A DNA stretch of 64,000 nt from Slackia sp. ZJ119 (lineage in GTDB: Bacteria > Actinomycetota > Coriobacteriia > Coriobacteriales > Eggerthellaceae): the NCBI RefSeq assembly GCF_011039175.1, contig NZ_JAAKEN010000002.1:167680-231679 (forward strand). Direction: 5' to 3'. Made by a program: the position numbers and the translations under genes. This document shows positions 1-64,000 of the stretch, piece after piece. Positions within the stretch are counted from its first letter, which is position 1, and the number at the start of each line of letters is the position of its first letter. The notes under the pieces are model-generated. The model had not been told where the DNA came from. It made no database searches and worked only from the letters and a program-made list of their open reading frames with translations.

Positions 1-1388
1 GCCTTCGCGTCTGCCGCCGTGTTCAGGTAGTACCAGGTGCCGCCGATTTTCTTCCAGCCCGTGACCATGACGCCGCGCCCGTCGAACAGGTACCACTCCC
101 CGCCGATGCGCTTCCACGCGTCCTTCACCAGGGTCCCGTTCGCGTCGACGTAGGACCACGTGCCGTTCGCCGCCTGGCTCCACCCCGGCTTCGCGGCCGT
201 GCTCTGGCTGCTGTCCGGCTTGGTGGCCGTACCCTGGCCGCCCTGGCCGCCGTCCGGCTTCGCGGCCGGCACCTTCGCGGGCGGTTTCGCCTGGTAGAAC
301 GCCGACCAGCTCGTCGGTGCGAGCGCCGTCGTGTATGCGTCCCACCCGATCTGGTAGGCATGGCCGGCCTCCAGGCGGATGCCGCCGAGACCTGTTTGCG
401 CATACGAGCCGTCCACGTACAGCGACCAGTACAGGCTCAGATCGAAGTTCGGCGAGTTCAGCCCGGCCAGCCGCTTGTCCTGCGCACTCGTGATCGCGGT
501 GAGGTACGGCCCGTAGGTCGACTCTTCGATCTCGTAGTCCTTCAGATAGCCGTGCTGCTTCGCCGCAGCCAACAGATCGGCCAGCGTCAGCGATTCCAGC
601 TGCGCGTCGGGGTTTGTCTTGCGCACGGCCTCCAGCACGGAAGAAAGCGTCATCCGGTGGTTCGTCCAGACGTCGTACGAGGTCACGCCCGTGTTCCAGT
701 CGGTCGTTTCGCCGCCCGTGACCGTCAGCGTCACCGACGGGTCAAGCTCGGTCGACGCCGGCCCGGCCGGTTCGTGGTCCTGGTAGAACGCCGCCCAGCT
801 CGACGGCACGCCGGCCGCGTCGTAGGCGTTCCAGCAGAACTGGTAGGCGCCGTTCGCCTTCAGCGGGGTGAAGCTCATGCCGGTTTCGGCATAGGCGCCG
901 TTGTCGTACAGCGACCAGTACAGGCTTGCCGAGAAGTCAGGCGCATTCCACTGCGCCAGTTCAACGCCTGATTTCGACGTGATGGCCTGCAGGTAGCGCC
1001 CGCCGAAGCCCGTGTTTTCCGGCGCGTCGTAGGCCGCGATGTCGCCGGCCTCCTGCGCCGCCGCCAGCAGGTCGGCCGCATCGAGCGTGGCGAGCGTCTC
1101 CGCGGCGTCTTGCTTCTTCGCCGCCGTCAAAATGTCTGCCGCCGCATATTCCTTGTTCACCCAGACCTGGTAGTCGTCCGGGCCGGCAGGCGACGCGCTT
1201 GCAGCGCCCCCGATGACCGTCAGCGTCACCGTGTCGGTCGCATTGAGCGGCGCTTGCGCGGCGCGGGCGTCATCGGCCCAGGCAGCAGCAGGCGACAAGC
1301 CCATGACCAGGGCCGTTGCCAGCGCAAAAACCGCCAGCCACGCCTTCGCGGCAGCCCCCTCGATCCTTGTTTTCCGGATTTCTCTCAC
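1..1388 (-). CDS. secreted DUF4430-type / cell-wall-binding-repeat surface protein (3' end outside window)
   Basis: The reading frame runs to the window edge, so the C-terminus is missing. The GTG start at 1388 follows GAAAGGAG and opens a signal peptide with a basic N-terminus and a hydrophobic stretch ending near AAAWADDA. Two similar domains follow, each containing a YLTAITS / YLQAITS and SLYWSLY...G.YA.TG pattern, typical of DUF4430, the transcobalamin C-terminal-like fold found in Gram-positive surface proteins. A Gly/Pro/Lys linker leads to cell-wall-binding repeats (GWKKIGGTWYYLN type) at the visible end. A cobalamin riboswitch lies just upstream, so a corrinoid-capturing surface protein is a reasonable inference. 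The family assignment is from pattern only. Confidence 0.75.
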   Translation of the reverse strand, partial: MREIRKTRIEGAAAKAWLAVFALATALVMGLSPAAAWADDARAAQAPLNATDTVTLTVIGGAASASPAGPDDYQVWVNKEYAAADILTAAKKQDAAETLATLDAADLLAAAQEAGDIAAYDAPENTGFGGRYLQAITSKSGVELAQWNAPDFSASLYWSLYDNGAYAETGMSFTPLKANGAYQFCWNAYDAAGVPSSWAAFYQDHEPAGPASTELDPSVTLTVTGGETTDWNTGVTSYDVWTNHRMTLSSVLEAVRKTNPDAQLESLTLADLLAAAKQHGYLKDYEIEESTYGPYLTAITSAQDKRLAGLNSPNFDLSLYWSLYVDGSYAQTGLGGIRLEAGHAYQIGWDAYTTALAPTSWSAFYQAKPPAKVPAAKPDGGQGGQGTATKPDSSQSTAAKPGWSQAANGTWSYVDANGTLVKDAWKRIGGEWYLFDGRGVMVTGWKKIGGTWYYLNTAADAK

Positions 1389-1499
1389 GTTCGCTCCTTT
1401 CATTCGACGTTTTTCCGCAGAAGCAGACGGCGAAAGAAAGAGACGCTTCGTCGAGGCGACGCGGCCGCGCATCCACGGTACAACGCCGGCTTGCGCTGC

Positions 1500-1690
1500 A
1501 GCCGCTTCGGCCGCACCGCCGCTCAAGGCATCCCCATGCGCCAAGGGTGGCTCGCCCTTGTGCGCACTTACGCTTCTCGGCGGGTGTTCTGGCTGGTCAG
1601 CGAACCGTTCGCTGAGTCACAGTGGCGGCACCGTGCGGGATTTTCGCCCGACTTTCCCCGATCCGAGAGGTCTTCTTCATGCGCAGCAGA
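1500..1690 (-). promoter_or_regulatory. cobalamin (AdoCbl) riboswitch
   Basis: Read on the minus strand, 1659-1616 contains the conserved cobalamin-aptamer core, including GGGCGAAAATCCC and the B12-box element GCCGCCACTGTGA. It is followed at 1596-1578 by AGCCAGAACACCCGCC. These blocks in this order are diagnostic of the class. The aptamer ends about 110-130 nt before the GTG start of the DUF4430 surface protein, leaving room for an expression platform. The outer limits given are approximate. Confidence 0.9.
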
Positions 1691-1706
1691 GTATACCAAA
1701 ACTAAG

Positions 1707-1780
1707 GAGCTGACAGAGGGACGGGGTATTCGTCAGCTCGGCAAGCCGAGCTGACGAATACCCCGTCCCTCTGTCAGCTC
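1707..1780. repeat. perfect 35-bp palindrome (REP/MITE-like or bidirectional terminator)
   Basis: Positions 1707-1741 and 1746-1780 are exact reverse complements separated by a 4-bp loop (CAAG). Each arm also begins with GAGCTGAC and contains GTCAGCTC near its inner end, so the arm itself has nested 8-bp inverted ends. The element lies between the symporter stop codon and the cobalamin riboswitch and could isolate the two transcripts. There is no U tract, so it is not a standard intrinsic terminator. Confidence 0.85.
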
Positions 1781-1841
1781 GGCGGGAGCGTTCGCTGGGA
1801 TGCCCCCGCCCCCGCCGTCAAAGCCTCGAACCGCGCTAGTT

Positions 1842-3404
1842 CTAGTTCGCGGCTTCCGCCTCCAGTTCGTGCATGACCTCGTGCTCGTATTCGCGGTCGA
1901 TGGCGCCTTGCACGCTCGGCGGCTCCACGTCAAACGGCACCGCCTTCGTGAACAGGCTTACAACCGGCACGATGACCAGGGACAACAGCATGGCCAAGGC
2001 GCCGCAGTTTATCGGCGACGCAATGAGCGGCGTGCCGGCGAAGCCCATGATCATGTTGACCGCCGTCAGGCCCACGCCCACGGCGAACGAGCACCACACG
2101 GCCGGGCGGGAAATCTTGCCCGAGTACAGACCCCACAGGAAGGGCCCCAAGAACGCGCCGGCCAACGCGCCCCACGAATATCCCATGAGCTGGGCGATGA
2201 ACACGATGGAGCTGTGATACTGCAGCAGCGCGATGGCCGCCGAAATGACCACGAACACCACCAGCAGCACGCGCATGTACAGCAGCTGCTTCTTCTCGGT
2301 CATGTCCTTGACGAGGTTGTCTTTGATGAGGTCGATGGTCAGCGTTGAAGAAGACGTGAGCACCAACGACGACAGCGTCGACATGGAAGCCGACAAAACC
2401 AGTACGATGACCAGGCCGATCAGCACGTCGGGCAACGTGGACAGCATGGTGGGGATGACCGAGTCGTAAATGGGCGTGCCGTTGGCGGCGTATTCGATCT
2501 GGTCTTCGTACAGACGCCCGAAGCCGCCAAGGAAGTACGAGCCGCCGGCCACGACGAACGCGAAGATGGTCGAGATGATGGCGCCCTGCTTCACCGCCGG
2601 ACCGCTTTTGATGGCGTAGAACTTCTGCACCATCTGCGGCAGGCCCCACGTGCCGAGCGAGGTCAAAATAACGACGCCCACCAGGTTGAACAGGTCGGGT
2701 CCGAACCAGCTGACGTACGCGCCGTTGAGCGCCGGGTTGTCGGCCGCGGGAATCTGCGACAGCTGGTTGATGGCCTCCGAGAAGCCGCCGTTGTTCATCA
2801 TGACCGCCACAATGACCGCAGAAATGCCCAGCAGCATGACGATGCCCTGGATGAAGTCGTTCATGACCGTGGCCATATACCCGCCAAGTACCACATAAAT
2901 GCAGGTCACAACGGCCATGCCGATGACGCACGCATCATAGGGCAGGTTGAACGCCATGCCGAACAGGCGCGACAGTCCGTTGTAGACCGACGCGGTGTAA
3001 GGGATCAGGAAGACAAAGATGATGGCCGCCGCCGCAACGCGCAGGGCCTTCGAACCGTAGCGCTTGCCGAAGAACTCCGGCATGGTCTGGGCGCCCAGGC
3101 GGTGCGTCATCTCGCGAGCACGCGGACCGAGCACCCACCAGGCCAGCAGCGATCCCAAAATGGCGTTGCCGATGCCGGCCCACGTGGCGGCGATGCCGTA
3201 CTTGAAGCCGAACTGGCCCGCGTAGCCGACGAACACGACGGCCGAAAAGTAGCTGGTGCCGTACGCGAACGCGCTCATCCACGGCCCGACCTTGCGGCCG
3301 CCCAGCACGAAGCCGTCGACCGTGTCAGTGGTTTTGCGGCAGTACAGGCCCACCGCGACCGCAACCGCGACGAACACCACTACCAACAGGATTTTCAGGA
3401 ACAT
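1842..3404 (-). CDS. sodium:solute symporter (SSS family)
   Basis: The 520-aa protein is almost entirely hydrophobic, with about 13 membrane segments and the SSS-family pattern: an N-terminal helix followed by DGFVLGGRKVGPWMSAFAYG, the MNDFIQG stretch, the GTWGLPQMVQKFYAIKS block and a late LVLSASMSTLSSL. It should couple Na+ entry to uptake of an organic solute; the resemblance is to PutP/PanF-type carriers and the substrate cannot be told from sequence. The start at 3404 is chosen because GGAGAG precedes it; upstream in-frame codons give a non-membrane Arg-rich extension. The C-terminal tail is acidic. It stands alone downstream of a 680-bp intergenic region. Confidence 0.88.
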   Translation of the reverse strand: MFLKILLVVVFVAVAVAVGLYCRKTTDTVDGFVLGGRKVGPWMSAFAYGTSYFSAVVFVGYAGQFGFKYGIAATWAGIGNAILGSLLAWWVLGPRAREMTHRLGAQTMPEFFGKRYGSKALRVAAAAIIFVFLIPYTASVYNGLSRLFGMAFNLPYDACVIGMAVVTCIYVVLGGYMATVMNDFIQGIVMLLGISAVIVAVMMNNGGFSEAINQLSQIPAADNPALNGAYVSWFGPDLFNLVGVVILTSLGTWGLPQMVQKFYAIKSGPAVKQGAIISTIFAFVVAGGSYFLGGFGRLYEDQIEYAANGTPIYDSVIPTMLSTLPDVLIGLVIVLVLSASMSTLSSLVLTSSSTLTIDLIKDNLVKDMTEKKQLLYMRVLLVVFVVISAAIALLQYHSSIVFIAQLMGYSWGALAGAFLGPFLWGLYSGKISRPAVWCSFAVGVGLTAVNMIMGFAGTPLIASPINCGALAMLLSLVIVPVVSLFTKAVPFDVEPPSVQGAIDREYEHEVMHELEAEAAN

Positions 3405-4085
3405 GACCTCTCCTTCACTTTCGCCGCCCGCTCGCCACGGGAGGCTCGTCTTGCTTCCCGTCTCCCCTCTGGCAACGGCGCCTTGTGCGGCAGTCCTTGT
3501 GTACCAGAGCGGAAACGATGTCTTTCGACGGGTGAAGGCGCAGGTCAGCCAAGCGCCGGTCCTTCCCTTCGCCCCATCGCCACCGAAGGCGCACACGACA
3601 GACGCCAAAGCCCAGGCATAAAAAATAGCACCCGGACCAAGCGGTGCCGTGTGCTAAAAATATCGACGGTAGATGGAGTTCGAGAAGGACGCACGCGCAG
3701 ACTGCTGGGCCACGTGCTGGCTCATGACCGCACGGGCCGCTTCGCCACAACACTGCTGAGCCACGTGCTGGCTCATGACGGCATTGGCCGAATCAGCGCA
3801 AACGATATGTCCACCCAAGAAAAACATGGGCACCACTTTAGCACACTAGAGCGGCCTTGGCGAGACATTTTCTGACCAGCACGGATGGCAATACGTGGAA
3901 AGAGGTACAACTTTCAGTTGAGAATGGAGGGACGAGGGGCACCGATAGAAGGCTGGAAAGCGAAGAGCGCGACCCCGGGCTGAAAGCGAAGTTGCGGAGC
4001 CGCCGGACGGTTGTTTCGCCGGCGAGGCTCCGCTTCGATAACGAGGCCGCCAGGTGCGCCGGATCGCCAGAGCGAACAGAACTGC
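3405..4085. other. 681-bp intergenic region between paaK and the symporter
   Basis: No convincing gene is seen. The region must hold the symporter promoter. It contains a 27-bp direct repeat (listed separately). A 60-codon minus-strand frame at 3654-3836 spans the repeats but has no credible ribosome binding site. Confidence 0.6.
3702..3779. repeat. 27-bp direct repeat, two copies 51 bp apart
   Basis: CTGCTG.GCCACGTGCTGGC followed by TCATGAC occurs at 3703-3729 and again at 3753-3779 with one mismatch. Each copy contains the palindrome CACGTG. The spacing of 51 bp (17 codons, about five helical turns) would suit either a duplicated peptide or a pair of regulator sites upstream of the symporter. 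Confidence 0.6.
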
Positions 4086-5321
4086 TTAGTACCGCGAGTC
4101 GAAGATGCGCTTCGTTTTCTTCTCTGACCTGGGCAGCTCTCCCATGGGGACGCCCTTCGCGTCGGGCGTGCAGCCGAGCTTCGCCTTGAAGATGGTCGCC
4201 AGCTCTTCTTCGCAGCGAGCCTTCGCATCGCCTTCGAGCGGCGTTTCGAACAGCACCGTCAGCACGTCCTTGCCGGAGATGTTCTCGATCATCACCTGGT
4301 ATTCCGAGCTGGTGCCGTCGGTGATCTTGATGACCTCTTCCACCTGCGCCGGGAACATGTTGCAGCCCTTCACCTTGAACATGTCGTCGGTGCGGCCCAC
4401 CAGCGTGTCGATGCGCGGATGATGGCTGCCGCAAGCGCATTCGCCAGGAACGATGCGCGTCAGATCGTGCGTGCGGTAGCGAATGAGCGGGGCCCCTTCC
4501 TTCTGCAGCGTGGTCAGCACCAACTCGCCCACCTCGCCGTCGGGAATCGTTTTGCCGGTGGCCGGGTCGATGACCTCGATGTAGACGAAGTCGTCCCAGA
4601 TGTGCATGCCGGCATGCTCGTCGCAGCTGATGCCGATGCCCGGGCCGTAGATTTCCGTCAGGCCGTAAACGTCGTAGATGTCGATGCCCAGCTCGCCGGA
4701 GATGCGGGCACGCATCTTGTCGCCCCACCGCTCGCTGCCGATGACGCCCTTGCGCAGCTTCAGCCGGTCGCGGATGCCGCGAGCGGCGATTTCTTCGGCA
4801 AGCAGCAGCGCATAGGAACTGGTGGCGCACAGCACCGTTGAGCCAAGGTCCTCCATCATTTTCAGCTGCTTTTCGGTGTTGCCCGGGCCCATCGGGATGG
4901 CCATGGCGCCAAGGCGCTCGCACCCCAGCTGGAACCCGATGCCCGCCGTCCACAGACCGTAGCCCGGCGTGATATGCACGCGGTCAAGCGGCGTGACGCC
5001 CGCCATCTCGTAGCAGCGGGCGAATTGGATGGCCCAGTCGGTCACGTCCTTCTGCGTGTAGGGAATGATGACCGGCGTGCCCGTCGTGCCTGATGAAGAG
5101 TGGATTCTTACGATTTTCTCGTCGGGCACGGCCTGCAGGCCCAAGGGGTAGACGGCTCGCAGGTCGTCCTTTTCCGAAAACGGCAACTGCTCGAAATCCT
5201 GCTGCGTGCGCACGTCAGACAAGTCAACGTCGGCAAACTTTTGCGCATAGAACGGGCTGCGCTCCTTCAGCGTGCGGAATTGGCTGCGAATCATGTCGAG
5301 CTGGACGTCGGTCATCTGCAT
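4086..5321 (-). CDS. paaK: phenylacetate (arylacetate)-CoA ligase
   Basis: The 411-aa protein has the PaaK form of the AMP-forming acyl-adenylate fold: the phosphate-binding loop HSSSGTTGTPVIIPYT near residue 90, the YGLTEIYGPGIG adenylate motif in the middle, YRTHDLTRI with the hinge region after it, and the C-terminal lid domain with GRTDDMFKVKGCNMFP. It activates phenylacetate or indoleacetate with ATP and CoA. The ATG at 5321 follows AAAGGAGC. Its neighbour iorBA makes or consumes the same arylacetyl-CoA esters, so the genes form one aromatic amino-acid catabolic module, although a 390-bp gap with tandem repeats separates paaK from iorB. Length is normal for the family. Confidence 0.93.
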   Translation of the reverse strand: MQMTDVQLDMIRSQFRTLKERSPFYAQKFADVDLSDVRTQQDFEQLPFSEKDDLRAVYPLGLQAVPDEKIVRIHSSSGTTGTPVIIPYTQKDVTDWAIQFARCYEMAGVTPLDRVHITPGYGLWTAGIGFQLGCERLGAMAIPMGPGNTEKQLKMMEDLGSTVLCATSSYALLLAEEIAARGIRDRLKLRKGVIGSERWGDKMRARISGELGIDIYDVYGLTEIYGPGIGISCDEHAGMHIWDDFVYIEVIDPATGKTIPDGEVGELVLTTLQKEGAPLIRYRTHDLTRIVPGECACGSHHPRIDTLVGRTDDMFKVKGCNMFPAQVEEVIKITDGTSSEYQVMIENISGKDVLTVLFETPLEGDAKARCEEELATIFKAKLGCTPDAKGVPMGELPRSEKKTKRIFDSRY

Positions 5322-5714
5322 GGGAAAGCTCCTTTGCGAAAGCAGGCGCCGAATGCGGCGCAATCGGTCGAAAGCGGGTGTAAAAACCCGAGGTCAAAAG
5401 GGTATGAGGGGGCTGCACGAGGCAGCTAGCGCCATCGACCTGCCGAAACCACGGCTGCAAAAGAGGCTATGTCCGATCGAGAAACCATGTTTGTTATAGT
5501 ACACCAACTTTATTGCGAACGGGTTGCAAAAGTCGGAAGGCCGTGAGCGGACGCATGCGGGGAGGCGCGGCGCTAGGCCCGCACCGCCGTGGAGCCTTCG
5601 CTTCGCAGCGCTAGGCCCGCTCTGCCGTGGGGCCTTCCCGCCGTTAGGCCCGTGCCGCCGTGGAGCCTTCGCTCCGCGGCGCTAGGCCCGCGCTGTCGCA
5701 GCGCCTTCGCGGCG
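5322..5714. other. 393-bp spacer between iorB and paaK
   Basis: No gene is recognised. The half next to iorB is filled by the GC-rich tandem repeat listed separately. The AT-richer stretch around 5480-5515 may hold the paaK promoter. Confidence 0.55.
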
Positions 5715-5720
5715 CTAGGC
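5573..5720. repeat. tandem repeats copying the 3' end of iorB
   Basis: The motif CTAGGCCCG (stop codon of iorB read from the other strand) plus 25-30 following bases recurs at 5573, 5611, 5643, 5682 and 5715. Spacings alternate 38/32/39/33 bp, giving a higher-order unit of about 71 bp. Units share GCCGTGG(A/G)GCCTTC. The last copy is the true end of iorB; the others lie just downstream of its stop codon, as if the gene terminus had been repeatedly duplicated. Confidence 0.75.
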
Positions 5721-6314
5721 CCGCGCCGCCGCCACTTCGATCGCCTGCAGGTTGAGGTCGACGAAGCGCGGCTTCACGCAGGCGCGGACGGCGCTGCGCA
5801 AATCGTCGAGCGAGAGGGGGATGCGGCCAAGCGACAGGGCGCTTGCCAGCATGAGCGTGTTGAGCGCCTTGCGGCCGCCCACTTCGCTGCACAGGGCAGC
5901 GTCGTCGACCGGCACGAACGTCGCCTGCGAGCCTTCCAGCGACGCGGCGATGTTTCCCACGATTTCCTCGGCGCGATACGCATGCTTCGCAAGCGCCGCC
6001 GTGACCGGCTGCAACGGCGTCGTCGCGGTCACGAGCACGCCGGCGGGCGCCAGATACGGCAGCACGCGGGCGGCCTCGGCCGGCTCGAACGCCACGATGA
6101 CGTCCGCCGTCCCCTCGGCCACCAGCGGAGCCAACACCTCTTCGCCGTCAGACCCCATGCGCACGTGCGACACCACGTTGCCGCCGCGCTGGGCCATGCC
6201 GATGGTTTCGGCCGTGCGGACCTGCCAGCCCTTTTCAAGCGCGGCCTGGGCCAGCACTTTTGCCGCCAGCACCGTCCCTTGTCCGCCGACGCCGGCAAGA
6301 AGTATGTTGATCAT
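5715..6314 (-). CDS. iorB: indolepyruvate:ferredoxin oxidoreductase, beta subunit
   Basis: The 199-aa protein matches the pyruvate:ferredoxin oxidoreductase gamma-domain family: N-terminal GVGGQGTVLAAKVLAQAA, the TIGMAQRGGNVVSHVR block and the VAFEPAEAARVLPYL segment. With IorA it oxidatively decarboxylates indolepyruvate, phenylpyruvate and related 2-oxoacids to arylacetyl-CoA, reducing ferredoxin. The ATG follows GGAAAGGAAG. It lies 114 bp downstream of iorA in the same direction, consistent with co-transcription. The C-terminus ends in Ala-Ala-Ala-Arg-Ala where the downstream tandem repeat begins. Confidence 0.93.
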   Translation of the reverse strand: MINILLAGVGGQGTVLAAKVLAQAALEKGWQVRTAETIGMAQRGGNVVSHVRMGSDGEEVLAPLVAEGTADVIVAFEPAEAARVLPYLAPAGVLVTATTPLQPVTAALAKHAYRAEEIVGNIAASLEGSQATFVPVDDAALCSEVGGRKALNTLMLASALSLGRIPLSLDDLRSAVRACVKPRFVDLNLQAIEVAAARA

Positions 6315-6428
6315 GGGACTTCCTTTCCCTTCTCGGTCGCGCCGCCCGCTGCCTGCCGCCCGACCGGCCCCTTCGCGCTTCGACCTTGCCGCCCGCCGCA
6401 GCCCGCGCGGCCGACGGCCCGGCGCCTT

Positions 6429-8444
6429 CTACCTGTCGCCCACGGAAATCGCGTCGAACGGGCACACCTGCACGCACAGGCCGCACCCGTTGCACAGCCC
6501 AGCGTCCACGAACGCCTGGCCGCGCTCGCCGCTTTTCGGCCCGCGGACGTCTGCATTGAACCCGATGCCCGGACAACCGATTTCGGTGATGCACTTTTTG
6601 CAGCCGCGGCATGCGTCGACGTCGATGGCCGCCCGCGCGGAAGGCGCGAACAGCTGCACGCACGGCGACGTGAAAATGACCGCCGACGGACCTTCGAACG
6701 CGACGGCTTCGCGCACGGCATCGATGCTCGCCTGCAGGTCGAGCGGGTTGGCCGCCACGATGCGCTCGATGCCCAATGCCTCAAGCACGCGCGGGATCGA
6801 AAGGGGCCGGCGCCGCTCGCCCATGAGCGTCACCCCTGTTCCGGGGTGGGGCTGCGAGCCGGTCATGGCCGTCGTCGCGTTGTCCAGGATGCAGAACGTC
6901 ACGTCGTGGCCGTTGTACGCCGCGTTCGCAATGCCGGTCATGGCGCTCGCGAAAAACGTGGAATCGCCCACGAACGCCAGCGCCTTTTTGCCCGGCTCCG
7001 CCACTGAAAAGCCCTGCGCCATGGTGATGCCGGCGCCCATGCACAAGCACGTGTCCACGGCGTCGAGCGGCATCGCGTTGCCCAGCGTGTAGCACCCGAT
7101 GTCGCCGCACAGCACGGCCGGCGTCTTTCCCAGGGCACGCTTCACGGCGTAGAAGCTGCCGCGGTGCGGACATCCCGCGCACAGGACCGGAGGTCGCACC
7201 GGCAGCGGCGCGTCGTCGGGGGCCTGGTAGGCGAAGCGGCTGCCACCTGCGCAGGCGTCGACTGCGCAGGCGGCCTCCGCAGCAGCTTTTTTCGGCAGGC
7301 CTGCCAGCTCCGGCACCTCCAGAAACGTCGCCAGCCGCACGAGCGCGTCTTCGACCGAATTCTCGCCGCGGTCGCGCGTCGTGCCGTCGAGCTTGCCGCG
7401 AATCCGCGGACGAGGCGCCGCCGGATCGCTTGCAGCGGCGCCAATGGTCGCCAGCAGCTCGTCTTCCAGCACGTGGTCCAGTTCCTCGAAGACGATCACG
7501 CTGCCGGACACGTCGCGCAAGAAGCGCATCGCCTTGTCGCGCGGGAAAGGAAACACCGTTCCCACCTGCCAAAACGCGTACAGAGGAAGCGATTTTCCCG
7601 CAGCGGCCGCATGCGTCTCCAGCATGCGCAACGCCTCCAAGACATAGGCCGCCGAGACGCCGCCCGCAACGATGCCGAAACGCGGCAGGTCGTCGGAAGC
7701 GCCCGAGGCCTGCGCCCCTTCCACGCCGCCACCGCGAAACGTCGGATTGAACGCAGCAAACTGCGGATCGTTCGCAAAATCGGCGGCGATGGCGGACAGG
7801 CGGTCGTTGATTTCGCCATGGGCCTCGAAAGAGCGGCGCGGGAAGATGACCCAGCGCGGGTCGCGCTCAAAGCCTTCGGGGGGCACAGGACGCGCCTGCG
7901 TGGATTCGGCGACGTCGAAGAACGTGGACGCGTGGCAGATGCGCGTGGTGGGCCTCACGATGACCGGCGTGCCGTAGCGCTCCGACAGGTCGAAGGCGGC
8001 CTGCATCATCTGAAAGCCCTGGTCAGGCGTGGCAGGATCAAGCACCGGCACCTTCGCGAACGACGCGAACCGACGCGTGTCCTGCTCGGTTTGCGACGAG
8101 ATGGGGCCGGGGTCGTCGGCCACGAACAGCACCGTGCCGCCCTTCACGCCCACGTAGTTGAGGCTCATAAGCGCGTCGCTGGCCACGTTGAGGCCCACTT
8201 GCTTGCACGTGAACAGCACCCGTGCGCCCGCGTACGCCGCGCCGGCCAACAGCTCGAGCGCCGCCTTTTCGTTGGTGGACCACTCCACATGCACGCCTTC
8301 GGCCGATCCGTCGGCATGCAGGGCGGCAACCGTCTCCACCAGTTCCGAAGAGGGCGTTCCGGGGTAGCCCGCCACCACGCGCACGCCGGCCTCAAGCGCC
8401 GCATGCGCAAACGCCTCGTTTCCCATCAGCAGTTTCTTCGCCAT
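6429..8444 (-). CDS. iorA: indolepyruvate:ferredoxin oxidoreductase, alpha subunit
   Basis: The 671-aa protein has the IorA domain order: an N-terminal pyrimidine domain (GYPGTPSSELVETV), the SLNYVGVKGGTVLFVADDPGP stretch, a C-terminal TPP-binding domain with CAGCPHRGSFYAVK and GDIGCYTLG, the Mg-TPP loop around GDSTFFASAMTGIANAAYN...ILDN, and two 4Fe-4S clusters at the end (CRGCKKCITEIGCPGIG and CNGCGLCVQVCPFDAI). It carries TPP catalysis and electron transfer to ferredoxin. The ATG at 8444 follows GGAGGA; a longer upstream frame runs into the CRISPR array and is rejected. First gene of the iorAB pair. Confidence 0.95.
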   Translation of the reverse strand: MAKKLLMGNEAFAHAALEAGVRVVAGYPGTPSSELVETVAALHADGSAEGVHVEWSTNEKAALELLAGAAYAGARVLFTCKQVGLNVASDALMSLNYVGVKGGTVLFVADDPGPISSQTEQDTRRFASFAKVPVLDPATPDQGFQMMQAAFDLSERYGTPVIVRPTTRICHASTFFDVAESTQARPVPPEGFERDPRWVIFPRRSFEAHGEINDRLSAIAADFANDPQFAAFNPTFRGGGVEGAQASGASDDLPRFGIVAGGVSAAYVLEALRMLETHAAAAGKSLPLYAFWQVGTVFPFPRDKAMRFLRDVSGSVIVFEELDHVLEDELLATIGAAASDPAAPRPRIRGKLDGTTRDRGENSVEDALVRLATFLEVPELAGLPKKAAAEAACAVDACAGGSRFAYQAPDDAPLPVRPPVLCAGCPHRGSFYAVKRALGKTPAVLCGDIGCYTLGNAMPLDAVDTCLCMGAGITMAQGFSVAEPGKKALAFVGDSTFFASAMTGIANAAYNGHDVTFCILDNATTAMTGSQPHPGTGVTLMGERRRPLSIPRVLEALGIERIVAANPLDLQASIDAVREAVAFEGPSAVIFTSPCVQLFAPSARAAIDVDACRGCKKCITEIGCPGIGFNADVRGPKSGERGQAFVDAGLCNGCGLCVQVCPFDAISVGDR

Positions 8445-8757
8445 GAGTCCTCCGTCTTCGCAGTTCGTAGGGTCATGGTAGCGCAACTTGCCCGGCCGCC
8501 GCCGTCTGCGGAAGGAAAAGGCCGTCCCAACCCACTCGGCGGCGGTAGACGCGGCGGCGCCGCTAGAACAGCAGGGGGAGCAGAAGAGGTCGAAGGGCAG
8601 CGGGGGGCGGCAGGCAGGGACGAAAAGCCGAACCGGAGAAGAGCCTGAAAACGAGTAAAACTCATTGCAGTTCGGAGCACCAGAACCAAACAGATCCACA
8701 AGGATTTCCATAGCGATTTCTCCATCGTTTCCCCGAAGCGCAAACGCAGCCAAAGCC
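8445..8757. other. 313-bp region between iorA and the CRISPR trailer
   Basis: No gene or repeat was identified. It should contain the iorA promoter and the end of the CRISPR transcript. Confidence 0.55.
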
Positions 8758-8854
8758 ACTTCAACCCACGTCTTTCCGCAGGAAAGACGCTTGTGTGCTC
8801 CCAGTGCACACAGATGCCTTCGTTTCGATCCGCATTCCCATTGCGCGGATCCGG
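8758..8854 (-). repeat. two degenerate, leader-distal CRISPR repeats with rewritten stems
   Basis: Units at 8758-8790 and 8822-8854 sit 64 and 68 bp apart, in register with the array. The first keeps TTCAACCCACG and then has TCTTTCC-GCA-GGAAAGA, so the hairpin is fully paired although most stem bases differ from the consensus. The second keeps GTTTC at one end and has GATCCGC/GCGGATC as its stem. Between them TGTGTGC/GCACACA (8792-8812) forms another 7-bp hairpin. Confidence 0.75.
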
Positions 8855-8889
8855 CCCATGCACGACATGTCCGTGACACTCGATGCGTC

Positions 8890-10737
8890 GTTTCAACCCA
8901 CGCTCCCCTTGCGGGGAGCGACTGCGTCGTCGATGCCTTCCACCGCGTCGATGTAGTTTCAACCCACGCTCCCCTTGCGGGGAGCGACAGACGCAAGCTT
9001 TTCGTGCGAGGTCGGAAACGTCGGTTTCAACCCACGCTCCCCTTGCGGGGAGCGACTCAAATGGCCCTTGAACGTCCGGCCCGAAACGGGTTTCAACCCA
9101 CGCTCCCCTTGCGGGGAGCGACCTGCAGCCGCCGACGTCGCTTCCGCACGTCGACTCGTTTCAACCCACGCTCCCCTTGCGGGGAGCGACTTTCATCTTT
9201 ATGCGTATGGTACTACGCAGACGAGTTTCAACCCACGCTCCCCTTGCGGGGAGCGACAGCAATGGGAAACCGGAAAGCGTAACCCTAACGCCGTTTCAAC
9301 CCACGCTCCCCTTGCGGGGAGCGACGCGCCTGCGGGGCTTGTGACGTCGCTTCAGGATAGTTTCAACCCACGCTCCCCTTGCGGGGAGCGACCAGCCCTG
9401 ACGATTTCGGCTACGGTAGATCCGCTGTTTCAACCCACGCTCCCCTTGCGGGGAGCGACGAAAACATGACGCCGGAGGAATACGCCGCTTGGTTTCAACC
9501 CACGCTCCCCTTGCGGGGAGCGACCAAGGAGCACCGGGCGAGGGACGGCGAAATACAAGTTTCAACCCACGCTCCCCTTGCGGGGAGCGACTTTGGTAGC
9601 GCATACGATGCTTTGATGCAAACCGTTTCAACCCACGCTCCCCTTGCGGGGAGCGACGAACCGGCTTTGTGCCGTGGGATGACGTGACCAAGTTTCAACC
9701 CACGCTCCCCTTGCGGGGAGCGACGGTGGAGACTACCGGCGACAATATCAAGCTGAGCAGTTTCAACCCACGCTCCCCTTGCGGGGAGCGACTCCTCGTG
9801 CAAAAACATTTCAAAGCTGTAAAGGTGGTTTCAACCCACGCTCCCCTTGCGGGGAGCGACATCGTCAGATGATTTGCCTTACGTTACAGCAATAGTTTCA
9901 ACCCACGCTCCCCTTGCGGGGAGCGACGGCTTTGAGTGTTACGAGCCGATTTTCAACGGTGTTTCAACCCACGCTCCCCTTGCGGGGAGCGACGTCCCAC
10001 TCCGGGCTGTAGTTTTGCAGTTCCCCGTTTCAACCCACGCTCCCCTTGCGGGGAGCGACCGATCAGCGCAATAAAGGCGGCAATCATCGCGTGGTTTCAA
10101 CCCACGCTCCCCTTGCGGGGAGCGACTCCTGCGGGGTCATCGGCCAGCCTCCAGAAGCTCGTTTCAACCCACGCTCCCCTTGCGGGGAGCGACCAACCTG
10201 CGCAACTCCTGGCGCACCTTTTGCAAGGTCGTTTCAACCCACGCTCCCCTTGCGGGGAGCGACAGCAAGCATTGATCATGCTTTCACGCTATAAGCTTGT
10301 TTCAACCCACGCTCCCCTTGCGGGGAGCGACCCGCATGGATAGGACCGCTCGTACACGCCCTTGGCGTTTCAACCCACGCTCCCCTTGCGGGGAGCGACC
10401 GCGAAGAGCCGCGGGCTCGCGTGCGACAGTTTGTTTCAACCCACGCTCCCCTTGCGGGGAGCGACCCGACCGGCAGACCGGCCAGAGAAGGACGAAGCTG
10501 TTTCAACCCACGCTCCCCTTGCGGGGAGCGACGAGATCAAGGCACCGCTGCAACGCATGATGCGCGAGTTTCAACCCACGCTCCCCTTGCGGGGAGCGAC
10601 TAAAAATAAGACCAGACGATTTGCGCGAGTACCTTGTTTCAACCCACGCTCCCCTTGCGGGGAGCGACTTTCAATGCCGTAAAGAATTTCATCACTACGA
10701 CGTGGTTTCAACCCACGCTCCCCTTGCGGGGAGCGAC
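8890..10737 (-). CRISPR. type I-C CRISPR array, 28 repeats, 27 spacers
   Basis: Twenty-eight copies of a 33-bp repeat were counted, beginning GTTTCAACCCACGC and ending GGGGAGCGAC on the plus strand, starting at 8890 and last starting at 10705. By eye all are identical. Spacers are 32-37 bp. The repeat stem is CGCTCCCC/GGGGAGCG with a GCAA loop, and the transcribed strand ends GTTGAAAC, as in type I-C. Transcription should be leftward from the leader beside cas2, so the newest spacers are at the right end. Apparent proteins rich in NPRSPCGER or THAPLAGSD are translations of the repeat. Confidence 0.99.
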
Positions 10738-10965
10738 CGCAAGACCTTGTGTCTTGCACACATAATCCTACCATATAAGACTTTAAAGCAGAACAACCTG
10801 CCGCAAGAGCCGCTTTGTCAAGGTTCAAAGCGCAGAAAACGAGTGCGAACCGACAAGGGCAATCATGAACGCCTCCCGTTCGCGCTCGCCTTCGCAGAGC
10901 CTGGCCCGCAATTTCCAAGAAAGCGCCGGCCAGCCCCCTCGGCCTCGTGCAGCCCGACGCCCCCC
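10738..10965 (-). promoter_or_regulatory. CRISPR leader
   Basis: This AT-richer 228-bp stretch lies between the cas2 stop codon and the first repeat, the expected leader position and orientation. A perfect 7-bp inverted repeat, GCAAGAC (10739-10745) and GTCTTGC (10751-10757), abuts the leader-proximal repeat and may be a Cas1-Cas2 anchoring element. Further upstream TTTAAAG and TAGGAT could serve as promoter elements, but the exact boxes are uncertain. Confidence 0.75.
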
Positions 10966-11256
10966 TCAGAACGAAATAAATCCCTCGGCCTCATAGCTTG
11001 CTTTTGCGCCAATATGTTCGATCTTACCCTGGTAATTGTTCCCCATCGAATAAAGCCGCAAGCTATCTTTCTCGGGATCTATCAGGCCCAAAAGTTCTTC
11101 CCTGATGTGCGCCATCGTCGCCGCGTCGGCCACGCATTCGAATACGGAATTTTGCACGCGCTGACCATAGTTGACGCAGTGTTTTGCGACTTTTCTCAGA
11201 CGCTTCCGACCGGCGGCATCCTCGGTATTCACATCGTACGTTATCACGGTCAACAT
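10966..11256 (-). CDS. cas2: CRISPR-associated endoribonuclease/adaptation protein Cas2
   Basis: The 96-aa protein starts MLTVITYDVNTEDAAGRKRL, the ferredoxin-fold beta strand and conserved Asp of Cas2, and continues with the NYGQRVQNSVFEC core motif. Cas2 bridges Cas1 dimers during spacer integration. The ATG at 11256 is preceded by GAGGTGTG. A longer frame to 11457 overlaps cas1 and adds non-homologous sequence, so it is rejected. It is the last cas gene before the leader, in the standard I-C order. Confidence 0.95.
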   Translation of the reverse strand: MLTVITYDVNTEDAAGRKRLRKVAKHCVNYGQRVQNSVFECVADAATMAHIREELLGLIDPEKDSLRLYSMGNNYQGKIEHIGAKASYEAEGFISF

Positions 11257-11309
11257 GAAATCACACCTCGTTTCAACCGGCATGTTCGCCAGTCGTCTGA
11301 TCCAAAACC

Positions 11310-12341
11310 TTACTTCCAAAGAAATGGCGGATACGCGTCCAAATCGCCGCGAAGGCACCGAGACAAAAGCAGCGCTTGCACATGAGGAAGCAATCCGCGC
11401 GGAATTTTCTCTTTCAAAAACGGGTGAAGCATTTCTTCGCGTTTGCGATTCTGCCAAGTCTCGAACAGCGTCTTCCTTCCTTTGTCGGTCAGCAGGACTT
11501 CTCCTGTTTCACGCCGTTCGAAATGTTCCGGACCGACTATGCGATTGTTTATCGAGGTCAGCACAAACCTGTCAACGACGACCGGGCGCAGCTCTTCCAT
11601 CAGGTCCAAGGCCAGTGATTTTCGCCCAGGTCTGTCGCAATGCAAAAATCCGACATATGGATCCAGCCCGACACCCTCCAACGCCGCTGCACAGTCCGAC
11701 GCCAAAATGGTATAGAACAGCGAAAGCATCGCATTCACCGGATCGGTCGGAGGCCTGCGCACGCGTCCCCGAAAAGCGAATGTTTCAGTATTTCTCAGAA
11801 CAAGCTGGTCGAACACTTCAAAATACGTGGCAGCCGCTTCACCTTCAATGCCACGCACGCTCTCGATGGAACTGCAGTTCTTTATTCGCGTCAAAGACGA
11901 CTTCAATTTTCCCGACGCACGGCCAACGGCGTCGGCATCTATACGCAAACCATGGTCGCGAAGAGCCCGTTCAAGCACCCATCGCCCGTTGTATATTTTG
12001 CCAATGATGAAATTTTTCGAGAGCGGGAGACTTTTCTCGCAACTCTCCGACCACGAATACTGCGTTTTTCGAAGCAAAACGTTGCCTTGCTGTGCACCGA
12101 CGGAGCGTGCGAGAAAACGCCCGTGCGGATCGAAAAAAGACAGCGCGACGCCTCTTTCCGCACACGCCCCCATCAATTTCGGGCTGGCCCCTGGATACGA
12201 AAAGCACGTTATGCCCTCAAGCGTGTGCAGCGGCACACGGCCAAGCTCACGCTTGTCCTGCCGAACGACTGCATTTTCACCATCAAGCGCCACGTAGGCA
12301 TCTTCCGTGAAAACATACAGGGTGTTTTTGAGTTGCCGCAT
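11310..12341 (-). CDS. cas1: CRISPR integrase Cas1 (type I-C)
   Basis: The 343-aa protein has the Cas1c form: N-terminal beta domain beginning MRQLKNTLYVFTEDAYVALDGENAVV, then a helical catalytic domain with NAMLSLFYTILASDCAAALEGVGLDPYVGFLH containing the metal-binding Glu and His residues, and the late PVVVDRFVLTSINNRIV stretch. It integrates protospacers at the leader end. The ATG at 12341 overlaps the cas4 stop (TGATG), indicating translational coupling. Length and order are normal for the subtype. Confidence 0.96.
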   Translation of the reverse strand: MRQLKNTLYVFTEDAYVALDGENAVVRQDKRELGRVPLHTLEGITCFSYPGASPKLMGACAERGVALSFFDPHGRFLARSVGAQQGNVLLRKTQYSWSESCEKSLPLSKNFIIGKIYNGRWVLERALRDHGLRIDADAVGRASGKLKSSLTRIKNCSSIESVRGIEGEAAATYFEVFDQLVLRNTETFAFRGRVRRPPTDPVNAMLSLFYTILASDCAAALEGVGLDPYVGFLHCDRPGRKSLALDLMEELRPVVVDRFVLTSINNRIVGPEHFERRETGEVLLTDKGRKTLFETWQNRKREEMLHPFLKEKIPRGLLPHVQALLLSRCLRGDLDAYPPFLWK

Positions 12342-12997
12342 CAATCCTCCCGCAATCGTCGACGAACATACGCTTCAACGGTTTCTCGCTCGAAAGACGC
12401 TGGCAAGCACATATCCTGCAGCGAACAGGACCGACACGCGTTTCGGCGTTTCGAATGCGGGGTACGTCCCCGCACGTACAGATCATGCATCTCGCGGGCG
12501 GCATCGCGCACCGCGCCACGCAGCTCAGAAGTCACGTTCACCGGTTCGCGCGAATGGGTCTTCCCGTAGTAAAGAAACCCTTCAGAAATTTCACAGCACA
12601 GCATCTCTTCCAGGCACATCGCCTGTGCGCATAATTGCATTCTGTCAGCGTCGTGAAATTTTGCTTTGCCGCGCTTGTATTCCACGGGCACAGCGCTCCA
12701 TAGGCCCTCTTCATCAGCAAGGAAAAATCCCACCTCGGTGCGATGAAACTCGACGACATCGCAGACGCCTGCCAGCCCGAGCTCATGCGAATGCACCCGC
12801 AGCCCTCGAACAACGATCGTGTCGCCCCTGCGCTCGCGAATGCTTCCATCGTGGGCGCAAGCATGCATAAGCGACCCCTGAACAGTAAGAACGTTTTCGC
12901 TCCACTGCTGCTCAAGATGGATGAGGGCCCACTGACGTCGACAAAAGGCAAAATGCTGGATGCCGGAGAGAGCGAGAAATTCGTCTTCGGGATACAT
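12341..12997 (-). CDS. cas4: CRISPR-associated exonuclease Cas4
   Basis: The 218-aa protein begins MYPEDEFLALSGIQHFAFCRRQWALIH and has the RecB-like nuclease pattern (GVCDVVEF then VPVEYKRGKAK) and a C-terminal cysteine cluster CRSCSLQDMC that, with the early CRRQW cysteine, would hold an iron-sulfur cluster. In type I-C, Cas4 joins Cas1-Cas2 to select and trim PAM-containing prespacers. It sits between cas7 and cas1 and is coupled to cas1. Confidence 0.95.
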   Translation of the reverse strand: MYPEDEFLALSGIQHFAFCRRQWALIHLEQQWSENVLTVQGSLMHACAHDGSIRERRGDTIVVRGLRVHSHELGLAGVCDVVEFHRTEVGFFLADEEGLWSAVPVEYKRGKAKFHDADRMQLCAQAMCLEEMLCCEISEGFLYYGKTHSREPVNVTSELRGAVRDAAREMHDLYVRGRTPHSKRRNACRSCSLQDMCLPASFERETVEAYVRRRLRED

Positions 12998-13059
12998 ACA
13001 TTCCTCGCTCTCTCAACCGACGGCACTAAAGACAGGCGCTCGCTTGCACGCAGGCCGAT

Positions 13060-13950
13060 TTACTGCCATTCCAACAGCTCAACGCCTTCCGGCAGCTCCC
13101 CAACCTCCACGCGGTAGTCGTCGAAGGCGCGGGGCTCGACGTCCTCGTCCACGCGCTTGACCTTGACAGCGTCAAACAGCTTGTAAGCAGGCGCGTTGCC
13201 CAGCTTGCTTTCATGCTTGAAAACGAACAGTTTGCGCGACGTCATAAGCCCGTGAGAAGCGCTGCGATCATTCTCGAACATGTTCATAAGCGCTTCGAAG
13301 AGAAGGTCGAGGTCGGCTTGGCTAAATCCGGTCTTTTCTGCAAGAGCGGCGGAAATGAAGCCTTCGGCGCGGTACAGGCCATAGGGAATGTACTGCTTGC
13401 GCCCCATGGTTTTTTCTTTTTCGATGTCCTTTTCATTCGTGACCGCCATGCGCGTGATGCTCATGTCCAGAGGCAGAACGGGATCGATCGATTCGGCAAA
13501 ACAAAGCTGCACCGGTCCGCGAACCTGCCCGCAATTGACTTCCGTCGTCATGACGGCGCCAAAAGTGCGGATATCGAAGAAATTATCGCACATGAATCGC
13601 GTGACCTTGCGCTGGTCCTCTTTGTCCTTCGGAAGCTTTTTTTGAGTCGACTTGAGATCGTGGTGGATGTACGCCTTCTTGTTTCTGCTGTTCAGCACCG
13701 CCGCTTCTTGAACGTAGATCTTGTAACCCTGTTCGCCTTCGGACGCGTCGGGATCATCAAGGTCTTCGCCTTTCACCAGGTCGACGTAGTTTCGAATTTT
13801 GCGCTTCAGGCACACGTCAGACACGATGCCCTTGCTTGTCGAAGGGTCGATTCTCGGCATATTTCCCGCATCCGGGTCACCGTTGGGGTTGCCATTTTTC
13901 ACGTCGAACAACAGGACGAAGTCGTATCGATTGGAAATGGGCTCGCTCAT
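13060..13950 (-). CDS. cas7: Cascade backbone protein Cas7 (Csd2)
   Basis: The 296-aa protein begins MSEPISNRYDFVLLFDVKNGNPNGDPDAGNMPR, the hallmark of Csd2/Cas7c, and contains VRGPVQLCFAESIDPVLPLDMSITR and the G-rich fork region. Multiple copies line the crRNA spacer in the type I-C effector. AGGAGAAC precedes the ATG. It is 9 bp downstream of cas8c. Confidence 0.96.
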   Translation of the reverse strand: MSEPISNRYDFVLLFDVKNGNPNGDPDAGNMPRIDPSTSKGIVSDVCLKRKIRNYVDLVKGEDLDDPDASEGEQGYKIYVQEAAVLNSRNKKAYIHHDLKSTQKKLPKDKEDQRKVTRFMCDNFFDIRTFGAVMTTEVNCGQVRGPVQLCFAESIDPVLPLDMSITRMAVTNEKDIEKEKTMGRKQYIPYGLYRAEGFISAALAEKTGFSQADLDLLFEALMNMFENDRSASHGLMTSRKLFVFKHESKLGNAPAYKLFDAVKVKRVDEDVEPRAFDDYRVEVGELPEGVELLEWQ

Positions 13951-13959
13951 GATGTTCTC

Positions 13960-15768
13960 CTATTCTTCTTCAAGGTTGCCGTTTTGATCCACTGTCTCAT
14001 CGGCCGGAGGGTTGTCTTTTGATTTCTTTTTCCACAAGTCAGCCCTCTGTTGATAATAGCCAACGATAAATTCTCCTTGCTGTTCAGAACTCAGCGAACG
14101 GGGAAAAGAAACGTCATCGTTCAGCAGGTCCATTATTTCTTCGGCGTTTTTTTCGAGAAAATTGCACAGACCCGAATTCGCCTTGCGAATTTTCGCCAGA
14201 TGGTTCTGCATGTTCAAAAGCAAGTGCGGCATGACACGCGCAGGGGTGGTTGCCGCGCCCCCGATGTAGCGGTCGCGCACCGATGCGTTCACATCCCCAA
14301 TTGCCGCACCTTGAGCACGCTCGATGACGGCAAACAACCGTCCCAGCACGTATCCTTGGTCCGTTCGATCCCTGTTCAGGCTCATCGACAAACCCCTTTC
14401 TTCTCGTCCCATGATTCGGTCTTTGCGCACGAGACACGCCTTCAGCAAAGCCGCCCTTTTTCCCAGATCAAACTTGTCGTTGCCCGCCTGGTCAGAACGG
14501 GTCCTCGAAAGCAGCAGATGGAACAGGGCCGATGGAAACGCGCACCCCGTCAGCATTGAAGCAAAACATCCGTTGACCAGGGTCGATGGAATGTTTTCCT
14601 CTTTCCCCAGCTGGGCCGTTTGCTGCAGAAGCACTCGCAACGAAGTGGTCCGAACGCCGTCCATCGCGACATCTTGCAAGTATTGGTCATAATTTTCGAG
14701 AATCCGCCCGAACGTCTCGACCTCGAAAAAACGCACTGCAAGCCGCGCTGCGTTAGGTGAAATTCCCAGCAGATAAAAGCGCGTTTCGAGATCATATTCC
14801 TCGACCGACCTGCCCGATCGAATGTTTTCAAGCGTCTTGCGAAGCTGCTGAACTTCCTCGCCTTCTTCCGCCCTTTCCGATGCCGGAACGTCTGGGATGC
14901 TCACGCCTCCAAAAACGATCCCCACCGCTGCGTTTTCTTTTTCGGCAGGCCTGTCGGTCCAAAACAAGACCATCGTGTCCCCAAAACGCACCCGATGATC
15001 GAGACTGCCGTACAAATAGCGAAGCGCAGCACCCGCATTCGAGGCGACCTCCTCTGACAGCGAGGCGTTGTACGACTGCCTTTTTCCGTAAGATTCGAAT
15101 GCGTCAAGATTGAAAGACACGAGCGAAGCACCGGCCGACTGCGCACCTGGAACGCCAGTGACCTGGGGAAACAGCCGCGCAAGAGGCGCATGCTCCCCCG
15201 TGATGGAGCAATGTCCCCATACGGCATCGGGATTCGGCCGGGCGGAATGCCGCATCCAAGCCTGTGCAACTTCAGGACGTTCGTGAACAAAGCCCCTTTG
15301 CCCTTCAAGGCCGAACGCGACAAAGCCCTGCGCCTCGTGCAATTTTTCCGCCGTGCCCTCCGGCAAGTGCGCATCAAAGTCATCGCGATCGAAAAACCGA
15401 AGGACCGCCAAGGCGCCCTCGTCGCAGCACTCTTTCAGAACTTCACGATGAAGCTCGGCCGACGCCTGGCGCTTGCCCACGCCTTTCGCCTCATCATAGC
15501 CAAGCAGATACGCCACGTTGTCGCAGAGGAAAAACGGCAAAAAGCCTGATCCTGATCGTGTTTGATGTTCCGGAACGCGAATTACCTTGAAATCGCGCGT
15601 CTTTTTCCCATCGTCGGTCATCAGAGGATCGGCGCCGACCAGCATCCCGTCCCGATCGAGAATCAATCTCCAGCCGACTTTTTCCTTGCCCCAAAATCGT
15701 GCAGGCACGTCGCAATCGGGATCCTTGACCAGGCGCTCATAATATCGATGCAATTCCTGGACGATCAT
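13960..15768 (-). CDS. cas8c: Cascade large subunit Cas8c (Csd1)
   Basis: The 602-aa protein has Csd1 features: MIVQELHRYYERL at the start, GWRLILDRDGMLVG, the WGHCSITGEHAPLARLFPQVTGV and SFNLDAFESYG blocks and the middle DTMVLFWTD stretch. Cas8c recognises the PAM and, in type I-C, an internal start in this gene usually also supplies the small subunit Cas11; no separate cas11 is seen here. The start overlaps the cas5 stop by 4 bp (ATGA). Confidence 0.95.
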   Translation of the reverse strand: MIVQELHRYYERLVKDPDCDVPARFWGKEKVGWRLILDRDGMLVGADPLMTDDGKKTRDFKVIRVPEHQTRSGSGFLPFFLCDNVAYLLGYDEAKGVGKRQASAELHREVLKECCDEGALAVLRFFDRDDFDAHLPEGTAEKLHEAQGFVAFGLEGQRGFVHERPEVAQAWMRHSARPNPDAVWGHCSITGEHAPLARLFPQVTGVPGAQSAGASLVSFNLDAFESYGKRQSYNASLSEEVASNAGAALRYLYGSLDHRVRFGDTMVLFWTDRPAEKENAAVGIVFGGVSIPDVPASERAEEGEEVQQLRKTLENIRSGRSVEEYDLETRFYLLGISPNAARLAVRFFEVETFGRILENYDQYLQDVAMDGVRTTSLRVLLQQTAQLGKEENIPSTLVNGCFASMLTGCAFPSALFHLLLSRTRSDQAGNDKFDLGKRAALLKACLVRKDRIMGREERGLSMSLNRDRTDQGYVLGRLFAVIERAQGAAIGDVNASVRDRYIGGAATTPARVMPHLLLNMQNHLAKIRKANSGLCNFLEKNAEEIMDLLNDDVSFPRSLSSEQQGEFIVGYYQQRADLWKKKSKDNPPADETVDQNGNLEEE

Positions 15769-16430
15769 CCGATCACCCCCTGCGCGGCACCAGCCACGTC
15801 AATGACGCCGTCCCGCATAACCGCTCGGTAAAACAGCGGCTCCATGTCATGGTCGAAATCGATATCGTACAGCATAAACCCCAGATCACGCTCGCCGCTC
15901 CCCGCATAGAACGACACAGGAGCCGCATCGCCCTCCTCAATAAGCTCGACGACGGCAGGAAATTCGCGACATCCGAGAACCGGCTGGTTGAAACACTGCC
16001 CCTTGCGAAGCCGACGCAGCGCAATGTTGTAGTGCTTTTCCACGGTATCGTCAGGTCCGGCCGAATCGGTCAAATCGAAATGAGCCGCAATCACATACGC
16101 CACGTCTTTGAGATACATCGTCGCCCGCTGCTGCCTATCTTCCGTCGCAACCGTATACAGCTCGCGATCGCTTTTCAGGGCGCCTTTCGCGTTGCGATAG
16201 CTCAACTTGCCGCCAAGCTCGTTGCGGCGAAACGTGTCGAATCGAATCTCGTTGAGCACTTCGATGCTGTCGATGCACCACCGAATCGCCGGCTTCCAAT
16301 AGACGGCTTCTATCAAACCACGCGCCGCCGAAGGCGTGATGCAGTCGTACGACACGCGCTCCGACTTCATCTCCGGACGCGTAAAGCACGCTCGCGGCCC
16401 TTTGACCAGCATTTTTACTCCGTATCCCAT
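15765..16430 (-). CDS. cas5c: pre-crRNA-processing protein Cas5c (Cas5d)
   Basis: The 221-aa protein starts MGYGVKMLVKGPRACFTRPEMKSERVSYDCITPSAARGLIEAVYWKP, the typical Cas5c N-terminus, and ends with the DLGFMLYDIDFDHDMEPLFYRA segment. In type I-C, Cas5 replaces Cas6: it cuts the repeat below its hairpin to leave the 11-nt 5' handle, then caps the handle in Cascade. AGGAGGT precedes the ATG at 16430; upstream extension codons are rejected. It overlaps cas8c by 4 bp. Confidence 0.95.
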   Translation of the reverse strand: MGYGVKMLVKGPRACFTRPEMKSERVSYDCITPSAARGLIEAVYWKPAIRWCIDSIEVLNEIRFDTFRRNELGGKLSYRNAKGALKSDRELYTVATEDRQQRATMYLKDVAYVIAAHFDLTDSAGPDDTVEKHYNIALRRLRKGQCFNQPVLGCREFPAVVELIEEGDAAPVSFYAGSGERDLGFMLYDIDFDHDMEPLFYRAVMRDGVIDVAGAAQGVIG

Positions 16431-16473
16431 GTTACCTCCTCTCTGTGATGGTTTCCCTTGAACAAAGACAACG

Positions 16474-18777
16474 CTACAGTGCAAGAAACTGAGGCTCCTC
16501 CTCTCCCGGCTTGATCAGGCCTACGTCTTCTCGATAGTAATAAGCTACTTGGTATTCTTTCATGAACACCAGCGGATCGAAACGTTTGTCGACAACGCCC
16601 GCTCTTTCGTATTCCCCCACAAGCCACGTGGGCACGCTGACGCTGTACTGCTGCATGCGCGACGTCAAAGAAACCGGATATTCCGCTTGCATAAGATCAT
16701 GCAACGCTTGCCTGCCGCCGCTCTCAAACGGAATGAGAACCGCCGTTGTCGCATCGTCGATAATTTTGTAATCGCAAGCGCACTGCTCAAAGGGAATGTT
16801 TATCAGCTTATTTCCCCTGATAGAACGCGCCGAAAGGGTTTTGAAGATCTCCATGGCGTCCAATTCTTCAGAGCAGTACCGCCGGTCAAAGAATTTCGAT
16901 ATGAGCGTTTCGTCGATGCGGCCTCCATTTTGCTGAATGAGCTCGCGCGAAAAGTGCTTCATATTTTCGAGCCACTTGCTGGTCTTTTTCAATTCCCCGT
17001 CTTGGAACAATTCGAAAACATGCACGACGCCTGCGGCTCTCTTGCCTTCTCGATTGCACCGGCCCGCCGCTTGAACGATGGAGTCCATGCCGGCAAGTTC
17101 GCGATACACCACAGGAAAGTCCACGTCAACGCCCGCTTCGATGAGCTGGGTCGAAACGACCATGCACCGCTCCCCATTCTGCAGGCGCATGCGGATGCGC
17201 TCTATCATATCGCTTCGATGGACCGGCGTCATAAAGGCGCTCAGATGGAAAACGCCTTTTTCGAACGCGGTCTTCGCGCTGTCGATTTCGCCTTCCGCGG
17301 CCAGCCTCTCTGCCAACCTGTCATAGACGAGCCGTGCGCCGCCCTTCGTGCCAACGATGCAAAGCACCTGGTCATGTTTGCAAAGATCTTCGATAAGCAA
17401 GTCGGCCTCAACCCCTCCCATCACGTCGTATTCGACACGACCCCCAAAAGCTTCTTGGAATTTCTCCCGGTGTTTGACGATTTCGGCAGGCTCCGAGCCA
17501 AAGGGCCACAAATCATCCAGCACCGGCTGGGTGGCCGTGCACAAGACCACCGTCGTCCGGTAGGCCAGCGTCAACTCTTCAAGCATGGCAAGGGTCGGCA
17601 GCAGCAACGGATCCGGAAGCGTTTGCGCCTCGTCCAAAACAACGACGGATTTTGCGATGCGGTGAATTTTCCGACTTTTCCCCGGCTTCGACGCGAACAG
17701 CGACTCGAACAGCTGCACGTTGGTGGTAACGACCACGGGCGCATCCCAATTCTGCGACGCCAATTTGTAGCTGAGGGCTTCCTCGTCATCGAGTTTTCCA
17801 AAATCGACGTTGCTATGATGCTCAAGAACGTTTTCCGCCCCAAGAATATCGCGCAGAACCTGGGCCGTCTGAGACGTGATGCTCGTAAAAGGGATGGCAA
17901 CGATCACGCGATCGAGGTCGTGTTTGCGTGCGTGCTTGAGGGCAAAAGCCAGCGAAGAAAGCGTTTTGCCACCGCCCGTCGGCACCGTAAGCGTGAAAAG
18001 CCCCTGTTCAAGCCGCGACGCCACAACGCAATCCGTCAAAACGTCTTGGCGGGCGGCATTGACCGGCGTGTCCGCCGAGCGCTTGCCAGCCAAAAAAGCG
18101 TCGAGCCGTTCATCAAGTTCTGCAATTGAGGCGAGGCGCCGGCCCTCGCGTGCGCCATAGACGTTCGGCGACATGAAGCGCTCCGTGTCGAGGTAGTCCG
18201 CGTCGGTGAGGCATGAGTACAGCATGCGATCCAACACGTAAACCGAGAAATAGGCGTCGGCCTCAAGGTTCTTGGATGGAAACCTGCGGGAAGGGACCGA
18301 AGGCCACGCCACATGCCCCAGATCCTCTGCCGCCGGAAGCACAAGTTCCCCTGATTCGACAAGGTCAAAAAACCCATCGTACGGCTCAATGTCGCCCTCG
18401 AGCCTGTCTTGAAGAGGGGTTCGCCTTTCACTCCGCAATCCGTGCGTGCGCGGGATCCCGTTCGGCAAACCCCCGTGATGGCCGGCAAGGGAATACGCCA
18501 ACAGCTGACCAGCAGGCCCGTAGCGCTTAACCGCCTCGCAAGCGCCGGCCGTGGCGTGATCGACCCTTTCCGAAGAGCCGGCAAGCCTTGCTTGGAAAAG
18601 GTCTGAGGCCTTCCCCGCATCATGAAGAAGACCCAGCACGCGCCCATACGAGCCCATGCCGAATGCGGACGCAAAGCACTCCGCTCGATCTGCGACGTTG
18701 TTCAAGTGGTCGGCCAGCGTTTGCCACCGAGAACGGTCGGCAGAATGCTCGCTGTCGGTGTGGGCGTAGAGCGTCAT
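16474..18777 (-). CDS. cas3: CRISPR-associated helicase-nuclease Cas3
   Basis: The 767-aa protein has an N-terminal HD nuclease domain (LLHDAGKAS with His52-Asp53, then AGHHGG) and a superfamily-2 helicase: Walker A VPTGGGKTLSSLAF, the DEAQ box VVVLDEAQTLP, SATQ-like CTATQPVLDD and the motif VI region QAAGRCNREGKR. It unwinds and degrades DNA bound by Cascade. It is first in the cas operon, 43 bp upstream of cas5. AAGGAGAAGCG precedes its ATG. Its promoter region has the guide-RNA-like element described separately. Confidence 0.97.
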   Translation of the reverse strand: MTLYAHTDSEHSADRSRWQTLADHLNNVADRAECFASAFGMGSYGRVLGLLHDAGKASDLFQARLAGSSERVDHATAGACEAVKRYGPAGQLLAYSLAGHHGGLPNGIPRTHGLRSERRTPLQDRLEGDIEPYDGFFDLVESGELVLPAAEDLGHVAWPSVPSRRFPSKNLEADAYFSVYVLDRMLYSCLTDADYLDTERFMSPNVYGAREGRRLASIAELDERLDAFLAGKRSADTPVNAARQDVLTDCVVASRLEQGLFTLTVPTGGGKTLSSLAFALKHARKHDLDRVIVAIPFTSITSQTAQVLRDILGAENVLEHHSNVDFGKLDDEEALSYKLASQNWDAPVVVTTNVQLFESLFASKPGKSRKIHRIAKSVVVLDEAQTLPDPLLLPTLAMLEELTLAYRTTVVLCTATQPVLDDLWPFGSEPAEIVKHREKFQEAFGGRVEYDVMGGVEADLLIEDLCKHDQVLCIVGTKGGARLVYDRLAERLAAEGEIDSAKTAFEKGVFHLSAFMTPVHRSDMIERIRMRLQNGERCMVVSTQLIEAGVDVDFPVVYRELAGMDSIVQAAGRCNREGKRAAGVVHVFELFQDGELKKTSKWLENMKHFSRELIQQNGGRIDETLISKFFDRRYCSEELDAMEIFKTLSARSIRGNKLINIPFEQCACDYKIIDDATTAVLIPFESGGRQALHDLMQAEYPVSLTSRMQQYSVSVPTWLVGEYERAGVVDKRFDPLVFMKEYQVAYYYREDVGLIKPGEEEPQFLAL

Positions 18778-18833
18778 GTTCGCTTCTCCTTGATTGCTGG
18801 TTAGTCGCTGAGCCTTCGGTTCGCCACGATGCG

Positions 18834-18862
18834 ATTATAGGCTTGTCTTTTCTGCTTGTCTA
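18834..18862 (-). promoter_or_regulatory. cas operon promoter
   Basis: On the minus strand TAGACA (18862-18857) and a perfect TATAAT (18839-18834) are separated by 17 bp, upstream of the cas3 ATG at 18777. This is the only strong sigma70-like promoter seen between the hairpin at 18905 and cas3. Confidence 0.8.
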
Positions 18863-18870
18863 TAAGAATA

Positions 18871-18887
18871 TTCAAAATAATTTAGGT
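18871..18887 (+). promoter_or_regulatory. putative Cascade target (PAM plus 14-nt seed match) at the cas3 promoter
   Basis: TTC at 18871-18873 is followed by AAAATAATTTAGGT (18874-18887), which is identical to the first 14 nt of the spacer-like part of the adjacent repeat-like RNA. TTC is the PAM known for type I-C systems. The site ends 9 bp from the -35 box on its PAM side, so bound Cascade would crowd RNA polymerase. Pairing stops after 14 nt, which should permit binding but not interference. Confidence 0.7.
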
Positions 18888-18904
18888 TAAAATTAGCTCC
18901 TGAT

Positions 18905-18938
18905 AAGGAAAGGCCGGCAAGTCTGCCGGCCTTTCCTT
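18905..18938. terminator. perfect 15-bp hairpin at the end of the CreR-like RNA
   Basis: AAGGAAAGGCCGGCA (18905-18919) pairs exactly with 18924-18938 around a 4-nt loop. On the minus strand the stem ends CCTTTCCTT, a U-containing but imperfect tract. Its position directly after a 35-nt spacer-length segment suits a terminator for the repeat-like RNA. It could act in both directions. Confidence 0.65.
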
Positions 18939-18996
18939 CGTTCGATGCGCACAGCACCTAAATTATTTTGTTTCAACCCACGCCCCCTCGAGCGAC
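18935..18996 (-). ncRNA. CreR-like guide RNA: degenerate CRISPR repeat plus pseudo-spacer
   Basis: The minus strand of 18996-18970 reads as a CRISPR repeat shortened by 6 nt. Its first seven bases (GTCGCTC) and the 11-nt crRNA handle TGGGTTGAAAC are unchanged, and the middle still folds as CGCTC-GAGG-GGGCG (one U-G pair), so Cas5c could process it. The next 35 nt (18969-18935) form a pseudo-spacer whose first 14 nt match the TTC-flanked site at the cas3 promoter, followed by a strong hairpin. TAGAAT at 19008-19003 would place the RNA start near the repeat. A Cascade-guiding autoregulatory RNA is inferred; expression is not shown. Confidence 0.72.
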
Positions 18997-19002
18997 GGTT
19001 GC

Positions 19003-19081
19003 ATTCTAACAAGACCGAGACGAAACAGACGGGCTCACCATAACAAAACCCTTTGGGCGGTCCTGTACCATAAACGGTACA
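19003..19081 (-). promoter_or_regulatory. putative promoter and upstream dyad for the CreR-like RNA
   Basis: TAGAAT (19008-19003) is a good -10 candidate 6 bp before the repeat-like sequence; the -35 is weak. A dyad TGTACC-N6-GGTACA lies at 19064-19081 about 70 bp upstream and could bind a regulator. Confidence 0.4.
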
Positions 19082-19155
19082 CTTAAATACTTTTTTCGAT
19101 TTTTTCGGACGAGGGAAACGCCGATGGAGGCTGTCGTGGCCTGAGTCAGCTTCCC

Positions 19156-20040
19156 CTATCCCAGCTCTCGCCTCAGATCGGCGCACATGCGGCGGGCTTC
19201 GGACGCGTCGCCGTTTTTCCAGAGCTCTTCGATGACCGCCGCGTTGTTGCGCACGTCGTGACGCGCATGGGCGGCCCGCTCCACCGCGACGGCCGCCTCA
19301 CGGAATTCAGCCATGCAGCTGTCGACCCGCTCTTCCAGCATGCGCGAACGCAGCTCCACCATCCGCCGCCGCGACGAAGCCGCCACAGCGACCACGACCG
19401 CCACGTCGGCCAGCACGAACAGCACGACCACCGCGAGCGAAAACGCCATGATCGGCAGCTGGTCGTTCACCCCGTACAGGATGCGCACGATGAGCGTCAG
19501 GATCGCCAGCTGCACAAGAGGAAACCCAATGAGGCTCGTTGCCGTGAGCGGCATGATGCCGAACTGCTCGCCGCGCAGCAGCCCGACCGCCTCCAAGAAC
19601 CTGCCGAGCAGCGCAAACGCCACCGCCATCAGAATGATGTTGACGGCAACGAGCAGGGTGCATTCCGGCAGATGAGCGAAGGCAACGTCGTAATCCGCAA
19701 TCACCTCGCCGGTCACCAGCATCCACTCCACGCCAAGCGCGAAATCCATGAGCATCATGACGACGCTCGCAAGCAGCGCGATGGTCAAACGACGCCAAAG
19801 CTTGATCTCCCCAAAGAACACGGGCGAAAACGAGACGACCGCCGAAAGAGCGACCCGCTGCCACGAGCCGACTTCCCAGAAAACCAGAATGAGCAGCGCC
19901 GCCGCAAGAATCTGGATCGCCCAGTAGAGCCATTTTCGCTGCACGCCGAAAAACCGGCACAAGGCCCCGGCATATATCACCTGCGCAGGCACCGATCCGA
20001 TCAGCATGACGACCACGTGCTCGAAATCGTATCCGGTCAT
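19156..20040 (-). CDS. membrane sensor protein with H-box but no ATPase domain
   Basis: This 294-aa protein has about six or seven hydrophobic segments (residues 10-220), then a soluble helix ending HARHDVRNNAAVIEELWKNGD, an H-box of the SpoOB/AgrC-like dimerisation type. It stops there, so the HATPase domain normally following is missing. The ATG at 20040 overlaps the stop of the upstream sensor gene (ATGA), so the two are coupled. It may act as the phosphoacceptor or receptor half of a split GHKL kinase, or be a truncated duplicate. No response regulator is adjacent. Confidence 0.6.
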   Translation of the reverse strand: MTGYDFEHVVVMLIGSVPAQVIYAGALCRFFGVQRKWLYWAIQILAAALLILVFWEVGSWQRVALSAVVSFSPVFFGEIKLWRRLTIALLASVVMMLMDFALGVEWMLVTGEVIADYDVAFAHLPECTLLVAVNIILMAVAFALLGRFLEAVGLLRGEQFGIMPLTATSLIGFPLVQLAILTLIVRILYGVNDQLPIMAFSLAVVVLFVLADVAVVVAVAASSRRRMVELRSRMLEERVDSCMAEFREAAVAVERAAHARHDVRNNAAVIEELWKNGDASEARRMCADLRRELG

Positions 20041-21017
20041 CGCCCGCACGCCTCCTTTTGCGGCGAAATGCGCGAAGCGTCGCTGCGAAGCTCGAGCCGC
20101 GTGTCGAAAACGCCCTCGTCGGACGCCGTCGAAAGCGAGCCGCCGTGCCGCGCCGCCAAGCTTCTTAGAATCGACAAGCCCCAGCCATGCTTGGGCATTT
20201 TCGATTCCCTGCCAGGGCGGCCCAAAGCGAACTGTGGCCGAGAAGCACGCTTAAAGTCCTGGTCGGAGCAGCTGTTGCGCATGGCGATCACGAGGGTTTC
20301 GCCATCGTAGGCCGCATCCATCTGAACGAACCGCTCGCCTTCCGCAACGTTTTCGCACGCGTGCATCGCATTGTCGAGCAGGTTGGAGAAAATGCCGCAC
20401 ATCTCGACGTCGGAAAACGGAAGGGCGTCTGGCAAGCGCAGATCGAAGACGGTCGTGACTCCTGCTTTTTGAAACCGCTGCGCTTTTATGCCGACCAGGG
20501 TGTTCACGATCGGGTGTGCGCAATAGCGGGCCTGCGCCTGCAGCGACGCGAGCGCTCCTTTGGCCGGCCCCTGCGCATGCGCGTCGTCTGCCTGCGGGTT
20601 CTTCTCCAACTCGGCCTCAAGCTGCTGCGCCCACTGCCGCAGCGCATCCATGATGGCCTCGGCTTCGTCCAAGTTGCGCCGGGCGCACGCGCGTTGCTGC
20701 TCCTGCTCGTTCAGCACCTGCTCGAGCATGCGGTTTCTCACGCGCTCGCGATCGACCTTTTCGGCTTGCCTCACCATTTGGAGCAGCGCGAAATCGACGG
20801 GGATGCAGCATACGGCGATCGCCAGGACCACGGCCAGCTGCTCGGGCGGCAAGCCGTACTCCGCAATGCATCCCGCCGCGAAAACCAACGCCACGAGCTG
20901 GCTGAACGGGAAAAGAACATATGCGGCCCGCCGGATCCACGGGACTCTGCTCGAAAGCGCGTCGAGCGTAAGCCCGACGCTTCCGCTCGACGTCGCTCGC
21001 ACGTCTGCTTGCGCCAT
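20037..21017 (-). CDS. GHKL-domain sensor histidine kinase-like protein
   Basis: The 326-aa protein has two short hydrophobic segments near residues 35-80, a charged coiled-coil helix, a possible H-box in ARYCAHPIVNTLVGIKAQ, and a C-terminal GHKL ATPase with the N-box FSNLLDNAMHAC and G-box KHGWGLSILRSLAARHGG. This resembles AgrC/natural-product-sensor kinases with a reduced input domain. The start at 21017 follows GAGGTGGGG. It is coupled to the downstream membrane sensor that lacks an ATPase, suggesting the two work as one receptor. Confidence 0.72.
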   Translation of the reverse strand: MAQADVRATSSGSVGLTLDALSSRVPWIRRAAYVLFPFSQLVALVFAAGCIAEYGLPPEQLAVVLAIAVCCIPVDFALLQMVRQAEKVDRERVRNRMLEQVLNEQEQQRACARRNLDEAEAIMDALRQWAQQLEAELEKNPQADDAHAQGPAKGALASLQAQARYCAHPIVNTLVGIKAQRFQKAGVTTVFDLRLPDALPFSDVEMCGIFSNLLDNAMHACENVAEGERFVQMDAAYDGETLVIAMRNSCSDQDFKRASRPQFALGRPGRESKMPKHGWGLSILRSLAARHGGSLSTASDEGVFDTRLELRSDASRISPQKEACGR

Positions 21018-21245
21018 TGCGATCCCCACCTCGATCTATGTGCGCCGCCGGAGCGCAGACCAGAGCTCCGACGCACGTTTTTCGACCCTCCCTGGCACCG
21101 ACGCCGCCGAGGCCTTCCGCCGCGAACCGCATCCTGCTTCTCGTGTCCAAAAACCAGGATGCGGTTCGCTGCGGTCGGCATCGGCGCTTTCGCCTCAGTT
21201 CAGAGAGATGCTGACCAATTTCGTCAGATTTGATCAGTTTCCTCC

Positions 21246-21716
21246 CTAGACCTCCGCCATGGAAGCCTTCATGTCGACGATTTTCTGGCGCATGGCCTCA
21301 TCGCCCGCGCCAAGCATCTGAACAGCCAAAATGGCCGCGTTTTTCGCGCCGTTGATGGCGACGCAGGCCACCGGCACGCCCGAGGGCATCTGCACCATCG
21401 ACAGCAGCGAGTCCAGCCCGCCCAGGTCGCTCGTCTTCATCGGCACCGCGATGACCGGCAGCGGCGTGTAGGCCGCCACGACGCCGCCTAGATGGGCTGC
21501 CTTCCCCGCCGCCGCAACGATGACGCGCAAGCCCCGCTCAACCGCCGACGACGCCCAGTCGTGCACCTCGGCCGGCTTGCGATGTGCGCTTGCCACCTTC
21601 ACCTCGTACGGCACGCCGAAATCGTCGAGCTGCTTCATGCACGCCTCCATCGCAGGCATGTCGCTTTCCGATCCCATGATGATGCCGACCAGCGGCGTTT
21701 CGTTTCCAGCAGCCAT
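21246..21716 (-). CDS. purE: N5-carboxyaminoimidazole ribonucleotide mutase
   Basis: The 156-aa protein matches class I PurE: VGIIMGSESDMPAMEAC at the start, the VASAHRKP loop, IVAAAGKAAHLGGVVAAYTPLPVIAVP and the AILAVQMLG C-terminal helix. It moves the carboxylate of N5-CAIR to C4 in purine synthesis. The ATG at 21716 follows AAAGGACGG; an upstream Arg/Lys extension is rejected. It appears monocistronic. Confidence 0.96.
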   Translation of the reverse strand: MAAGNETPLVGIIMGSESDMPAMEACMKQLDDFGVPYEVKVASAHRKPAEVHDWASSAVERGLRVIVAAAGKAAHLGGVVAAYTPLPVIAVPMKTSDLGGLDSLLSMVQMPSGVPVACVAINGAKNAAILAVQMLGAGDEAMRQKIVDMKASMAEV

Positions 21717-21875
21717 AAGCCGTCCTTTCCACAAACGTTTCAAGCAGAGAAAGTATAGCGGACGCGGCCGTTCACGACCGCCTCAAGTTCGCGGCTCCGA
21801 GCTCTCGCGACCGCGCGGCGCCGGCCGCCCGACTCGCACCCGGAAGTCGCCCGCCGTCGGACCTTCCGAAGCCCG

Positions 21876-22445
21876 TCAGTCCAGCTTGCGCATCGCCTCG
21901 CGTGCCTTGTCCATCTGGGCCTCCACGTCGATGCCGACAATGTCGAGCCCTTCCGCCGCAACGAAGCGCACCTCGGGAATGCCGAACATCCGCGCGATGC
22001 CGCAAAGGTATTCGTACCCGAAATTCGCGCTTTCCACAAAGCCGCCGCACGTCGTGATGTACGTCAGCCGCCGCGCCTTGCAAAGGCCCTCGCAGCGGGC
22101 GTCTTCGGTGTAGTGGAACGCCAGCTCGCACACGCTGACGTGCTCGATGTAGACCTTCAGCGCCGCCGGGAAGGAAAGGTCCCAGTACGGAGCGCCGATG
22201 ACGATGTCGTCCGCCGCCGCGAACTGACGCGACAGTGCGAATATCGGGTCGTCCCAGTCGCACGCGAGCTGCTTTTCGCTGCGATACGCGACCATCTCGG
22301 CCGAAAACGGCGGCAGCTTGAGCGCGGCCAGGTCCACCTCCTCGACGTCCTCGACGCTGTCGAAGCGCTCGAGGTATTCGCGGCAAAGTTTCAGCGTGCG
22401 CGACTCGTCGCCGCGAATGCACGCGTTCACAAACAGCACGGTCAT
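21876..22445 (-). CDS. flavodoxin-fold NAD(P)H:FMN reductase / azoreductase-like protein
   Basis: The 189-aa protein begins MTVLFVNACIRGDESRTLKLCREYLERF, the phosphate-binding loop of flavodoxin-like reductases, and continues with the FMN-contacting GAPYWDLSFPAALKVYIEH and TYITTCGGFVESANFGYEYL segments typical of the AzoR/KefF/WrbA-like group. It probably uses FMN to reduce quinones or azo-type compounds with NAD(P)H; the substrate is unknown. The ATG at 22445 follows AAGGGG. It stands between purE and a divergent secreted protein. Confidence 0.82.
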   Translation of the reverse strand: MTVLFVNACIRGDESRTLKLCREYLERFDSVEDVEEVDLAALKLPPFSAEMVAYRSEKQLACDWDDPIFALSRQFAAADDIVIGAPYWDLSFPAALKVYIEHVSVCELAFHYTEDARCEGLCKARRLTYITTCGGFVESANFGYEYLCGIARMFGIPEVRFVAAEGLDIVGIDVEAQMDKAREAMRKLD

Positions 22446-22599
22446 GAAAGCCCCTTCTCGTCGGAGATGCTCTTTGTCTCTAGCGGACATCATAGCAGGT
22501 CGGAGGGTTGGTTTGAGTTTTCTTGCCCGAATTCTGTCGCAGGCGGCGCTCCGCACGATACAATGCGAGCGAGAGGCAATTCGCGAGAAAGGGACCCCC

Positions 22600-23301
22600 A
22601 TGAAGCAACCGTTGGCGCAAAAGGCGTCGTCCGTGCTGCTTGCCTGCATCGTTGCGCTTGGCTGCAGCGCCACCGTCACGACCGCGGCATTGTCAAGCAG
22701 CCTTGAAAATCCGCAAACAGCATACGCCGCGCCCGCCAAAAAAGCCGGGTGGAAATCGTCGCACGGAAAATGGTGGTATTCCCACGGCAACGGAGCGTGC
22801 GCCAAAGGCTGGAGCAAGATCGGCGGCACATGGTACTGTTTCGACAAGGCCGGCTGGATGCGAACCGGATGGCACAACGAGGGAAACACCTGGTACTACC
22901 TCAACCCGTCGGGCGCCATGCACGTTGGCTGGAAAGCCGTCAACGGGACTTGGTACCACTTCAACGCCTCTGGAAAAATGGCGAGAGGGTGGCAGGCCAT
23001 CGACAACAGCTGGTACCACTTCAATAATTCCGGCGCCATGAGTTCGAAAACATGGGTCGGCGACTATTATGTGCGCGAAGACGGAAGAATGGCGACCGAC
23101 GCCTGGATCGGCAGCTATTACGTTGGAGCTGACGGCCGCTGGATCCCTGGACACGGCTCCAGCGTCAACGAAGTCTGCTGGACGCCCGGCGGCAAAAAAT
23201 ACCACTACAACTGGTGCCCGACGCTCTCGAATTCGAAACATATCATGCACGGAACCGTCGCGGAGGCCGGCGGCCGCAAACCTTGCAAGGTTTGCCGATA
23301 A
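22600..23301 (+). CDS. secreted protein with cell-wall-binding repeats
   Basis: The 233-aa protein has a signal peptide (SSVLLACIVALGCSATVTTAA) and about six YG/W-rich cell-wall-binding repeats (GWKAVNGTWYHFNASGKM type) filling residues 50-185. The C-terminal 45 residues carry four cysteines in VCWTPGGKKYHYNWCPTL and GGRKPCKVCR, resembling a small zinc-binding or disulfide module; no catalytic domain is seen. GAAAGGG precedes the ATG at 22600. A strong terminator follows. It lies just outside the prophage attachment site, so it is a host gene, not a phage lysin. Confidence 0.8.
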   Translation: MKQPLAQKASSVLLACIVALGCSATVTTAALSSSLENPQTAYAAPAKKAGWKSSHGKWWYSHGNGACAKGWSKIGGTWYCFDKAGWMRTGWHNEGNTWYYLNPSGAMHVGWKAVNGTWYHFNASGKMARGWQAIDNSWYHFNNSGAMSSKTWVGDYYVREDGRMATDAWIGSYYVGADGRWIPGHGSSVNEVCWTPGGKKYHYNWCPTLSNSKHIMHGTVAEAGGRKPCKVCR

Positions 23302-23330
23302 GCGCCCCATCGCACAAGGGCGTTTCGCAA

Positions 23331-23361
23331 GCCGCTCGTCTTGTTGGACGGGCGGCTTTTT
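23331..23361 (+). terminator. intrinsic terminator after the cell-wall-binding protein
   Basis: GCCGCTCGTC (23331-23340) pairs with GACGGGCGGC (23347-23356), apart from one T-G position, and is followed by TTTTT. Confidence 0.9.
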
Positions 23362-23403
23362 GCATCCGAGCTTCGCATCCTACGCCGAAGAACAGGGCGG
23401 CCT

Positions 23404-23444
23404 GCGAAACAAAGCAGGCCAGACATTATGGCGTCTGGCCTGCT
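23404..23444 (-). terminator. original terminator of the initiator tRNA gene, stranded by the prophage
   Basis: AGCAGGCCAGAC (23413-23424) pairs perfectly with 23433-23444; on the minus strand the stem is followed by TTTGTTTCG. It lies 8 bp beyond the tRNA 3'-end fragment in attL, so it was the tRNA terminator before integration. Confidence 0.75.
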
Positions 23445-23451
23445 GTAACTT

Positions 23452-23497
23452 TTGGTCGCGGGGGCAGGATTTGAACCTACGACCTCCTGGTTATGAG
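23452..23497 (-). repeat. attL: 3' fragment of tRNA-fMet
   Basis: Positions 23452-23487 equal 53413-53448 exactly (36 bp), then one mismatch (T/G at 23488), then nine more identical bases. It is the displaced 3' end of the tRNA. Confidence 0.95.
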
Positions 23498-23682
23498 GGC
23501 GTCTCGACAGCTAGACAGTGCATGACACGAACTGACAAAAGTACCTTCTACCAGCCCTTTTCGATGACACTGGTACCGATGCACGACACGAGATGACACT
23601 GGTTTTTTGGCCAGAGTCACGGCAAAGTCACGGCACCCGAAAGGCAAGCGCCCAGCTCGGGTGCCGAGGAAGGAAGGTAGCA

Positions 23683-23994
23683 ATGTCAGCCACGAACAAG
23701 GATTGGACCGCCCTGCAGCAGGCCGAGGACATGGCCTACTTCAAGGCAGACCTCTGCTGCTACTCACCCGAAAGCTATTCGCTTGAGGAAAAGAAAGCCA
23801 TCTGCAACGATGTGATCTCCACCAGCAAGGCAGTGCTCGACGCCATGCGAGCCGACTTCGAGCAGCTGCCCGCCGATGCTAGGAGCAAACTCCTCAGCAT
23901 GCTCTGCCAGTCAGGCGTAGAAAACCCCGAGTGGTGGTGGGACGTTCTCGTCGGCGAGGGCGACCCGCTGTACAGGGAGCTCGAAGCAATCTAA
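23683..23994 (+). CDS. small acidic hypothetical protein at the prophage left end
   Basis: A 103-aa, mostly helical, acidic protein (MSATNKDWTALQQAEDMAYF...WWWDVLVGEGDPLYRELEAI) with no recognised domain. AGGAAGG precedes the ATG at 23683. It is on the strand opposite to the phage late genes and next to attL, the usual place for a lysogenically expressed accessory gene. It could be a moron or a small regulator; nothing in the sequence decides. Confidence 0.55.
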   Translation: MSATNKDWTALQQAEDMAYFKADLCCYSPESYSLEEKKAICNDVISTSKAVLDAMRADFEQLPADARSKLLSMLCQSGVENPEWWWDVLVGEGDPLYRELEAI

Positions 23995-24087
23995 CCCGCT
24001 CGTAATCAAGCCAGTAAGCAACGCCCCTCTCGTCATGGCGAACGGGAGGGGCATTGCGTCCTGCGGTCTGTTTTAGGCCAGTCGTAC

Positions 24088-24303
24088 CTAACGGCTTTCG
24101 GAAGGCTTCGTTGAGGCGGCATAGGGCACTGTCAGCTCGAGATAGCCCTTGCTTATGGTGTATACGCCAATTGTCTCCTTGGACGCATCGAAGAATTCGA
24201 CCTCAAAATCATTCTCGTTGTACTTGAGGACAATGGTGCCCTCGGCGCCGGCGGCGAGGTCTTCGAAGCTTTGCGTCAGGCGAACACAATCCAATTCGTT
24301 CAT
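24088..24303 (-). CDS. DUF4926-like small protein, possible immunity factor
   Basis: The 71-aa protein has the SH3-like pattern of DUF4926: VRLTQSFEDLAAGAEGTIVLKYNENDFEVEFFDASKETIGVYTI. Such proteins commonly accompany toxins as immunity or chaperone factors. It is 17 bp downstream of a likely immunity gene and completes a three-gene cluster with the toxin-like gene. Confidence 0.6.
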   Translation of the reverse strand: MNELDCVRLTQSFEDLAAGAEGTIVLKYNENDFEVEFFDASKETIGVYTISKGYLELTVPYAASTKPSESR

Positions 24304-24320
24304 GCTGTCAGCCCCTCTTC

Positions 24321-24962
24321 CTAGGTGCGACTCTTCCGAAGCCAGGTGCTGTCGTCGTCCACATTGATACCCCAGTGCTTCTCGTAGGCATCGACGAACT
24401 TGAGCACCACCGACTTGAACGTTTCGGCATCGATGCGCGCGCCGCCGAACTCGCAGTCAAATGTAAGGTCATTCCCAGGGTCGCGATTGTCCCAAGAGAG
24501 TTCGACCGTGTCGTTTTTCAGCTCGAAGAAGACATCGGCGAGAACAGCGCCTCCGCTCTCGTGCCGCCAGGTGTGGTCCCAAGCCCATGAGTTGATTTGA
24601 TCGTAATAATCGTCAAACTCTTTCAAGTCATCGGTGTCGAATTCGCGCGCACTATCATCTTTTTGTGCCGCGAATTCGCCTTCGACCTGAAATGGGTACG
24701 GATCCTCGGCCATGTTGCTGGCAAGGGATTTGAGCCATGCGACAAGCCCATCGAGATAAGCCCATCGAGTCGTATGGTGCCCGCTCTCATTGGTAAAGCC
24801 CAGAAGGTTTCTGTCCTGCGCGTACATAGCGAGAACAGTGAACCTATCAGCGCCGAGAAAACCGTATCCGATGGCGAAGTCAGATGGATCGCCTATGATA
24901 AACTCGATGCCATCGTCCATCGCGGAGGCAGTACTATTCTTTGTGTGAACGGCTTCCGACAT
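24321..24962 (-). CDS. acidic protein, likely immunity partner of the toxin-like gene
   Basis: A 213-aa acidic protein rich in Asp, Glu, Trp and Phe with no recognised family. Its ATG at 24962 directly follows the stop codon of the basic toxin-like protein (TAAATG), so the pair is translationally coupled. A small basic C-terminal-domain protein followed by an acidic partner is the usual toxin-immunity order. Function is inferred from context only. Confidence 0.5.
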   Translation of the reverse strand: MSEAVHTKNSTASAMDDGIEFIIGDPSDFAIGYGFLGADRFTVLAMYAQDRNLLGFTNESGHHTTRWAYLDGLVAWLKSLASNMAEDPYPFQVEGEFAAQKDDSAREFDTDDLKEFDDYYDQINSWAWDHTWRHESGGAVLADVFFELKNDTVELSWDNRDPGNDLTFDCEFGGARIDAETFKSVVLKFVDAYEKHWGINVDDDSTWLRKSRT

Positions 24963-25382
24963 TTACCCTCTCCTCTTGCCTTTGCCCTTGCTGAACCTCT
25001 TGTATTCAGCTTCGGTGATCTTTCCGTCATCCCGCATTCTCCGCAAGACGCTTGCCGGCACATCCGGGGATCCGTCCACTTCGTAAGAGTGGTATCCGTT
25101 CTCTGGTGTTCCGTCTGGCTGAAACTTCACGAGCTTGCCGTCATCGGTGATATTGTAGATTTGCTTGCCTTCATGGTAACCCGTATCGAGCAGCCGTTGC
25201 CCTTCCTCTTGCGATTTGATGGGATTCGGGTTCCCGATTGGATGCTTGGGATCGTGTTTCGGCGACGGAGCGTAGGTCGGTTTCGGCGTTGTGCCTTCGC
25301 CACCTCCGCTTTCTAAATCCAGACTGCCTTGCGGCTTTCCCCTCGTTCCGCCGAAGAGCGTGCTGTCGCCCTTAGCACCCAC
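24963..25382 (-). CDS. basic protein resembling a polymorphic-toxin C-terminal domain
   Basis: The 139-aa product has a Gly/Ser/Pro-rich linker (residues 1-50) and a compact basic domain, KQIYNITDDGKLVKFQPDG then GYHSYEV and PASVLRRMRDDGKITEAEYKRF, ending in KGKGKRRG. The layout resembles toxin tips found at the ends of phage and secreted polymorphic toxins, perhaps an RNase, but I cannot name the family. The chosen GTG start at 25382 overlaps the end of the DUF4417 gene; an upstream ATG would only read that gene in another frame. It may be a detached toxin tip. Confidence 0.5.
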   Translation of the reverse strand: MGAKGDSTLFGGTRGKPQGSLDLESGGGEGTTPKPTYAPSPKHDPKHPIGNPNPIKSQEEGQRLLDTGYHEGKQIYNITDDGKLVKFQPDGTPENGYHSYEVDGSPDVPASVLRRMRDDGKITEAEYKRFSKGKGKRRG

Positions 25383-26049
25383 GCTGGTCCCCTTCGATCT
25401 TGCCGCGCCCGCGTCCCTTGAACACGTGGATGGGAATGCCCAGCTCGCGAGGGTAGTCCGAGCAGCCGTAGGCGTCGGCGCCGTACCAGACGATGCCGGT
25501 GGGCCGAAGCTCGTCGCATACAATCCGAAGGCCTTGGCAGAAGAGCCTGCGGTTGTCTCGGTCCTTCACGCACGTGCGCGCGCCGATTGCGATGACGGAC
25601 TCGCGCGGCAGGCCGTCGAGCGCCCAGTTGCGGGTGAGCTCCTCCACGCGCACGTTGGGAATCACGTGCATGCCCAGGTGGTGTTGCATCCAGAAGCCCG
25701 TTGCGCGGTCGCGGTACGTATTCCATACCTTCAGCGCGCCGGGGAAGTCGGTGCAGGTGGAGAAGTCGGCCGATATGCCGCCCGCGAACTTCTTTAGCCG
25801 CTCCTCGTAGCGGTGGGGCTGTGCCCACACGCGCTCGAAACGAAAATCGTCCTCGTAAAACATCACGTGGCAGTGGTACTCGCGGCAGTTCTCGTTCATG
25901 GCCTCGGAGAAGGGAATCAGGCCCTTCGGGATCTCCTGCGTGCCTTCGATGCAGGGCATGTCGAACTCTCCGTCGAACCTCGCTCCGCGCACCATGAATG
26001 CGTGAAACACGTCGCGTTTGTGCATGGGCTTCCACTTTTTGTTCGCCAT
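25372..26049 (-). CDS. DUF4417 domain-containing phage protein
   Basis: The 225-aa protein has the DUF4417 signature: RFDGEFDMPCIEGTQEIPKGLIPFSEAM, then CHVMFYEDDFRFERVW, FSTCTDFPGALKVWNTYRDRATGFWMQ and IGARTCVKDRDNR with GIVWYGADAYGCSDY near the end. The family is frequent in Gram-positive prophages and mobile elements and its role is unknown. The C-terminus (GRGKIEGDQRGC) is overlapped by the toxin-like gene in another frame. Confidence 0.75.
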   Translation of the reverse strand: MANKKWKPMHKRDVFHAFMVRGARFDGEFDMPCIEGTQEIPKGLIPFSEAMNENCREYHCHVMFYEDDFRFERVWAQPHRYEERLKKFAGGISADFSTCTDFPGALKVWNTYRDRATGFWMQHHLGMHVIPNVRVEELTRNWALDGLPRESVIAIGARTCVKDRDNRRLFCQGLRIVCDELRPTGIVWYGADAYGCSDYPRELGIPIHVFKGRGRGKIEGDQRGC

Positions 26050-26149
26050 CGAACCTCACTTTCGTCTAGATTGCTGACGATGTAATCTTCGATGGCTGTC
26101 ACAGGTGTTCCCGTACCTAGTTCACAAGTCACTTCACAAGAATTCGCAG

Positions 26150-27541
26150 CTAGGCCACGGTGATGTACCCCGGGGTGCTCGCCGTGTCGATGCGGAAGTA
26201 CGTGTACGCCGTCTTGTTGCTTGCCCACACGGTGCCGTTGCCACCCACAAGAGACGTGGAGCACGAGTAGAAGCATTGCGAGCCGGATATGCCACTCGAG
26301 GGCAGCGCCCAGGTCGCGTCCGCATAGATCCTCGTGAGCCTGCTGCACCCCGAGAACGTGTAGAACAGGTCCGAAAGCGTCGACGGGTCGAAGCCCCGGA
26401 AGTCGATGCTCGTGAACGCGCAAGAGCTGAACGTGTAGCGCATCGAGCGCACGCCGGAGAGATTTCCCAAGCCACTCACGCTGGCAAGGTTAGTGCAGCT
26501 GTAGAACAGGTAGTTCAGGTTAAGGTACGAGAAGCCCGCCATGTCCGCCGCGAAGGTCGCGCTCGTGAGGTGCTGGCGATGTGTCGCGCCTGTGACGCCG
26601 TCCCAGGGCGTGAAGCCGAGCCCCACGTACTTGCCGATCGCGCAGATCCGCCCGCTCGCGACGAGCTCGCGGGTGGCATCCGGCGTCGCCGTGGCAGTGA
26701 GCACGCCCTCGCCATCCTCGTAGAAGTGCGCCCAAAACCACGTGCGCTGGTCGTTGTTCGGGTCGGTGAGCACCCCGCCGGCGCCCAACTTGCACACCGA
26801 TGCGCCGCTCGTCGTGGAAGGAACGAAGCCGTCGGTCCCGCCCACCAGGCGGTTGCAGCTGTTGAACACCAGCGAACCCGAGAGCCCCGAGTTGCTGAAG
26901 CTCGTGGCGTAGATGGTCTCGAGCGAGCTGCAGCTCGTGAACATCTGGTTGGCACTCGTCATGCCGCTGAGGTTTTCGAACCCCCGCACCTCGGTGCAGT
27001 TCGAGAACGCGTTGAACCAGTAGTTGCAGTTGGTGATGCCCAGGCCCGCGATGGTCGAGTCGATGTAGACCTTCTTCACCAGCAGCTTGACGGAGTCGTA
27101 GGACCGCGCGCTGGCAGACGAGTAGCCCGCCGGGTCGATCTCGAAGGCCTGCACGATGCGCCCGCCGGTGACGCTCGTCCGCCGCTCGTAGTAGTTGATC
27201 TCAAGCGTGCCGTCGTCGAGCAGCAGCGCCCGGATCTTGTAGCCCACGTCCCATTCCAAAGCAAGGATTGCTGCTGCCATGTCGCCAGGCTGGTAGAGCG
27301 TGGAGAGCCCGTTCTGCCCGCGAATGGCAGATGCGATATCCGAGAACACCGACTCAGATAGCACGCCGGACTCAAGCGCCATGTAGGGCTGCGCCTGGTA
27401 GTCGCCCGCGTCGGTGCCGTCGAGTGCTGCAACGGCGGCCGCCATCTCGCGAGGCTTGTATGTGGTTGCCACGCCCGCCTGGTATCGGATCGCGTTGGCG
27501 ATGTCGGTGAGTATGCGCGTCGATACGGTTCCAACTGCCAT
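26150..27541 (-). CDS. BspA-like leucine-rich-repeat tail fibre protein
   Basis: The 463-aa protein has two N-terminal repeats (TDIANAIRYQAGVATTYKPREMAAAV and SDIASAIRGQNGLSTLYQPGDMAAAI) of the type found on phage structural proteins, followed by Cys/Phe-spaced leucine-rich repeats (FSNCTEVRGFENLSGMTSAN, MFTSCSSLETIYA) of the BspA/DUF285 kind. It is 2 bp downstream of the collagen-like fibre gene. It probably contributes to receptor binding at the tail tip. No reverse transcriptase or template repeat is nearby, so it is not a diversity-generating target. Confidence 0.75.
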   Translation of the reverse strand: MAVGTVSTRILTDIANAIRYQAGVATTYKPREMAAAVAALDGTDAGDYQAQPYMALESGVLSESVFSDIASAIRGQNGLSTLYQPGDMAAAILALEWDVGYKIRALLLDDGTLEINYYERRTSVTGGRIVQAFEIDPAGYSSASARSYDSVKLLVKKVYIDSTIAGLGITNCNYWFNAFSNCTEVRGFENLSGMTSANQMFTSCSSLETIYATSFSNSGLSGSLVFNSCNRLVGGTDGFVPSTTSGASVCKLGAGGVLTDPNNDQRTWFWAHFYEDGEGVLTATATPDATRELVASGRICAIGKYVGLGFTPWDGVTGATHRQHLTSATFAADMAGFSYLNLNYLFYSCTNLASVSGLGNLSGVRSMRYTFSSCAFTSIDFRGFDPSTLSDLFYTFSGCSRLTRIYADATWALPSSGISGSQCFYSCSTSLVGGNGTVWASNKTAYTYFRIDTASTPGYITVA

Positions 27542-27543
27542 GC

Positions 27544-28986
27544 CTAGAACTCCTCCTCCTCGAGGTTCGCCAAGGCGGCGATAGCGTCGTCCACGTACTG
27601 CTTGGTGGCGTAGGCGGAGAGGTCAGGCGTCGTTCCAGCCGGCCCCTGCGGCCCTGTCGGCCCCGTGGCGCCCGTCTCACCCTTGAGGTTGTGGAAGGAG
27701 AAGGCGAACGTCCTGGTAGACGCCGTGCCGCCCAGCGTGACGCTCACGGAGGGCGTGCCCGTGGATGAATCGACAGTGGCGGAAGCGCCCGTGATGGTCG
27801 CGTCAATGCCGTCGTCGCCGGTGTCGCCCTTGGGCCCCTGTGGTCCCGTGGCGCCGGTCGCTCCCGTCTCGCCCTGTGGGCCCGTTTCACCCTGGGGACC
27901 GGTAGCACCTTGAATCCCCTGGATGCCCTGCGGACCGCGCAAGTCGGCTGAGCTCGTACCGGATGCGCTTGTAACGGTAAGCACCGAGCCATCCCAGGAG
28001 TGCGTGCATGAGACACCGTCAGCACCAGATGGTCCGGTCGCACCCTGAGGGCCCGTGTCACCGGTATCTCCTTTCGGACCCTGGGCTCCAGTCGCGCCGG
28101 TTTCGCCTTTCTCTCCCTGTGGACCTTGGGGACCAGTCGCGCCGGCGGCACCCGTCTCACCTTGAATTCCCCGCGGTCCTTGCGGGCCGGTTTCGCCCGC
28201 GTCACCCTTCGGGCCTTGCGGACCAACCTCGCCCTGGATTCCCTGCGGACCCCGTTCGCCGGCATCTCCCTTGGGTCCCTGCGGCCCGACGTCCCCGGTG
28301 TCGCCTTTGTCGCCCTTCATGCCCTTGGTCACGTCTGCTGTTGTGGTTCCGTTTTTGTCGGTGATCGTGATGGTCGCGCCATCGGCGGTCTGCGTGACGG
28401 TCGCCGTCGGGCTGAAGCCGTCAGCGCCGTCTACGCCATCCGTCCCGTCGAAGTCGCCGCGCTCGGCAGCAGCCGTCAGGTTCTCGCGCGCCGCATTGGC
28501 AAGCGTGGCTGCCTGGTTCGCGGCCGTCGCCGCATCCGTCGTGATCTCCGTCGCGTGCTCGTAGGCGTTGATGGCGTCCACGAACAGCGTGAAGCCGTCC
28601 TCGTGCTCCTCGCCGCCTACGACCACGGGATCCACGCGTATCGTGAACACGCGCGAGCTGATGTACGTGTCGTCCCCGCGCGAGACCATGACCTGCGCCA
28701 GCACCGCGCCCTCTGCCTCCTGCATGGCCGCCGGGTAGTAGACCTCGAACTCGCCGACGGAGGCGTCCACGGCGGTGAAGGGCTCGGTCCCGCGCTCCCC
28801 GGTCACCTTGTGCTTCCAAACGAAGTAGACGGTAGCTCCGGTCAGGTCGGCGGCAGCGCCGTTTTCACGCACCGCAAGCGATATCCCGCGCCCGCAGGCA
28901 TCCGCAGGCGATGCCACCAGCACGTCGCCGAAACGCTCGTCAGCGGCGTCCCAAACCAGCCTGTGAAGTCCGTATCCGTCGAGCAC
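27544..28986 (-). CDS. baseplate/receptor-binding protein with collagen-like repeats
   Basis: The 480-aa protein has an N-terminal beta domain ([21 protein letters not shown]...[23 protein letters not shown]) like phage upper-baseplate BppU proteins, a helical stretch, then about 55 Gly-X-Y triplets in two blocks with an insert, and a short C-terminal tail. Collagen-like segments act as trimeric stalks in phage fibres. AGGAGGTG precedes the GTG start at 28986. It lies between the Tal-like gene and the leucine-rich-repeat fibre gene. Confidence 0.82.
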
Positions 28987-29039
28987 GAAGCACCTCCTAG
29001 AGTCTCAGCTCAGGGTATGCCCGCGTCACAACCACAGCG

Positions 29040-30260
29040 TCAGAAGTCGAGGTCCGCCAGCTCGTCCAGGTCGTCGATGGCCGTGGTCACCGTGCTCTCC
29101 ACCACCTGCACCGAGGTCGCCACGCTCAGGTTGCCGTCGATGCCCGCCACGTCGTCCTGCAGCGCGGCCACGTCGGCGGCAAGCGAGCTCGTCACCGCGT
29201 AGTCGGCCTGCTGCACCGTGCCGATGGTCACGTGGCAGATCACCGCATCGCCGAACGTGCGCACGCGCCCCACGACTCGGGCCTTCAGGCGCCACTCGGG
29301 AGAGCGGGTGGAATCAATCACGGCAACGGTGTCGCCCAACGCGCATTCGCCGCCGTCCAGGGCCGCCACGTCTATCTCGTACGACACCTTCGGCTGTACC
29401 GCGTCCACGAGCGCCTTCCTGGTGAGCGCCAGCAGCCTGGCCGGGTCGTCGCACTCCGAGAAGGTCACCTGCCCGAACGAGTGCACCTTGGCCGTCCTGT
29501 CCGCGTTCCAGCGCCCCCAGACCAGCCGCGCCTGCTCGTCGCCGACCCAGTTGACCCCGCCGTTGACCTCCCCGAAGGTGAGCTTCTTGCGGTAGCCGCC
29601 CGTGTAGCGCCCGTCCTCGTCGGTCACGGGAAGGCCCGCCCCGAAGCCGTAGAGCGCCGTGTAGACGTCCTGCTCGAGCACCGTGCGCGTGCAACCGGCC
29701 ATGTTCTTGCCATAGGTGAAGCGAAGGCCGCGCCAACTTCCAAGCTGTTCGACGAAGCGGATCGACCTCGATGCCACGCGCCCGTCGACCACGGTGATGA
29801 CCGGCTCCACCTCGCCGCCCCAGACCTCTGCGACCCTCCGCAATGCCCAGAGCGCATTCACGTGATAGAGCACGCAGCCAGCCGTGCCCGCCACGCCGCA
29901 CGATGCCTCAGACCAGCGCGTTGGTACCAACACCACAGCCAAAGCCTGCGCCGCAGTACGGGAAACCAAATGCTGCTCCTCGATGAAGTCGTCCATCAGC
30001 TCGCAGAGGCTCGACTCCGCATACACCGAGCAAAGCCCCTCCAACGGCTCGTCCGCACGAACAATAACGTGCTCATGCCATATGCTGCCATCATTCCACA
30101 GCAACCGGTCTCCCTTGGAAGGAACCTCGCGGCACTCGAACTCAAGCGTGTCCTCGCCGTTGAGTTCCTCGGTGTGCACGATCTCGCCGACTACGGGCAG
30201 TATCCCGATGCGGTCGTCGAAACGGTCGAACCAGAAGATTGTGGGAACCGAGGCCGCCAT
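29040..30260 (-). CDS. phage tail-tip (Tal-like) structural protein
   Basis: The 406-aa protein has the tail-associated/endopeptidase-tail layout: an N-terminal hub domain (FDRFDDRIGILPVVGEIVHTEELNGEDTLEFECRE), the SIWHEHVIVRADE segment, and a C-terminal portion with LGDTVAVIDSTRSPEWRLKARVVG typical of siphophage minor structural proteins, ending in a coiled coil. The ATG at 30260 shares a base with the Dit stop codon. No peptidase domain is seen. Confidence 0.75.
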   Translation of the reverse strand: MAASVPTIFWFDRFDDRIGILPVVGEIVHTEELNGEDTLEFECREVPSKGDRLLWNDGSIWHEHVIVRADEPLEGLCSVYAESSLCELMDDFIEEQHLVSRTAAQALAVVLVPTRWSEASCGVAGTAGCVLYHVNALWALRRVAEVWGGEVEPVITVVDGRVASRSIRFVEQLGSWRGLRFTYGKNMAGCTRTVLEQDVYTALYGFGAGLPVTDEDGRYTGGYRKKLTFGEVNGGVNWVGDEQARLVWGRWNADRTAKVHSFGQVTFSECDDPARLLALTRKALVDAVQPKVSYEIDVAALDGGECALGDTVAVIDSTRSPEWRLKARVVGRVRTFGDAVICHVTIGTVQQADYAVTSSLAADVAALQDDVAGIDGNLSVATSVQVVESTVTTAIDDLDELADLDF

Positions 30261-30973
30261 CACAGCCACCTCTCGTGGAAGCTGGTCACGTGGGAAGAGC
30301 ATCCCGAGAAGAATAGCCCGCAGCTGCCAGGCGTCAGCGAGAAGAAGTCGCTGCTCAACGTAACGTTCGCCCGCGCGTCAATGCCGTCGACGGTCACGCC
30401 CTCGCTCTCGCAGTCGATGCGCACGACCTCGCCGCCCGAGAAAACATGCTCAACACGTACGAAGCATTCGCCGCTGCCGACCTGCACGGCAGATCCCGCA
30501 GCCGCCACCAGCTCGAACGTCGGCCACGTGGGCCACGTCCCGCCGACCTTGAAAGATGTACCAGTCTCAGAACGCGCCAACCCATAGGCAATGGGGTCTA
30601 GCAGCGTGAAGGTGACCTCGCCCTTGCCGTCCTCGAAGAGCGACGACCAAGCTCCGGCATCGACGCAGACGGCATCGCGGTACTCCCACTCTGGCTCATC
30701 AGGAAGCCGCAGCGTCCCGCCAACCGTGGAGCACAGTGCCGAGTAGACTCTGTGCCTGATGTCCGCCAGGCCGTTGGTCCCCGGCTTGTAACCCGCGTCC
30801 ATGAACAGCCGCACCCGCACCAGCCTGAGCGGTATGCGGCCGGACACGAGCAACGCGCCCGCACGACCCGGCACCGCCATCGTCTCCGGCACAATCGGCA
30901 GCGCGACCTTCTCGACGACCTCCGCGCTGCACCACTCAGACAAATCGACCCCGTTGTAGACGATGGACCTCAC
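30260..30973 (-). CDS. distal tail protein (Dit-like)
   Basis: The 237-aa protein starts MRSIVYNGVDLSEWCSAEVVEKVALP, typical of Sipho_tail/Dit proteins, with RIPLRLVRVRLFMD and the LRLPDEPEWEYRDAVCVD strand pair in the belt domain and a C-terminal galectin-like half. It forms the hub joining tail tube and receptor-binding parts. The GTG start overlaps the preceding 53-aa gene (GTGA). The genes expected upstream, tail tube and tape measure, are absent. Confidence 0.75.
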   Translation of the reverse strand: MRSIVYNGVDLSEWCSAEVVEKVALPIVPETMAVPGRAGALLVSGRIPLRLVRVRLFMDAGYKPGTNGLADIRHRVYSALCSTVGGTLRLPDEPEWEYRDAVCVDAGAWSSLFEDGKGEVTFTLLDPIAYGLARSETGTSFKVGGTWPTWPTFELVAAAGSAVQVGSGECFVRVEHVFSGGEVVRIDCESEGVTVDGIDARANVTLSSDFFSLTPGSCGLFFSGCSSHVTSFHERWL

Positions 30974-31131
30974 GCGTTGCCCCTTGCCCTGCCGTACGCG
31001 ATGGCACGTCGGCGAGACTCCAGGCTCATCTCGTCCACCGAGCCGCCCTTTGCGGGCTTGCGCGCCAGGTTGTCCACGAGCTCGCGCAGCTCGGCCCTGC
31101 GCTCATCGGCCTTGTCGTCCTTCTCCTTCAC
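30970..31131 (-). CDS. 53-aa phage protein in the connector-tail junction
   Basis: A basic helical peptide (MKEKDDKADERRAELRELVDNLARKPAKGGSVDEMSLESRRRAIAYGRARGNA split by a Lys-Pro-Gly turn). The GTG start overlaps the upstream stop (GTGA) and its own stop overlaps the Dit start the same way. Such tight coupling argues for a real gene and against a recent deletion scar here. No family recognised. Confidence 0.6.
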   Translation of the reverse strand: MKEKDDKADERRAELRELVDNLARKPAKGGSVDEMSLESRRRAIAYGRARGNA

Positions 31132-31517
31132 AGCGACCTCACCACCGTGCACGTCACGTCGAACGCCCACACGTACCGCCCGCTCGAGTCCCGCTCCTTG
31201 AAGGCGGGTGCCGAGGTGTCGATGCCCACGATCCGACATGCACCAGCATCCGCGTAAGGCTCCCAGTCGGCCCTGCGCACCGCAAGCTCGGCGGCAACGG
31301 CATCGGACTCCGCATTTGCCATGACCTCGCGCACCACCATCACCGTCACGGCGACTCTCCCGCGCTCCTCCTCGGCCAGCCGTGACTCGCGCTCGAAGGC
31401 GCCCTCCGTCACCACGATGGGCTCCGTGCAGTCGAGTGTCGACGGCAAAACTTTTGTGAAGCAACTTGTGAAGTGGCTGTCTACCAGTAGTTTTGCGATC
31501 GAATCAGCGCAGCTCAT
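31128..31517 (-). CDS. phage minor capsid / tail-completion protein
   Basis: The 129-aa protein (MSCADSIAKLLVDSHFTSCF...VWAFDVTCTVVRSL) is in the position of, and resembles in layout, minor-capsid-3 or tail-terminator proteins of Gram-positive siphophages: a helical start, a beta-rich middle, and the RYVWAFDVTCTV final strand. It overlaps the previous gene by 4 bp (ATGA). Confidence 0.6.
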   Translation of the reverse strand: MSCADSIAKLLVDSHFTSCFTKVLPSTLDCTEPIVVTEGAFERESRLAEEERGRVAVTVMVVREVMANAESDAVAAELAVRRADWEPYADAGACRIVGIDTSAPAFKERDSSGRYVWAFDVTCTVVRSL

Positions 31518-31843
31518 CTCACCACCAGCTCCCAGTGATGCACGTGCCCGTTGAAGTCCTCGCACCGCTTGCACGCGGCCACGAGGTAGGAATGCCCGCC
31601 GATGTCGATGCGCGACCCGGCAGGCACCTCGAACGCGCCAACGGAGTTCACGGCGTCGACGCAGACCTTCCCCGCGCCAGCGTCAGCCGACCGGTGCCCG
31701 TCATCCACGATGCTCTGCGTTCGCGCGAACCGCACGCGCGTAATGGCAACGCCATCGGCATACCCTCCAGCCCCGTCAGACACCCGCACCACGGCGTCGT
31801 TGGCCAGCAGCCGCATCGGTATCGCCCTCAGCGCCCGCATCAT
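31514..31843 (-). CDS. phage minor capsid protein (head closure)
   Basis: The 109-aa protein has the Minor_capsid_1-like pattern DGAGGYADGVAITRVRF in the middle and ends HVHHWELVVR, common to head-closure proteins of Gram-positive phages. Its ATG overlaps the preceding stop codon. It would seal the portal and join head to tail. Confidence 0.7.
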   Translation of the reverse strand: MMRALRAIPMRLLANDAVVRVSDGAGGYADGVAITRVRFARTQSIVDDGHRSADAGAGKVCVDAVNSVGAFEVPAGSRIDIGGHSYLVAACKRCEDFNGHVHHWELVVR

Positions 31844-32181
31844 CGCACCCCGCAAAACACGAGCGAGGTCCCCACCAGCTCCTTCAGCGCCGCATCCGTG
31901 GCGATCTCCTCGCCGGTCGTGCCCTCGTCTTCGTAGTGCGTCACCTTGAAGTCCCCGAGCGCGAACCCGCCGACCTGCCCCTCGCCGAACTCTGCGAAGG
32001 CGTCCACGGCCGCGCACACGGCCCGCCGGTACGCCTCAAGCTCGTCCTCGCAAGGTTCCACGCCGCCCACCAGCCACCGCACGTGCCGGGAAGCCGCAGG
32101 CAGAGAGAGCCCGAAGGCGGACTCCGAAAGCCCGCCCCCGTAGGTCTGCGCATAGAACTCGTGTGTCACCGCGACGGCCAC
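31840..32181 (-). CDS. phage head-tail connector-type protein
   Basis: A 113-aa protein (SLPAASRHVRWLVGGVEPCEDELEAYRRAVCAAVDAF) with the helical form of adaptor proteins encoded right after the coat gene. The GTG at 32181 follows GGAG, which overlaps the coat stop codon. Family assigned by position and size only. Confidence 0.6.
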   Translation of the reverse strand: MAVAVTHEFYAQTYGGGLSESAFGLSLPAASRHVRWLVGGVEPCEDELEAYRRAVCAAVDAFAEFGEGQVGGFALGDFKVTHYEDEGTTGEEIATDAALKELVGTSLVFCGVR

Positions 32182-32186
32182 GCCCG

Positions 32187-33068
32187 CTACTCCGTGCCCG
32201 CGCTCACGTACACGCCGTCGAGCTTGTTCTCCAGCACGCTCACGATGCCGTACTTGCGGTACTTGAGCATGTAGGAGTCGAGCGCCTCCAGCTCGTCGGG
32301 GCTGAACACGCGACTCGCCACGTGCTTGTCGTACTTGATCACGGCCGACTTCTCCACCACCATGAAGTTGATGTCCTTGCCGGCGGCCGCCTTCGCGTAG
32401 CCGAACTGGTCGGCGTCTCCGCTCTTCAGGTCGATGGCCGTGTAGAAGCGCACCTGCGGCACCTCCACGATGCGGCTGAAACGCTCGAGCACGCGGTTTG
32501 AGCGCGTGGGGTTCGCCAGCGAGAAGTCGTCCACCACGCCGCGCAGCGTCGGCGTGATGAAGAGGATGCGGCTGCCCGTGGAGACCTGCTTCTCGTCCAT
32601 CTCGTTGGTCACGGCGCGCAGCGCCGCCAGAATGTCGCCCGCCTCGGCCTCGGAGAGGTCCTCGGTCTTGGTAGTGACGCCGGATGTGCCCGCGATCTGG
32701 CTGAACGTGTAGGCGTCGCCCTCGGGGGCCACCTGCGTGCGCTGCAGCTCCGCGCCCGCCTCGACGAAGCAGTCGAGCACGCCGCTCTCCTCCACGTCCA
32801 TGACGTCGGCGAACAGGCGGATGGCCCGGTCGTAGCCGAAGCTGTGCGTCTCGTACTCGTAGGTGATGGAGCCCGTCTTGTATCCGACGTTGCGAGTGTA
32901 GTCGCCGAGCCCCGTGACGGAGATCTTCGGGATGAGGATCTCCTTGGCGTTTCGGCCCGCGCGCACCATGCGCCCGCCGCTGTTCAGGCAGCGCGAGACC
33001 GCCGCCCTCTGGTAGACCTCGTCCAGGATGCCCGTGTAGTTCTTCGCGAACTCGATGCTGTTGGCCAT
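32187..33068 (-). CDS. phage major capsid protein
   Basis: The 293-aa protein (MANSIEFAKNYTGILDEVYQRAAVSRCLN) has features of HK97/P22-fold coat proteins: an N-terminal arm, EILIPKISVTGLGDYTRNVGY, an E-loop-like stretch and a spine helix around EAEAGDILAALRAVTNEMDEK, with RILFITPTLRGVVDDF in the A domain. It follows the scaffold gene by 12 bp and precedes connector genes, as in other Gram-positive phages. Confidence 0.85.
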   Translation of the reverse strand: MANSIEFAKNYTGILDEVYQRAAVSRCLNSGGRMVRAGRNAKEILIPKISVTGLGDYTRNVGYKTGSITYEYETHSFGYDRAIRLFADVMDVEESGVLDCFVEAGAELQRTQVAPEGDAYTFSQIAGTSGVTTKTEDLSEAEAGDILAALRAVTNEMDEKQVSTGSRILFITPTLRGVVDDFSLANPTRSNRVLERFSRIVEVPQVRFYTAIDLKSGDADQFGYAKAAAGKDINFMVVEKSAVIKYDKHVASRVFSPDELEALDSYMLKYRKYGIVSVLENKLDGVYVSAGTE

Positions 33069-33080
33069 GCCTCAGCCCTC

Positions 33081-33575
33081 CTATGCGTTGTCGTTGGAAT
33101 CGTCCAGGCCGGCGAGCCTGCGCCAGCGCCTCATGGTCTTGCCGGCGTCCGTGCTGGTTCCTGCGTTGGGAAGCCCTGTCGTGCCGCCCCGCTGCTTTGC
33201 GGGGGCATCTGCGAACAGCCACGGCTCCGCAGTCTTAAGCGAGTCGACGTCGCCGCCGTGGTCGTCAAGAAGCGCACGCGCCGCCTTCACGTTGCGCACG
33301 CCAGCGAGCTGCAGCTTGATGTCGATGCGGTCAGATTCGCCCTGGGCTTTCAGCTCCGCGATCTCGCCGCGCAGCTGCTCGGCCGTCTCTGCATTCTTGG
33401 CCGCCTCGGCCACCTGCGCCTCGAGCGCCGCGATCTTCTCGTCTCGCTCGGCGACGGCCTTCTCCCAGTCTTTACTGCTCACCTGCGACCGCTCTTGCGC
33501 CGCCTGCTGCCGACCGAAGTCTTCCTGGGCTTGCGGCTCTTCCTGCGTCTTGTCGCCACGTGCATCACCTGCCAT
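33081..33575 (-). CDS. phage capsid scaffolding protein
   Basis: A 164-aa, highly charged, helical protein with a clear coiled coil (KDWEKAVAERDEKIAALEAQVAEAAKNAETAEQL, residues 35-70) and a basic C-terminus, typical of DUF4355-type scaffolds. It sits directly upstream of the coat gene. It is the first structural gene after the cargo region, so the head operon needs its own promoter in 33576-33783, where a GGCCGAT/ATCGGCC hairpin is the only visible element. Confidence 0.8.
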   Translation of the reverse strand: MAGDARGDKTQEEPQAQEDFGRQQAAQERSQVSSKDWEKAVAERDEKIAALEAQVAEAAKNAETAEQLRGEIAELKAQGESDRIDIKLQLAGVRNVKAARALLDDHGGDVDSLKTAEPWLFADAPAKQRGGTTGLPNAGTSTDAGKTMRRWRRLAGLDDSNDNA

Positions 33576-33783
33576 GTCGGCCTGCCTTTCTGTGACTGGC
33601 CGATAAGATGAAATCGGCCACTTTACTCCGAGAACAAGGCTATGCGAGCGTCACAAAGTGAAGACTTAACCTGCGTGACAGCAGGTTGACCCGTCTTATC
33701 GTCTGCGGGATTTCCTCTGCCGATGCCCGCCACGCCATTCACCGAAAAACTTGAGCGTGTTACGATGCTTTCCGGAGGTTGAC

Positions 33784-34599
33784 ATGGGCAGCAAGGTGGC
33801 GTACATAGGGGGGTTAGCGGATACCGCGCAGCATCTTTATGATGCTTATTCCACCGTCATGAGCGAAAAGAGCTTGTCTGGCGTGCTTGACGCTATTCTG
33901 GGCGAACAACGTAATGACTACCCCCAGACAACAGCCCGTGATCTCATTAACCGTATAGTTCTCGGCAGCTATCCGAATGAAGCAACCATCAAGGCCAATT
34001 TCATCAATGGGATTCTTCTGCCGCAAAGCCCGAAGACAGTCTCGATATTTGAGCTGCCCATCGGCAGGAGTCGCGTAGACATGTGCAAGGTTAATGGCCA
34101 CAGCGCGGCCTACGAAATCAAGACTGATCTGGATACCTTCTACCGCCTAGAAGGCCAGCTTAGAGACTACTTCGACGTTTTTGAAACCGTGTATGTCGTG
34201 ACGTCGGAATCACGGTGGCGCGAATTGCCCGATTACGTGCCTGATGCATGCGGCATCTACTCTTACCGGCAACAGAAAGACGGTAGCTACAAGTTCTGTG
34301 CCCGCAGACGTGCCGTCAAGAGCGGCGACCTTGATTCCGAGAAGCAGCTCGCCGTAGTGCCCAAACAGCACCTATGCTCTTTTCTAAACAGGGACGGTAA
34401 AGGTATCTCCAAAGCCTCCCTTGTTAAGATTTGCCTGGAAGAACACGACGGCAACGAGATAAACCACCTCTTCAAGCGGTATCTCAAGCAACGTTATGGT
34501 TGTTATTGGGACAGATTCCGCGAACTCCAACCAGAGATATACGAGATTGACTATCAGTGGTTCTATCGTTATGGCCTCAGTCCACAAACCGTCTACTGA
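33784..34599 (+). CDS. sce7726-family protein (predicted PD-(D/E)XK fold)
   Basis: The 271-aa protein matches the sce7726 pattern: an N-terminal helical part, then FELPIGRSRVDMCKVNGHSAAYEIKTDLDTFYRLEGQL, in which D...E-x-K resembles a nuclease core, and DVFETVYVVT. GGAGGT precedes the ATG at 33784; in-frame upstream codons are not used. It is transcribed toward the sce7725-like gene and overlaps its end by 7 bp. The two families often occur together and are uncharacterised; a defence role is inference. Base composition is lower in GC than flanking phage genes. Confidence 0.75.
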   Translation: MGSKVAYIGGLADTAQHLYDAYSTVMSEKSLSGVLDAILGEQRNDYPQTTARDLINRIVLGSYPNEATIKANFINGILLPQSPKTVSIFELPIGRSRVDMCKVNGHSAAYEIKTDLDTFYRLEGQLRDYFDVFETVYVVTSESRWRELPDYVPDACGIYSYRQQKDGSYKFCARRRAVKSGDLDSEKQLAVVPKQHLCSFLNRDGKGISKASLVKICLEEHDGNEINHLFKRYLKQRYGCYWDRFRELQPEIYEIDYQWFYRYGLSPQTVY

Positions 34600-35729
34600 T
34601 CGAAATCTGGCCTGCATATCGCAAGCTGCTGAACGTACCTAACAAGCGTGTACTTAATCCACTCGGCGAAGGTATAGCCCTTGTCGTGTCTTTGGTACTT
34701 ATCGCGGATTGCCGCAAGGGCAAGACATGTATCATCATGTAAGATTTCGGTGTCGCCTAACATGCGCTCAACCACATCCCAAAAGCCGTCAGGCCCGAGC
34801 TCATAGTCATCTTTGACGTAAACTTTGAAACCATTGGCCTCCCCATCGTACATGATTGCAAGCGCACGGCCTTTGCTTGCCCCACTGTCCGGCAAGTTGT
34901 CTCTAAGCCCACCATAGTCGCCGACACTATCGAAACCATAATCCTTGTAGACGTCGAGATGGACGTTGTCTATCAGCTTTGTCACCTCTCCGTCCGCGCA
35001 GTCCTTAAAGTCCTTACCTGTCAGCTCCCTGTGCCGTGGAGAGCAAAGCGCAACCGCGTGTGCAGGGAGTTGCAGATTCTTTAGCCTCATGCATTCAACG
35101 GGCTTGGAGCGAATTGGCTGCTCATTAAAGTCGTAGATGAGATAATCCCCATCACGAAGCACCTGTTTAGCGACAGTTTCGTAACCGTCCATATCATCGA
35201 ACCTAAGCCCAATTCTCTGACAAGGATTGTCACGTCTCAAATCATTGACCAACGATGCGACTTCTCCTGCCGAGAGCACGTCATCCAACCCCTGCTTTAT
35301 CGTGATAACGGGTATGAGATGCGGGTAAGCGGTAATGCCCGAGATCTTCTCGATATATAGGGTGAGATCTCTGTTCAGCCGCAAGACGAGCTCGATCTTA
35401 CCGGCATCATAATGATATCTACCGAGGTCGCACCTAAAGTAGTCCACAAGCACATCTCTGCCGGGGAACAGGTCTGAGATCATTTGCAAAGTCACATCGC
35501 GTTCGGTGCGCCGGTCAGGGATTCGATAGCTGCGAACAATCCCGTCGCTGCAGAGTTGTTTACGCTTCACCAGCTCCCCAGTATCCGGGTCAACCAAGTC
35601 ATCACACTTACGAGTCTCCTTGATAATCTCGACAAGAGGCACCATGTCAGAACGGAGATACCCGTGCTCCTGGAGCTGCTTCATTGCCGCAATTTCGTAG
35701 GGCCTGTTCTTCATTGCAATAACGTACAT
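34593..35729 (-). CDS. sce7725-family (beta-family) protein
   Basis: The 378-aa protein starts MYVIAMKNRPYEIAAMKQLQEHG and has the sce7725/beta-family layout: VPLVEIIKET, a central TIM-barrel-like region (YPHLIPVITIKQGLDDVLSAGEVASLVNDL, IGLRFDDMDGYE, GDYLIYDFNEQPI) and a C-terminal helical part. Its natural partner, a sce7726 protein, is encoded convergently. Function is unknown. Confidence 0.75.
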   Translation of the reverse strand: MYVIAMKNRPYEIAAMKQLQEHGYLRSDMVPLVEIIKETRKCDDLVDPDTGELVKRKQLCSDGIVRSYRIPDRRTERDVTLQMISDLFPGRDVLVDYFRCDLGRYHYDAGKIELVLRLNRDLTLYIEKISGITAYPHLIPVITIKQGLDDVLSAGEVASLVNDLRRDNPCQRIGLRFDDMDGYETVAKQVLRDGDYLIYDFNEQPIRSKPVECMRLKNLQLPAHAVALCSPRHRELTGKDFKDCADGEVTKLIDNVHLDVYKDYGFDSVGDYGGLRDNLPDSGASKGRALAIMYDGEANGFKVYVKDDYELGPDGFWDVVERMLGDTEILHDDTCLALAAIRDKYQRHDKGYTFAEWIKYTLVRYVQQLAICRPDFDQ

Positions 35730-35743
35730 AGGGCGCGCCTCCG

Positions 35744-36808
35744 CTACTCAAACCGATCTTTGAGATAGTTGAACTCATCAAAACCGATGTGCCGGTCATG
35801 CTGAAGGAAGGCAACAACGATACCCGGCGTTACCCTCTGCTCGGCCGCAAACTCCTTGATGTTGGCGCTCGAATACCCGCCGTTCTTGACGAATTGCTCA
35901 TAGGCTGAGGGATCTACGAAGAAACTACGGGCAGACGCGTTCGCTCTGCCATCGGCATCGCCGGTGCTCCTCAACTCATCGGCATCCTCGATGGAAACCC
36001 CGGTCTTCTTGAGGTCAAAGCCGTCGAGGAGATGGCCGAGCTCGTGGCCTATTGCAAACCATGCGTCACCGTGCGTCTTGTAGCGTCCGCTGATGTAGAT
36101 GGTCGGATGCCCCTCGTAAGCAGTCAGTGCGCCACGCACCTTCGCGTTTCCGATGGCTTTCCGATAGACGAGAAAAACTCCAACCGAATTAAGTAGCATG
36201 CGACAGCTCTTGAGCGATGCGAAGAAGTCCGTATTCGATGCCACGTCCTTGAGTATGGGCAGTACGCTGCGAAACGCATCCTCGGAGTATTCTGGTGAGC
36301 CCTCCACATCATTCTGCTCGGAAACCTCCTCTTCGCAAAGTTTGAGCCATACGACGATGGCCTCATCCTCACCGCCGTCTTGCATGAACTCGATTCCACC
36401 GGGGACTGCATACCGATAACGGTCAAAAGTCGACACGCCAAGCAACTTGAGCATGCTGATGGCCTGCTCGACAAGAGGGGCCCATCCCATGCCAAGAGCT
36501 TCCTTGAAGTGAAACCTCTCCGCAATACCCCTAAGGTCCAGCACCTCAAGCTCGTGCTCCTCCTTCTCTCGTGCGAGGCACTCCTGATATTTCACTTCAT
36601 AATTGAGCCAAAAGCTGGCAGGCACGTCAGGCATGAGCTTTTCAAGCTTCAGCGCCATCTCCTCGGTAAGCCTCGTCTTTCCATTGAGCATCTTGGAGAG
36701 GTGTCTCTCGCTGACGCCAATGCGCTTCGACACTTCCTTCTGCGTCAGCCCGCGTGCGTCCAGATACTCTTTAATAACTTCGCCTGGTGCAACGATGAAT
36801 CCACTCAT
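35744..36808 (-). CDS. XRE antitoxin fused to an ImmA/IrrE metallopeptidase domain
   Basis: The 354-aa protein has an N-terminal helix-turn-helix of HigA type (GEVIKEYLDARGLTQKEVSKRIGVSERHLSKMLNG, residues 8-45) and a C-terminal ImmA/IrrE peptidase with AIGHELGHLLDGF (HExxH zinc motif, about residue 252). Directly upstream is a HigB-like toxin, so this is the antitoxin of a higBA-type module with the peptidase domain attached. It should bind its own promoter and may cleave a regulator. Confidence 0.85.
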   Translation of the reverse strand: MSGFIVAPGEVIKEYLDARGLTQKEVSKRIGVSERHLSKMLNGKTRLTEEMALKLEKLMPDVPASFWLNYEVKYQECLAREKEEHELEVLDLRGIAERFHFKEALGMGWAPLVEQAISMLKLLGVSTFDRYRYAVPGGIEFMQDGGEDEAIVVWLKLCEEEVSEQNDVEGSPEYSEDAFRSVLPILKDVASNTDFFASLKSCRMLLNSVGVFLVYRKAIGNAKVRGALTAYEGHPTIYISGRYKTHGDAWFAIGHELGHLLDGFDLKKTGVSIEDADELRSTGDADGRANASARSFFVDPSAYEQFVKNGGYSSANIKEFAAEQRVTPGIVVAFLQHDRHIGFDEFNYLKDRFE

Positions 36809-36823
36809 GTTCTCTCACCTCTC

Positions 36824-37144
36824 TCATCGCTCGTGGTAGTCGGTAATGTCTTCGACTCGTATGGATGTTATGGTTGTCAAGTCCTCTGGGTCGAAATCGC
36901 CAATCGGTCTAACTATCAGTCGCTTGCTCCTGCTCACATCGATGCCCCAACAGCCCTCGTAATTCCCGGTCAGCTTATGCCTTCTGGGCGGTGGCAGATG
37001 CGTGATTTCGCTCAGGCTCGCCGCGACGCGCAAGTCTGACATGCGACGAGTAAGCGTCCTGGCTATATCCCCATGCTTCTTGGCGATAAGGCGCGGGTCT
37101 TCCAAGATCTTCTTCATCGCATTGTTGGCATACTCGATCTCCAT
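36824..37144 (-). CDS. higB: HigB/RelE-superfamily toxin
   Basis: The 106-aa protein (MEIEYANNAMKKILEDPRLIAKKHGD) has the HigB/RelE mRNA-interferase layout, with LRVAASLSEITHLPPPRRHKLTGNYEGCWGIDV and a final beta strand RLIVRPIGDF; homologues cut mRNA on the ribosome. GGAGGT is 4 nt before the ATG at 37144. Toxin-before-antitoxin order with a 15-bp gap is typical of higBA. Confidence 0.85.
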   Translation of the reverse strand: MEIEYANNAMKKILEDPRLIAKKHGDIARTLTRRMSDLRVAASLSEITHLPPPRRHKLTGNYEGCWGIDVSRSKRLIVRPIGDFDPEDLTTITSIRVEDITDYHER

Positions 37145-37281
37145 ATGCACCTCCTAGCTGGATGGTATCACGATTGACCTATGAGGTCAATTTCTATTAC
37201 GGTTCTCTTATGCCAATTGATCAAACCCCTTCGGTCGTGGGAGAATCAGACCGTCCAGCATAGCCTACTAGGGAGACACAA

Positions 37282-37629
37282 ATGCACTCTTGGCATCACG
37301 TAGCCATAGCCGACCTAGAATCCCGCCCCGAGTGCGTCCACCGCGCCTACCTCGATCCCGATGACGCTTGGAACGGCTGGGCATGCCCCTACTTCGAAAA
37401 ATCCGAGGTCGAGCGCATGTCAGCGTGGCTCCCAGAGTTCGATGACGGCCTCGTATACGACGAGGCCACCGATACCTTCACCGCCACCTATGACCCCGAT
37501 GCCCCAGAATCATTCACTGGCACCGACATCGATGGCGTGCATCTCTATCCCATCGGCAACGGATCGTGGACATGGTCGATTGTTGACGGCAGCACGGAAG
37601 AATCAATATCACCCGAGAACAGCCAGTAG
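37282..37629 (+). CDS. very acidic orphan protein in the defence cargo
   Basis: A 115-aa protein (MHSWHHVAIADLESRPECVHRAYLDPDDAW) with about 24 Asp/Glu against four Lys/Arg, no recognised domain and several Trp/Tyr residues. GGGAGACAC precedes the ATG. It is divergent from the toxin gene and its end overlaps the LlaJI-type nuclease gene by 21 bp on the opposite strand. The acidity would suit a DNA-mimic or anti-defence protein, but this is speculation. Confidence 0.55.
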   Translation: MHSWHHVAIADLESRPECVHRAYLDPDDAWNGWACPYFEKSEVERMSAWLPEFDDGLVYDEATDTFTATYDPDAPESFTGTDIDGVHLYPIGNGSWTWSIVDGSTEESISPENSQ

Positions 37630-39072
37630 CTCCGCATTATCCAGCGTCACGTCCGCCAGGTAAGCATCGAACACCATCTCCGCAGGCAGCGCATAAAGCT
37701 CTACCGCGTTCGAGAACGGCTCATCCTCCTCGGCGATCACGCCGGGGAACCGCACCCGCCCAGTGTGTTTGATGGCGTCTCCAGCCGACGGCGCGAGAAA
37801 CGCGTTCACCACACGTTCGTACCCGTGCGCGAGCACGAAGTCGCGATAGGCTGTCTGATACAGGAACTGCTTGGTCACCGACTCCACGCCAGGCACGCCG
37901 TTCACGCTCGCGCCAAGCTCAGGCGTGTAGTACTTGGCATCAAGGATGGCAAACACGCTGTTGTCCGCCCGATCATGGTGCAGAAGGACAGTGTCGGGTA
38001 TGAGCGTAGCGACGTCACCGCATTCGTCCTCACCGTCATCTCCAGGAACTGTCCACTGCGGCCTTGGGATGATGTCGATGAGCCTAGTGCCGCCCATCGT
38101 GTTGAAGGGCTCCACGAGAGCGACGTCCAAATCAGCTAGCCGCTTGCCCAACGCATCATCAAAAGCGACCTTGCAAGCTTCCTCCCACACGTGGTAGAAG
38201 CTCGATGTCCCCAGGCAAAGCGGCGTATCCTGCCGAACGGCCGAGTCATCATCCGTCACGTAGCGTAGCAGCAGGTCGATTAAGTCCTGCTTCCAGGTGA
38301 TAAACTGCACGGCACGCTCGCGCTCAAGCCTATACGCAATAAAATCGGCGTCACCGAAGTTCTCCACGACAGCGTCGGTCAGCCACACCTCGTCGAGCGC
38401 CAGAAGAGACGCGAGCCCGCTGTCCTGCATAAACTTCGAGCACTCCGTAAGCACGGCACGATGCAGCCTCATCACGAAATCCGCCGCGTCTTGGTCGCTC
38501 TCCACGGTCTTGTAGTCGACGTAGATGGGCCTGCCGTTGCTCATGAAGGGGAGATTCGACGCGATGGTGCGCTCCCAACTGATTCCACCGGGACCGTTGT
38601 CCGCAAGCGTCTTGACGTAGTTCTCGTACACGCCGTACTCGTCGTACATCTCGAGGAGCATCAACATGAGCGCCAGTCGGTCGTTGGCCCGCATGCCCTC
38701 CTCGGTCATGGCGGCGATGTCTGTGTAACTGCCGCCATGCTTGCGCAGCACGCGGAAGATCTGCCGCATCGCCCTTTGCGCAGTCTCGCCAGGGTCACAG
38801 GCATCGACAACAGGAAGGTACTTCGGGTAGACGATGATGCAGAGGTCGTCCACCAGAACGAGTCCGACATAGACGAACTGGTAGCTCCCGCGCACAGGTG
38901 CGTCATGCAGAGCGTCGTACTCCTTCTCATCATCGTTGGTGCGCAGCTTGAGCACGCCATGGGCGCACAGCAAGCGGATGTAGCGAATCGCTTCATCGGC
39001 ATCCACGTGCAGTATGCGCGCGAGACTGTTCGGCGTGTGAAACGACAGCTCGCGGATGTAGAGCGTTCGCAT
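37609..39072 (-). CDS. LlaJI-type restriction endonuclease (McrC-like subunit)
   Basis: The 487-aa protein ends in a PD-(D/E)XK nuclease core: LIPDTVLLHHDRADNSVFAILDAKYY (Asp...Asp-Ala-Lys, about residues 365-390), with an N-terminal domain MRTLYIRELSFHTPNSLARIL and the DLCIIVYPKYLP strand of the LlaJI family (PF09563 type). It is the nuclease partner of the GTPase encoded 3 bp upstream. Part of the four-gene restriction operon 42821-37609. Confidence 0.87.
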   Translation of the reverse strand: MRTLYIRELSFHTPNSLARILHVDADEAIRYIRLLCAHGVLKLRTNDDEKEYDALHDAPVRGSYQFVYVGLVLVDDLCIIVYPKYLPVVDACDPGETAQRAMRQIFRVLRKHGGSYTDIAAMTEEGMRANDRLALMLMLLEMYDEYGVYENYVKTLADNGPGGISWERTIASNLPFMSNGRPIYVDYKTVESDQDAADFVMRLHRAVLTECSKFMQDSGLASLLALDEVWLTDAVVENFGDADFIAYRLERERAVQFITWKQDLIDLLLRYVTDDDSAVRQDTPLCLGTSSFYHVWEEACKVAFDDALGKRLADLDVALVEPFNTMGGTRLIDIIPRPQWTVPGDDGEDECGDVATLIPDTVLLHHDRADNSVFAILDAKYYTPELGASVNGVPGVESVTKQFLYQTAYRDFVLAHGYERVVNAFLAPSAGDAIKHTGRVRFPGVIAEEDEPFSNAVELYALPAEMVFDAYLADVTLDNAELLAVLG

Positions 39073-39075
39073 GTG

Positions 39076-40986
39076 CTACGCCTCGCCGTCTATGCCGTCC
39101 GGCTCTTCCGCCTCGTCATCCTTGCCGTCATCGATGGCTGCAAGCTCTTTCATCCCCTTAAATGCGAGCTCGCCCCTTTCCTTGAAGTCTTCGCAGATCT
39201 CAGAATAGGTGGGGTTTCCCTCCTTGCTGAACACCTTAGACTTCTTGGTCTTTGCTGCGTCCTCAAACAGATAGAGCAGCACCTTGTTCATGAAGGTTTG
39301 GGTGAAGTGTGCGGTATCGCGCAGCCGCGACGGAGATATAAAGAACGGGCCGAGCAGCTTATCCTCGTTTACGCCGGCATCGAGAAGCACTTTGTTTATA
39401 CCGCGGCGCAGAGCGTCCCAGCTGACCATACGTACGGGCTTGCCAAGCGGCACAGCGATACCGTCCAGCTTCGCGCTGCCATCGTTGATACCCATATAAC
39501 GGAAATCCCAGCGGCGCTTGAAGGCCGTGTCCATGGGGAAAACGCCCTGGTCCGCGCTGTTCATTGTTGCCCAGATATACATGTTGGGTGGAAGAGAAAG
39601 CCTGCCTATTTCGTTCCTCAGGCGCTCCTGCTCTGCAAGTAGTCTAACGGGTTCTGCAATGTGTCCGTTTGTTGCGTACTCGGGAATGAACACCTCAAAG
39701 TACGCGCGCATCTCGCGTGGTACTGCTATTTCGTATTCGCTCCTGCCTGTCTCGCCTCGGTCGAGTAGCTGAAACACGTCGCCAAACGCAGCTGCGGGAT
39801 TCGCCCGGTTTATCTCCTCGATGATTAGTAGGTGGTTTATTTCGGGGTTCTGCACAGCCGCAATGTACGTCTCGAGGAAGGGACCTGGCACAAATCCATA
39901 TGTAATCTCGCTCAAAACGGTTTCGTTGCCATCTTCGTCAAGTATTGTCCGTTCAGCGGTGATTGGCTTGTAGCAACCCACGAACTGAGCGTAGGTGTAA
40001 TCAGGATGGAACGTCACCCTACGGACGTTCTTCTTGTCGAAGCATTTCTCTGCCAACCGTGCGAGCTGGTAGGACTTGCCCGTGCCAGGTGCTCCAAAAA
40101 AGATGAGGTTACGAGGTTCGTTCACCTTCGACGGAACTGGTGATGTCGATTCGCTCGAGAAGACGGGCTTGCCGACAACTTCCATGATCGTAGGCAGCGG
40201 ATCCCCGATACCTGTGTATGTTGTCGGATACTCGTGTGCCACTAGGCTCATGAGTTCAGTTGTCTTGGCGTAGCAATCCTCGTGATTGAAATCGATGCTC
40301 CCAAGAAGCACGTCCCTGAAATAGCTCAGTATTCCGCGTATGGGTTCCGAGAGGGCATCGCAGTTGGTGGCGGCAAAGATGATGTCGTTCGCACGCCTCG
40401 TATAGTCGAGCTTGAAGAACATAGCAGAGCCTGTCGGCTTGCCATCGGGCGTTGCGTATCCGTTCTGCTTTGACATGCCGCCACTGAAAACGTAATCCTT
40501 CGGTATGAAATGCGCTTCGTCACCGCTTCCAAGCTCGCAGTCGAGCCACATGGACCTAAGCCAATAGTTGTCTTTTGTGAGCGGGGAGAGCTCCAATGAT
40601 GCAGCCATGTTGATTGTTGTAGTCTCGGGGAGCATCATCGCAGCCGGAAGCAGGAGGCTCGGCCTTACCTTGCCGCCGCCAAGTCCCAGTTTCATCTGCT
40701 GGCTGCCTGCACCGCGCGGCGATATCGGGTACCGGTAGGCTTCCTCTGTGCCAAGATCAACGTCACGAACATCTCCGTCAGCATCGCTGAATCTGAAGAC
40801 GAAAGAAGCAGTCATTCCACCAAGTTCCCGAGAAGCGAACTTGCCTCCGTCGCCATCGTAGAATGAGCCGCCTAGGAACGCCTGCCCACCGCCACTGTTT
40901 GCGTTGTAGTCAAGATGAAAGTCGTATTCGTCGCCACGATAAGTCTGATAATCGTCAATCTGCTTGAAGTACGACACGATATTCAC
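39076..40986 (-). CDS. LlaJI-type restriction GTPase (McrB-like AAA+ subunit)
   Basis: The 636-aa protein has an N-terminal specificity domain of about 290 residues and a McrB-type AAA+ motor: Walker A LIFFGAPGTGKSYQLARL, Walker B region LLIIEEINRANPAAAFGDVFQLLDR, and the McrB signature WATMNSADQGVFPMDTAFKRRWDF. With the McrC-like subunit it translocates and cuts unmodified DNA. The start is GTG at 40986 or the GTG at 40977, which has the better AGAGGTG spacing. Confidence 0.88.
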   Translation of the reverse strand: MNIVSYFKQIDDYQTYRGDEYDFHLDYNANSGGGQAFLGGSFYDGDGGKFASRELGGMTASFVFRFSDADGDVRDVDLGTEEAYRYPISPRGAGSQQMKLGLGGGKVRPSLLLPAAMMLPETTTINMAASLELSPLTKDNYWLRSMWLDCELGSGDEAHFIPKDYVFSGGMSKQNGYATPDGKPTGSAMFFKLDYTRRANDIIFAATNCDALSEPIRGILSYFRDVLLGSIDFNHEDCYAKTTELMSLVAHEYPTTYTGIGDPLPTIMEVVGKPVFSSESTSPVPSKVNEPRNLIFFGAPGTGKSYQLARLAEKCFDKKNVRRVTFHPDYTYAQFVGCYKPITAERTILDEDGNETVLSEITYGFVPGPFLETYIAAVQNPEINHLLIIEEINRANPAAAFGDVFQLLDRGETGRSEYEIAVPREMRAYFEVFIPEYATNGHIAEPVRLLAEQERLRNEIGRLSLPPNMYIWATMNSADQGVFPMDTAFKRRWDFRYMGINDGSAKLDGIAVPLGKPVRMVSWDALRRGINKVLLDAGVNEDKLLGPFFISPSRLRDTAHFTQTFMNKVLLYLFEDAAKTKKSKVFSKEGNPTYSEICEDFKERGELAFKGMKELAAIDDGKDDEAEEPDGIDGEA

Positions 40987-40989
40987 CTC

Positions 40990-41886
40990 TTATTGCTCAG
41001 CGATGCTTTCATATTTCAATACCCGTTCTGCCACATATTTCGCCAATGCCGGCGGCACCGCATTCCCGATAGCCAGCTCGACACTCGTCTTGGCTCCCTC
41101 AAACTTGAAGCTTTCAGGAAATGATTGAAGATAGCTACGCTCCTTCGTCGTGAGCGCGCGTACGCCGTCCTCGATTGCGGCCGCGTCGGCATGGTGGCGT
41201 TTGTAGTTCTCCGGAATAGGACGGTTGATGCCTCGTATCGTGGCAGAAGGCTCATCAATCGAGAATACTCCGCGGCGGGCGTAGCTACGTGGATGCATGT
41301 AGTAGTACTGTGTCCCCAGCTTGTCACCAAGGTAGTCTCGCACCGTCATCTGCTTCTCACTAAGCCCCGTCTCAATGGCTTCGTCCAGAAAACCGTCTTC
41401 CGAGCCGAGATGTCCGACAAGAATGAACCGCTTGCGCGCCTGAGGAACACCGCACCTGCTGGCATCTAGAACGCGTGCGGTCAAACCGTAGCCAGCATCG
41501 CTGAGCATGGTCTTCATAACTGGCAACGTGCCGAACCGTTCGATGTTGTAGACATTCTCGAACACCACCCATTCAGGCTTCACGCCACAGACGATCTCGG
41601 CAAAGCGGATGGTGAGGTTCGCGCGAGCCCCCACTTCACGTTTACCGGCAATAGAGTAGTCCTGACAGGGGGGTCCTCCCATGATGACGTCTGGTTTGAG
41701 TGCCTTGATGACGTCAATGGTGTCCTCGTCGCAGAGGTCTTTCTCGTACATCGGGTGCTCGAAGTTTGCGCGATATATCTCAACAGCAGGCTTCCAGTTG
41801 TCGAACGCCGCGACTACTTCTATACCAGCCTGCTCGAACCCAAGCGACATGCCGCCGCAGCCCGCGAAAACGTCCACAGCTTTCAT
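40990..41886 (-). CDS. C5-cytosine DNA methyltransferase 1
   Basis: The 298-aa enzyme has the ordered C5-methyltransferase motifs: I VFAGCGGMSLGFEQAG, IV GGPPCQDYSIAG (catalytic Cys), VI FENV, VIII QARKRFILVG and X AIGNAVPPALAKYV. It protects one strand of the asymmetric site presumably cut by the LlaJI-type enzyme. It overlaps the upstream methyltransferase gene by 4 bp and is closely related to it, indicating duplication. Confidence 0.95.
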   Translation of the reverse strand: MKAVDVFAGCGGMSLGFEQAGIEVVAAFDNWKPAVEIYRANFEHPMYEKDLCDEDTIDVIKALKPDVIMGGPPCQDYSIAGKREVGARANLTIRFAEIVCGVKPEWVVFENVYNIERFGTLPVMKTMLSDAGYGLTARVLDASRCGVPQARKRFILVGHLGSEDGFLDEAIETGLSEKQMTVRDYLGDKLGTQYYYMHPRSYARRGVFSIDEPSATIRGINRPIPENYKRHHADAAAIEDGVRALTTKERSYLQSFPESFKFEGAKTSVELAIGNAVPPALAKYVAERVLKYESIAEQ

Positions 41887-42821
41887 CGCTCAGCGCCGTC
41901 CTTCGTCCCAATGTAGGCAAGAAGCGCCGAAGCGACGTACTTCGCGAGGTTTACTGGTACGGCGTTTCCGATCATCGTGTTCACATCAGATTTCCCGCCG
42001 AAGAACTCGAACTCCTCGGGGAAGGTCTGGATATAGCTCCGTTCCTTTGGCGTCAGTATCCTAGTTTCGCTCACTGGTGCAGAGTCCTTGGGGTTGCCCT
42101 TATATCCAGGTGGTATGGGCCTGTCTATAGCCCTGATGGTCATTGAAGGTTCGTCGATGCTGAAAACACCGCGACGGCTGTAGTTCGTAGGCACGCGGAA
42201 ATAATGCTCGATCCCAAGGGAGTCACCAAGGTAATCGCGAATGGTCATCGGTTTCTCAGCAAGTCCCGCATCAAGCTCAGCTGCAAGGAAGTCCTCTTCT
42301 TCGCCGAGCCCACCCACGATAAACATGCGTTTTCTCGTCTGTGGAACCCCGCAATAGGAGGCATTAAGGATTTTGCAGGTGAGACCGTATCCCGCATTGT
42401 GGAAGTTGTCGCACACCGTCCTAAATGACTGCGTGTTCTTGATAGTCGCGACGTTTTCCATCACGAACCAATGTGGCCTCACCGTAGTCACGATTCTCGA
42501 AAAAGCGACGGAGAGAATGGCACGGCCGCCGTTTTCGTCTTGATGCCCAGCGGTTGAGAAGTCCTGACATGGCGGCCCGCCAAAAATCACCGTTGGATGG
42601 TAGGCCTCAACTGCTGTAACAGCCGCATCCACATCCGAAAGATCTTGTTGGAAGATGGGGTGATCGAAGTTCTTGCGGTAAACCTCGACAGCTGGTGACC
42701 AGTAGTCAAAAGCTGCTGCAACATTGAACCCAGCATTCTGGAAGCCGAGGGACATCCCCCCACATCCGGAGAAGAGGTCCACGGCAGAAAGAGTAGCGTC
42801 TGTGTTCTGCCGTTCGGTCAC
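41883..42821 (-). CDS. C5-cytosine DNA methyltransferase 2
   Basis: The 312-aa enzyme has motif I LFSGCGGMSLGFQNAG, IV GGPPCQDFSTAG, VI MENVATI, VIII QTRKRMFIVGG and X MIGNAVPVNLAKYV. Two C5 methyltransferases followed by McrB- and McrC-like genes is the exact organisation of LlaJI, where each methylase modifies one strand of an asymmetric site. First gene of the restriction operon; its promoter should lie in the gap to 43383. Confidence 0.95.
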   Translation of the reverse strand: MTERQNTDATLSAVDLFSGCGGMSLGFQNAGFNVAAAFDYWSPAVEVYRKNFDHPIFQQDLSDVDAAVTAVEAYHPTVIFGGPPCQDFSTAGHQDENGGRAILSVAFSRIVTTVRPHWFVMENVATIKNTQSFRTVCDNFHNAGYGLTCKILNASYCGVPQTRKRMFIVGGLGEEEDFLAAELDAGLAEKPMTIRDYLGDSLGIEHYFRVPTNYSRRGVFSIDEPSMTIRAIDRPIPPGYKGNPKDSAPVSETRILTPKERSYIQTFPEEFEFFGGKSDVNTMIGNAVPVNLAKYVASALLAYIGTKDGAER

Positions 42822-43383
42822 GACCGCACCTCAACCCTTCTTTATCCACCTATAGCCATGCAAAATGCCTAACTATGCCATCTGCCTGCAAGCAAATAAT
42901 TCTAACACGAGCCGAGAAGCCATGGACAGCTAACTAGCACGTCTCCCCGCCAAATGCAACTCCTATACTGGAAACGAGAATGCCAGGCGGGTGGGACAAG
43001 AATTCGCACGTGAGATAACCGTGTCTCTCTGTGTTTCACCTGCGAGTCAAACTTGCCCGAGTTTATTTTGCCGCCATCCCTGGCCGCTAGCCCGGTCGCG
43101 CGCTGCCAGCCTCGGGTTGTCCGCAGCCCGGCCGTCACGTGCTCGTCCGCGCACGCCCGGTCTATCGGCCAGCGCGGGCGGCAAAGGCTTCGCTGCGACG
43201 GCTGCCCGGAAGCCACCGCATGCCACCGGCTACCGTCTCCCAGCCGCTCCACCAGCAACTAGCACCCAGATGCGCTCACCAGAAGCCACCCAAGGACTGC
43301 GACAGCCCTGCCCACGACCCAACGCGCTAGCTCCACCAGCAAGCATCTTCGGGCTCCTCACCCGACAAGCGCGCGAACCGAAG
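42822..43383. other. 562-bp gap upstream of the methyltransferases
   Basis: AT-rich at its left edge (42840-42910), where the restriction-operon promoter is expected, then GC-rich with no credible gene. A 118-codon minus-strand frame (42902-43258) has no ribosome binding site, no domain and biased Arg/Ser/Gly/Trp content; it is rejected. Confidence 0.5.
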
Positions 43384-43905
43384 CTAGTATCCGAGAACCA
43401 TCACGCCCTTTAATGGCAGCTGGAGCCTGTTGCTCGCGTACAGCGTCCTCAGGAACGTGCATACCCTGTCGTAGTCCTGGCTGTTCACGCCGCCGCCCGA
43501 GTACTGCTTCCTGACCGCGATGCAGAGGTACTGGGAGTCCTCCATCATGCACGCCTCGAACAGATCCTTGAGGAACTGGTTGTTGGCGACGGCCCTTCCG
43601 GCCTCCACCTCGAGGACGATGTGTGCTCCTGGATGGTAGGCGTCCGCATAGAACTCCTTCTCGAGGGCGCCCTGCTCACCGAACAAAACGGGCATGCGGA
43701 TAAGGTCTTCCGCGCGTTTGCTCTTCTCAACGAGATAGTCGTTCGCCTCGAGGTCATCAGCTATAACAGCGAGCACGTCATTGCTGCTCAAACCATGCCC
43801 TGCGGAAGAGATCTCGTCCATATGTCTGTCGAAGACGGCTGCGAGCTCCCGTAGTTCATCGGGTGGGCGGAGGCTATTCGGAAACAAGATCCAACTGCAC
43901 AGCAT
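43384..43905 (-). CDS. predicted PD-(D/E)XK-like nuclease of unknown role
   Basis: The 173-aa protein has a helical first half and then KEFYADAYHPGAHIVLEVEAGRAVANNQFLKDLFEACM, in which D...E-x-E with a following beta strand (YLCIAVRKQY) resembles the core of type II restriction endonucleases. It lies between the portal gene and the restriction-modification operon. It may be a defence nuclease or a second cutter of that system; no family is recognised with confidence. Confidence 0.5.
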   Translation of the reverse strand: MLCSWILFPNSLRPPDELRELAAVFDRHMDEISSAGHGLSSNDVLAVIADDLEANDYLVEKSKRAEDLIRMPVLFGEQGALEKEFYADAYHPGAHIVLEVEAGRAVANNQFLKDLFEACMMEDSQYLCIAVRKQYSGGGVNSQDYDRVCTFLRTLYASNRLQLPLKGVMVLGY

Positions 43906-43946
43906 GGCATACCTTCACTTCGCATTACTCGGATTACACGCCCGAA

Positions 43947-45437
43947 TTATACAGCCCCTTCCTTGTCTTCGTGCTTACCCATGCCCTTGCCAAGTCCGCG
44001 CGCCCGAACCTTGGCCGTCTTCTCGTCCTCGCCGTACCATTTGGCACGATACTCCCAGACGTTCATGGTGACGCCCACCTCGGCCATGTCCTGCGCCTTC
44101 TCTGCCGCCACGTCCTGGATGATCGAGTCGTCGTACATGACGCTCATCACGCCCTCGTCGGGGATCTCCTCGCCAAACCCGCGCGACACGGCCATGACAG
44201 CCCTTGCGATACCCGTGATGGCCCCCTCCAGCGAGTTCTCGTGCCTGCGTATGTTTCGCATAAGCGCAGAGTTATCCGAGGACACTTCGGTGGCTGTGCG
44301 GACGTACCCGCGCGACTCGTCGAAGTCGAAATACCCCAGCCCAAAGCCACACAGATCCCCGAGCATCTGCAGGGCGATGCGGAAAGCCTCGGACTGCGAG
44401 CTCGTGCGCAGTGCCGGCGCGAACTCCTGGATGGTGTCCTCGGTAGACATGACCTTCCTGAACACCGTGCAGTCCGATTTGCCGAAGGGAATGGAGACGG
44501 TCTTGTCCCCAGTCTTCTCGCGGTCAAAGAGCACGTCAGAAAGAAAAACGCGCATTTTGCTAACGTCAATCTCCGAGACGAGAGCGTCGAAGGTAAGGTC
44601 CACCGCCTGCACCGCATCAACCGCATCCGCGAACACCGACTGCCCGTACGGCGACATGTCCACCCGCGTATTGGTGACGGCCGGCTTGACGATGCCGAAG
44701 GTGGGGAAAGCACAGCCCGTATCAAACACCGGCGCCACGCCCACAGGCGCGAGCTCGTTCCCGTCCTTGTCGAAGCATACGGTGACGATCCGGTAGGTCT
44801 CCTCATCGTTCATGGTGAGAAGACCGTCCGAGTTTCCAGGTGAAGATGCGGAAGGCGAAGAAGAGCCTGCCGAGAAACCCATACCGCCCCTCAGGTGCAT
44901 CTGCAGCTGATCCACAGCCTTCCCGCGATAAAAGGCTCTGGTGACGAACGCGCACTCGCTCACGCCGTCCTCGTCCCACGTGAGCGGTATCACCATTCTT
45001 GCATCGTAATGACGGACACGGACCTTCTTCCTGTCGAGGTCCACCCACAGCGCCCAGGCACCAGTTCCAAGCCCGAACGCCCTTACCACGGTCGCCTGCG
45101 CCTGCGCCATGAAGTTTGTGGAAGAGAGGAACTCGCCAATCCAGTCAGTCGCCTTCTGGTCATCGCACACGACCTTGACATCCTCGTTGAGGAGAAGAGA
45201 GCCCCACTCCTTGCAGACCCGCATGGCCGGGTGAATCGACCGACGGTGAACCTCGTAAACGCGCCCAAGCCCGTCGCGGTCGCGATAGTCATAGAAGTCC
45301 CCGCGAGCCCCCATCCAGTCATCCCAGCTGCGAATCCAAGGCTCCATGTCATCCAGCGGAAGCACAAACCCCAGCCCTCGCAGGTATTCCTTCACATGCT
45401 CCGGCACCCAGTACTCGTCCATTCCTTCCAAGCTCAC
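43947..45437 (-). CDS. phage portal protein (SPP1 gp6-like)
   Basis: The 496-aa protein shows the Gram-positive portal layout: an N-terminal FYDYRDRDGLGRVYEVHRRSIHPAMRVCKEWGSLLLNE, a central ATVVRAFGLGTGAWALWVD, and the late SSQSEAFRIALQMLGDLCGFGLG and LMRNIRRHENSLEGAI helices. The GTG at 45437 follows GGAGG. A much longer frame to 46124 runs antisense through the HEAT-like gene and is rejected. No head-morphogenesis gene follows; the next genes are cargo. Confidence 0.85.
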   Translation of the reverse strand: MSLEGMDEYWVPEHVKEYLRGLGFVLPLDDMEPWIRSWDDWMGARGDFYDYRDRDGLGRVYEVHRRSIHPAMRVCKEWGSLLLNEDVKVVCDDQKATDWIGEFLSSTNFMAQAQATVVRAFGLGTGAWALWVDLDRKKVRVRHYDARMVIPLTWDEDGVSECAFVTRAFYRGKAVDQLQMHLRGGMGFSAGSSSPSASSPGNSDGLLTMNDEETYRIVTVCFDKDGNELAPVGVAPVFDTGCAFPTFGIVKPAVTNTRVDMSPYGQSVFADAVDAVQAVDLTFDALVSEIDVSKMRVFLSDVLFDREKTGDKTVSIPFGKSDCTVFRKVMSTEDTIQEFAPALRTSSQSEAFRIALQMLGDLCGFGLGYFDFDESRGYVRTATEVSSDNSALMRNIRRHENSLEGAITGIARAVMAVSRGFGEEIPDEGVMSVMYDDSIIQDVAAEKAQDMAEVGVTMNVWEYRAKWYGEDEKTAKVRARGLGKGMGKHEDKEGAV

Positions 45438-45548
45438 GAGAAGACCTCCATCAGCCGCCGTAATCGTCTGGAAGAAGTCTCTCCCTATGTCACAACCCCG
45501 CCCGTGCCTTAAAATGCCGAGACGAACGAAGGTGAAAGGGAAACAGCC

Positions 45549-46163
45549 TTGGATGTATCGGAACTCTACAAAGAGCTTGGCCAGTTGACCAAGGACAAAG
45601 ACAGGTGGGAAGAGAGCATCCCGTACGTCTCGTCGCTGCTTTCCCACGAGTCGGTGAAGATCCAGGCGAAGGCGCTGTGGCTTCTCGGCGAGATGGGCCT
45701 TGCGCATCCCGAATCTATGCATGACGCGGTGCCGGCAATAGCCGCATTCCTCGACAGTTCGGAACCGCTTCTGCGCGAGCGCGCGCTGAACGCTCTCGGC
45801 AGGATCGGCCGCGCTGACTACCAGCTGACAGAGCCGTATTGGGAAAGCTTGTTCCGTTTCGCCGATGACGAGGAGGCGAAGGTCAGGCTCGCCTTCATCT
45901 GGGCATCCGAGAACATCGCCACGAACACGCCCGACGTCTACGCCGAGCACATGCCTGCTTTCGAGAAGCTCCTTCATGATGAGAATGACAAGGCGAGGAT
46001 GGAAGCACCCGAGATGTTCCGCGTCCTTGGGAAGAGAAGGCCGGAGCTCGTTCAGCCTTACGTGGAAGAGCTGCAGAGAATAGCGGAAGCCGACGAGAAC
46101 CGTGTCGTAAGAATCCACTGCCAAGGCGCGATAAAGGCTACGGAAAGGGCTGTCTCCGTCTGA
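45549..46163 (+). CDS. HEAT-repeat-like protein, opposite strand between portal and terminase
   Basis: The 204-aa protein consists of about five helical HEAT-like pairs (VKIQAKALWLLGEMGLAHPES, LLRERALNALGRIGRADYQL, AKVRLAFIWASENIATN). The TTG at 45549 is preceded by AAAGGGA. It is transcribed against the late genes, so it is probably expressed from the prophage as a moron. HEAT proteins mediate protein contacts and some bind alkylated bases as in AlkD; no catalytic residue set could be assigned. Confidence 0.65.
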   Translation: MDVSELYKELGQLTKDKDRWEESIPYVSSLLSHESVKIQAKALWLLGEMGLAHPESMHDAVPAIAAFLDSSEPLLRERALNALGRIGRADYQLTEPYWESLFRFADDEEAKVRLAFIWASENIATNTPDVYAEHMPAFEKLLHDENDKARMEAPEMFRVLGKRRPELVQPYVEELQRIAEADENRVVRIHCQGAIKATERAVSV

Positions 46164-46182
46164 CGCCTTCAGTCATATCGGG

Positions 46183-47466
46183 CTATCCCCGCAACACGTC
46201 CTCCATCATGGCATAGCGCACCGCATCAATTGAATGGTCGTTCCCGTCAGGGATCTCGTCCTCCCACGTACCGTCGGGGTTGCGCAGGTACTCCTTCAGC
46301 GTGAACTCCTCGAACGTCTTGGGACACCAGTACGGGTCGATGACGATCTCGCGAAGTCCCGCTAGCCATTCGTACGAGAGCTTCCGCATCCGCGCCTTCC
46401 GAGCCGGGCGGATGCGGATGTGAAAGTCCCGCCGGTAAACCGCCATCTGCTGCTTTCCGTCCGGCGTGTCGTCAGCCCAGATGATCTCGTCGTGAAAGTA
46501 AGGCTCCTCGCCCTCTTCGTCGGGAAAGGTCATGGCGTCGAGAAGGATCTGCGCCGTCTCTGCAGGCGTCTTCCGGTTGGCGCTGTGCTCCTCGAATATG
46601 AGAAGGCGCCGTGCGGAAAGCTCCCACGCGCACCGGACGAAGCGCCAGGGGTCAGGGAACCAGCCCCAGTCCACGCCGTTCCTCGTGCGCTCGAAGTTGC
46701 GAATACGGGAAAGCGAAAGCCTCTCGTCGCGGATGTTGGTGAAGACGTTACCGCCCGTACCCGTCACCTCGCCGAGGTATTCCCATCTCCAGGCCGTCTC
46801 GTTCACGTCGCGAAGGTACTCAGCCTCATCGATGAAGGGGTCTCCCAGCCACTCGGGATGCGATTCGATCACGTCGAGGTAGGACGAGCGCTTCACCAGC
46901 GTGTCAGAACGCTTCGCCCGCTCCAGGCACTCCACGTTCACCCAGCTCCACATCGTCCTCGGCGGATTGTATGAATAGAAGATCCAGAACGAATCGCCGC
47001 CACGCCTGAGCGAGTTGAGAATGGAACGCACGGCCTCGATACCGTCGAACTGGTCGAGCTCTTCGAACCAGATCACCGCCGGGAAGCCCTTCGTGAACTT
47101 GATGCCCTTCAGCTTCAGCGGGTCGTCCGCCCCGCGAAACACGATTCGCTGCCCAGTGGGAAGGTAAGTAATCTCCATGGGCGAGAGCTTCGCCTTGAAG
47201 TAGCTCTCCAACCCGAGCGAGGAGATCGCCCAAAGAACCTGCTGGTAAACCGAGTCGCGCAGCGTGTTCCCGAAGCGCCTGACAACCACCGCGTTCGCGT
47301 AGGGGAAGGCGATGACGAGAAGGACAAGGCAAAGGCTGATGAAGGAAGATTTGGTACTTCCTCTTCCTCCATGCAGCCAGTAGTGCGTGTGCCCGTGAGC
47401 CATCACGTCGCCGAGCACGTCGTGGAACCTCGGGATGACGAGGTCGGCCGCGCTAATCATCGGCAC
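46183..47466 (-). CDS. terL: phage terminase large subunit
   Basis: The 427-aa protein has the packaging ATPase motifs GGRGSTKSSFISL (Walker A), VVVRRFGNTLRDSVYQ, AVIWFEELDQFDG (Walker B) and the SYNPPRTMWSWV coupling region, then a nuclease domain with GVDWGWFPDP, HDEIIWADD and DGNDHSIDAVRYAM acidic residues. It belongs to the PBSX/Terminase_3 family. It overlaps the TerS gene by 14 bp. Confidence 0.95.
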   Translation of the reverse strand: MPMISAADLVIPRFHDVLGDVMAHGHTHYWLHGGRGSTKSSFISLCLVLLVIAFPYANAVVVRRFGNTLRDSVYQQVLWAISSLGLESYFKAKLSPMEITYLPTGQRIVFRGADDPLKLKGIKFTKGFPAVIWFEELDQFDGIEAVRSILNSLRRGGDSFWIFYSYNPPRTMWSWVNVECLERAKRSDTLVKRSSYLDVIESHPEWLGDPFIDEAEYLRDVNETAWRWEYLGEVTGTGGNVFTNIRDERLSLSRIRNFERTRNGVDWGWFPDPWRFVRCAWELSARRLLIFEEHSANRKTPAETAQILLDAMTFPDEEGEEPYFHDEIIWADDTPDGKQQMAVYRRDFHIRIRPARKARMRKLSYEWLAGLREIVIDPYWCPKTFEEFTLKEYLRNPDGTWEDEIPDGNDHSIDAVRYAMMEDVLRG

Positions 47467-47854
47467 CCTCGTCGTTTCGAACCGTCTGCACGGTCACGCC
47501 GAGCACGATCTGCGGCACGTCCTCGCCGGCGTCTTCGCCCTTGCGCGTGGTCTGCGCGTACTCGTCTGGGTACTTGCGCTCGAGCAGCCATGCGGCCGCC
47601 GTCCACTGCGGGTTCTTCTCGCGGGTGGCCGTCGCCATGATGGACTGCAGCAAGGTCTCTTTATACTCGGCCTCCGCCTTTTTGAGACCCTGCTTTAACG
47701 CACGTTTGAGCTTCGTGTCGTCCTCGCGCAGCCAGCGGTAGAAGGTGCCCTCGGTTATCCCCAGGCCGGCGCATATGTCGACGTTGGAAAGGCCATGGCC
47801 CTTCATCTCCACGGCCTGCTCGACCATCTTGTACGTGAGCTTCGGCTTCCTCAT
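47453..47854 (-). CDS. terS: phage terminase small subunit
   Basis: The 133-aa protein has an N-terminal helix-turn-helix (YKMVEQAVEMKGHGLSNVDICAGLGITEGTFYRWLRED) and a helical oligomerisation part (KKAEAEYKETLLQSIMATATRE...WLLERKYPDEYAQT), standard for TerS. It recognises the packaging site and is encoded immediately upstream of and overlapping terL. Confidence 0.88.
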   Translation of the reverse strand: MRKPKLTYKMVEQAVEMKGHGLSNVDICAGLGITEGTFYRWLREDDTKLKRALKQGLKKAEAEYKETLLQSIMATATREKNPQWTAAAWLLERKYPDEYAQTTRKGEDAGEDVPQIVLGVTVQTVRNDEGADD

Positions 47855-47916
47855 CGGGCGAAACCTCCTTCCCGTCGTAATCGTTTCTGGAGGTATCGTC
47901 CCACCCGGTCACAAAC

Positions 47917-48327
47917 CTACAGGCGCTCACGCTTGCCCTTGAGATTGTGCTTGCGCATCAGGCGCGAGTTCTTCTGCCTGAGCTGCGCCCATTTGCGCTC
48001 GAGCTCGTCTATCTCGGGTCCGTCGTCGCACCCGGCCGCTTCTGCTTCGAGCACGTCATTGAAAGCCTGCTCTTCGTCCACATGCTCCTGTATGGTGCAG
48101 CGCCTGCAAAGGCCGCTTTGCCGATTGATTCGAACGCCGACGGCATGGCAGCTTGGGCACTCCGTCCTCACCTTTAGCGATGCGCTGACCCTGGAGGCCT
48201 GCGATTCTATGGCATGGAGGGAATGCTCCACGCCATATCTTTCGAGGATCGCGTCATGCACCGCTTGGACGCCCTTGTAGCCGACCTCGCGAATCACGTC
48301 GATTTGGGCCGTGGTCCACGTGCTCAT
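47917..48327 (-). CDS. zinc-ribbon DNA-binding phage protein
   Basis: The 136-aa protein has an N-terminal helix-turn-helix-like region (TAQIDVIREVGYKGVQAVHDAILERYGVEHSLHAIESQASRV), then a zinc ribbon CPSCHAVGVRINRQSGLCRRC (residues about 57-77), then a charged helix. It could regulate late genes or take part in packaging. It overlaps the 72-aa gene upstream by 4 bp. Confidence 0.65.
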   Translation of the reverse strand: MSTWTTAQIDVIREVGYKGVQAVHDAILERYGVEHSLHAIESQASRVSASLKVRTECPSCHAVGVRINRQSGLCRRCTIQEHVDEEQAFNDVLEAEAAGCDDGPEIDELERKWAQLRQKNSRLMRKHNLKGKRERL

Positions 48328-48542
48328 GACGCATCGCCGCCAAACACTGCGGTCAGAGCGGCGGCCGTGGTGGGCATGGTGTTTGCCGCACCCACCTGCG
48401 AGTAAACACCTTGAACACCCGAATCGCCAGAACTGTTTCCCTTCTCCCCAAGCACCCCTCGGGACTCCATCCCAACAACCACCCCAACTCTTCCAAAAGG
48501 GGTGTTTAGGTGTTTAAGGTGTTCGTCAATGCTGGTGGACAT
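48324..48542 (-). CDS. 72-aa phage protein containing the iteron-like region
   Basis: A small protein (MSTSIDEHLKHLNTPFGRVGVVVG...) whose ATG lies one base after the primase stop codon and whose stop overlaps the next gene (ATGA). This coupling supports it as a real gene. No domain is recognised. Its DNA is rich in short AACACC/GGTGTT repeats (listed separately), which may constrain its sequence. Confidence 0.6.
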   Translation of the reverse strand: MSTSIDEHLKHLNTPFGRVGVVVGMESRGVLGEKGNSSGDSGVQGVYSQVGAANTMPTTAAALTAVFGGDAS

Positions 48543-48576
48543 GCTAAACACCCGGCAAACACTGCTGAACACCGTT
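48352..48576. repeat. cluster of short AACACC / GGTGTT repeats, possible replication origin
   Basis: At least eight copies of (A/G)AACAC or its complement occur within about 225 bp, the densest being GGTGTTTAGGTGTTTAAGGTGTTC at about 48501-48524 (one unbroken run of three). It straddles the 72-aa gene and the 3' end of the primase-VapE gene, where a satellite or phage origin is expected. Iteron function is inference. Confidence 0.4.
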
Positions 48577-50703
48577 GCGCTCGGCAGCGATCTCCTCGGG
48601 CGTCTTGCGCTCGAACGCTCGCTGAGAGCCGTACCCCTCGATGGAGCGGTTGCTCGGGCAGCGCTTCCAATCGCGACAATAGCGCGTGATGATGTTGGAG
48701 ACGCGCATATTGTCCGAACGCTGCACATGCTCGCGGTCCATCCCGATCGCCTCGACAAGCACCTGCATGGTGCAGACGGGCTCATGGAGCTTCTTTCCAG
48801 CCAGGTAGCGGCCCACGATGCCGATCCACGGGTCCTCGGTCGTGGCCCGGTCGCGCATGGCGTCGGAGGTCGCCTCTACGGAACGCGGGAGGATGAGGCC
48901 CTTGCCCGGATGCTCACGGTAGTCGGCAAGTGCCTCGGCCCAGACCTGCCGCACGTATTCACCCATGCCCTTGGCGAAGATGTCGCGCGTTCCCTTTCCG
49001 TCGCAGCGCACCGGCATGAATCGCCTGTTGCCAGTCGGGTCCTCCAGGTACTCTCCCAAGTTCGTCGTGCCGACGAGCACGCAGCGCCTCGGCAGCTGAA
49101 CCGGCCGCTTCGCATAGGGCACGCGGTAGCTGTCCGTCTGGCTCGTGATGAACGACTTCAACGTCTCCACCTGCTTGCCCTTGAAGGCCGCAAGCTCTGC
49201 GAACTCGACGAACCAACGCCCTTGTATCAATTCCTGCGCGTCCTTACTGCCGATGTTCTTCACGTCATCGACGAAGAGCTCGTCGCGCATCGCCATCTTG
49301 TGGAGCAGCGTCGACTTCCCGATGCCCTGCGGACCCTGCAGCACCACCATATAGTCGTACTTGCAGCCCGGCTCGTACGCGCGAGCCACCGCCGCCCTCA
49401 GCAGCAGCGACGTGACCGCCCGCGTGTACTCGCTATCCTCAGCGCCGAGGCAGTCGATGAGCAGTGCGTCCTTGCGGGGATTCCCGTCCCATTCCGGCAG
49501 CGCATCGAGCATGTCGGTGAGTGCGTCGAAGCTGTTCTGATCCGAGAAGATCGAGAAGGCCTTGAACACGTTCTTGTCCGAGCGGACGAGCGACTTGCCG
49601 CCGTCCTTGTACCGCTCCTGCATGCGCGAGAAGAGGTAGTCGCCGTCGACCGAGCGCCACAGCTTTACCGATCCGCTCCAGGGAAGGCCGTTCTCGATGA
49701 CCACCTGCTGGCTCATCAGCTCGAGCCTGATGCCGACGAGCCCGGGATCCTCCTGCATCCACCAGACGAGCGCCGGCACGGTAGGCGCATAGTAACCAGC
49801 AAAGTTGCCCTTGCCGTCGAACTTCGCCTCAAGGTGCGGGTTGCTCCAGATGCTCGCTCCGCTGATGGTCTCGATGCCGTCGCCGTTCTTCTTGCCCCTC
49901 TTCGAGGTCCCTGGCTCGTGCGTGAAGGCGCTCTCGACCTTCTGCACGACGATCGAGTCCGGTAGGGGCGGCTCGCAGTGCTTCTCGTTGTATGCGCGTG
50001 CGGCTACGAGAACCACGTCCTTAGGCGTATTCTTGGCCCGCTCCGAGCAGGCATACTTGTAGACCGTCTCGTCGCGGGCACCCTCGCGCAGCACGTCCGG
50101 CAGCTCGAATGGCTTCTTCTTGCCGTCAGTGCCACTGCCCTCTCCCTTCTCGGTTGCCTCGGGGCGGAAGTGCTCGACGAAAGCGATCACGTTCTCGTCG
50201 GCGTCCGCGATGGGCTGGTCGTCAGGGTCGAGGTCCCAGTACACCTCGTTGCCGTTCGGGTGAATCGAGCCGGGCAGCATCGCATAGCCCTTCTCGCCAC
50301 GGAAGTCGACATGCGCCACCTCGTTCTTGTACGAGTCGGGCGTGCCACCAGGAAACCGGAAGTAGAGCTGCGACCCACCGCGCCCCGTCACCACGCAGGC
50401 CGTCTCGGGGAAGCGGCCATGCTCGGCCTGCCAGTCGGATAGCTCCTCACGTCCGTCGTAGGAGCCGTCCTCATCCAGGTCGAGGTCGATGATGCCAATG
50501 TTGCCCGACACCGCACCGCCGGCCACGGCGATGTTGCTGTTGGGGTGTTCCACGAACATGGCCTCTATCTTGGCCCGGTCGCGCGTGGCGTCCTTGAAAC
50601 CATGCGTGCCTTTGTGTGGCACTTTGGTCTTGTACGCGAGCGTGAAGACGGCGAATCCATGTCGCTCGGCGAGGTCGATTGCTGTTTCCCTGCGATCGGT
50701 CAA
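48544..50703 (-). CDS. bifunctional primase-polymerase / VapE-type helicase
   Basis: The 719-aa protein joins an N-terminal prim-pol domain (residues 1-190: VPHKGTHGFKDATRDRAKIEAMF, the catalytic IGIIDLDLDEDG, and AMLPGSIHPNGNEVYWD) with a C-terminal virulence-associated-E superfamily-3 helicase (LQGPQGIGKSTLLHKMA Walker A, WFVEFAELAAF, VLVGTTNLGEYLEDPTGNRRFMPV). Such fusions replicate many prophages and phage satellites. It begins 11 bp before the AlpA-like gene ends. Confidence 0.93.
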   Translation of the reverse strand: MTDRRETAIDLAERHGFAVFTLAYKTKVPHKGTHGFKDATRDRAKIEAMFVEHPNSNIAVAGGAVSGNIGIIDLDLDEDGSYDGREELSDWQAEHGRFPETACVVTGRGGSQLYFRFPGGTPDSYKNEVAHVDFRGEKGYAMLPGSIHPNGNEVYWDLDPDDQPIADADENVIAFVEHFRPEATEKGEGSGTDGKKKPFELPDVLREGARDETVYKYACSERAKNTPKDVVLVAARAYNEKHCEPPLPDSIVVQKVESAFTHEPGTSKRGKKNGDGIETISGASIWSNPHLEAKFDGKGNFAGYYAPTVPALVWWMQEDPGLVGIRLELMSQQVVIENGLPWSGSVKLWRSVDGDYLFSRMQERYKDGGKSLVRSDKNVFKAFSIFSDQNSFDALTDMLDALPEWDGNPRKDALLIDCLGAEDSEYTRAVTSLLLRAAVARAYEPGCKYDYMVVLQGPQGIGKSTLLHKMAMRDELFVDDVKNIGSKDAQELIQGRWFVEFAELAAFKGKQVETLKSFITSQTDSYRVPYAKRPVQLPRRCVLVGTTNLGEYLEDPTGNRRFMPVRCDGKGTRDIFAKGMGEYVRQVWAEALADYREHPGKGLILPRSVEATSDAMRDRATTEDPWIGIVGRYLAGKKLHEPVCTMQVLVEAIGMDREHVQRSDNMRVSNIITRYCRDWKRCPSNRSIEGYGSQRAFERKTPEEIAAERNGVQQCLPGV

Positions 50704-50713
50704 CTCGGGCTCC

Positions 50714-50959
50714 TTACAGGCACAGCGCTTCTATGAGCAGGTGCTTTGGGAAGTAGAGCCTGCGTCCCACCTTCACCGAGGGGAGCTCGCCGCCATCCGT
50801 CAGGCGGTAGATTGTCCTGGTCGACACGTCGAGCACCTCGGCCATGTTGTCCACCGTGAGGAGGTCGCCGTACTGCGAGAGCGGCGTGGCAGATGCCGCC
50901 TGCATCTCAGAGGAAGTCAAAGAAGAACCCTTGGCAGGGAGGGCCGCCGAACCAGACAT
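50714..50959 (-). CDS. helix-turn-helix (excisionase/AlpA-like) protein
   Basis: An 81-aa protein whose second half is a winged HTH_17 domain: LLTVDNMAEVLDVSTRTIYRLTDGGELPSVKVGRRLYFPKHLLIEALCL. These serve as excisionases or activators of element excision. The ATG at 50959 follows GGAGAGG; in-frame GTG at 50968 is also possible. It sits between the regulator and the primase genes. Confidence 0.75.
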   Translation of the reverse strand: MSGSAALPAKGSSLTSSEMQAASATPLSQYGDLLTVDNMAEVLDVSTRTIYRLTDGGELPSVKVGRRLYFPKHLLIEALCL

Positions 50960-51218
50960 CAAACTCACCAACCTCTCCGATGGGGCCGTTGTAGGCGCCA
51001 GGCGCGAGCCGTACCGACTCGTCGCGCGAGAGCATCTGGTAGAGCCCGACGCCTACCATCTGGGTGTTCCCGCGCTTTACGGTGTAATCCGGATGCTCGC
51101 GCACGATGCTCAGGCCGGTCGGCCTGGACACACCGATTAGAGTGCAGAATTCCTTCATGCTCAGGAGTCCGGGCAACCCCTCCGGGTAACGATTCGCTGC
51201 GATACTCTTTAACGACAT
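50907..51218 (-). CDS. phage early DNA-binding protein
   Basis: A 103-aa protein with a helix-turn-helix near LLSMKEFCTLIGVSRPTGLSIVREHPDYTV and a YQMLSRDESVRLAPG segment. First gene of the leftward early operon, divergent from the XRE-like regulator. It may act as a Cro-like or replication control protein. The start codon is weakly supported by GAGAAGG. Confidence 0.55.
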   Translation of the reverse strand: MSLKSIAANRYPEGLPGLLSMKEFCTLIGVSRPTGLSIVREHPDYTVKRGNTQMVGVGLYQMLSRDESVRLAPGAYNGPIGEVGEFDVWFGGPPCQGFFFDFL

Positions 51219-51347
51219 GCCTTCTCACTTTCAACTATTGTCATTCACTGACGATGATATGCCCAATTTGACAATGGGTCTAGACAAGAATCGTTAAATA
51301 TCGTAAAGTGTCTTCAGTCAGTGAAAACAGCGAGGAAAGGGAGCCCC
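51219..51347. promoter_or_regulatory. divergent early control region with operator-like repeats
   Basis: ATTGTCA (about 51237) and TGACAAT (51270-51276) form an inverted pair, and TCACTGA / TCAGTGA recur about 70 bp apart (51245 and 51318). TTGACA at 51268-51273 could be a rightward -35. The sites lie between the leftward early operon and the rightward regulator-integrase genes. Confidence 0.55.
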
Positions 51348-51845
51348 ATGGCCACAGAGCCGAAATCAACGGTCTTCGATTTCGAGAGGTACGGCGTGTT
51401 CCTGCGCACAGCCCGCCAACGTGCCGGCTACAACCGCGCGGAGGAGTTCTGCGACACAGTCACAACATGGACTGGCGTAAAGATCAACAAAGAGGCGCTT
51501 TACCGTATCGAAAAAGGCGTCCAGCCCCCAACGGTCGAGCAGCTTATAGCGTTCGGACTCATCTTATATCACGGCAAGGGAATCAACAGCGTGCTCAATA
51601 GGACTGAGTTACACCATTGCGTCACCCCCTACGCCGAGTTCTTTGCGGGGCGAGAAGGCGATCTGTCGTCTATCCCATCATACGACGGTCTGTATTACGA
51701 AGAAGACGAATATGGGAATCTTGATATCAAGCAACTCTATCCTGACGAGATGGGCTCTCAGTATCTTGACGAGTACTACTACGACAGACTTTTCAACCCG
51801 AGCAAGCAGAATGAAACTGGGGCATCCGAAAACGAATCCGAATAG
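51348..51845 (+). CDS. XRE-like regulator (lysogeny/satellite master regulator candidate)
   Basis: The 165-aa protein has an N-terminal helix-turn-helix (FLRTARQRAGYNRAEEFCDTVTTWTGVKINKEALYRIEKGVQ, residues 17-62) and an acidic Tyr/Asp/Glu-rich C-terminal half (DGLYYEEDEYGNLDIKQLYPDEMGSQYLDEYYYDR). GGAAAGGG precedes the ATG at 51348. As the first rightward gene, divergent from early genes and upstream of integrase, it is the best repressor candidate. Confidence 0.65.
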   Translation: MATEPKSTVFDFERYGVFLRTARQRAGYNRAEEFCDTVTTWTGVKINKEALYRIEKGVQPPTVEQLIAFGLILYHGKGINSVLNRTELHHCVTPYAEFFAGREGDLSSIPSYDGLYYEEDEYGNLDIKQLYPDEMGSQYLDEYYYDRLFNPSKQNETGASENESE

Positions 51846-51933
51846 GATTCCCCAAACAAGGCGCTAACGCCCAATAGGGCGTAGTGATAGTCATCGAAAA
51901 AGGGCTGCGAGAAGGTAGAGAGGAGGTAACCAA

Positions 51934-53400
51934 ATGAGATTCACAGGAGGAAGCGTAACCGAGGAGAAGCGCCGCAACGGCAAGAGCTTCAACCCCAAGC
52001 ATTGGCGCATCTGCCTGTCGTTCACCTACGACGAGGAGCAGGAGGACGGCGGCGCCAAGAAGAAGCGCAAGCGCGTCACCCGCATCGTGGAGGGCACCAA
52101 GGCCCACGCCTACGAGGAGCGCGACAAGCTCATCGCCGAGCTCGATGACAAGGGCGAGACCCTTGACGAGGTGGTCCAGCAGCAGAAGGTCGACAACATG
52201 ACCCTCACCAAGCTCATCGAGCTGTGGGACGCCGCCCGCCGCACTGCCAGCAAGGCGTCGGAGCGCACGCTCACGGACGACCGCAACCGTCTGCGCCACG
52301 TGGAGCGCCATCTGGGCAACGTGCCCGTCAAGGACATCACCATCCAGATGGTCGAGCAGACCTACGCCGCCATCCGCAAGGAGACCGGCCTTTCCGGCAC
52401 GTCGATGAACCAGATCCACACCCTGCTCAAGAACGTCTTCGAGAAGGGCATCAACTACGACTACATCTACCGGAACCCCTGCACGCGCGTCACGGCACCC
52501 CGGCGCGACAAGCCCAATCGCCGCTCGCTCACCGCAGAGGAGGGCACCACATTGCTCACCGCAGTCGACGAGTCCGAGGCCGAAGCATTCAAGTCGCTCG
52601 ACGAGAAGGAGGCCCGCCGCGCATACCGCGAGAAGCTCGGCATCGCGAAGGAGCGCCGCTTCATGTGCGGACTGCACGACATCAGCTGCATCATGGCCGT
52701 TCGCATCGGCCTGGCAACGGGCCAGCGCAGGGGCGAGGTGTTCGCGCTCACCTGGGGTGACGTCGACCTCGACGAGGGCACCATCCACGTCGGGCACAAC
52801 GTCACCTACCAGGACGTGGTCAAGACCCCGAAGACCGACTCGGGCGTCCGCACTATAGCCATCGACCCCACGACCGTAGAGCACCTCGGCATGTGGAAGG
52901 ACCGTCAGGCGATAGAGCTCGCCAAGATCTGCGTCAAGCAGACCGACGAGACGCCGGTGTGCTGCTCGAGCACGGGCGGCCGCATCCGTATCGACAACTT
53001 CAGCCACTGGTGGGGAATCTGGCGCAAGGAGCACGGCTTCGACGGGCTCAAGTTCCACGAGCTCCGGCACACCCAGGCCACACTGCTTCTGGCCAACGGC
53101 GTCGATGTCAAGACCGTTCAGACCAGGCTCGGCCACGCCAGCGCGAGCATCACGCTCGACTGGTACGCCCACGCCATCCCGCAGAACGACCACGCGGCAG
53201 CTGCCATGCTCGGCAACCTGCTCAACGGCAAACAAGGGGAAGACGAACCAAAAGACCCGCAGGAAAACGCTGCTCAGGCCCAAGAAGAATCATTTCGGTT
53301 GCTCCCTCACGAGAACCTTCCCAAAGTCACGACAAAGTCACGGCAGAAGGCTCGAAGGGGGCATACGAAAACAGGCCAGCTCGTCCAATTAGTGAGCTGA
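51934..53400 (+). CDS. int: tyrosine-type site-specific integrase
   Basis: The 488-aa protein has an N-terminal arm-binding domain, a SAM-like core-binding domain (MTLTKLIELWDAARRTASKASERTLTDDRNRL) and a catalytic domain with Arg in GLATGQRRGEVFALTWGDVDL, HELRHTQATLLLANG (His-x-x-Arg), GHAS and the nucleophile Tyr in ITLDWYAHA. AGGAGGT precedes the ATG. It lies next to its attachment site; its last 35 bp also form a hairpin that ends tRNA transcription from the other strand. Confidence 0.97.
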   Translation: MRFTGGSVTEEKRRNGKSFNPKHWRICLSFTYDEEQEDGGAKKKRKRVTRIVEGTKAHAYEERDKLIAELDDKGETLDEVVQQQKVDNMTLTKLIELWDAARRTASKASERTLTDDRNRLRHVERHLGNVPVKDITIQMVEQTYAAIRKETGLSGTSMNQIHTLLKNVFEKGINYDYIYRNPCTRVTAPRRDKPNRRSLTAEEGTTLLTAVDESEAEAFKSLDEKEARRAYREKLGIAKERRFMCGLHDISCIMAVRIGLATGQRRGEVFALTWGDVDLDEGTIHVGHNVTYQDVVKTPKTDSGVRTIAIDPTTVEHLGMWKDRQAIELAKICVKQTDETPVCCSSTGGRIRIDNFSHWWGIWRKEHGFDGLKFHELRHTQATLLLANGVDVKTVQTRLGHASASITLDWYAHAIPQNDHAAAAMLGNLLNGKQGEDEPKDPQENAAQAQEESFRLLPHENLPKVTTKSRQKARRGHTKTGQLVQLVS

Positions 53401-53404
53401 CCTG
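53366..53404 (-). terminator. phage-supplied terminator for the tRNA gene
   Basis: On the minus strand CAGGTCAGCTC (53404-53394) pairs with GAGCTGGCCTG (53382-53372, one G-U pair) followed by TTTTC. It begins 10 bp after the tRNA 3' end and lies inside the integrase 3' end, replacing the original terminator left beyond attL. Confidence 0.65.
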
Positions 53405-53412
53405 CGTCGATG

Positions 53413-53458
53413 TTGGTCGCGGGGGCAGGATTTGAACCTACGACCTCCGGGTTATGAG
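53413..53458 (-). repeat. attR: tRNA-fMet 3' half
   Basis: Matches attL (23452-23497) over 36 bp exactly, then nine of the next ten bases. It includes the anticodon-loop CAT region, T arm and encoded CCA end of the tRNA. Confidence 0.95.
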
Positions 53459-53490
53459 CCCGGCGAGCTACCAGACTGCTCCACCCCGCA
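53414..53490 (-). tRNA. initiator tRNA-Met (CAT anticodon)
   Basis: The 77-nt minus-strand sequence folds as a cloverleaf with anticodon stem-loop CCGGG-CTCATAA-CCCGG (three G-C pairs next to the loop), T loop TTCAAAT and encoded CCA. The first base (T) opposite G72 gives the unusual 1-72 pair expected of an initiator. The prophage restores its 3' half. Confidence 0.95.
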
Positions 53491-53720
53491 TCATTGTGAA
53501 CGCCTTTGTTTCTGGTTTGCAAAAGCGGCAAGATTGAATAGTACGCCGTTCGGTTTCCTTATACAAGAACCTGGCTGATTTATTCACTTTTTGTGCACAT
53601 TTGCAAGAAAAGGGGACGGGTTGGTCAAGCATTGTCGCCTACCACGAGGATTCGGCGACCGTTTTGCTGCACCAAAGGGCTTTCTGGCGCAAAAGGCAAG
53701 CCGAATTCGGCCGAATGGAG

Positions 53721-53998
53721 TCTTGGCATGACTTTTGCATGTGAAGAAAATGTGTGTTGGAGATTTTCGCAGGGTATTCCAGGGTCATGCGCATCATTTT
53801 GGCATCGATGACAACTGTCGGAGCGTTTTGCATCTGCATATACCCATAAAACCGGGCATCCCGAACGCGCTTCAAGGCCATTTTTAGCTATTTATACGTA
53901 CAATACAGTAAAAATCAGTCCGAAAAGATGTGAGGAGGTCCAAAAACCGTGGTGAAAATCTCCAGTACACATTTTCTTCATATTTAGCGCCAAGATTT
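53721..53998. repeat. imperfect 35-50 bp inverted repeats flanking an AT-rich core
   Basis: The left arm (ATGTGAAGAAAATGTGTG then TTGGAGATTTTCGC, about 53739-53770) is repeated in inverse orientation at about 53952-53984 with four mismatches; TCTTGGC beyond each arm also matches with a small offset. Both arms can encode KIS(N/S)THFLH. The whole resembles a small non-autonomous mobile or REP-like element. Confidence 0.65.
53949..53987 (+). CDS. 12-residue leader-type peptide (MVKISSTHFLHI)
   Basis: GTG-GTG begins nine bases after a full AGGAGGT, and 12 codons later TAG stops the frame. The peptide coincides with the right arm of the inverted repeat. TACAAT at about 53898-53903 in the AT-rich upstream DNA may be its -10. 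It could be a leader peptide or a chance reading frame. Confidence 0.35.
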   Translation: MVKISSTHFLHI

Positions 53999-54152
53999 CG
54001 ACCGTCCTGGCTTTGTCACGCCTCGATGACAGTTATGCTGCGCATCTCGCCCGGGTCGACGCGCTGCGAAAAGCTGAGTAGAATGATAGTCGCTTACAAT
54101 CCCCCTCGAAGCGAGCGCCTTTTCGCGCACGTTTCGCGTGAAAGGAGTCTTC

Positions 54153-54707
54153 ATGGCCTCTGCAACAAAATCCGTCATCGACATGGTACGGTCGAACGCC
54201 ATCGTCCAGGCGGTCCTCTACATCGCCTTTGGCCTGCTGCTCGTCATCATGCCTTCCACCGCGGCGCTCACCGTGGTGTATTTGCTCGGCATCTTTTGCC
54301 TGATCAGCGGTGCGGCGGCGCTCATCTCGTATTTCCGCAAAGGCAGCGCCCAGCAGGGTTCGACCGCGGCGCTCACCATCGGCATTTTCTACCTGGTCGC
54401 GGCGCTTATCGTGTTCTTGTTTCCGCGGCCCATCGCTTCGGTGTTCTCGCTTGTGCTGGGCATCCTGCTGTTCGTCGGCGGCATCATCAACATGGTCCGC
54501 TCGTTCAACATTCGCTCTCTCGGCGGAAACGCCTGGGTCGTCATGCTGGTCATCAGCGGCGTGCTTACGGTCGGCGGCATCCTCATCATCGTCAATCCGT
54601 TCGGCGCCACCACGCTGTTCGTGACGCTGCTCGGCGTCCTGCTTGTCGCGAAAGGCGCCAGCGACCTGGCCCTCGAGCGCCTTTTCGTGACCATCGACAA
54701 GCGCTAG
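54153..54707 (+). CDS. HdeD-family (DUF308) membrane protein
   Basis: The 184-aa protein has six hydrophobic helices arranged as three DUF308 pairs (AVLYIAFGLLLVIMPSTAALTVVYLLGIFCLISG, LTIGIFYLVAALIVFLFPRPIASVFSLVLGILLFVGGIINMV, WVVMLVISGVLTVGGILIIVNPFGATTLFVTLLGVLLVAKG). Homologues include acid-stress HdeD, but the role here is unknown. AAAGGAG precedes the ATG at 54153. Confidence 0.88.
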   Translation: MASATKSVIDMVRSNAIVQAVLYIAFGLLLVIMPSTAALTVVYLLGIFCLISGAAALISYFRKGSAQQGSTAALTIGIFYLVAALIVFLFPRPIASVFSLVLGILLFVGGIINMVRSFNIRSLGGNAWVVMLVISGVLTVGGILIIVNPFGATTLFVTLLGVLLVAKGASDLALERLFVTIDKR

Positions 54708-55134
54708 GGAAACGTTGATCAAAGCCCCGGCGGCTTCGGGCGCACACGCAACGACGGCCTCATCATTGCCGACAGCGTTTTGCTTGTGCGCCCGAAGCCG
54801 CCGACAGGGCATGTTGCGAAGAGCAGCAGGCGAACTGGGCCAAAAATCGAAAAGCGGCCGTCAGCCGCCTCGTTTGTCGACGGCAACCGCGAAAGCCCCG
54901 CTCGGCTAGAAAGCAAACCTTCCGCCGCGCCGAGAAGCGTCGACTGCCAGACGCGGCGCAACCGTTAACCGGCGCCGGCGGCTGCAACGGCGCGGTCGTG
55001 TCCGCACCCGATCGCCGTCGCGGCCCGCGGACACGACCACCAGACGCGACATACCGGCCGACGTGCGCAAACGGAGCTTGAGGCCCCGGACGCCGCCCCG
55101 CAAATACAGGGCGGCCGAATCGACCCGCGCGTCC
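54708..55134. other. 427-bp convergent intergenic region with two hairpins
   Basis: Between the ends of the HdeD-like and DUF6320 genes. A 19-bp perfect inverted repeat (54728-54746 with 54785-54803, loop 38 nt) and a 12-bp one (54994-55005 with 55027-55038) are present. Neither has a U tract; they could stop converging transcripts or be REP-like repeats. No gene is seen. Confidence 0.65.
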
Positions 55135-55791
55135 CTACGTATGGAACAAGCGCTTGAGCTCGCCTTTCATCTGCCGGCCCTCGAAGACGAGCAGGGAAAC
55201 GCCCAAAACGGCGGCAACCAGGGCGCTCATGAACACCAGCCCGGCCCACCGAACGACGCCGAACGGCAGAAACACGAGCGGCGCCAACCCGAGCACCACG
55301 AAAAACAGCAGGTACTTCGCGTAGTTTTTCACCGCGCGAGTGGGGTACACCGCCAGCAAGAGCAGGTCGAACGAGCTTCCAACCAAACACGTCATGGGGA
55401 TGACGAACGTCGGGAACGCCTCGTTTCCCGTGGCAGCGTATCCAAGAACGCCCATGGCCACCAGCACGAGAAAATAGCGCTGCAGCACGCGCAGGAAATC
55501 GGGCGCACGGACCAGCACGTTGTAGACGAACAGATAATTGACCGCCACCGCCACGCATGCCGCAGCAACAGCGAAGGGCGGCGTTTTGAAGCAGATGCCC
55601 AAAAGCACCACGCCGAAAAGCAGCACAACGGTGACGGCAAGCAGCACGCTCCGCGCCATCGTGCTGCGTCGTTGCAGCTCAACGGCGGGAAACGGACTGG
55701 GAGAAACATCCCCGGCAAGGGCCGCGCCGCACAAGGGGCACTCCGACAAGTCGCCCGTGAAATCGACGCGGCACGCGTCGCAACGCCTCAT
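55135..55791 (-). CDS. DUF6320-type zinc-ribbon membrane protein
   Basis: The 218-aa protein begins with a zinc ribbon (MRRCDACRVDFTGDLSECPLCGAAL) followed by about six membrane helices. This architecture (DUF6320) is commonly encoded with an alpha/beta hydrolase and a condensation-type acyltransferase, as here. Its start overlaps the acyltransferase stop (ATGA). Function unknown; a membrane partner of the two enzymes is likely. Confidence 0.75.
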   Translation of the reverse strand: MRRCDACRVDFTGDLSECPLCGAALAGDVSPSPFPAVELQRRSTMARSVLLAVTVVLLFGVVLLGICFKTPPFAVAAACVAVAVNYLFVYNVLVRAPDFLRVLQRYFLVLVAMGVLGYAATGNEAFPTFVIPMTCLVGSSFDLLLLAVYPTRAVKNYAKYLLFFVVLGLAPLVFLPFGVVRWAGLVFMSALVAAVLGVSLLVFEGRQMKGELKRLFHT

Positions 55792-57353
55792 GACGGCCCT
55801 CCTTTCGAATCCTGAGCGCCGTGATCAGTAATCGCGGCAGCAGTGCCAGGGCCCGCCGCGGTGCCAGCGGTCGTCTCGACACCAGCCGCCGCGGTGCCAG
55901 CCGCTGGAGCGCTAGGATTCACCGAACCTACAACCGCCGCAACTCCTGCCGCCGCTGGAGCGCCAGCATCAACCGCAGTACTGCCGGCCGCCGCAGTGCC
56001 TGCCCCCGTTGCAGTGCCGGCCGCCTGCCTGCCGCTCCCCTTCGGCCTGCCGAGCTCCGACGTCCGATCGATCGCCCGCTCTTCGATCCGCGCCACCCGC
56101 AGCGCTTCCGTCACTTCGCGGTCGCCCTTGTTCGTGTTCACGTACCCCTGTATGCCCAGGTCAGAGAAGATGCGACAAAACTCGCACAGCACGACTTGCC
56201 GGACGAACACGCTGGAAACCCCGACGCACAGATCGTCGCCGTACGTGTCGAAAACGAAATTGAGGCCCCGCGACGACGTAAGGACGCTGATCTGGGTCAC
56301 GTGCTTCGCCGCGCCGTCCGGCAGCGTGATGCGCCCCAAGCTGGAGACTGTGGTCGTCACGTCGCGGGCGCTCGCCCATGCGCCGATGCCCAGCGCAACG
56401 TCCTTCACGAACAGCGGCATCACGCGAGAAAACACGTTGCGCTCCAGCTTCACCATGCGGTTCATGCGGCGCTTGAGCGCTTCTGGATCGGTCGCCGCCG
56501 TCAGCTGGCTTTGCACGTTTCGCGCCACGTCGCCGAGCGATTCGACGGGCAAATCGCCTCCGTACGACACGAACGCCAGCCCGAAAAAGTTCCGCAGCGT
56601 GCGCGAATCGTAGAATCGTCGCAGGTCAACCGGCACATCGAGACAAACCGTCCTGTTGCGCGTCCGCGGAGCCATCGATCGGCGCAGCGCCACGATCACC
56701 GCAGCAACCACCAACGACGTCACGCTCGCGCCGCGCTCTTTCGCCGCCGCATACACTTCCGCGGCCGACATGTGGTACTCGAAATACGTCGGCGCCGCCT
56801 CGTCGCGCAAGCCTTGCAGCCGATGCGGCTTCGGCATTTTCACCGACGCCGACTTCTCAGGCTCGTAATTCGCCGCAAAGCTGTTTTCCGTCTTCGTCGC
56901 TTCGGTGCCCTCGTACGGGTCGACCGCATCGCGCTCGCCATAGCGCACCTCGACGTAATGCCCGATGATCGCCTTGAAAAACTCCAACGTACCGCGTCCG
57001 TCGGAAACGATGTGCGACACCTCCACGTTGATCCGCCGCCGGCAAAAGCTCACGCGGAACAGCTCGCTGTCGGGGCCCGCATGCAGGCCGAAGCAGATCG
57101 GCACGTCTTCGGGCCGCACGCGCACCGCGTCGCCGACCTGTTCCAAATAGCGCCAAAACAGACCGCTGCGCAGGCGCACGTTGAAGCCGGGGAAGCGTTC
57201 GAGCGCCCGGTCGAGCGCCTGCTGCAGACAGGCGCCGTCCACGTCCTCCGTCATGCCCGCAGCGAAGCGGAAAACCGTCTGACCTGGGCTTCCCGCCTGC
57301 GCTGAGTAGAATTTTCCGACGTTGTCTAGTCGGTACCAAGCAGATGGATCCAT
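55788..57353 (-). CDS. alcohol-acetyltransferase/condensation-like acyltransferase with Ala-Gly-Thr tail
   Basis: Residues 1-430 have the chloramphenicol-acetyltransferase-like condensation fold: an early substrate tunnel region, INVEVSHIVSDGRGTLEFFKAI (HxxxDG catalytic motif), and a second half with LDVPVDLRRFYDSRTLRNFFGL. It should transfer acyl groups to an alcohol, perhaps a lipid. Residues about 435-521 are low-complexity Ala/Gly/Thr/Val repeats encoded by GC-rich tandem sequence. It overlaps the hydrolase gene by 28 bp. Confidence 0.75.
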   Translation of the reverse strand: MDPSAWYRLDNVGKFYSAQAGSPGQTVFRFAAGMTEDVDGACLQQALDRALERFPGFNVRLRSGLFWRYLEQVGDAVRVRPEDVPICFGLHAGPDSELFRVSFCRRRINVEVSHIVSDGRGTLEFFKAIIGHYVEVRYGERDAVDPYEGTEATKTENSFAANYEPEKSASVKMPKPHRLQGLRDEAAPTYFEYHMSAAEVYAAAKERGASVTSLVVAAVIVALRRSMAPRTRNRTVCLDVPVDLRRFYDSRTLRNFFGLAFVSYGGDLPVESLGDVARNVQSQLTAATDPEALKRRMNRMVKLERNVFSRVMPLFVKDVALGIGAWASARDVTTTVSSLGRITLPDGAAKHVTQISVLTSSRGLNFVFDTYGDDLCVGVSSVFVRQVVLCEFCRIFSDLGIQGYVNTNKGDREVTEALRVARIEERAIDRTSELGRPKGSGRQAAGTATGAGTAAAGSTAVDAGAPAAAGVAAVVGSVNPSAPAAGTAAAGVETTAGTAAGPGTAAAITDHGAQDSKGGPS

Positions 57354-58345
57354 GCCTTGTCGCTTCCCTTCGACGGCAGCGCGGCGCCGTCAAGAAAGTT
57401 GGCCAGAATGGCATAGGTGTCGCGCACCAGGCCGAACGTCATCGGATACAGGAAATAGCCGTGAATGCCGCCCAGCATGCGGTAGCAGTCCACGTCGCTG
57501 CCGTCCGCCTCGAGACGCGCCGCGTACGCCTCGCCCTCGTCGCGCAGCGGATCGTATTCCGCCGTGATCACCAGCGTGCGCGGCTGATGCGACAAGTCGG
57601 GCGACAGAAGCGGCGCGAAGTACGGGTTTTCGCAGTCGGCAGGGCTACCCAAATACATATGCACGTAGTCTTGGATGGCCTGCCTCGTCAGCAGGTAGTC
57701 TTCGCCGTTTTCCCGCACGGAATCGAAGATGGTTGATTCGCTGTGGTCGTTGTAGACGAGCGGGTACAGCAGGATTTGCGCACGAGGGTCGAACTCGCCC
57801 GAATCGCGCGCCATAAGCGACACGGCCGCCGCCAGATTCCCGCCGGCGGAATCCCCCGACAGCACGACGCGCTCGGGCCGCACGTCGGCCAGCACCCTGC
57901 CTGCGAACAGGGCTTTTGCAACGTCGTAGCAGTCATGCAGCGACACGGGAAACCGATGCTCGGGCGAGCGCCGGTAATCGACCGACACGACGCGCCGCTC
58001 CAGGCGCAGAGCCGTGCGCATGCAGGACTCGGTATAGAACGCCACGTCGCCGTTCGCCCAGCCGCCGCCGTGAAAAAAGAGGATGGTGCCGCGAAAATCC
58101 TCGTTCACGTGCAGGCCGCGCTTCAGCGAAAGATTCACGTCGAGCGGGGTGAAGACGCGCACGGGAACCTGGCCGCCGTCACGAACGGGCACGACCAGGT
58201 CGTCCAGCCGACAGCGCGGGTTGACCACGACCAGCCGGGCGCTCATGTCCTCGGCGCTGCGCTGCCGCAGGTACGAATCGCCTATGCCGGGCCGCAGCCG
58301 GGTAATGGCTTTCACGGCCGCCAAGGCTGCCTTGTTCAACGCCAT
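57326..58345 (-). CDS. alpha/beta hydrolase (hormone-sensitive-lipase type)
   Basis: The 339-aa protein has the HSL family oxyanion motif ILFFHGGGWANGD, nucleophile elbow LSGDSAGGNLAAAV, and the Asp/His pair in TAEYDPLRDEGEAYA and MLGGIHGYF. It hydrolyses short acyl esters. AGAGGTG precedes the ATG at 58345. First gene of a three-gene operon with the acyltransferase and DUF6320 protein, consistent with acyl-lipid or ester turnover. Confidence 0.9.
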   Translation of the reverse strand: MALNKAALAAVKAITRLRPGIGDSYLRQRSAEDMSARLVVVNPRCRLDDLVVPVRDGGQVPVRVFTPLDVNLSLKRGLHVNEDFRGTILFFHGGGWANGDVAFYTESCMRTALRLERRVVSVDYRRSPEHRFPVSLHDCYDVAKALFAGRVLADVRPERVVLSGDSAGGNLAAAVSLMARDSGEFDPRAQILLYPLVYNDHSESTIFDSVRENGEDYLLTRQAIQDYVHMYLGSPADCENPYFAPLLSPDLSHQPRTLVITAEYDPLRDEGEAYAARLEADGSDVDCYRMLGGIHGYFLYPMTFGLVRDTYAILANFLDGAALPSKGSDKAWIHLLGTD

Positions 58346-58571
58346 GAGCGCACCTCTTTCTCGTTTGCCGGTGCTTCCATGGTAGTGGGAGACAAGTCGC
58401 CGCGTCATCGTTGTGCGCCGCTTTGTAAGCCAGCCGTATGAATGCCGTCAGCTTTTTTGCAACCGTCGTCGCGGCCCCGCGGCGGTCGTGGAGGCCCTGC
58501 GGCTGCGGCCGGGACGGATCTGCGGCCGCGGAGCCCCTGCTCAGCCCCGCGGCCGCGCTGACTGCGCCGTC

Positions 58572-60359
58572 TTACTCCCCCGCGTCGGCTGCGGCGCCAG
58601 CGCCCGGCCCAACCGCATCCTCGGCATCGGCGTCGCGGCGATGCTCCCACAGCTTGCGCTTTTCGCGCTCTTCGTGCTCGCGGTGCCACCGGTCAAGCTG
58701 CTGTCGCTCGAAAGACCCTTCCGCAAACGGCTCGGCCTCGCCCCGCGCCACCAGCTGCTCGTCGTGGCGCACCCACTTGAAGAACTGCACCCCCATCAGC
58801 ACGACCACCACGCTGAACGGCACGCCGCCGGCCACCGTGGCGAACTGGATGGTGCTCAAAAAATCCTGCCCGGCGCACACCATGAACGTCACCGCCAGCG
58901 CCGTGATGCACAGCGCCAGCACGACCTTGAACGTGCGCGACTGATGCGCGGCCGGCGAGATGAAGTTCGACAGCGCCATGACGCCCGAATCGACCGACGT
59001 CACGATATAGCCCCCGATCAGCACCGTCGCCGCCACCGTCAACACCGGCGCCACGGCCCCGAGCGACTCGATCGTCAGAAACAGGCCCATCGAGCTGTCC
59101 GCATTCGTCGCTTCGACGATGGACGGGTCGGCCATGGCGGCCCACACGCCCGTGCCGCCGACGACGGCGGTCCACACGATGCACGCGATGGCCGGCACCA
59201 GCACGACGCCGCCCATGAATTCCCGCAGCGTGCGCCCGCGCGAAATGGTGGACACGAAGCCTGCCGTGAACGTCGCGAACGCGAAGCACCAGCAGAAGAT
59301 GAAGAACGACCACCACGTTTCCCACGAATCGGCGTAGCTTGCGATGCCGCCGCCCAGATTGACGGCCTCGGTGAAGCCGCTCATCAGCAAGAACTGGTCC
59401 AAGAACACGCACACCGATTCAGGCAGGACGCCCAAGATGTAGAGCGTCGGGCCAAAGACGAACACGGCCGACACGAACACGACGGACAGTATGGCGTTGA
59501 AGTCGGAAATGTTCTTGATGCCGCGCACCACGCCGAACCACACCGACATGGTGGCGACGCAGCCGAACAGCACCACGAAGGCGATTTGCAGCGCCTGCGG
59601 GGTCTGCACGTGGAAGATTTCCTGTATACCCGTGTTGAACTGGTACGATGCAAGGCCCAGCGACGTGGTCAGCCCGAAAATGGTCGCGATGACCACAAGG
59701 ATCTCCACCACGATGCCCACCGGTTTTTTCACGCGGGCGGAAAACAGGTCTTCCACCGTGCCGCGAAACGTCGTGTCCTTGTGCATGTTGTAGCGCGAAT
59801 ACGCCATGAACAGCGACACGATGGCGTAGATGGCCCACGCGGGCACCGCCCAATGAAAATAGGTCCACGCCAGGCCCATGTCGCCGGCGAACAGGCTGTC
59901 CTGGGTGCCGAACGGGGTCGAGCCGTACATCATAATAGGCTCGGCGACCGCCCAAAACACCAGGCCAACGCCTTGCCCTGTTGCAAACAGCATGGCGAAC
60001 CATGAAAAATAAGAAAATGCGGGCTTCGCGTCGGCGCCGCCCAGACGAATTTTTCCGTACTTCGAAAACGCCAAATACCCGCACAACACCAAGCTTGCCA
60101 GCGCCAGCGTGACGATCCACCAGCTGCAATACTGCGTCACGAACGTGCGCAGCACCCCCACGCCTTCGATGAACGACTGCGCGTTGATTATCGAAATCAG
60201 CACGACGACGGCCACCACGCCGACAGCCACGCTGCGGATGATGTAGTCGTGGGCGATGGCGCGTCCGAGCCGCGCCGCCTGGTCAGCCTTAGGTTCTATG
60301 TCGATTTCGCCAGTGCTTTGCTCTTCCTCTTCATCGGAATAAGAATGGTGCGCGAACAT
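58572..60359 (-). CDS. BCCT-family betaine/carnitine/choline-type transporter
   Basis: The 595-aa protein has about 12 membrane helices with BCCT hallmarks: ATGQGVGLVFWAVAEPIMMYG, the GLAWTYFHWAVPAWAIYA tryptophan motif, and the SMGLFLTIESL region; acidic His-rich N-terminus and charged C-terminal tail. It imports trimethylammonium compounds or relatives. GGAGGGG precedes the ATG at 60359. The gene lies 51 bp downstream of a creatininase gene with a terminator hairpin between, so creatinine or betaine-like substrates are plausible. Confidence 0.92.
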   Translation of the reverse strand: MFAHHSYSDEEEEQSTGEIDIEPKADQAARLGRAIAHDYIIRSVAVGVVAVVVLISIINAQSFIEGVGVLRTFVTQYCSWWIVTLALASLVLCGYLAFSKYGKIRLGGADAKPAFSYFSWFAMLFATGQGVGLVFWAVAEPIMMYGSTPFGTQDSLFAGDMGLAWTYFHWAVPAWAIYAIVSLFMAYSRYNMHKDTTFRGTVEDLFSARVKKPVGIVVEILVVIATIFGLTTSLGLASYQFNTGIQEIFHVQTPQALQIAFVVLFGCVATMSVWFGVVRGIKNISDFNAILSVVFVSAVFVFGPTLYILGVLPESVCVFLDQFLLMSGFTEAVNLGGGIASYADSWETWWSFFIFCWCFAFATFTAGFVSTISRGRTLREFMGGVVLVPAIACIVWTAVVGGTGVWAAMADPSIVEATNADSSMGLFLTIESLGAVAPVLTVAATVLIGGYIVTSVDSGVMALSNFISPAAHQSRTFKVVLALCITALAVTFMVCAGQDFLSTIQFATVAGGVPFSVVVVLMGVQFFKWVRHDEQLVARGEAEPFAEGSFERQQLDRWHREHEEREKRKLWEHRRDADAEDAVGPGAGAAADAGE

Positions 60360-60375
60360 GAAAAGCCCCTCCAAA

Positions 60376-60404
60376 AGTAAAAAGCGGATCCCGAAAGATC
60401 CGCT
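60376..60404 (-). terminator. intrinsic terminator immediately before the BCCT ribosome binding site
   Basis: AGCGGATC (60404-60397) pairs with GATCCGCT (60390-60383), followed by TTTTACTTTT and then GGAGGGG of the BCCT gene. It occupies nearly all of the 51-bp intergenic space, so BCCT expression needs read-through or an upstream internal promoter. Confidence 0.85.
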
Positions 60405-60410
60405 CGTCTG

Positions 60411-61235
60411 CTAATTCTCGTGAAAATCGCCTAATCCGCCAAATTCGCGTTCAATGGCACCCAACATGCCGGCGACGGCCGCGTCGCGAAGCACGATGCC
60501 CTTTTCGCGCGTCGACGCGCCAGGATGCGACAGGCACCCCGACGGCGGCGTGTAATCGGCCACGATGGGCAGCACGTCGTAGTTCGGCATGGTCGCCGGA
60601 AGCCCCACGTACAGATCTTCGTCGATGCGGTCCATGTCCACCAGGTCGGGGTGGAACAGCAGCATGAGCGACGTCTCCATCACGCCGGCGTGCTCCAGAT
60701 CCCAGCCGGTGAAGCCGTCGGGGTACAGCGCGGCGATGGTGTCGTCGTCCACGAAGTCCCAGTACGACAGCAGCTGGATCTTCGCGCCGCCGAGGCCGCG
60801 GGCATGAGCCTGCTCAAGCGCCAGCTGGGCGCCTTCGAAGACGAACTGGTAGTTCTCGTAGTGCCCGTTCATGATGACGATCTTGCGCACGCCGTCCTCG
60901 ATGAGGTTGTAGCAGATGTCCTTCGCGAGCGAAATGATGGTCGACCCCGAAAGCGACGTGGTGCCGCTCAGGTGGAAGCCGCCGCCGGAACGCTGCTGCG
61001 AGCGGTACCCGAAATTGATGGGAGCCGTCACGACGGCAGGACCCAGGCCTGCGGCGTCCACGGCTTCGGCGGTCGCGCCGGCCATGTCGCGGGTCAGCGC
61101 GGCGTCCACGCACATGGCCATGTGCGACCCGTGCTGCTCCAAAGCTCCGACGGGAACGAACGCCACGGCGCCCTTCGCCAGTTTGTCGCGATAGGTGAAG
61201 GCGTCCATTTCTTCCATGAACACGCTGTCTTTCAT
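60411..61235 (-). CDS. creatininase-family amidohydrolase
   Basis: The 274-aa protein has the creatininase metal-site pattern: VPVGALEQHGSHMAMCVDAALTRDMA (Glu, His, Asp), PINFGYRSQQRSGGGFHLSGTTSL, IVIMNGHYENYQF and the late GFTGWDLEHAGVMETSLMLLFHPDLVD. Family members hydrolyse creatinine to creatine or open other cyclic amides. AAAGGAG precedes the ATG at 61235. With the BCCT carrier and an amidinotransferase-superfamily gene nearby, a guanidino-compound pathway is inferred. Confidence 0.88.
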   Translation of the reverse strand: MKDSVFMEEMDAFTYRDKLAKGAVAFVPVGALEQHGSHMAMCVDAALTRDMAGATAEAVDAAGLGPAVVTAPINFGYRSQQRSGGGFHLSGTTSLSGSTIISLAKDICYNLIEDGVRKIVIMNGHYENYQFVFEGAQLALEQAHARGLGGAKIQLLSYWDFVDDDTIAALYPDGFTGWDLEHAGVMETSLMLLFHPDLVDMDRIDEDLYVGLPATMPNYDVLPIVADYTPPSGCLSHPGASTREKGIVLRDAAVAGMLGAIEREFGGLGDFHEN

Positions 61236-61271
61236 GGCGAATCTCCTTTCACAAAAGCTTGCACATTGAGG

Positions 61272-61307
61272 AAAAAGGGGCGCACGAGCCAAGAAGGGGT
61301 GCGCCCC
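61272..61307 (-). terminator. intrinsic terminator upstream of the creatininase gene
   Basis: GGGGCGCAC (61307-61299 on the minus strand) pairs with GTGCGCCCC (61285-61277) and is followed by TTTTT. It is only 36 nt from the creatininase ATG. A second hairpin, GCGCGGC/GCCGCGC (61331-61358), lies just upstream, with a T tract in the plus direction. Confidence 0.85.
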
Positions 61308-61400
61308 TCTCAACGCATTTCTTGTGTAAAGCGCGGCATCGCACCAGGTCAGCCGCGCTTTTTGCTGTCAAGGCGCACCGGGCGCCTCGGAGGCCGTCGG

Positions 61401-61982
61401 CTAGTCCAGCTGATCGGGCACGCCCGCGAAGCCGATGAGGTCGACCTGGGCCTTCGTTGCCTTTTCGATGAACTCGTCCTGGACTTCCTTGCCGCCCTTG
61501 ACCAGATGGTTCAGGATGACGCGCTTCAGGCGCGGATAGTCGTTCACGCCGTACCACGCCAAAGCCGTGCCGCCGATGTAGGTCTCCACGATGGAGTGCA
61601 CGGGCACGTCTGCGGGGCGCTTGGCGTCCAGGCGCAGGTACTCGTCGATCTGGTCACGGCACAAGTCGCGAATGACCTGGGGCTTGATGTCCAGCTCGCG
61701 AGCCAGGTCGTTCAGCTGACGCTGCACTTCGGCTTCGTCGGCGTGCGGGAAGTACGTCACGTCGTACGCCAGCGCCGTCATGCCGGCCTCTTTCGCGAAG
61801 CCGATCAGCGAATCGAGCTCCAGCATCTGCACGTGCTCTTCCGTGCGCTCGACGATGTCAAGCTCGGCGCGGTAGCCCTTCACCTCGTTCTGGGCAAACA
61901 CTGCCTGCAGCTCTTCTTCGGTCAGCGCCCGCTCGAAGTGCACGGACACCTTCATCCGGGTCAAATTTTTCGTGATTTTCAT
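61401..61982 (-). CDS. hypothetical protein in the creatininase cluster
   Basis: A 193-aa soluble protein (MKITKNLTRMKVSVHFERALTEEELQAVFAQNEVKGYRAELD) with two alpha/beta-like parts and no recognised domain. It carries no signal peptide or membrane segment. It is transcribed with its neighbours, between the DMT transporter and the creatininase genes, so a role in the same pathway is possible but unproven. Confidence 0.7.
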   Translation of the reverse strand: MKITKNLTRMKVSVHFERALTEEELQAVFAQNEVKGYRAELDIVERTEEHVQMLELDSLIGFAKEAGMTALAYDVTYFPHADEAEVQRQLNDLARELDIKPQVIRDLCRDQIDEYLRLDAKRPADVPVHSIVETYIGGTALAWYGVNDYPRLKRVILNHLVKGGKEVQDEFIEKATKAQVDLIGFAGVPDQLD

Positions 61983-62065
61983 AACCGACTCGTTTCTACG
62001 TGTGGGAATAAGGACACCCGGGCCGGCGTCGCCTGGATGCCGGCCGCGAATTCACTGGCCCGACG

Positions 62066-63145
62066 CTACTTCAACTCTTCTGAAGCCTCTTCGTCCAACA
62101 ACCGTTGTTCGAGCTTCTCGCGTATCTCGTCGGTGGCTTCTATCTTTTCGCCCACCTCGCTGGCGGCCTTGGTGGAGAACACGATCTGGCACATGCCGCC
62201 CGCGATGATGAGCCCGCCGCCGATCAGCTGGAAGGCGGTCATCGTCTCGCCGAACATCAGCAGGCCCAAAGCCGACGCCATGATGGTCTCCTGGTAGGAG
62301 ATGGCGGCGAGTTCGCCCGCCTTCAGGCGCTTCGTCGCGCACGTGAGCAGGTAGAACGCGCCGAAACCGGTGATGAGGGCGGCGGCGATCAGCACGATCC
62401 ACGACGAACCCGGCATGGTGAACATGTTCCACGGGTGCGTGATGATCTGGCCGGCCGCGTCGAACTGGGTCACGCCGTTGATCTTCTCGGTGTAGGACAG
62501 CGGCTGCAAGAAGAAGTGGTGCCAAATCAGCAGCACGACGATGGACAGCGAGCCGAACAGGAAGTTGTACCAGGCGCGGACGTTGGAATCGACGTCGGTG
62601 CGGTAGCGCGAGAAGAACAGGTACAAGCCGTACGCCACGCCCGAGGCGAACGCGATGGCGTTGCCGAACGCGTACTTCGGATCAAGGTCGAGCGTAAGGC
62701 CTTGCGGCGTCACGATGCCCACGATGAACAACATGCCGATGATAACGGCCACGATGCACAGCACGCCCTTCCAGCTGACCTTTTCCTTGAGGAAGATGGC
62801 CGCCAGAATGGTCGAGTAGATCGGTCCGCAGTAAATGAGGAACGAGGCGTTGGCCAGCGTCGTGTACTGGGTCGACAGGCAGTACAGGCCCGAGAGCAGG
62901 CCCAAGAAGACGCCCGACAGCAGCATCATGCCCGAAAAACGCGTCCCGCGCAGCCTTCCCCACATGCCGGGGATGAAGCAGAAAATGAGCGACAGCGCGA
63001 TGAGGCCGGCGAAGTTGCGCCAGAACGAGATGAAGTCGCCAGGCGCGTCGATGAAGCGCGCGAACGCCCCGATGCCGCCCATGAGCGACGACGACGCGAA
63101 CATCATGACGAAGCCGATCAACTTATATTTCGCTTGTGGATTCAT
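62066..63145 (-). CDS. EamA/DMT-superfamily transporter
   Basis: The 359-aa protein has ten hydrophobic helices in two EamA repeats (MFASSSLMGGIGAFARFIDAPGDFISFWRNFAGLIAL; ISYQETIMASALGLLMFGETMTAFQLIGGGLIIAGG) and an acidic cytoplasmic tail. It exports or imports a small metabolite. AAAGGATC precedes the ATG. Its 450-bp upstream region holds a possible structured leader RNA. Confidence 0.88.
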   Translation of the reverse strand: MNPQAKYKLIGFVMMFASSSLMGGIGAFARFIDAPGDFISFWRNFAGLIALSLIFCFIPGMWGRLRGTRFSGMMLLSGVFLGLLSGLYCLSTQYTTLANASFLIYCGPIYSTILAAIFLKEKVSWKGVLCIVAVIIGMLFIVGIVTPQGLTLDLDPKYAFGNAIAFASGVAYGLYLFFSRYRTDVDSNVRAWYNFLFGSLSIVVLLIWHHFFLQPLSYTEKINGVTQFDAAGQIITHPWNMFTMPGSSWIVLIAAALITGFGAFYLLTCATKRLKAGELAAISYQETIMASALGLLMFGETMTAFQLIGGGLIIAGGMCQIVFSTKAASEVGEKIEATDEIREKLEQRLLDEEASEELK

Positions 63146-63598
63146 GAGGATCCTTTCATGCGAGACTGCATGCCGCGAACAGGACGCGAGCAGGCCGCAA
63201 GAAAGCGCTCTCCTTGCGTTTGGCCTGCAATCCGGCTGTTTGAAATGTCAAGGCGGCAGTGTCGCAATGGATTCAGGCCCTTAGGAAGCGACCTGATCGA
63301 GAGACTCCAAGCAGGAACGTTCGCCTGCGGCAGAAAGCGGCTTGACGTTGCCGCCCGGCAGCCTGCAGGAAGGAGAGAATGGCTGCGCTGCGCAGGCTGA
63401 ACGGAGTCCCCCAATCAGGTCGTTTTCTAAAGGCGGACGAAGGTACACACAGTTTCGGAGCCGGCCCGTGTTTCTCGTGCAGACTCCGAAATCTGTGGCG
63501 AACAAAAGCTGCATCACGGTGTCGCGCGGATGCAGCCTGAATTCGAGGAGCGGCCGCCGTGGAGAGCTACAGGGCCGCCCCTCGCGAAGAGGCGGAAA
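63146..63598. other. 453-bp leader/intergenic region of the DMT gene
   Basis: No gene is seen. Besides the four-way-junction candidate listed separately, it has a 13-bp hairpin at 63448-63496 (CACAG-TTTCGGAG with CTCCGAAA-CTGTG) and a bulged hairpin GCAGGCC..GCAAG / CTTGCG..GGCCTGC at about 63190-63228, about 45 nt before the DMT start. Confidence 0.55.
63289..63422 (-). ncRNA. candidate structured leader RNA (four-way junction with possible kissing loops)
   Basis: Outer stem 63289-63297 with 63414-63422 (9 bp) and inner stem 63303-63308 with 63403-63408 (6 bp) close a junction holding three hairpins: GCAGG/CCTGC (63311-63328), GCGGC/GCCGC (63337-63354) and CAGCCTGC/GCAGGCTG (63359-63399). 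The first two loops are both 8 nt and share ACGT, so they could kiss. This matches no riboswitch class that I recognise. Strand assigned from the downstream DMT gene. Confidence 0.4.
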
Positions 63599-64000
63599 CT
63601 AGTCGTTCCACATCTCCGGACGGACCAGGGTGCAGTCGGGCACGCGGTTCGGGAAGTAGTCGAGGCACTCGCCCTCGCGGTAGACGTCGGCGGTGGAGCA
63701 GTGCAGGCCGCCGCCGAAGGCGTAGGCGCCGCGCAGGTCGACCGGGACGACGTTGATGCCGAAGCCGTCCATCTGCTCCTGCTCGTTGACCTCGGAGGCC
63801 TCGACGATGACGGTGTTCGGGTCGAGCACCAGGCAGTTCATGGACAGCCACACGGAGCTGTAGCAGAACTCGGGCGGCTCTTCGTGGGCCGGCTGGGCGG
63901 CGTCGACGATCTGCCAGTCGTTGGCCTCGAAGATGGCGCGCTGCTCTTCGGGCAGGTGGCGCACCGGGTTGTTGATGATCAGGCCGGGGCGCAGCGGCAC
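63599..64000 (-). CDS. amidinotransferase / guanidino-group-modifying enzyme superfamily protein (5' end outside window)
   Basis: Only the C-terminal 133 residues are present. They show SMNCLVLDPNTVIVEASEVNEQEQMDGFGINVVPVDLRGAYAFGGGLHCSTADVYRE, the core of amidinotransferases and deiminases, with the His-Cys pair HCSTADV near the catalytic site and VVPVDLRG before it. Such enzymes move or hydrolyse amidino groups of arginine-like substrates. Its presence by a creatininase and BCCT carrier points to guanidino-compound metabolism. Exact activity cannot be assigned. Confidence 0.8.
   Translation of the reverse strand: MPLRPGLIINNPVRHLPEEQRAIFEANDWQIVDAAQPAHEEPPEFCYSSVWLSMNCLVLDPNTVIVEASEVNEQEQMDGFGINVVPVDLRGAYAFGGGLHCSTADVYREGECLDYFPNRVPDCTLVRPEMWND

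Follow-up and report, generated by a model that had tools for sequence, protein, structure and literature searches.

Standalone crRNA-like repeats are reportedly found beside cas genes, with spacers that partly match cas promoters, a description attributed to Shmakov et al. 2023. Passages of PMC13131331 on the cas-regulating RNAs (CreR) of Liu et al. 2023 name them for subtypes I-B, I-E and V-A, while PMC12737573, in the part concerned, gives them more broadly for 'Type I and Type V-A' and states that repression lifts when the free Cas effector is depleted. The element described here resembles CreR, as presented in these parts of PMC13131331 and PMC12737573, in being repeat-like, in lying at a cas locus, in carrying a guide that partly matches a cas promoter and in its proposed autorepression via the Cas effector. 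It differs from the named systems in belonging to subtype I-C, and its repression is a prediction. A second point of reference is CreA, for which the passages of PMC8501985 on a mutational scan report that positions 1 to 5 and 7 to 11 of the guide are needed and positions 6 and 12 are free. Our element shares with the CreA of CreTA this interrupted seed, the two free positions and the TTC PAM, and with the CreA of H. hispanica, composed of one psi-repeat and a terminator, the one-repeat form (PMC8501985, same passages). However, CreA works in an archaeal I-B system with Cas6 and represses a toxin gene, whereas in our locus the next gene is cas3.

For subtype I-C, parts of PMC10865793 report that both TTC and TTT are PAMs of the Neisseria lactamica system, and that a promoter is repressed when an I-C Cascade without cutting is directed to it beside TTC. 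In Myxococcus xanthus, Cas8c, Cas7 and Cas5 of DevTRS are proposed to repress their own transcript, the mechanism being unknown and no array spacer matching (PMC8616872, in the relevant passages). DevTRS is similar to our locus in the proposed autoregulation of its own transcript, and PMC8616872 calls the system I-C, although this subtype is disputed because the same paper mentions Cas6 and a passage of PMC11237760 says MxI-B; it differs in that these passages of PMC8616872 report no guide of the present kind. Where PMC13131331 turns to 'type I-C', its passages concern only spacer acquisition. The relevant passages of PMC12737573, PMC13131331, PMC12948488, PMC12373910, PMC10651486, PMC8501985, PMC10758571 and PMC8616872 and a wider literature search yielded no CreR for I-C; Shmakov 2023 may list some. 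CreR is an already known kind of RNA and, judging from the sequence, our element would be an I-C example of it with an unusually clear comparative signature.

A solitary repeat at a type I-C locus

The window, that is, the whole stretch of 64,000 nucleotides of Slackia sp. ZJ119 analysed here, hosts on its minus strand an apparently complete subtype I-C system, composed of cas3-cas5c-cas8c-cas7c-cas4-cas1c-cas2 and a CRISPR array (Table 1). The true start of cas2 is probably internal to its ORF, since the Cas2 domain is confined to the residues listed in the table. Past the trailing end of the array, a degenerate repeat beginning with ACTTCAACCCACG lies at positions 8757-8793.

Table 1. Features of the type I-C locus, in window positions
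Feature	Position	Strand	Evidence and remarks
CRISPR array	8890-10737	-	28 repeats of 33 nt GTCGCTCCCCGCAAGGGGAGCGTGGGTTGAAAC; spacers 32-37 nt
ORF with cas2	10966-11457	-	TIGR01573; Cas2 domain at residues 68-158
cas1c	11310-12344	-	TIGR03640
cas4	12341-12997	-	TIGR00372
cas7c	13060-13950	-	TIGR02589
cas8c	13960-15768	-	TIGR01863
cas5c	15765-16484	-	TIGR01876
cas3	16474-18777	-	767 aa; TIGR01587, TIGR01596
Predicted cas3 promoter	18834-18862	-	TAGACA-17-TATAAT; 11/12 consensus; 8 bp from PAM
TTC PAM	18871-18873	+	Sequence
Target	18874-18887	+	Sequence; 14 nt identical to guide start
Perfect 15-bp hairpin, predicted 3' end of guide RNA	18905-18938	-	4-nt loop; guide plus hairpin z -6.2
Pseudo-spacer (guide)	18939-18969	-	31 nt up to hairpin; seed AAAATAATTTAGGT at 18956-18969
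Psi-repeat	18970-18996	-	Sequence; isolated shortened type I-C repeat GTCGCTCGAGGGGGCGTGGGTTGAAAC, intact 11-nt handle TGGGTTGAAAC
Predicted extended -10 of guide RNA	19003-19011	-	TGTTAGAAT; hexamer TAGAAT at 19003-19008, 6 bp before psi-repeat

Upstream of cas3, at the cas locus and outside the array, lies a degenerate repeat with an intact handle (psi-repeat), as in CreR. A first-pass annotation of this DNA had described it as an isolated repeat shortened by 6 nt that keeps GTCGCTC, the 11-nt handle and a stem. All of these elements are present in its 27 nt, as compared with the 33 nt of the array repeat. The stem is weak: folding returns 5 bp and -6.9 kcal/mol for the psi-repeat, versus 8 bp and -17.6 kcal/mol for the array repeat, and the short psi-repeat stem alone is not better than shuffles (z -1.1). 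When the whole genome (2.84 Mb, 40 contigs) was searched for the 14-nt repeat end with at most one mismatch, 29 places were retrieved, namely the 28 array repeats and the psi-repeat, which is the sole copy outside the array; the control with the pattern read backwards gave 1 and 1.

The annotation had also proposed a 35-nt pseudo-spacer ending at a perfect 15-bp hairpin. The hairpin is indeed perfect, while the pseudo-spacer measures 31 nt because the hairpin begins at guide nucleotide 32. No terminator-like site was listed at this hairpin in a terminator scan, and an Rfam search returned one match, which is unrelated and below its gathering score. On the other side of the psi-repeat, the hexamer TAGAAT is found where it had been placed, 6 bp upstream, and TGTTAGAAT presumably fits an extended -10 motif. 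A palindrome, TGTACC-ATAAAC-GGTACA (19064-19081), lies between this predicted guide promoter and a pair of genes upstream. The nearer gene of the pair (19156-20049) has no family above cut-off, and the farther one (20037-21029) encodes a GHKL histidine-kinase domain.

The guide matches a TTC-flanked site at the predicted cas3 promoter

The identity between the first 14 nt of the guide and the target, the TTC that precedes the target and the near-consensus promoter beyond it had all been noticed at first pass, and all three hold; only the gap from TTC to the -35 has to be corrected from 9 to 8 bp. Scanning 18770-19160 returned 1 promoter-like site versus 0.3 expected, and the score of the predicted cas3 promoter was reached by none of 100 Markov controls. 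A distance of 57 bp separates the end of its -10 (18834) from the cas3 start codon (18777), and no start codon of another gene was seen in between. As in CreR, a guide shows a limited match (seed positions 1 to 5 and 7 to 11) to a PAM-flanked site at a predicted cas promoter.

We compared this match with chance expectation. In 20,000 Markov resamplings of the region 18780-19160, the longest TTC-flanked match was 9 nt, versus the 14 nt observed. The segments behind the 28 array repeats reached at most 5 read positions against the TTC sites in 18501-19200. In the entire genome, TTC followed by the seed (positions 1 to 5 and 7 to 11) occurs once, at the target in the window, and the reversed control does not occur at all.

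We consider it very likely that this element is a one-repeat CreR, whose 14-base match 8 bp upstream of the -35 would allow the I-C Cascade to repress cas3-cas5c-cas8c-cas7c. Transcription of the guide RNA would begin close to the psi-repeat's first base, Cas5c would cut the RNA at the handle, leaving a processed form predicted to start with TGGGTTGAAAC-AAAATAATTTAGG, and the 15-bp hairpin would form the 3' end. Cascade loaded with this guide would open from TTC a short partial R-loop that would not suffice to license Cas3 cutting; the bound complex would hinder RNA polymerase at the adjacent -35, so that cas transcription would fall. Whenever crRNAs or anti-CRISPRs withdraw free Cascade, the operon would be derepressed.

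Guide and target pairs recur in other type I-C loci

Cas8c is present in 17 of the 138 genomes of the family, including that of the window. From 15 of the other 16 genomes we extracted 16 regions (G040 was left out as its contig was too short), and we added the best 80 of 383 Cas8c relatives among public genome contigs. Together with the window, and after removal of four duplicates (L061, L062, L071 and L132, equal to L047, L048, L050 and L051), these make 93 unique I-C loci. Two of them, L053 and L060, are fragments of one genome entered as two loci; since the 93 loci include fragments, all survey counts are lower bounds. A fixed rule was applied to all loci, which required a handle with at most one mismatch, ending in GAAAY and with no second handle within 100 bp, and, within 400 bp, a match of 9 or more read positions after any triplet.

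Under this rule we found 126 isolated handles, 30 of them with a nearby match, compared with 1 of 126 when each guide was shuffled once. The triplet before the match is TTC in 26 cases (26 loci), TTT in 2 (L048 and L101) and AAC in 2. Both AAC cases come from L090, which is counted twice because its two element copies match each other, and whose guide scores 13 against TTC. In this locus (L090:2780-2946), the psi-repeat end and the same guide occur twice in tandem, and the second copy adjoins a run of N.

For further analysis we curated a set of 31 guide/target pairs, composed of the window and 30 other I-C loci. L045 and L048 were admitted by total score, and two rule-based matches, L101 (after TTT) and L126 (after TTC), are outside this set. 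The check named beforehand for the window was whether guide and target co-vary beside TTC across related I-C loci, and these 31 pairs, with TTC before 26 of the 30 rule-based matches, display such co-variation.

Most targets lie close to cas3 or cas5

Almost all targets (30 of 31) are located either upstream of cas3 or close to where cas5 starts. Twelve lie 13-448 bp upstream of the extrapolated cas3 start, and all of these 12 loci share the arrangement of the window, in which the guide runs in the direction of the cas genes and the target is inverted. Eighteen are found at -35 to 910 bp relative to the extrapolated cas5 start. Overall, guide and target occupy opposite strands in 24 pairs and the same strand in 7. 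Of the 23 loci with a definable psi-repeat start, 10 have a -10-like hexamer at a spacing of exactly 6 bp upstream of the psi-repeat, while each of the other spacings from 3 to 11 is represented by 0-2 loci (raw counts). In 14 of 31 loci the guide is followed by a perfect hairpin of 10 bp or more and in 10 by one of 5-8 bp, the latter being possibly due to chance; a search for perfect hairpins of 5 bp or more after the guide found none in 7 of the 31. Only in 5 of 31 loci did the consensus promoter at the target do better than resampling (5 or fewer of 100), and promoter consensus was discarded as a general test.

In three loci the target is associated with other genes. L057 (L057:9060-10184) has a guide and a TTC target agreeing at 15 read positions, and 36 bp after the target comes a 337-aa gene that is beside cas2, far from cas3 and cas5, and without NCBIfam or Pfam family above cut-off; this is a possible CrePA-like cargo module. 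In L056 (L056:13543-13870) the target overlies the predicted promoter of the guide itself, and the interval between guide and cas3 holds a 32-codon ORF; this is a possible CreTA-like operon. In L046 (L046:3922-4211) a 76-aa HTH_17 (excisionase-like) gene separates the guide and target from cas3, with the target at its 5' end. The first gene affected in L056 and L057, and perhaps in L046, need not be a cas gene.

These three loci offer hints in favor of a different role for the same guide in the window, namely that of a CreTA/CrePA-type module, repressing a toxin or cargo gene that punishes the loss of Cascade, and not the cas operon. No toxin or cargo gene lies at the targeted promoter of the window, however, where cas3 comes next, and we hold such a role to be very improbable.

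Positions 6 and 12 are spared in the pairing

The number of matches at each guide position reveals an interrupted pattern in the 31 curated pairs. Positions 1 to 5 match in 31, 31, 30, 31 and 31 pairs and positions 7 to 11 in 31, 31, 29, 30 and 31, counts that were raised by the selection of the pairs. Position 6 matches in only 10 pairs and position 12 in 6, and these 16 of 62 matches, close to chance, are unbiased because the selection ignored both positions. Beyond them, matches decrease through 26, 23, 18, 17 and 16 at positions 13 to 17 to 9 at position 18 and 4 to 9 at positions 19 to 30. The same is detectable in the strict TTC set (n = 26), with matches at position 6 in 9 pairs and at position 12 in 3.

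As required of CreR, guides and targets change together across related loci while their sequences differ. Among the 930 combinations of a guide with a foreign target, 3 reach 7 read positions and none exceeds 8. Own pairs range from 7 to 15 read positions, apart from L045, in which a mismatch at position 3 limits the lead to 2. The sparing of positions 6 and 12 would be expected of pairing within Cascade, and not of a recent duplication or an RNA stem. The pair of the window matches at positions 6 and 12 as well, the only one of the 31 to match at both, and for this reason the window taken alone would also be compatible with an inverted duplication.

The pattern also bears on the idea of the 14-nt inverted repeat acting as an RNA stem or as a protein operator (an attenuator or repressor site) unrelated to Cascade. 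Seed and target in the window form an inverted repeat around the 15-bp hairpin, and a read-through transcript could therefore fold the two together. Yet no stem is possible in the 7 pairs with the same orientation, mismatches fall at positions 6 and 12, and the matches begin exactly after the repeat handle on one side and after TTC on the other. A stem or operator of this kind seems to us as improbable as a toxin or cargo module.

Even smaller is the probability that we are dealing with the remnant of a dead CRISPR array, whose matching site would derive from chance or duplication. The missing 6 nt, the weak stem and the patchy presence in the family are what a decaying repeat might show, but handle, seed and TTC are all intact, 30 other loci retain pairs of unrelated sequence, and a chance match of this length was not attained in the 20,000 draws. 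Finally, a solitary-repeat anti-CRISPR RNA (Racr), which blocks Cas proteins without a target, has hardly any probability: solitary I-C repeat mimics do inhibit I-C systems and RacrIC1 is likewise a solitary I-C repeat, but it is an inhibitor carried on a prophage beside an acr gene (PMC10651486, in the passages on RacrIC1), whereas our element lies within the cas locus, directly upstream of an apparently complete host cas operon and, judged by this position, not on a mobile element, and has a guide with a TTC-flanked target.

Implications for subtype I-C

Preferring the one-repeat CreR for the window, we are evenly divided on a broader proposal, according to which subtype I-C, which has no Cas6, possesses its own class of one-repeat CreR. 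In this class, the RNA would start at the psi-repeat, target the head of the cas operon with its seed, and end in a hairpin; it would be found in about one third of the examined loci and at least four phyla, would have been re-invented many times with new letters, and would guard cargo genes in some loci. Subtype I-C, too, likely meters its own Cascade via an RNA guide. If this is true, such a guide could underlie cas autoregulation of unknown mechanism, for example in Myxococcus dev, and the 31 concrete guide/target pairs predict which bases matter. Genome editing has made use of the endogenous I-C system of the Eggerthella lenta type strain (PMC9734109, in the part concerned). As this strain carries one of the pairs (L058, with a psi-repeat that ends at 11021), RNA-guided autoregulation of I-C is directly testable.

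Additional searches

Viral contigs were searched for mimics of two guides, that of the window and that of L058. At least 148 places were retrieved (at least 120 plus 28), 7 of which, among the matches listed, lie within one mismatch of a handle, and none of these 7 is repeat-like by eye.

Within the family, 5 of the 16 genomes yielded no pair (G069, G073, G089, G039 and G001), and a handle-free search upstream of cas3 and cas5 in these loci gave no lead with a handle. The handle-free search for pairs was dominated by array repeats: of its 29,094 pairs, 26 had a GAAAY handle, including one from L117 and two from L139 that are array sequence and were rejected as CreR candidates. In L139 (L139:15518-15604), two adjacent array spacers start as reverse complements of each other.
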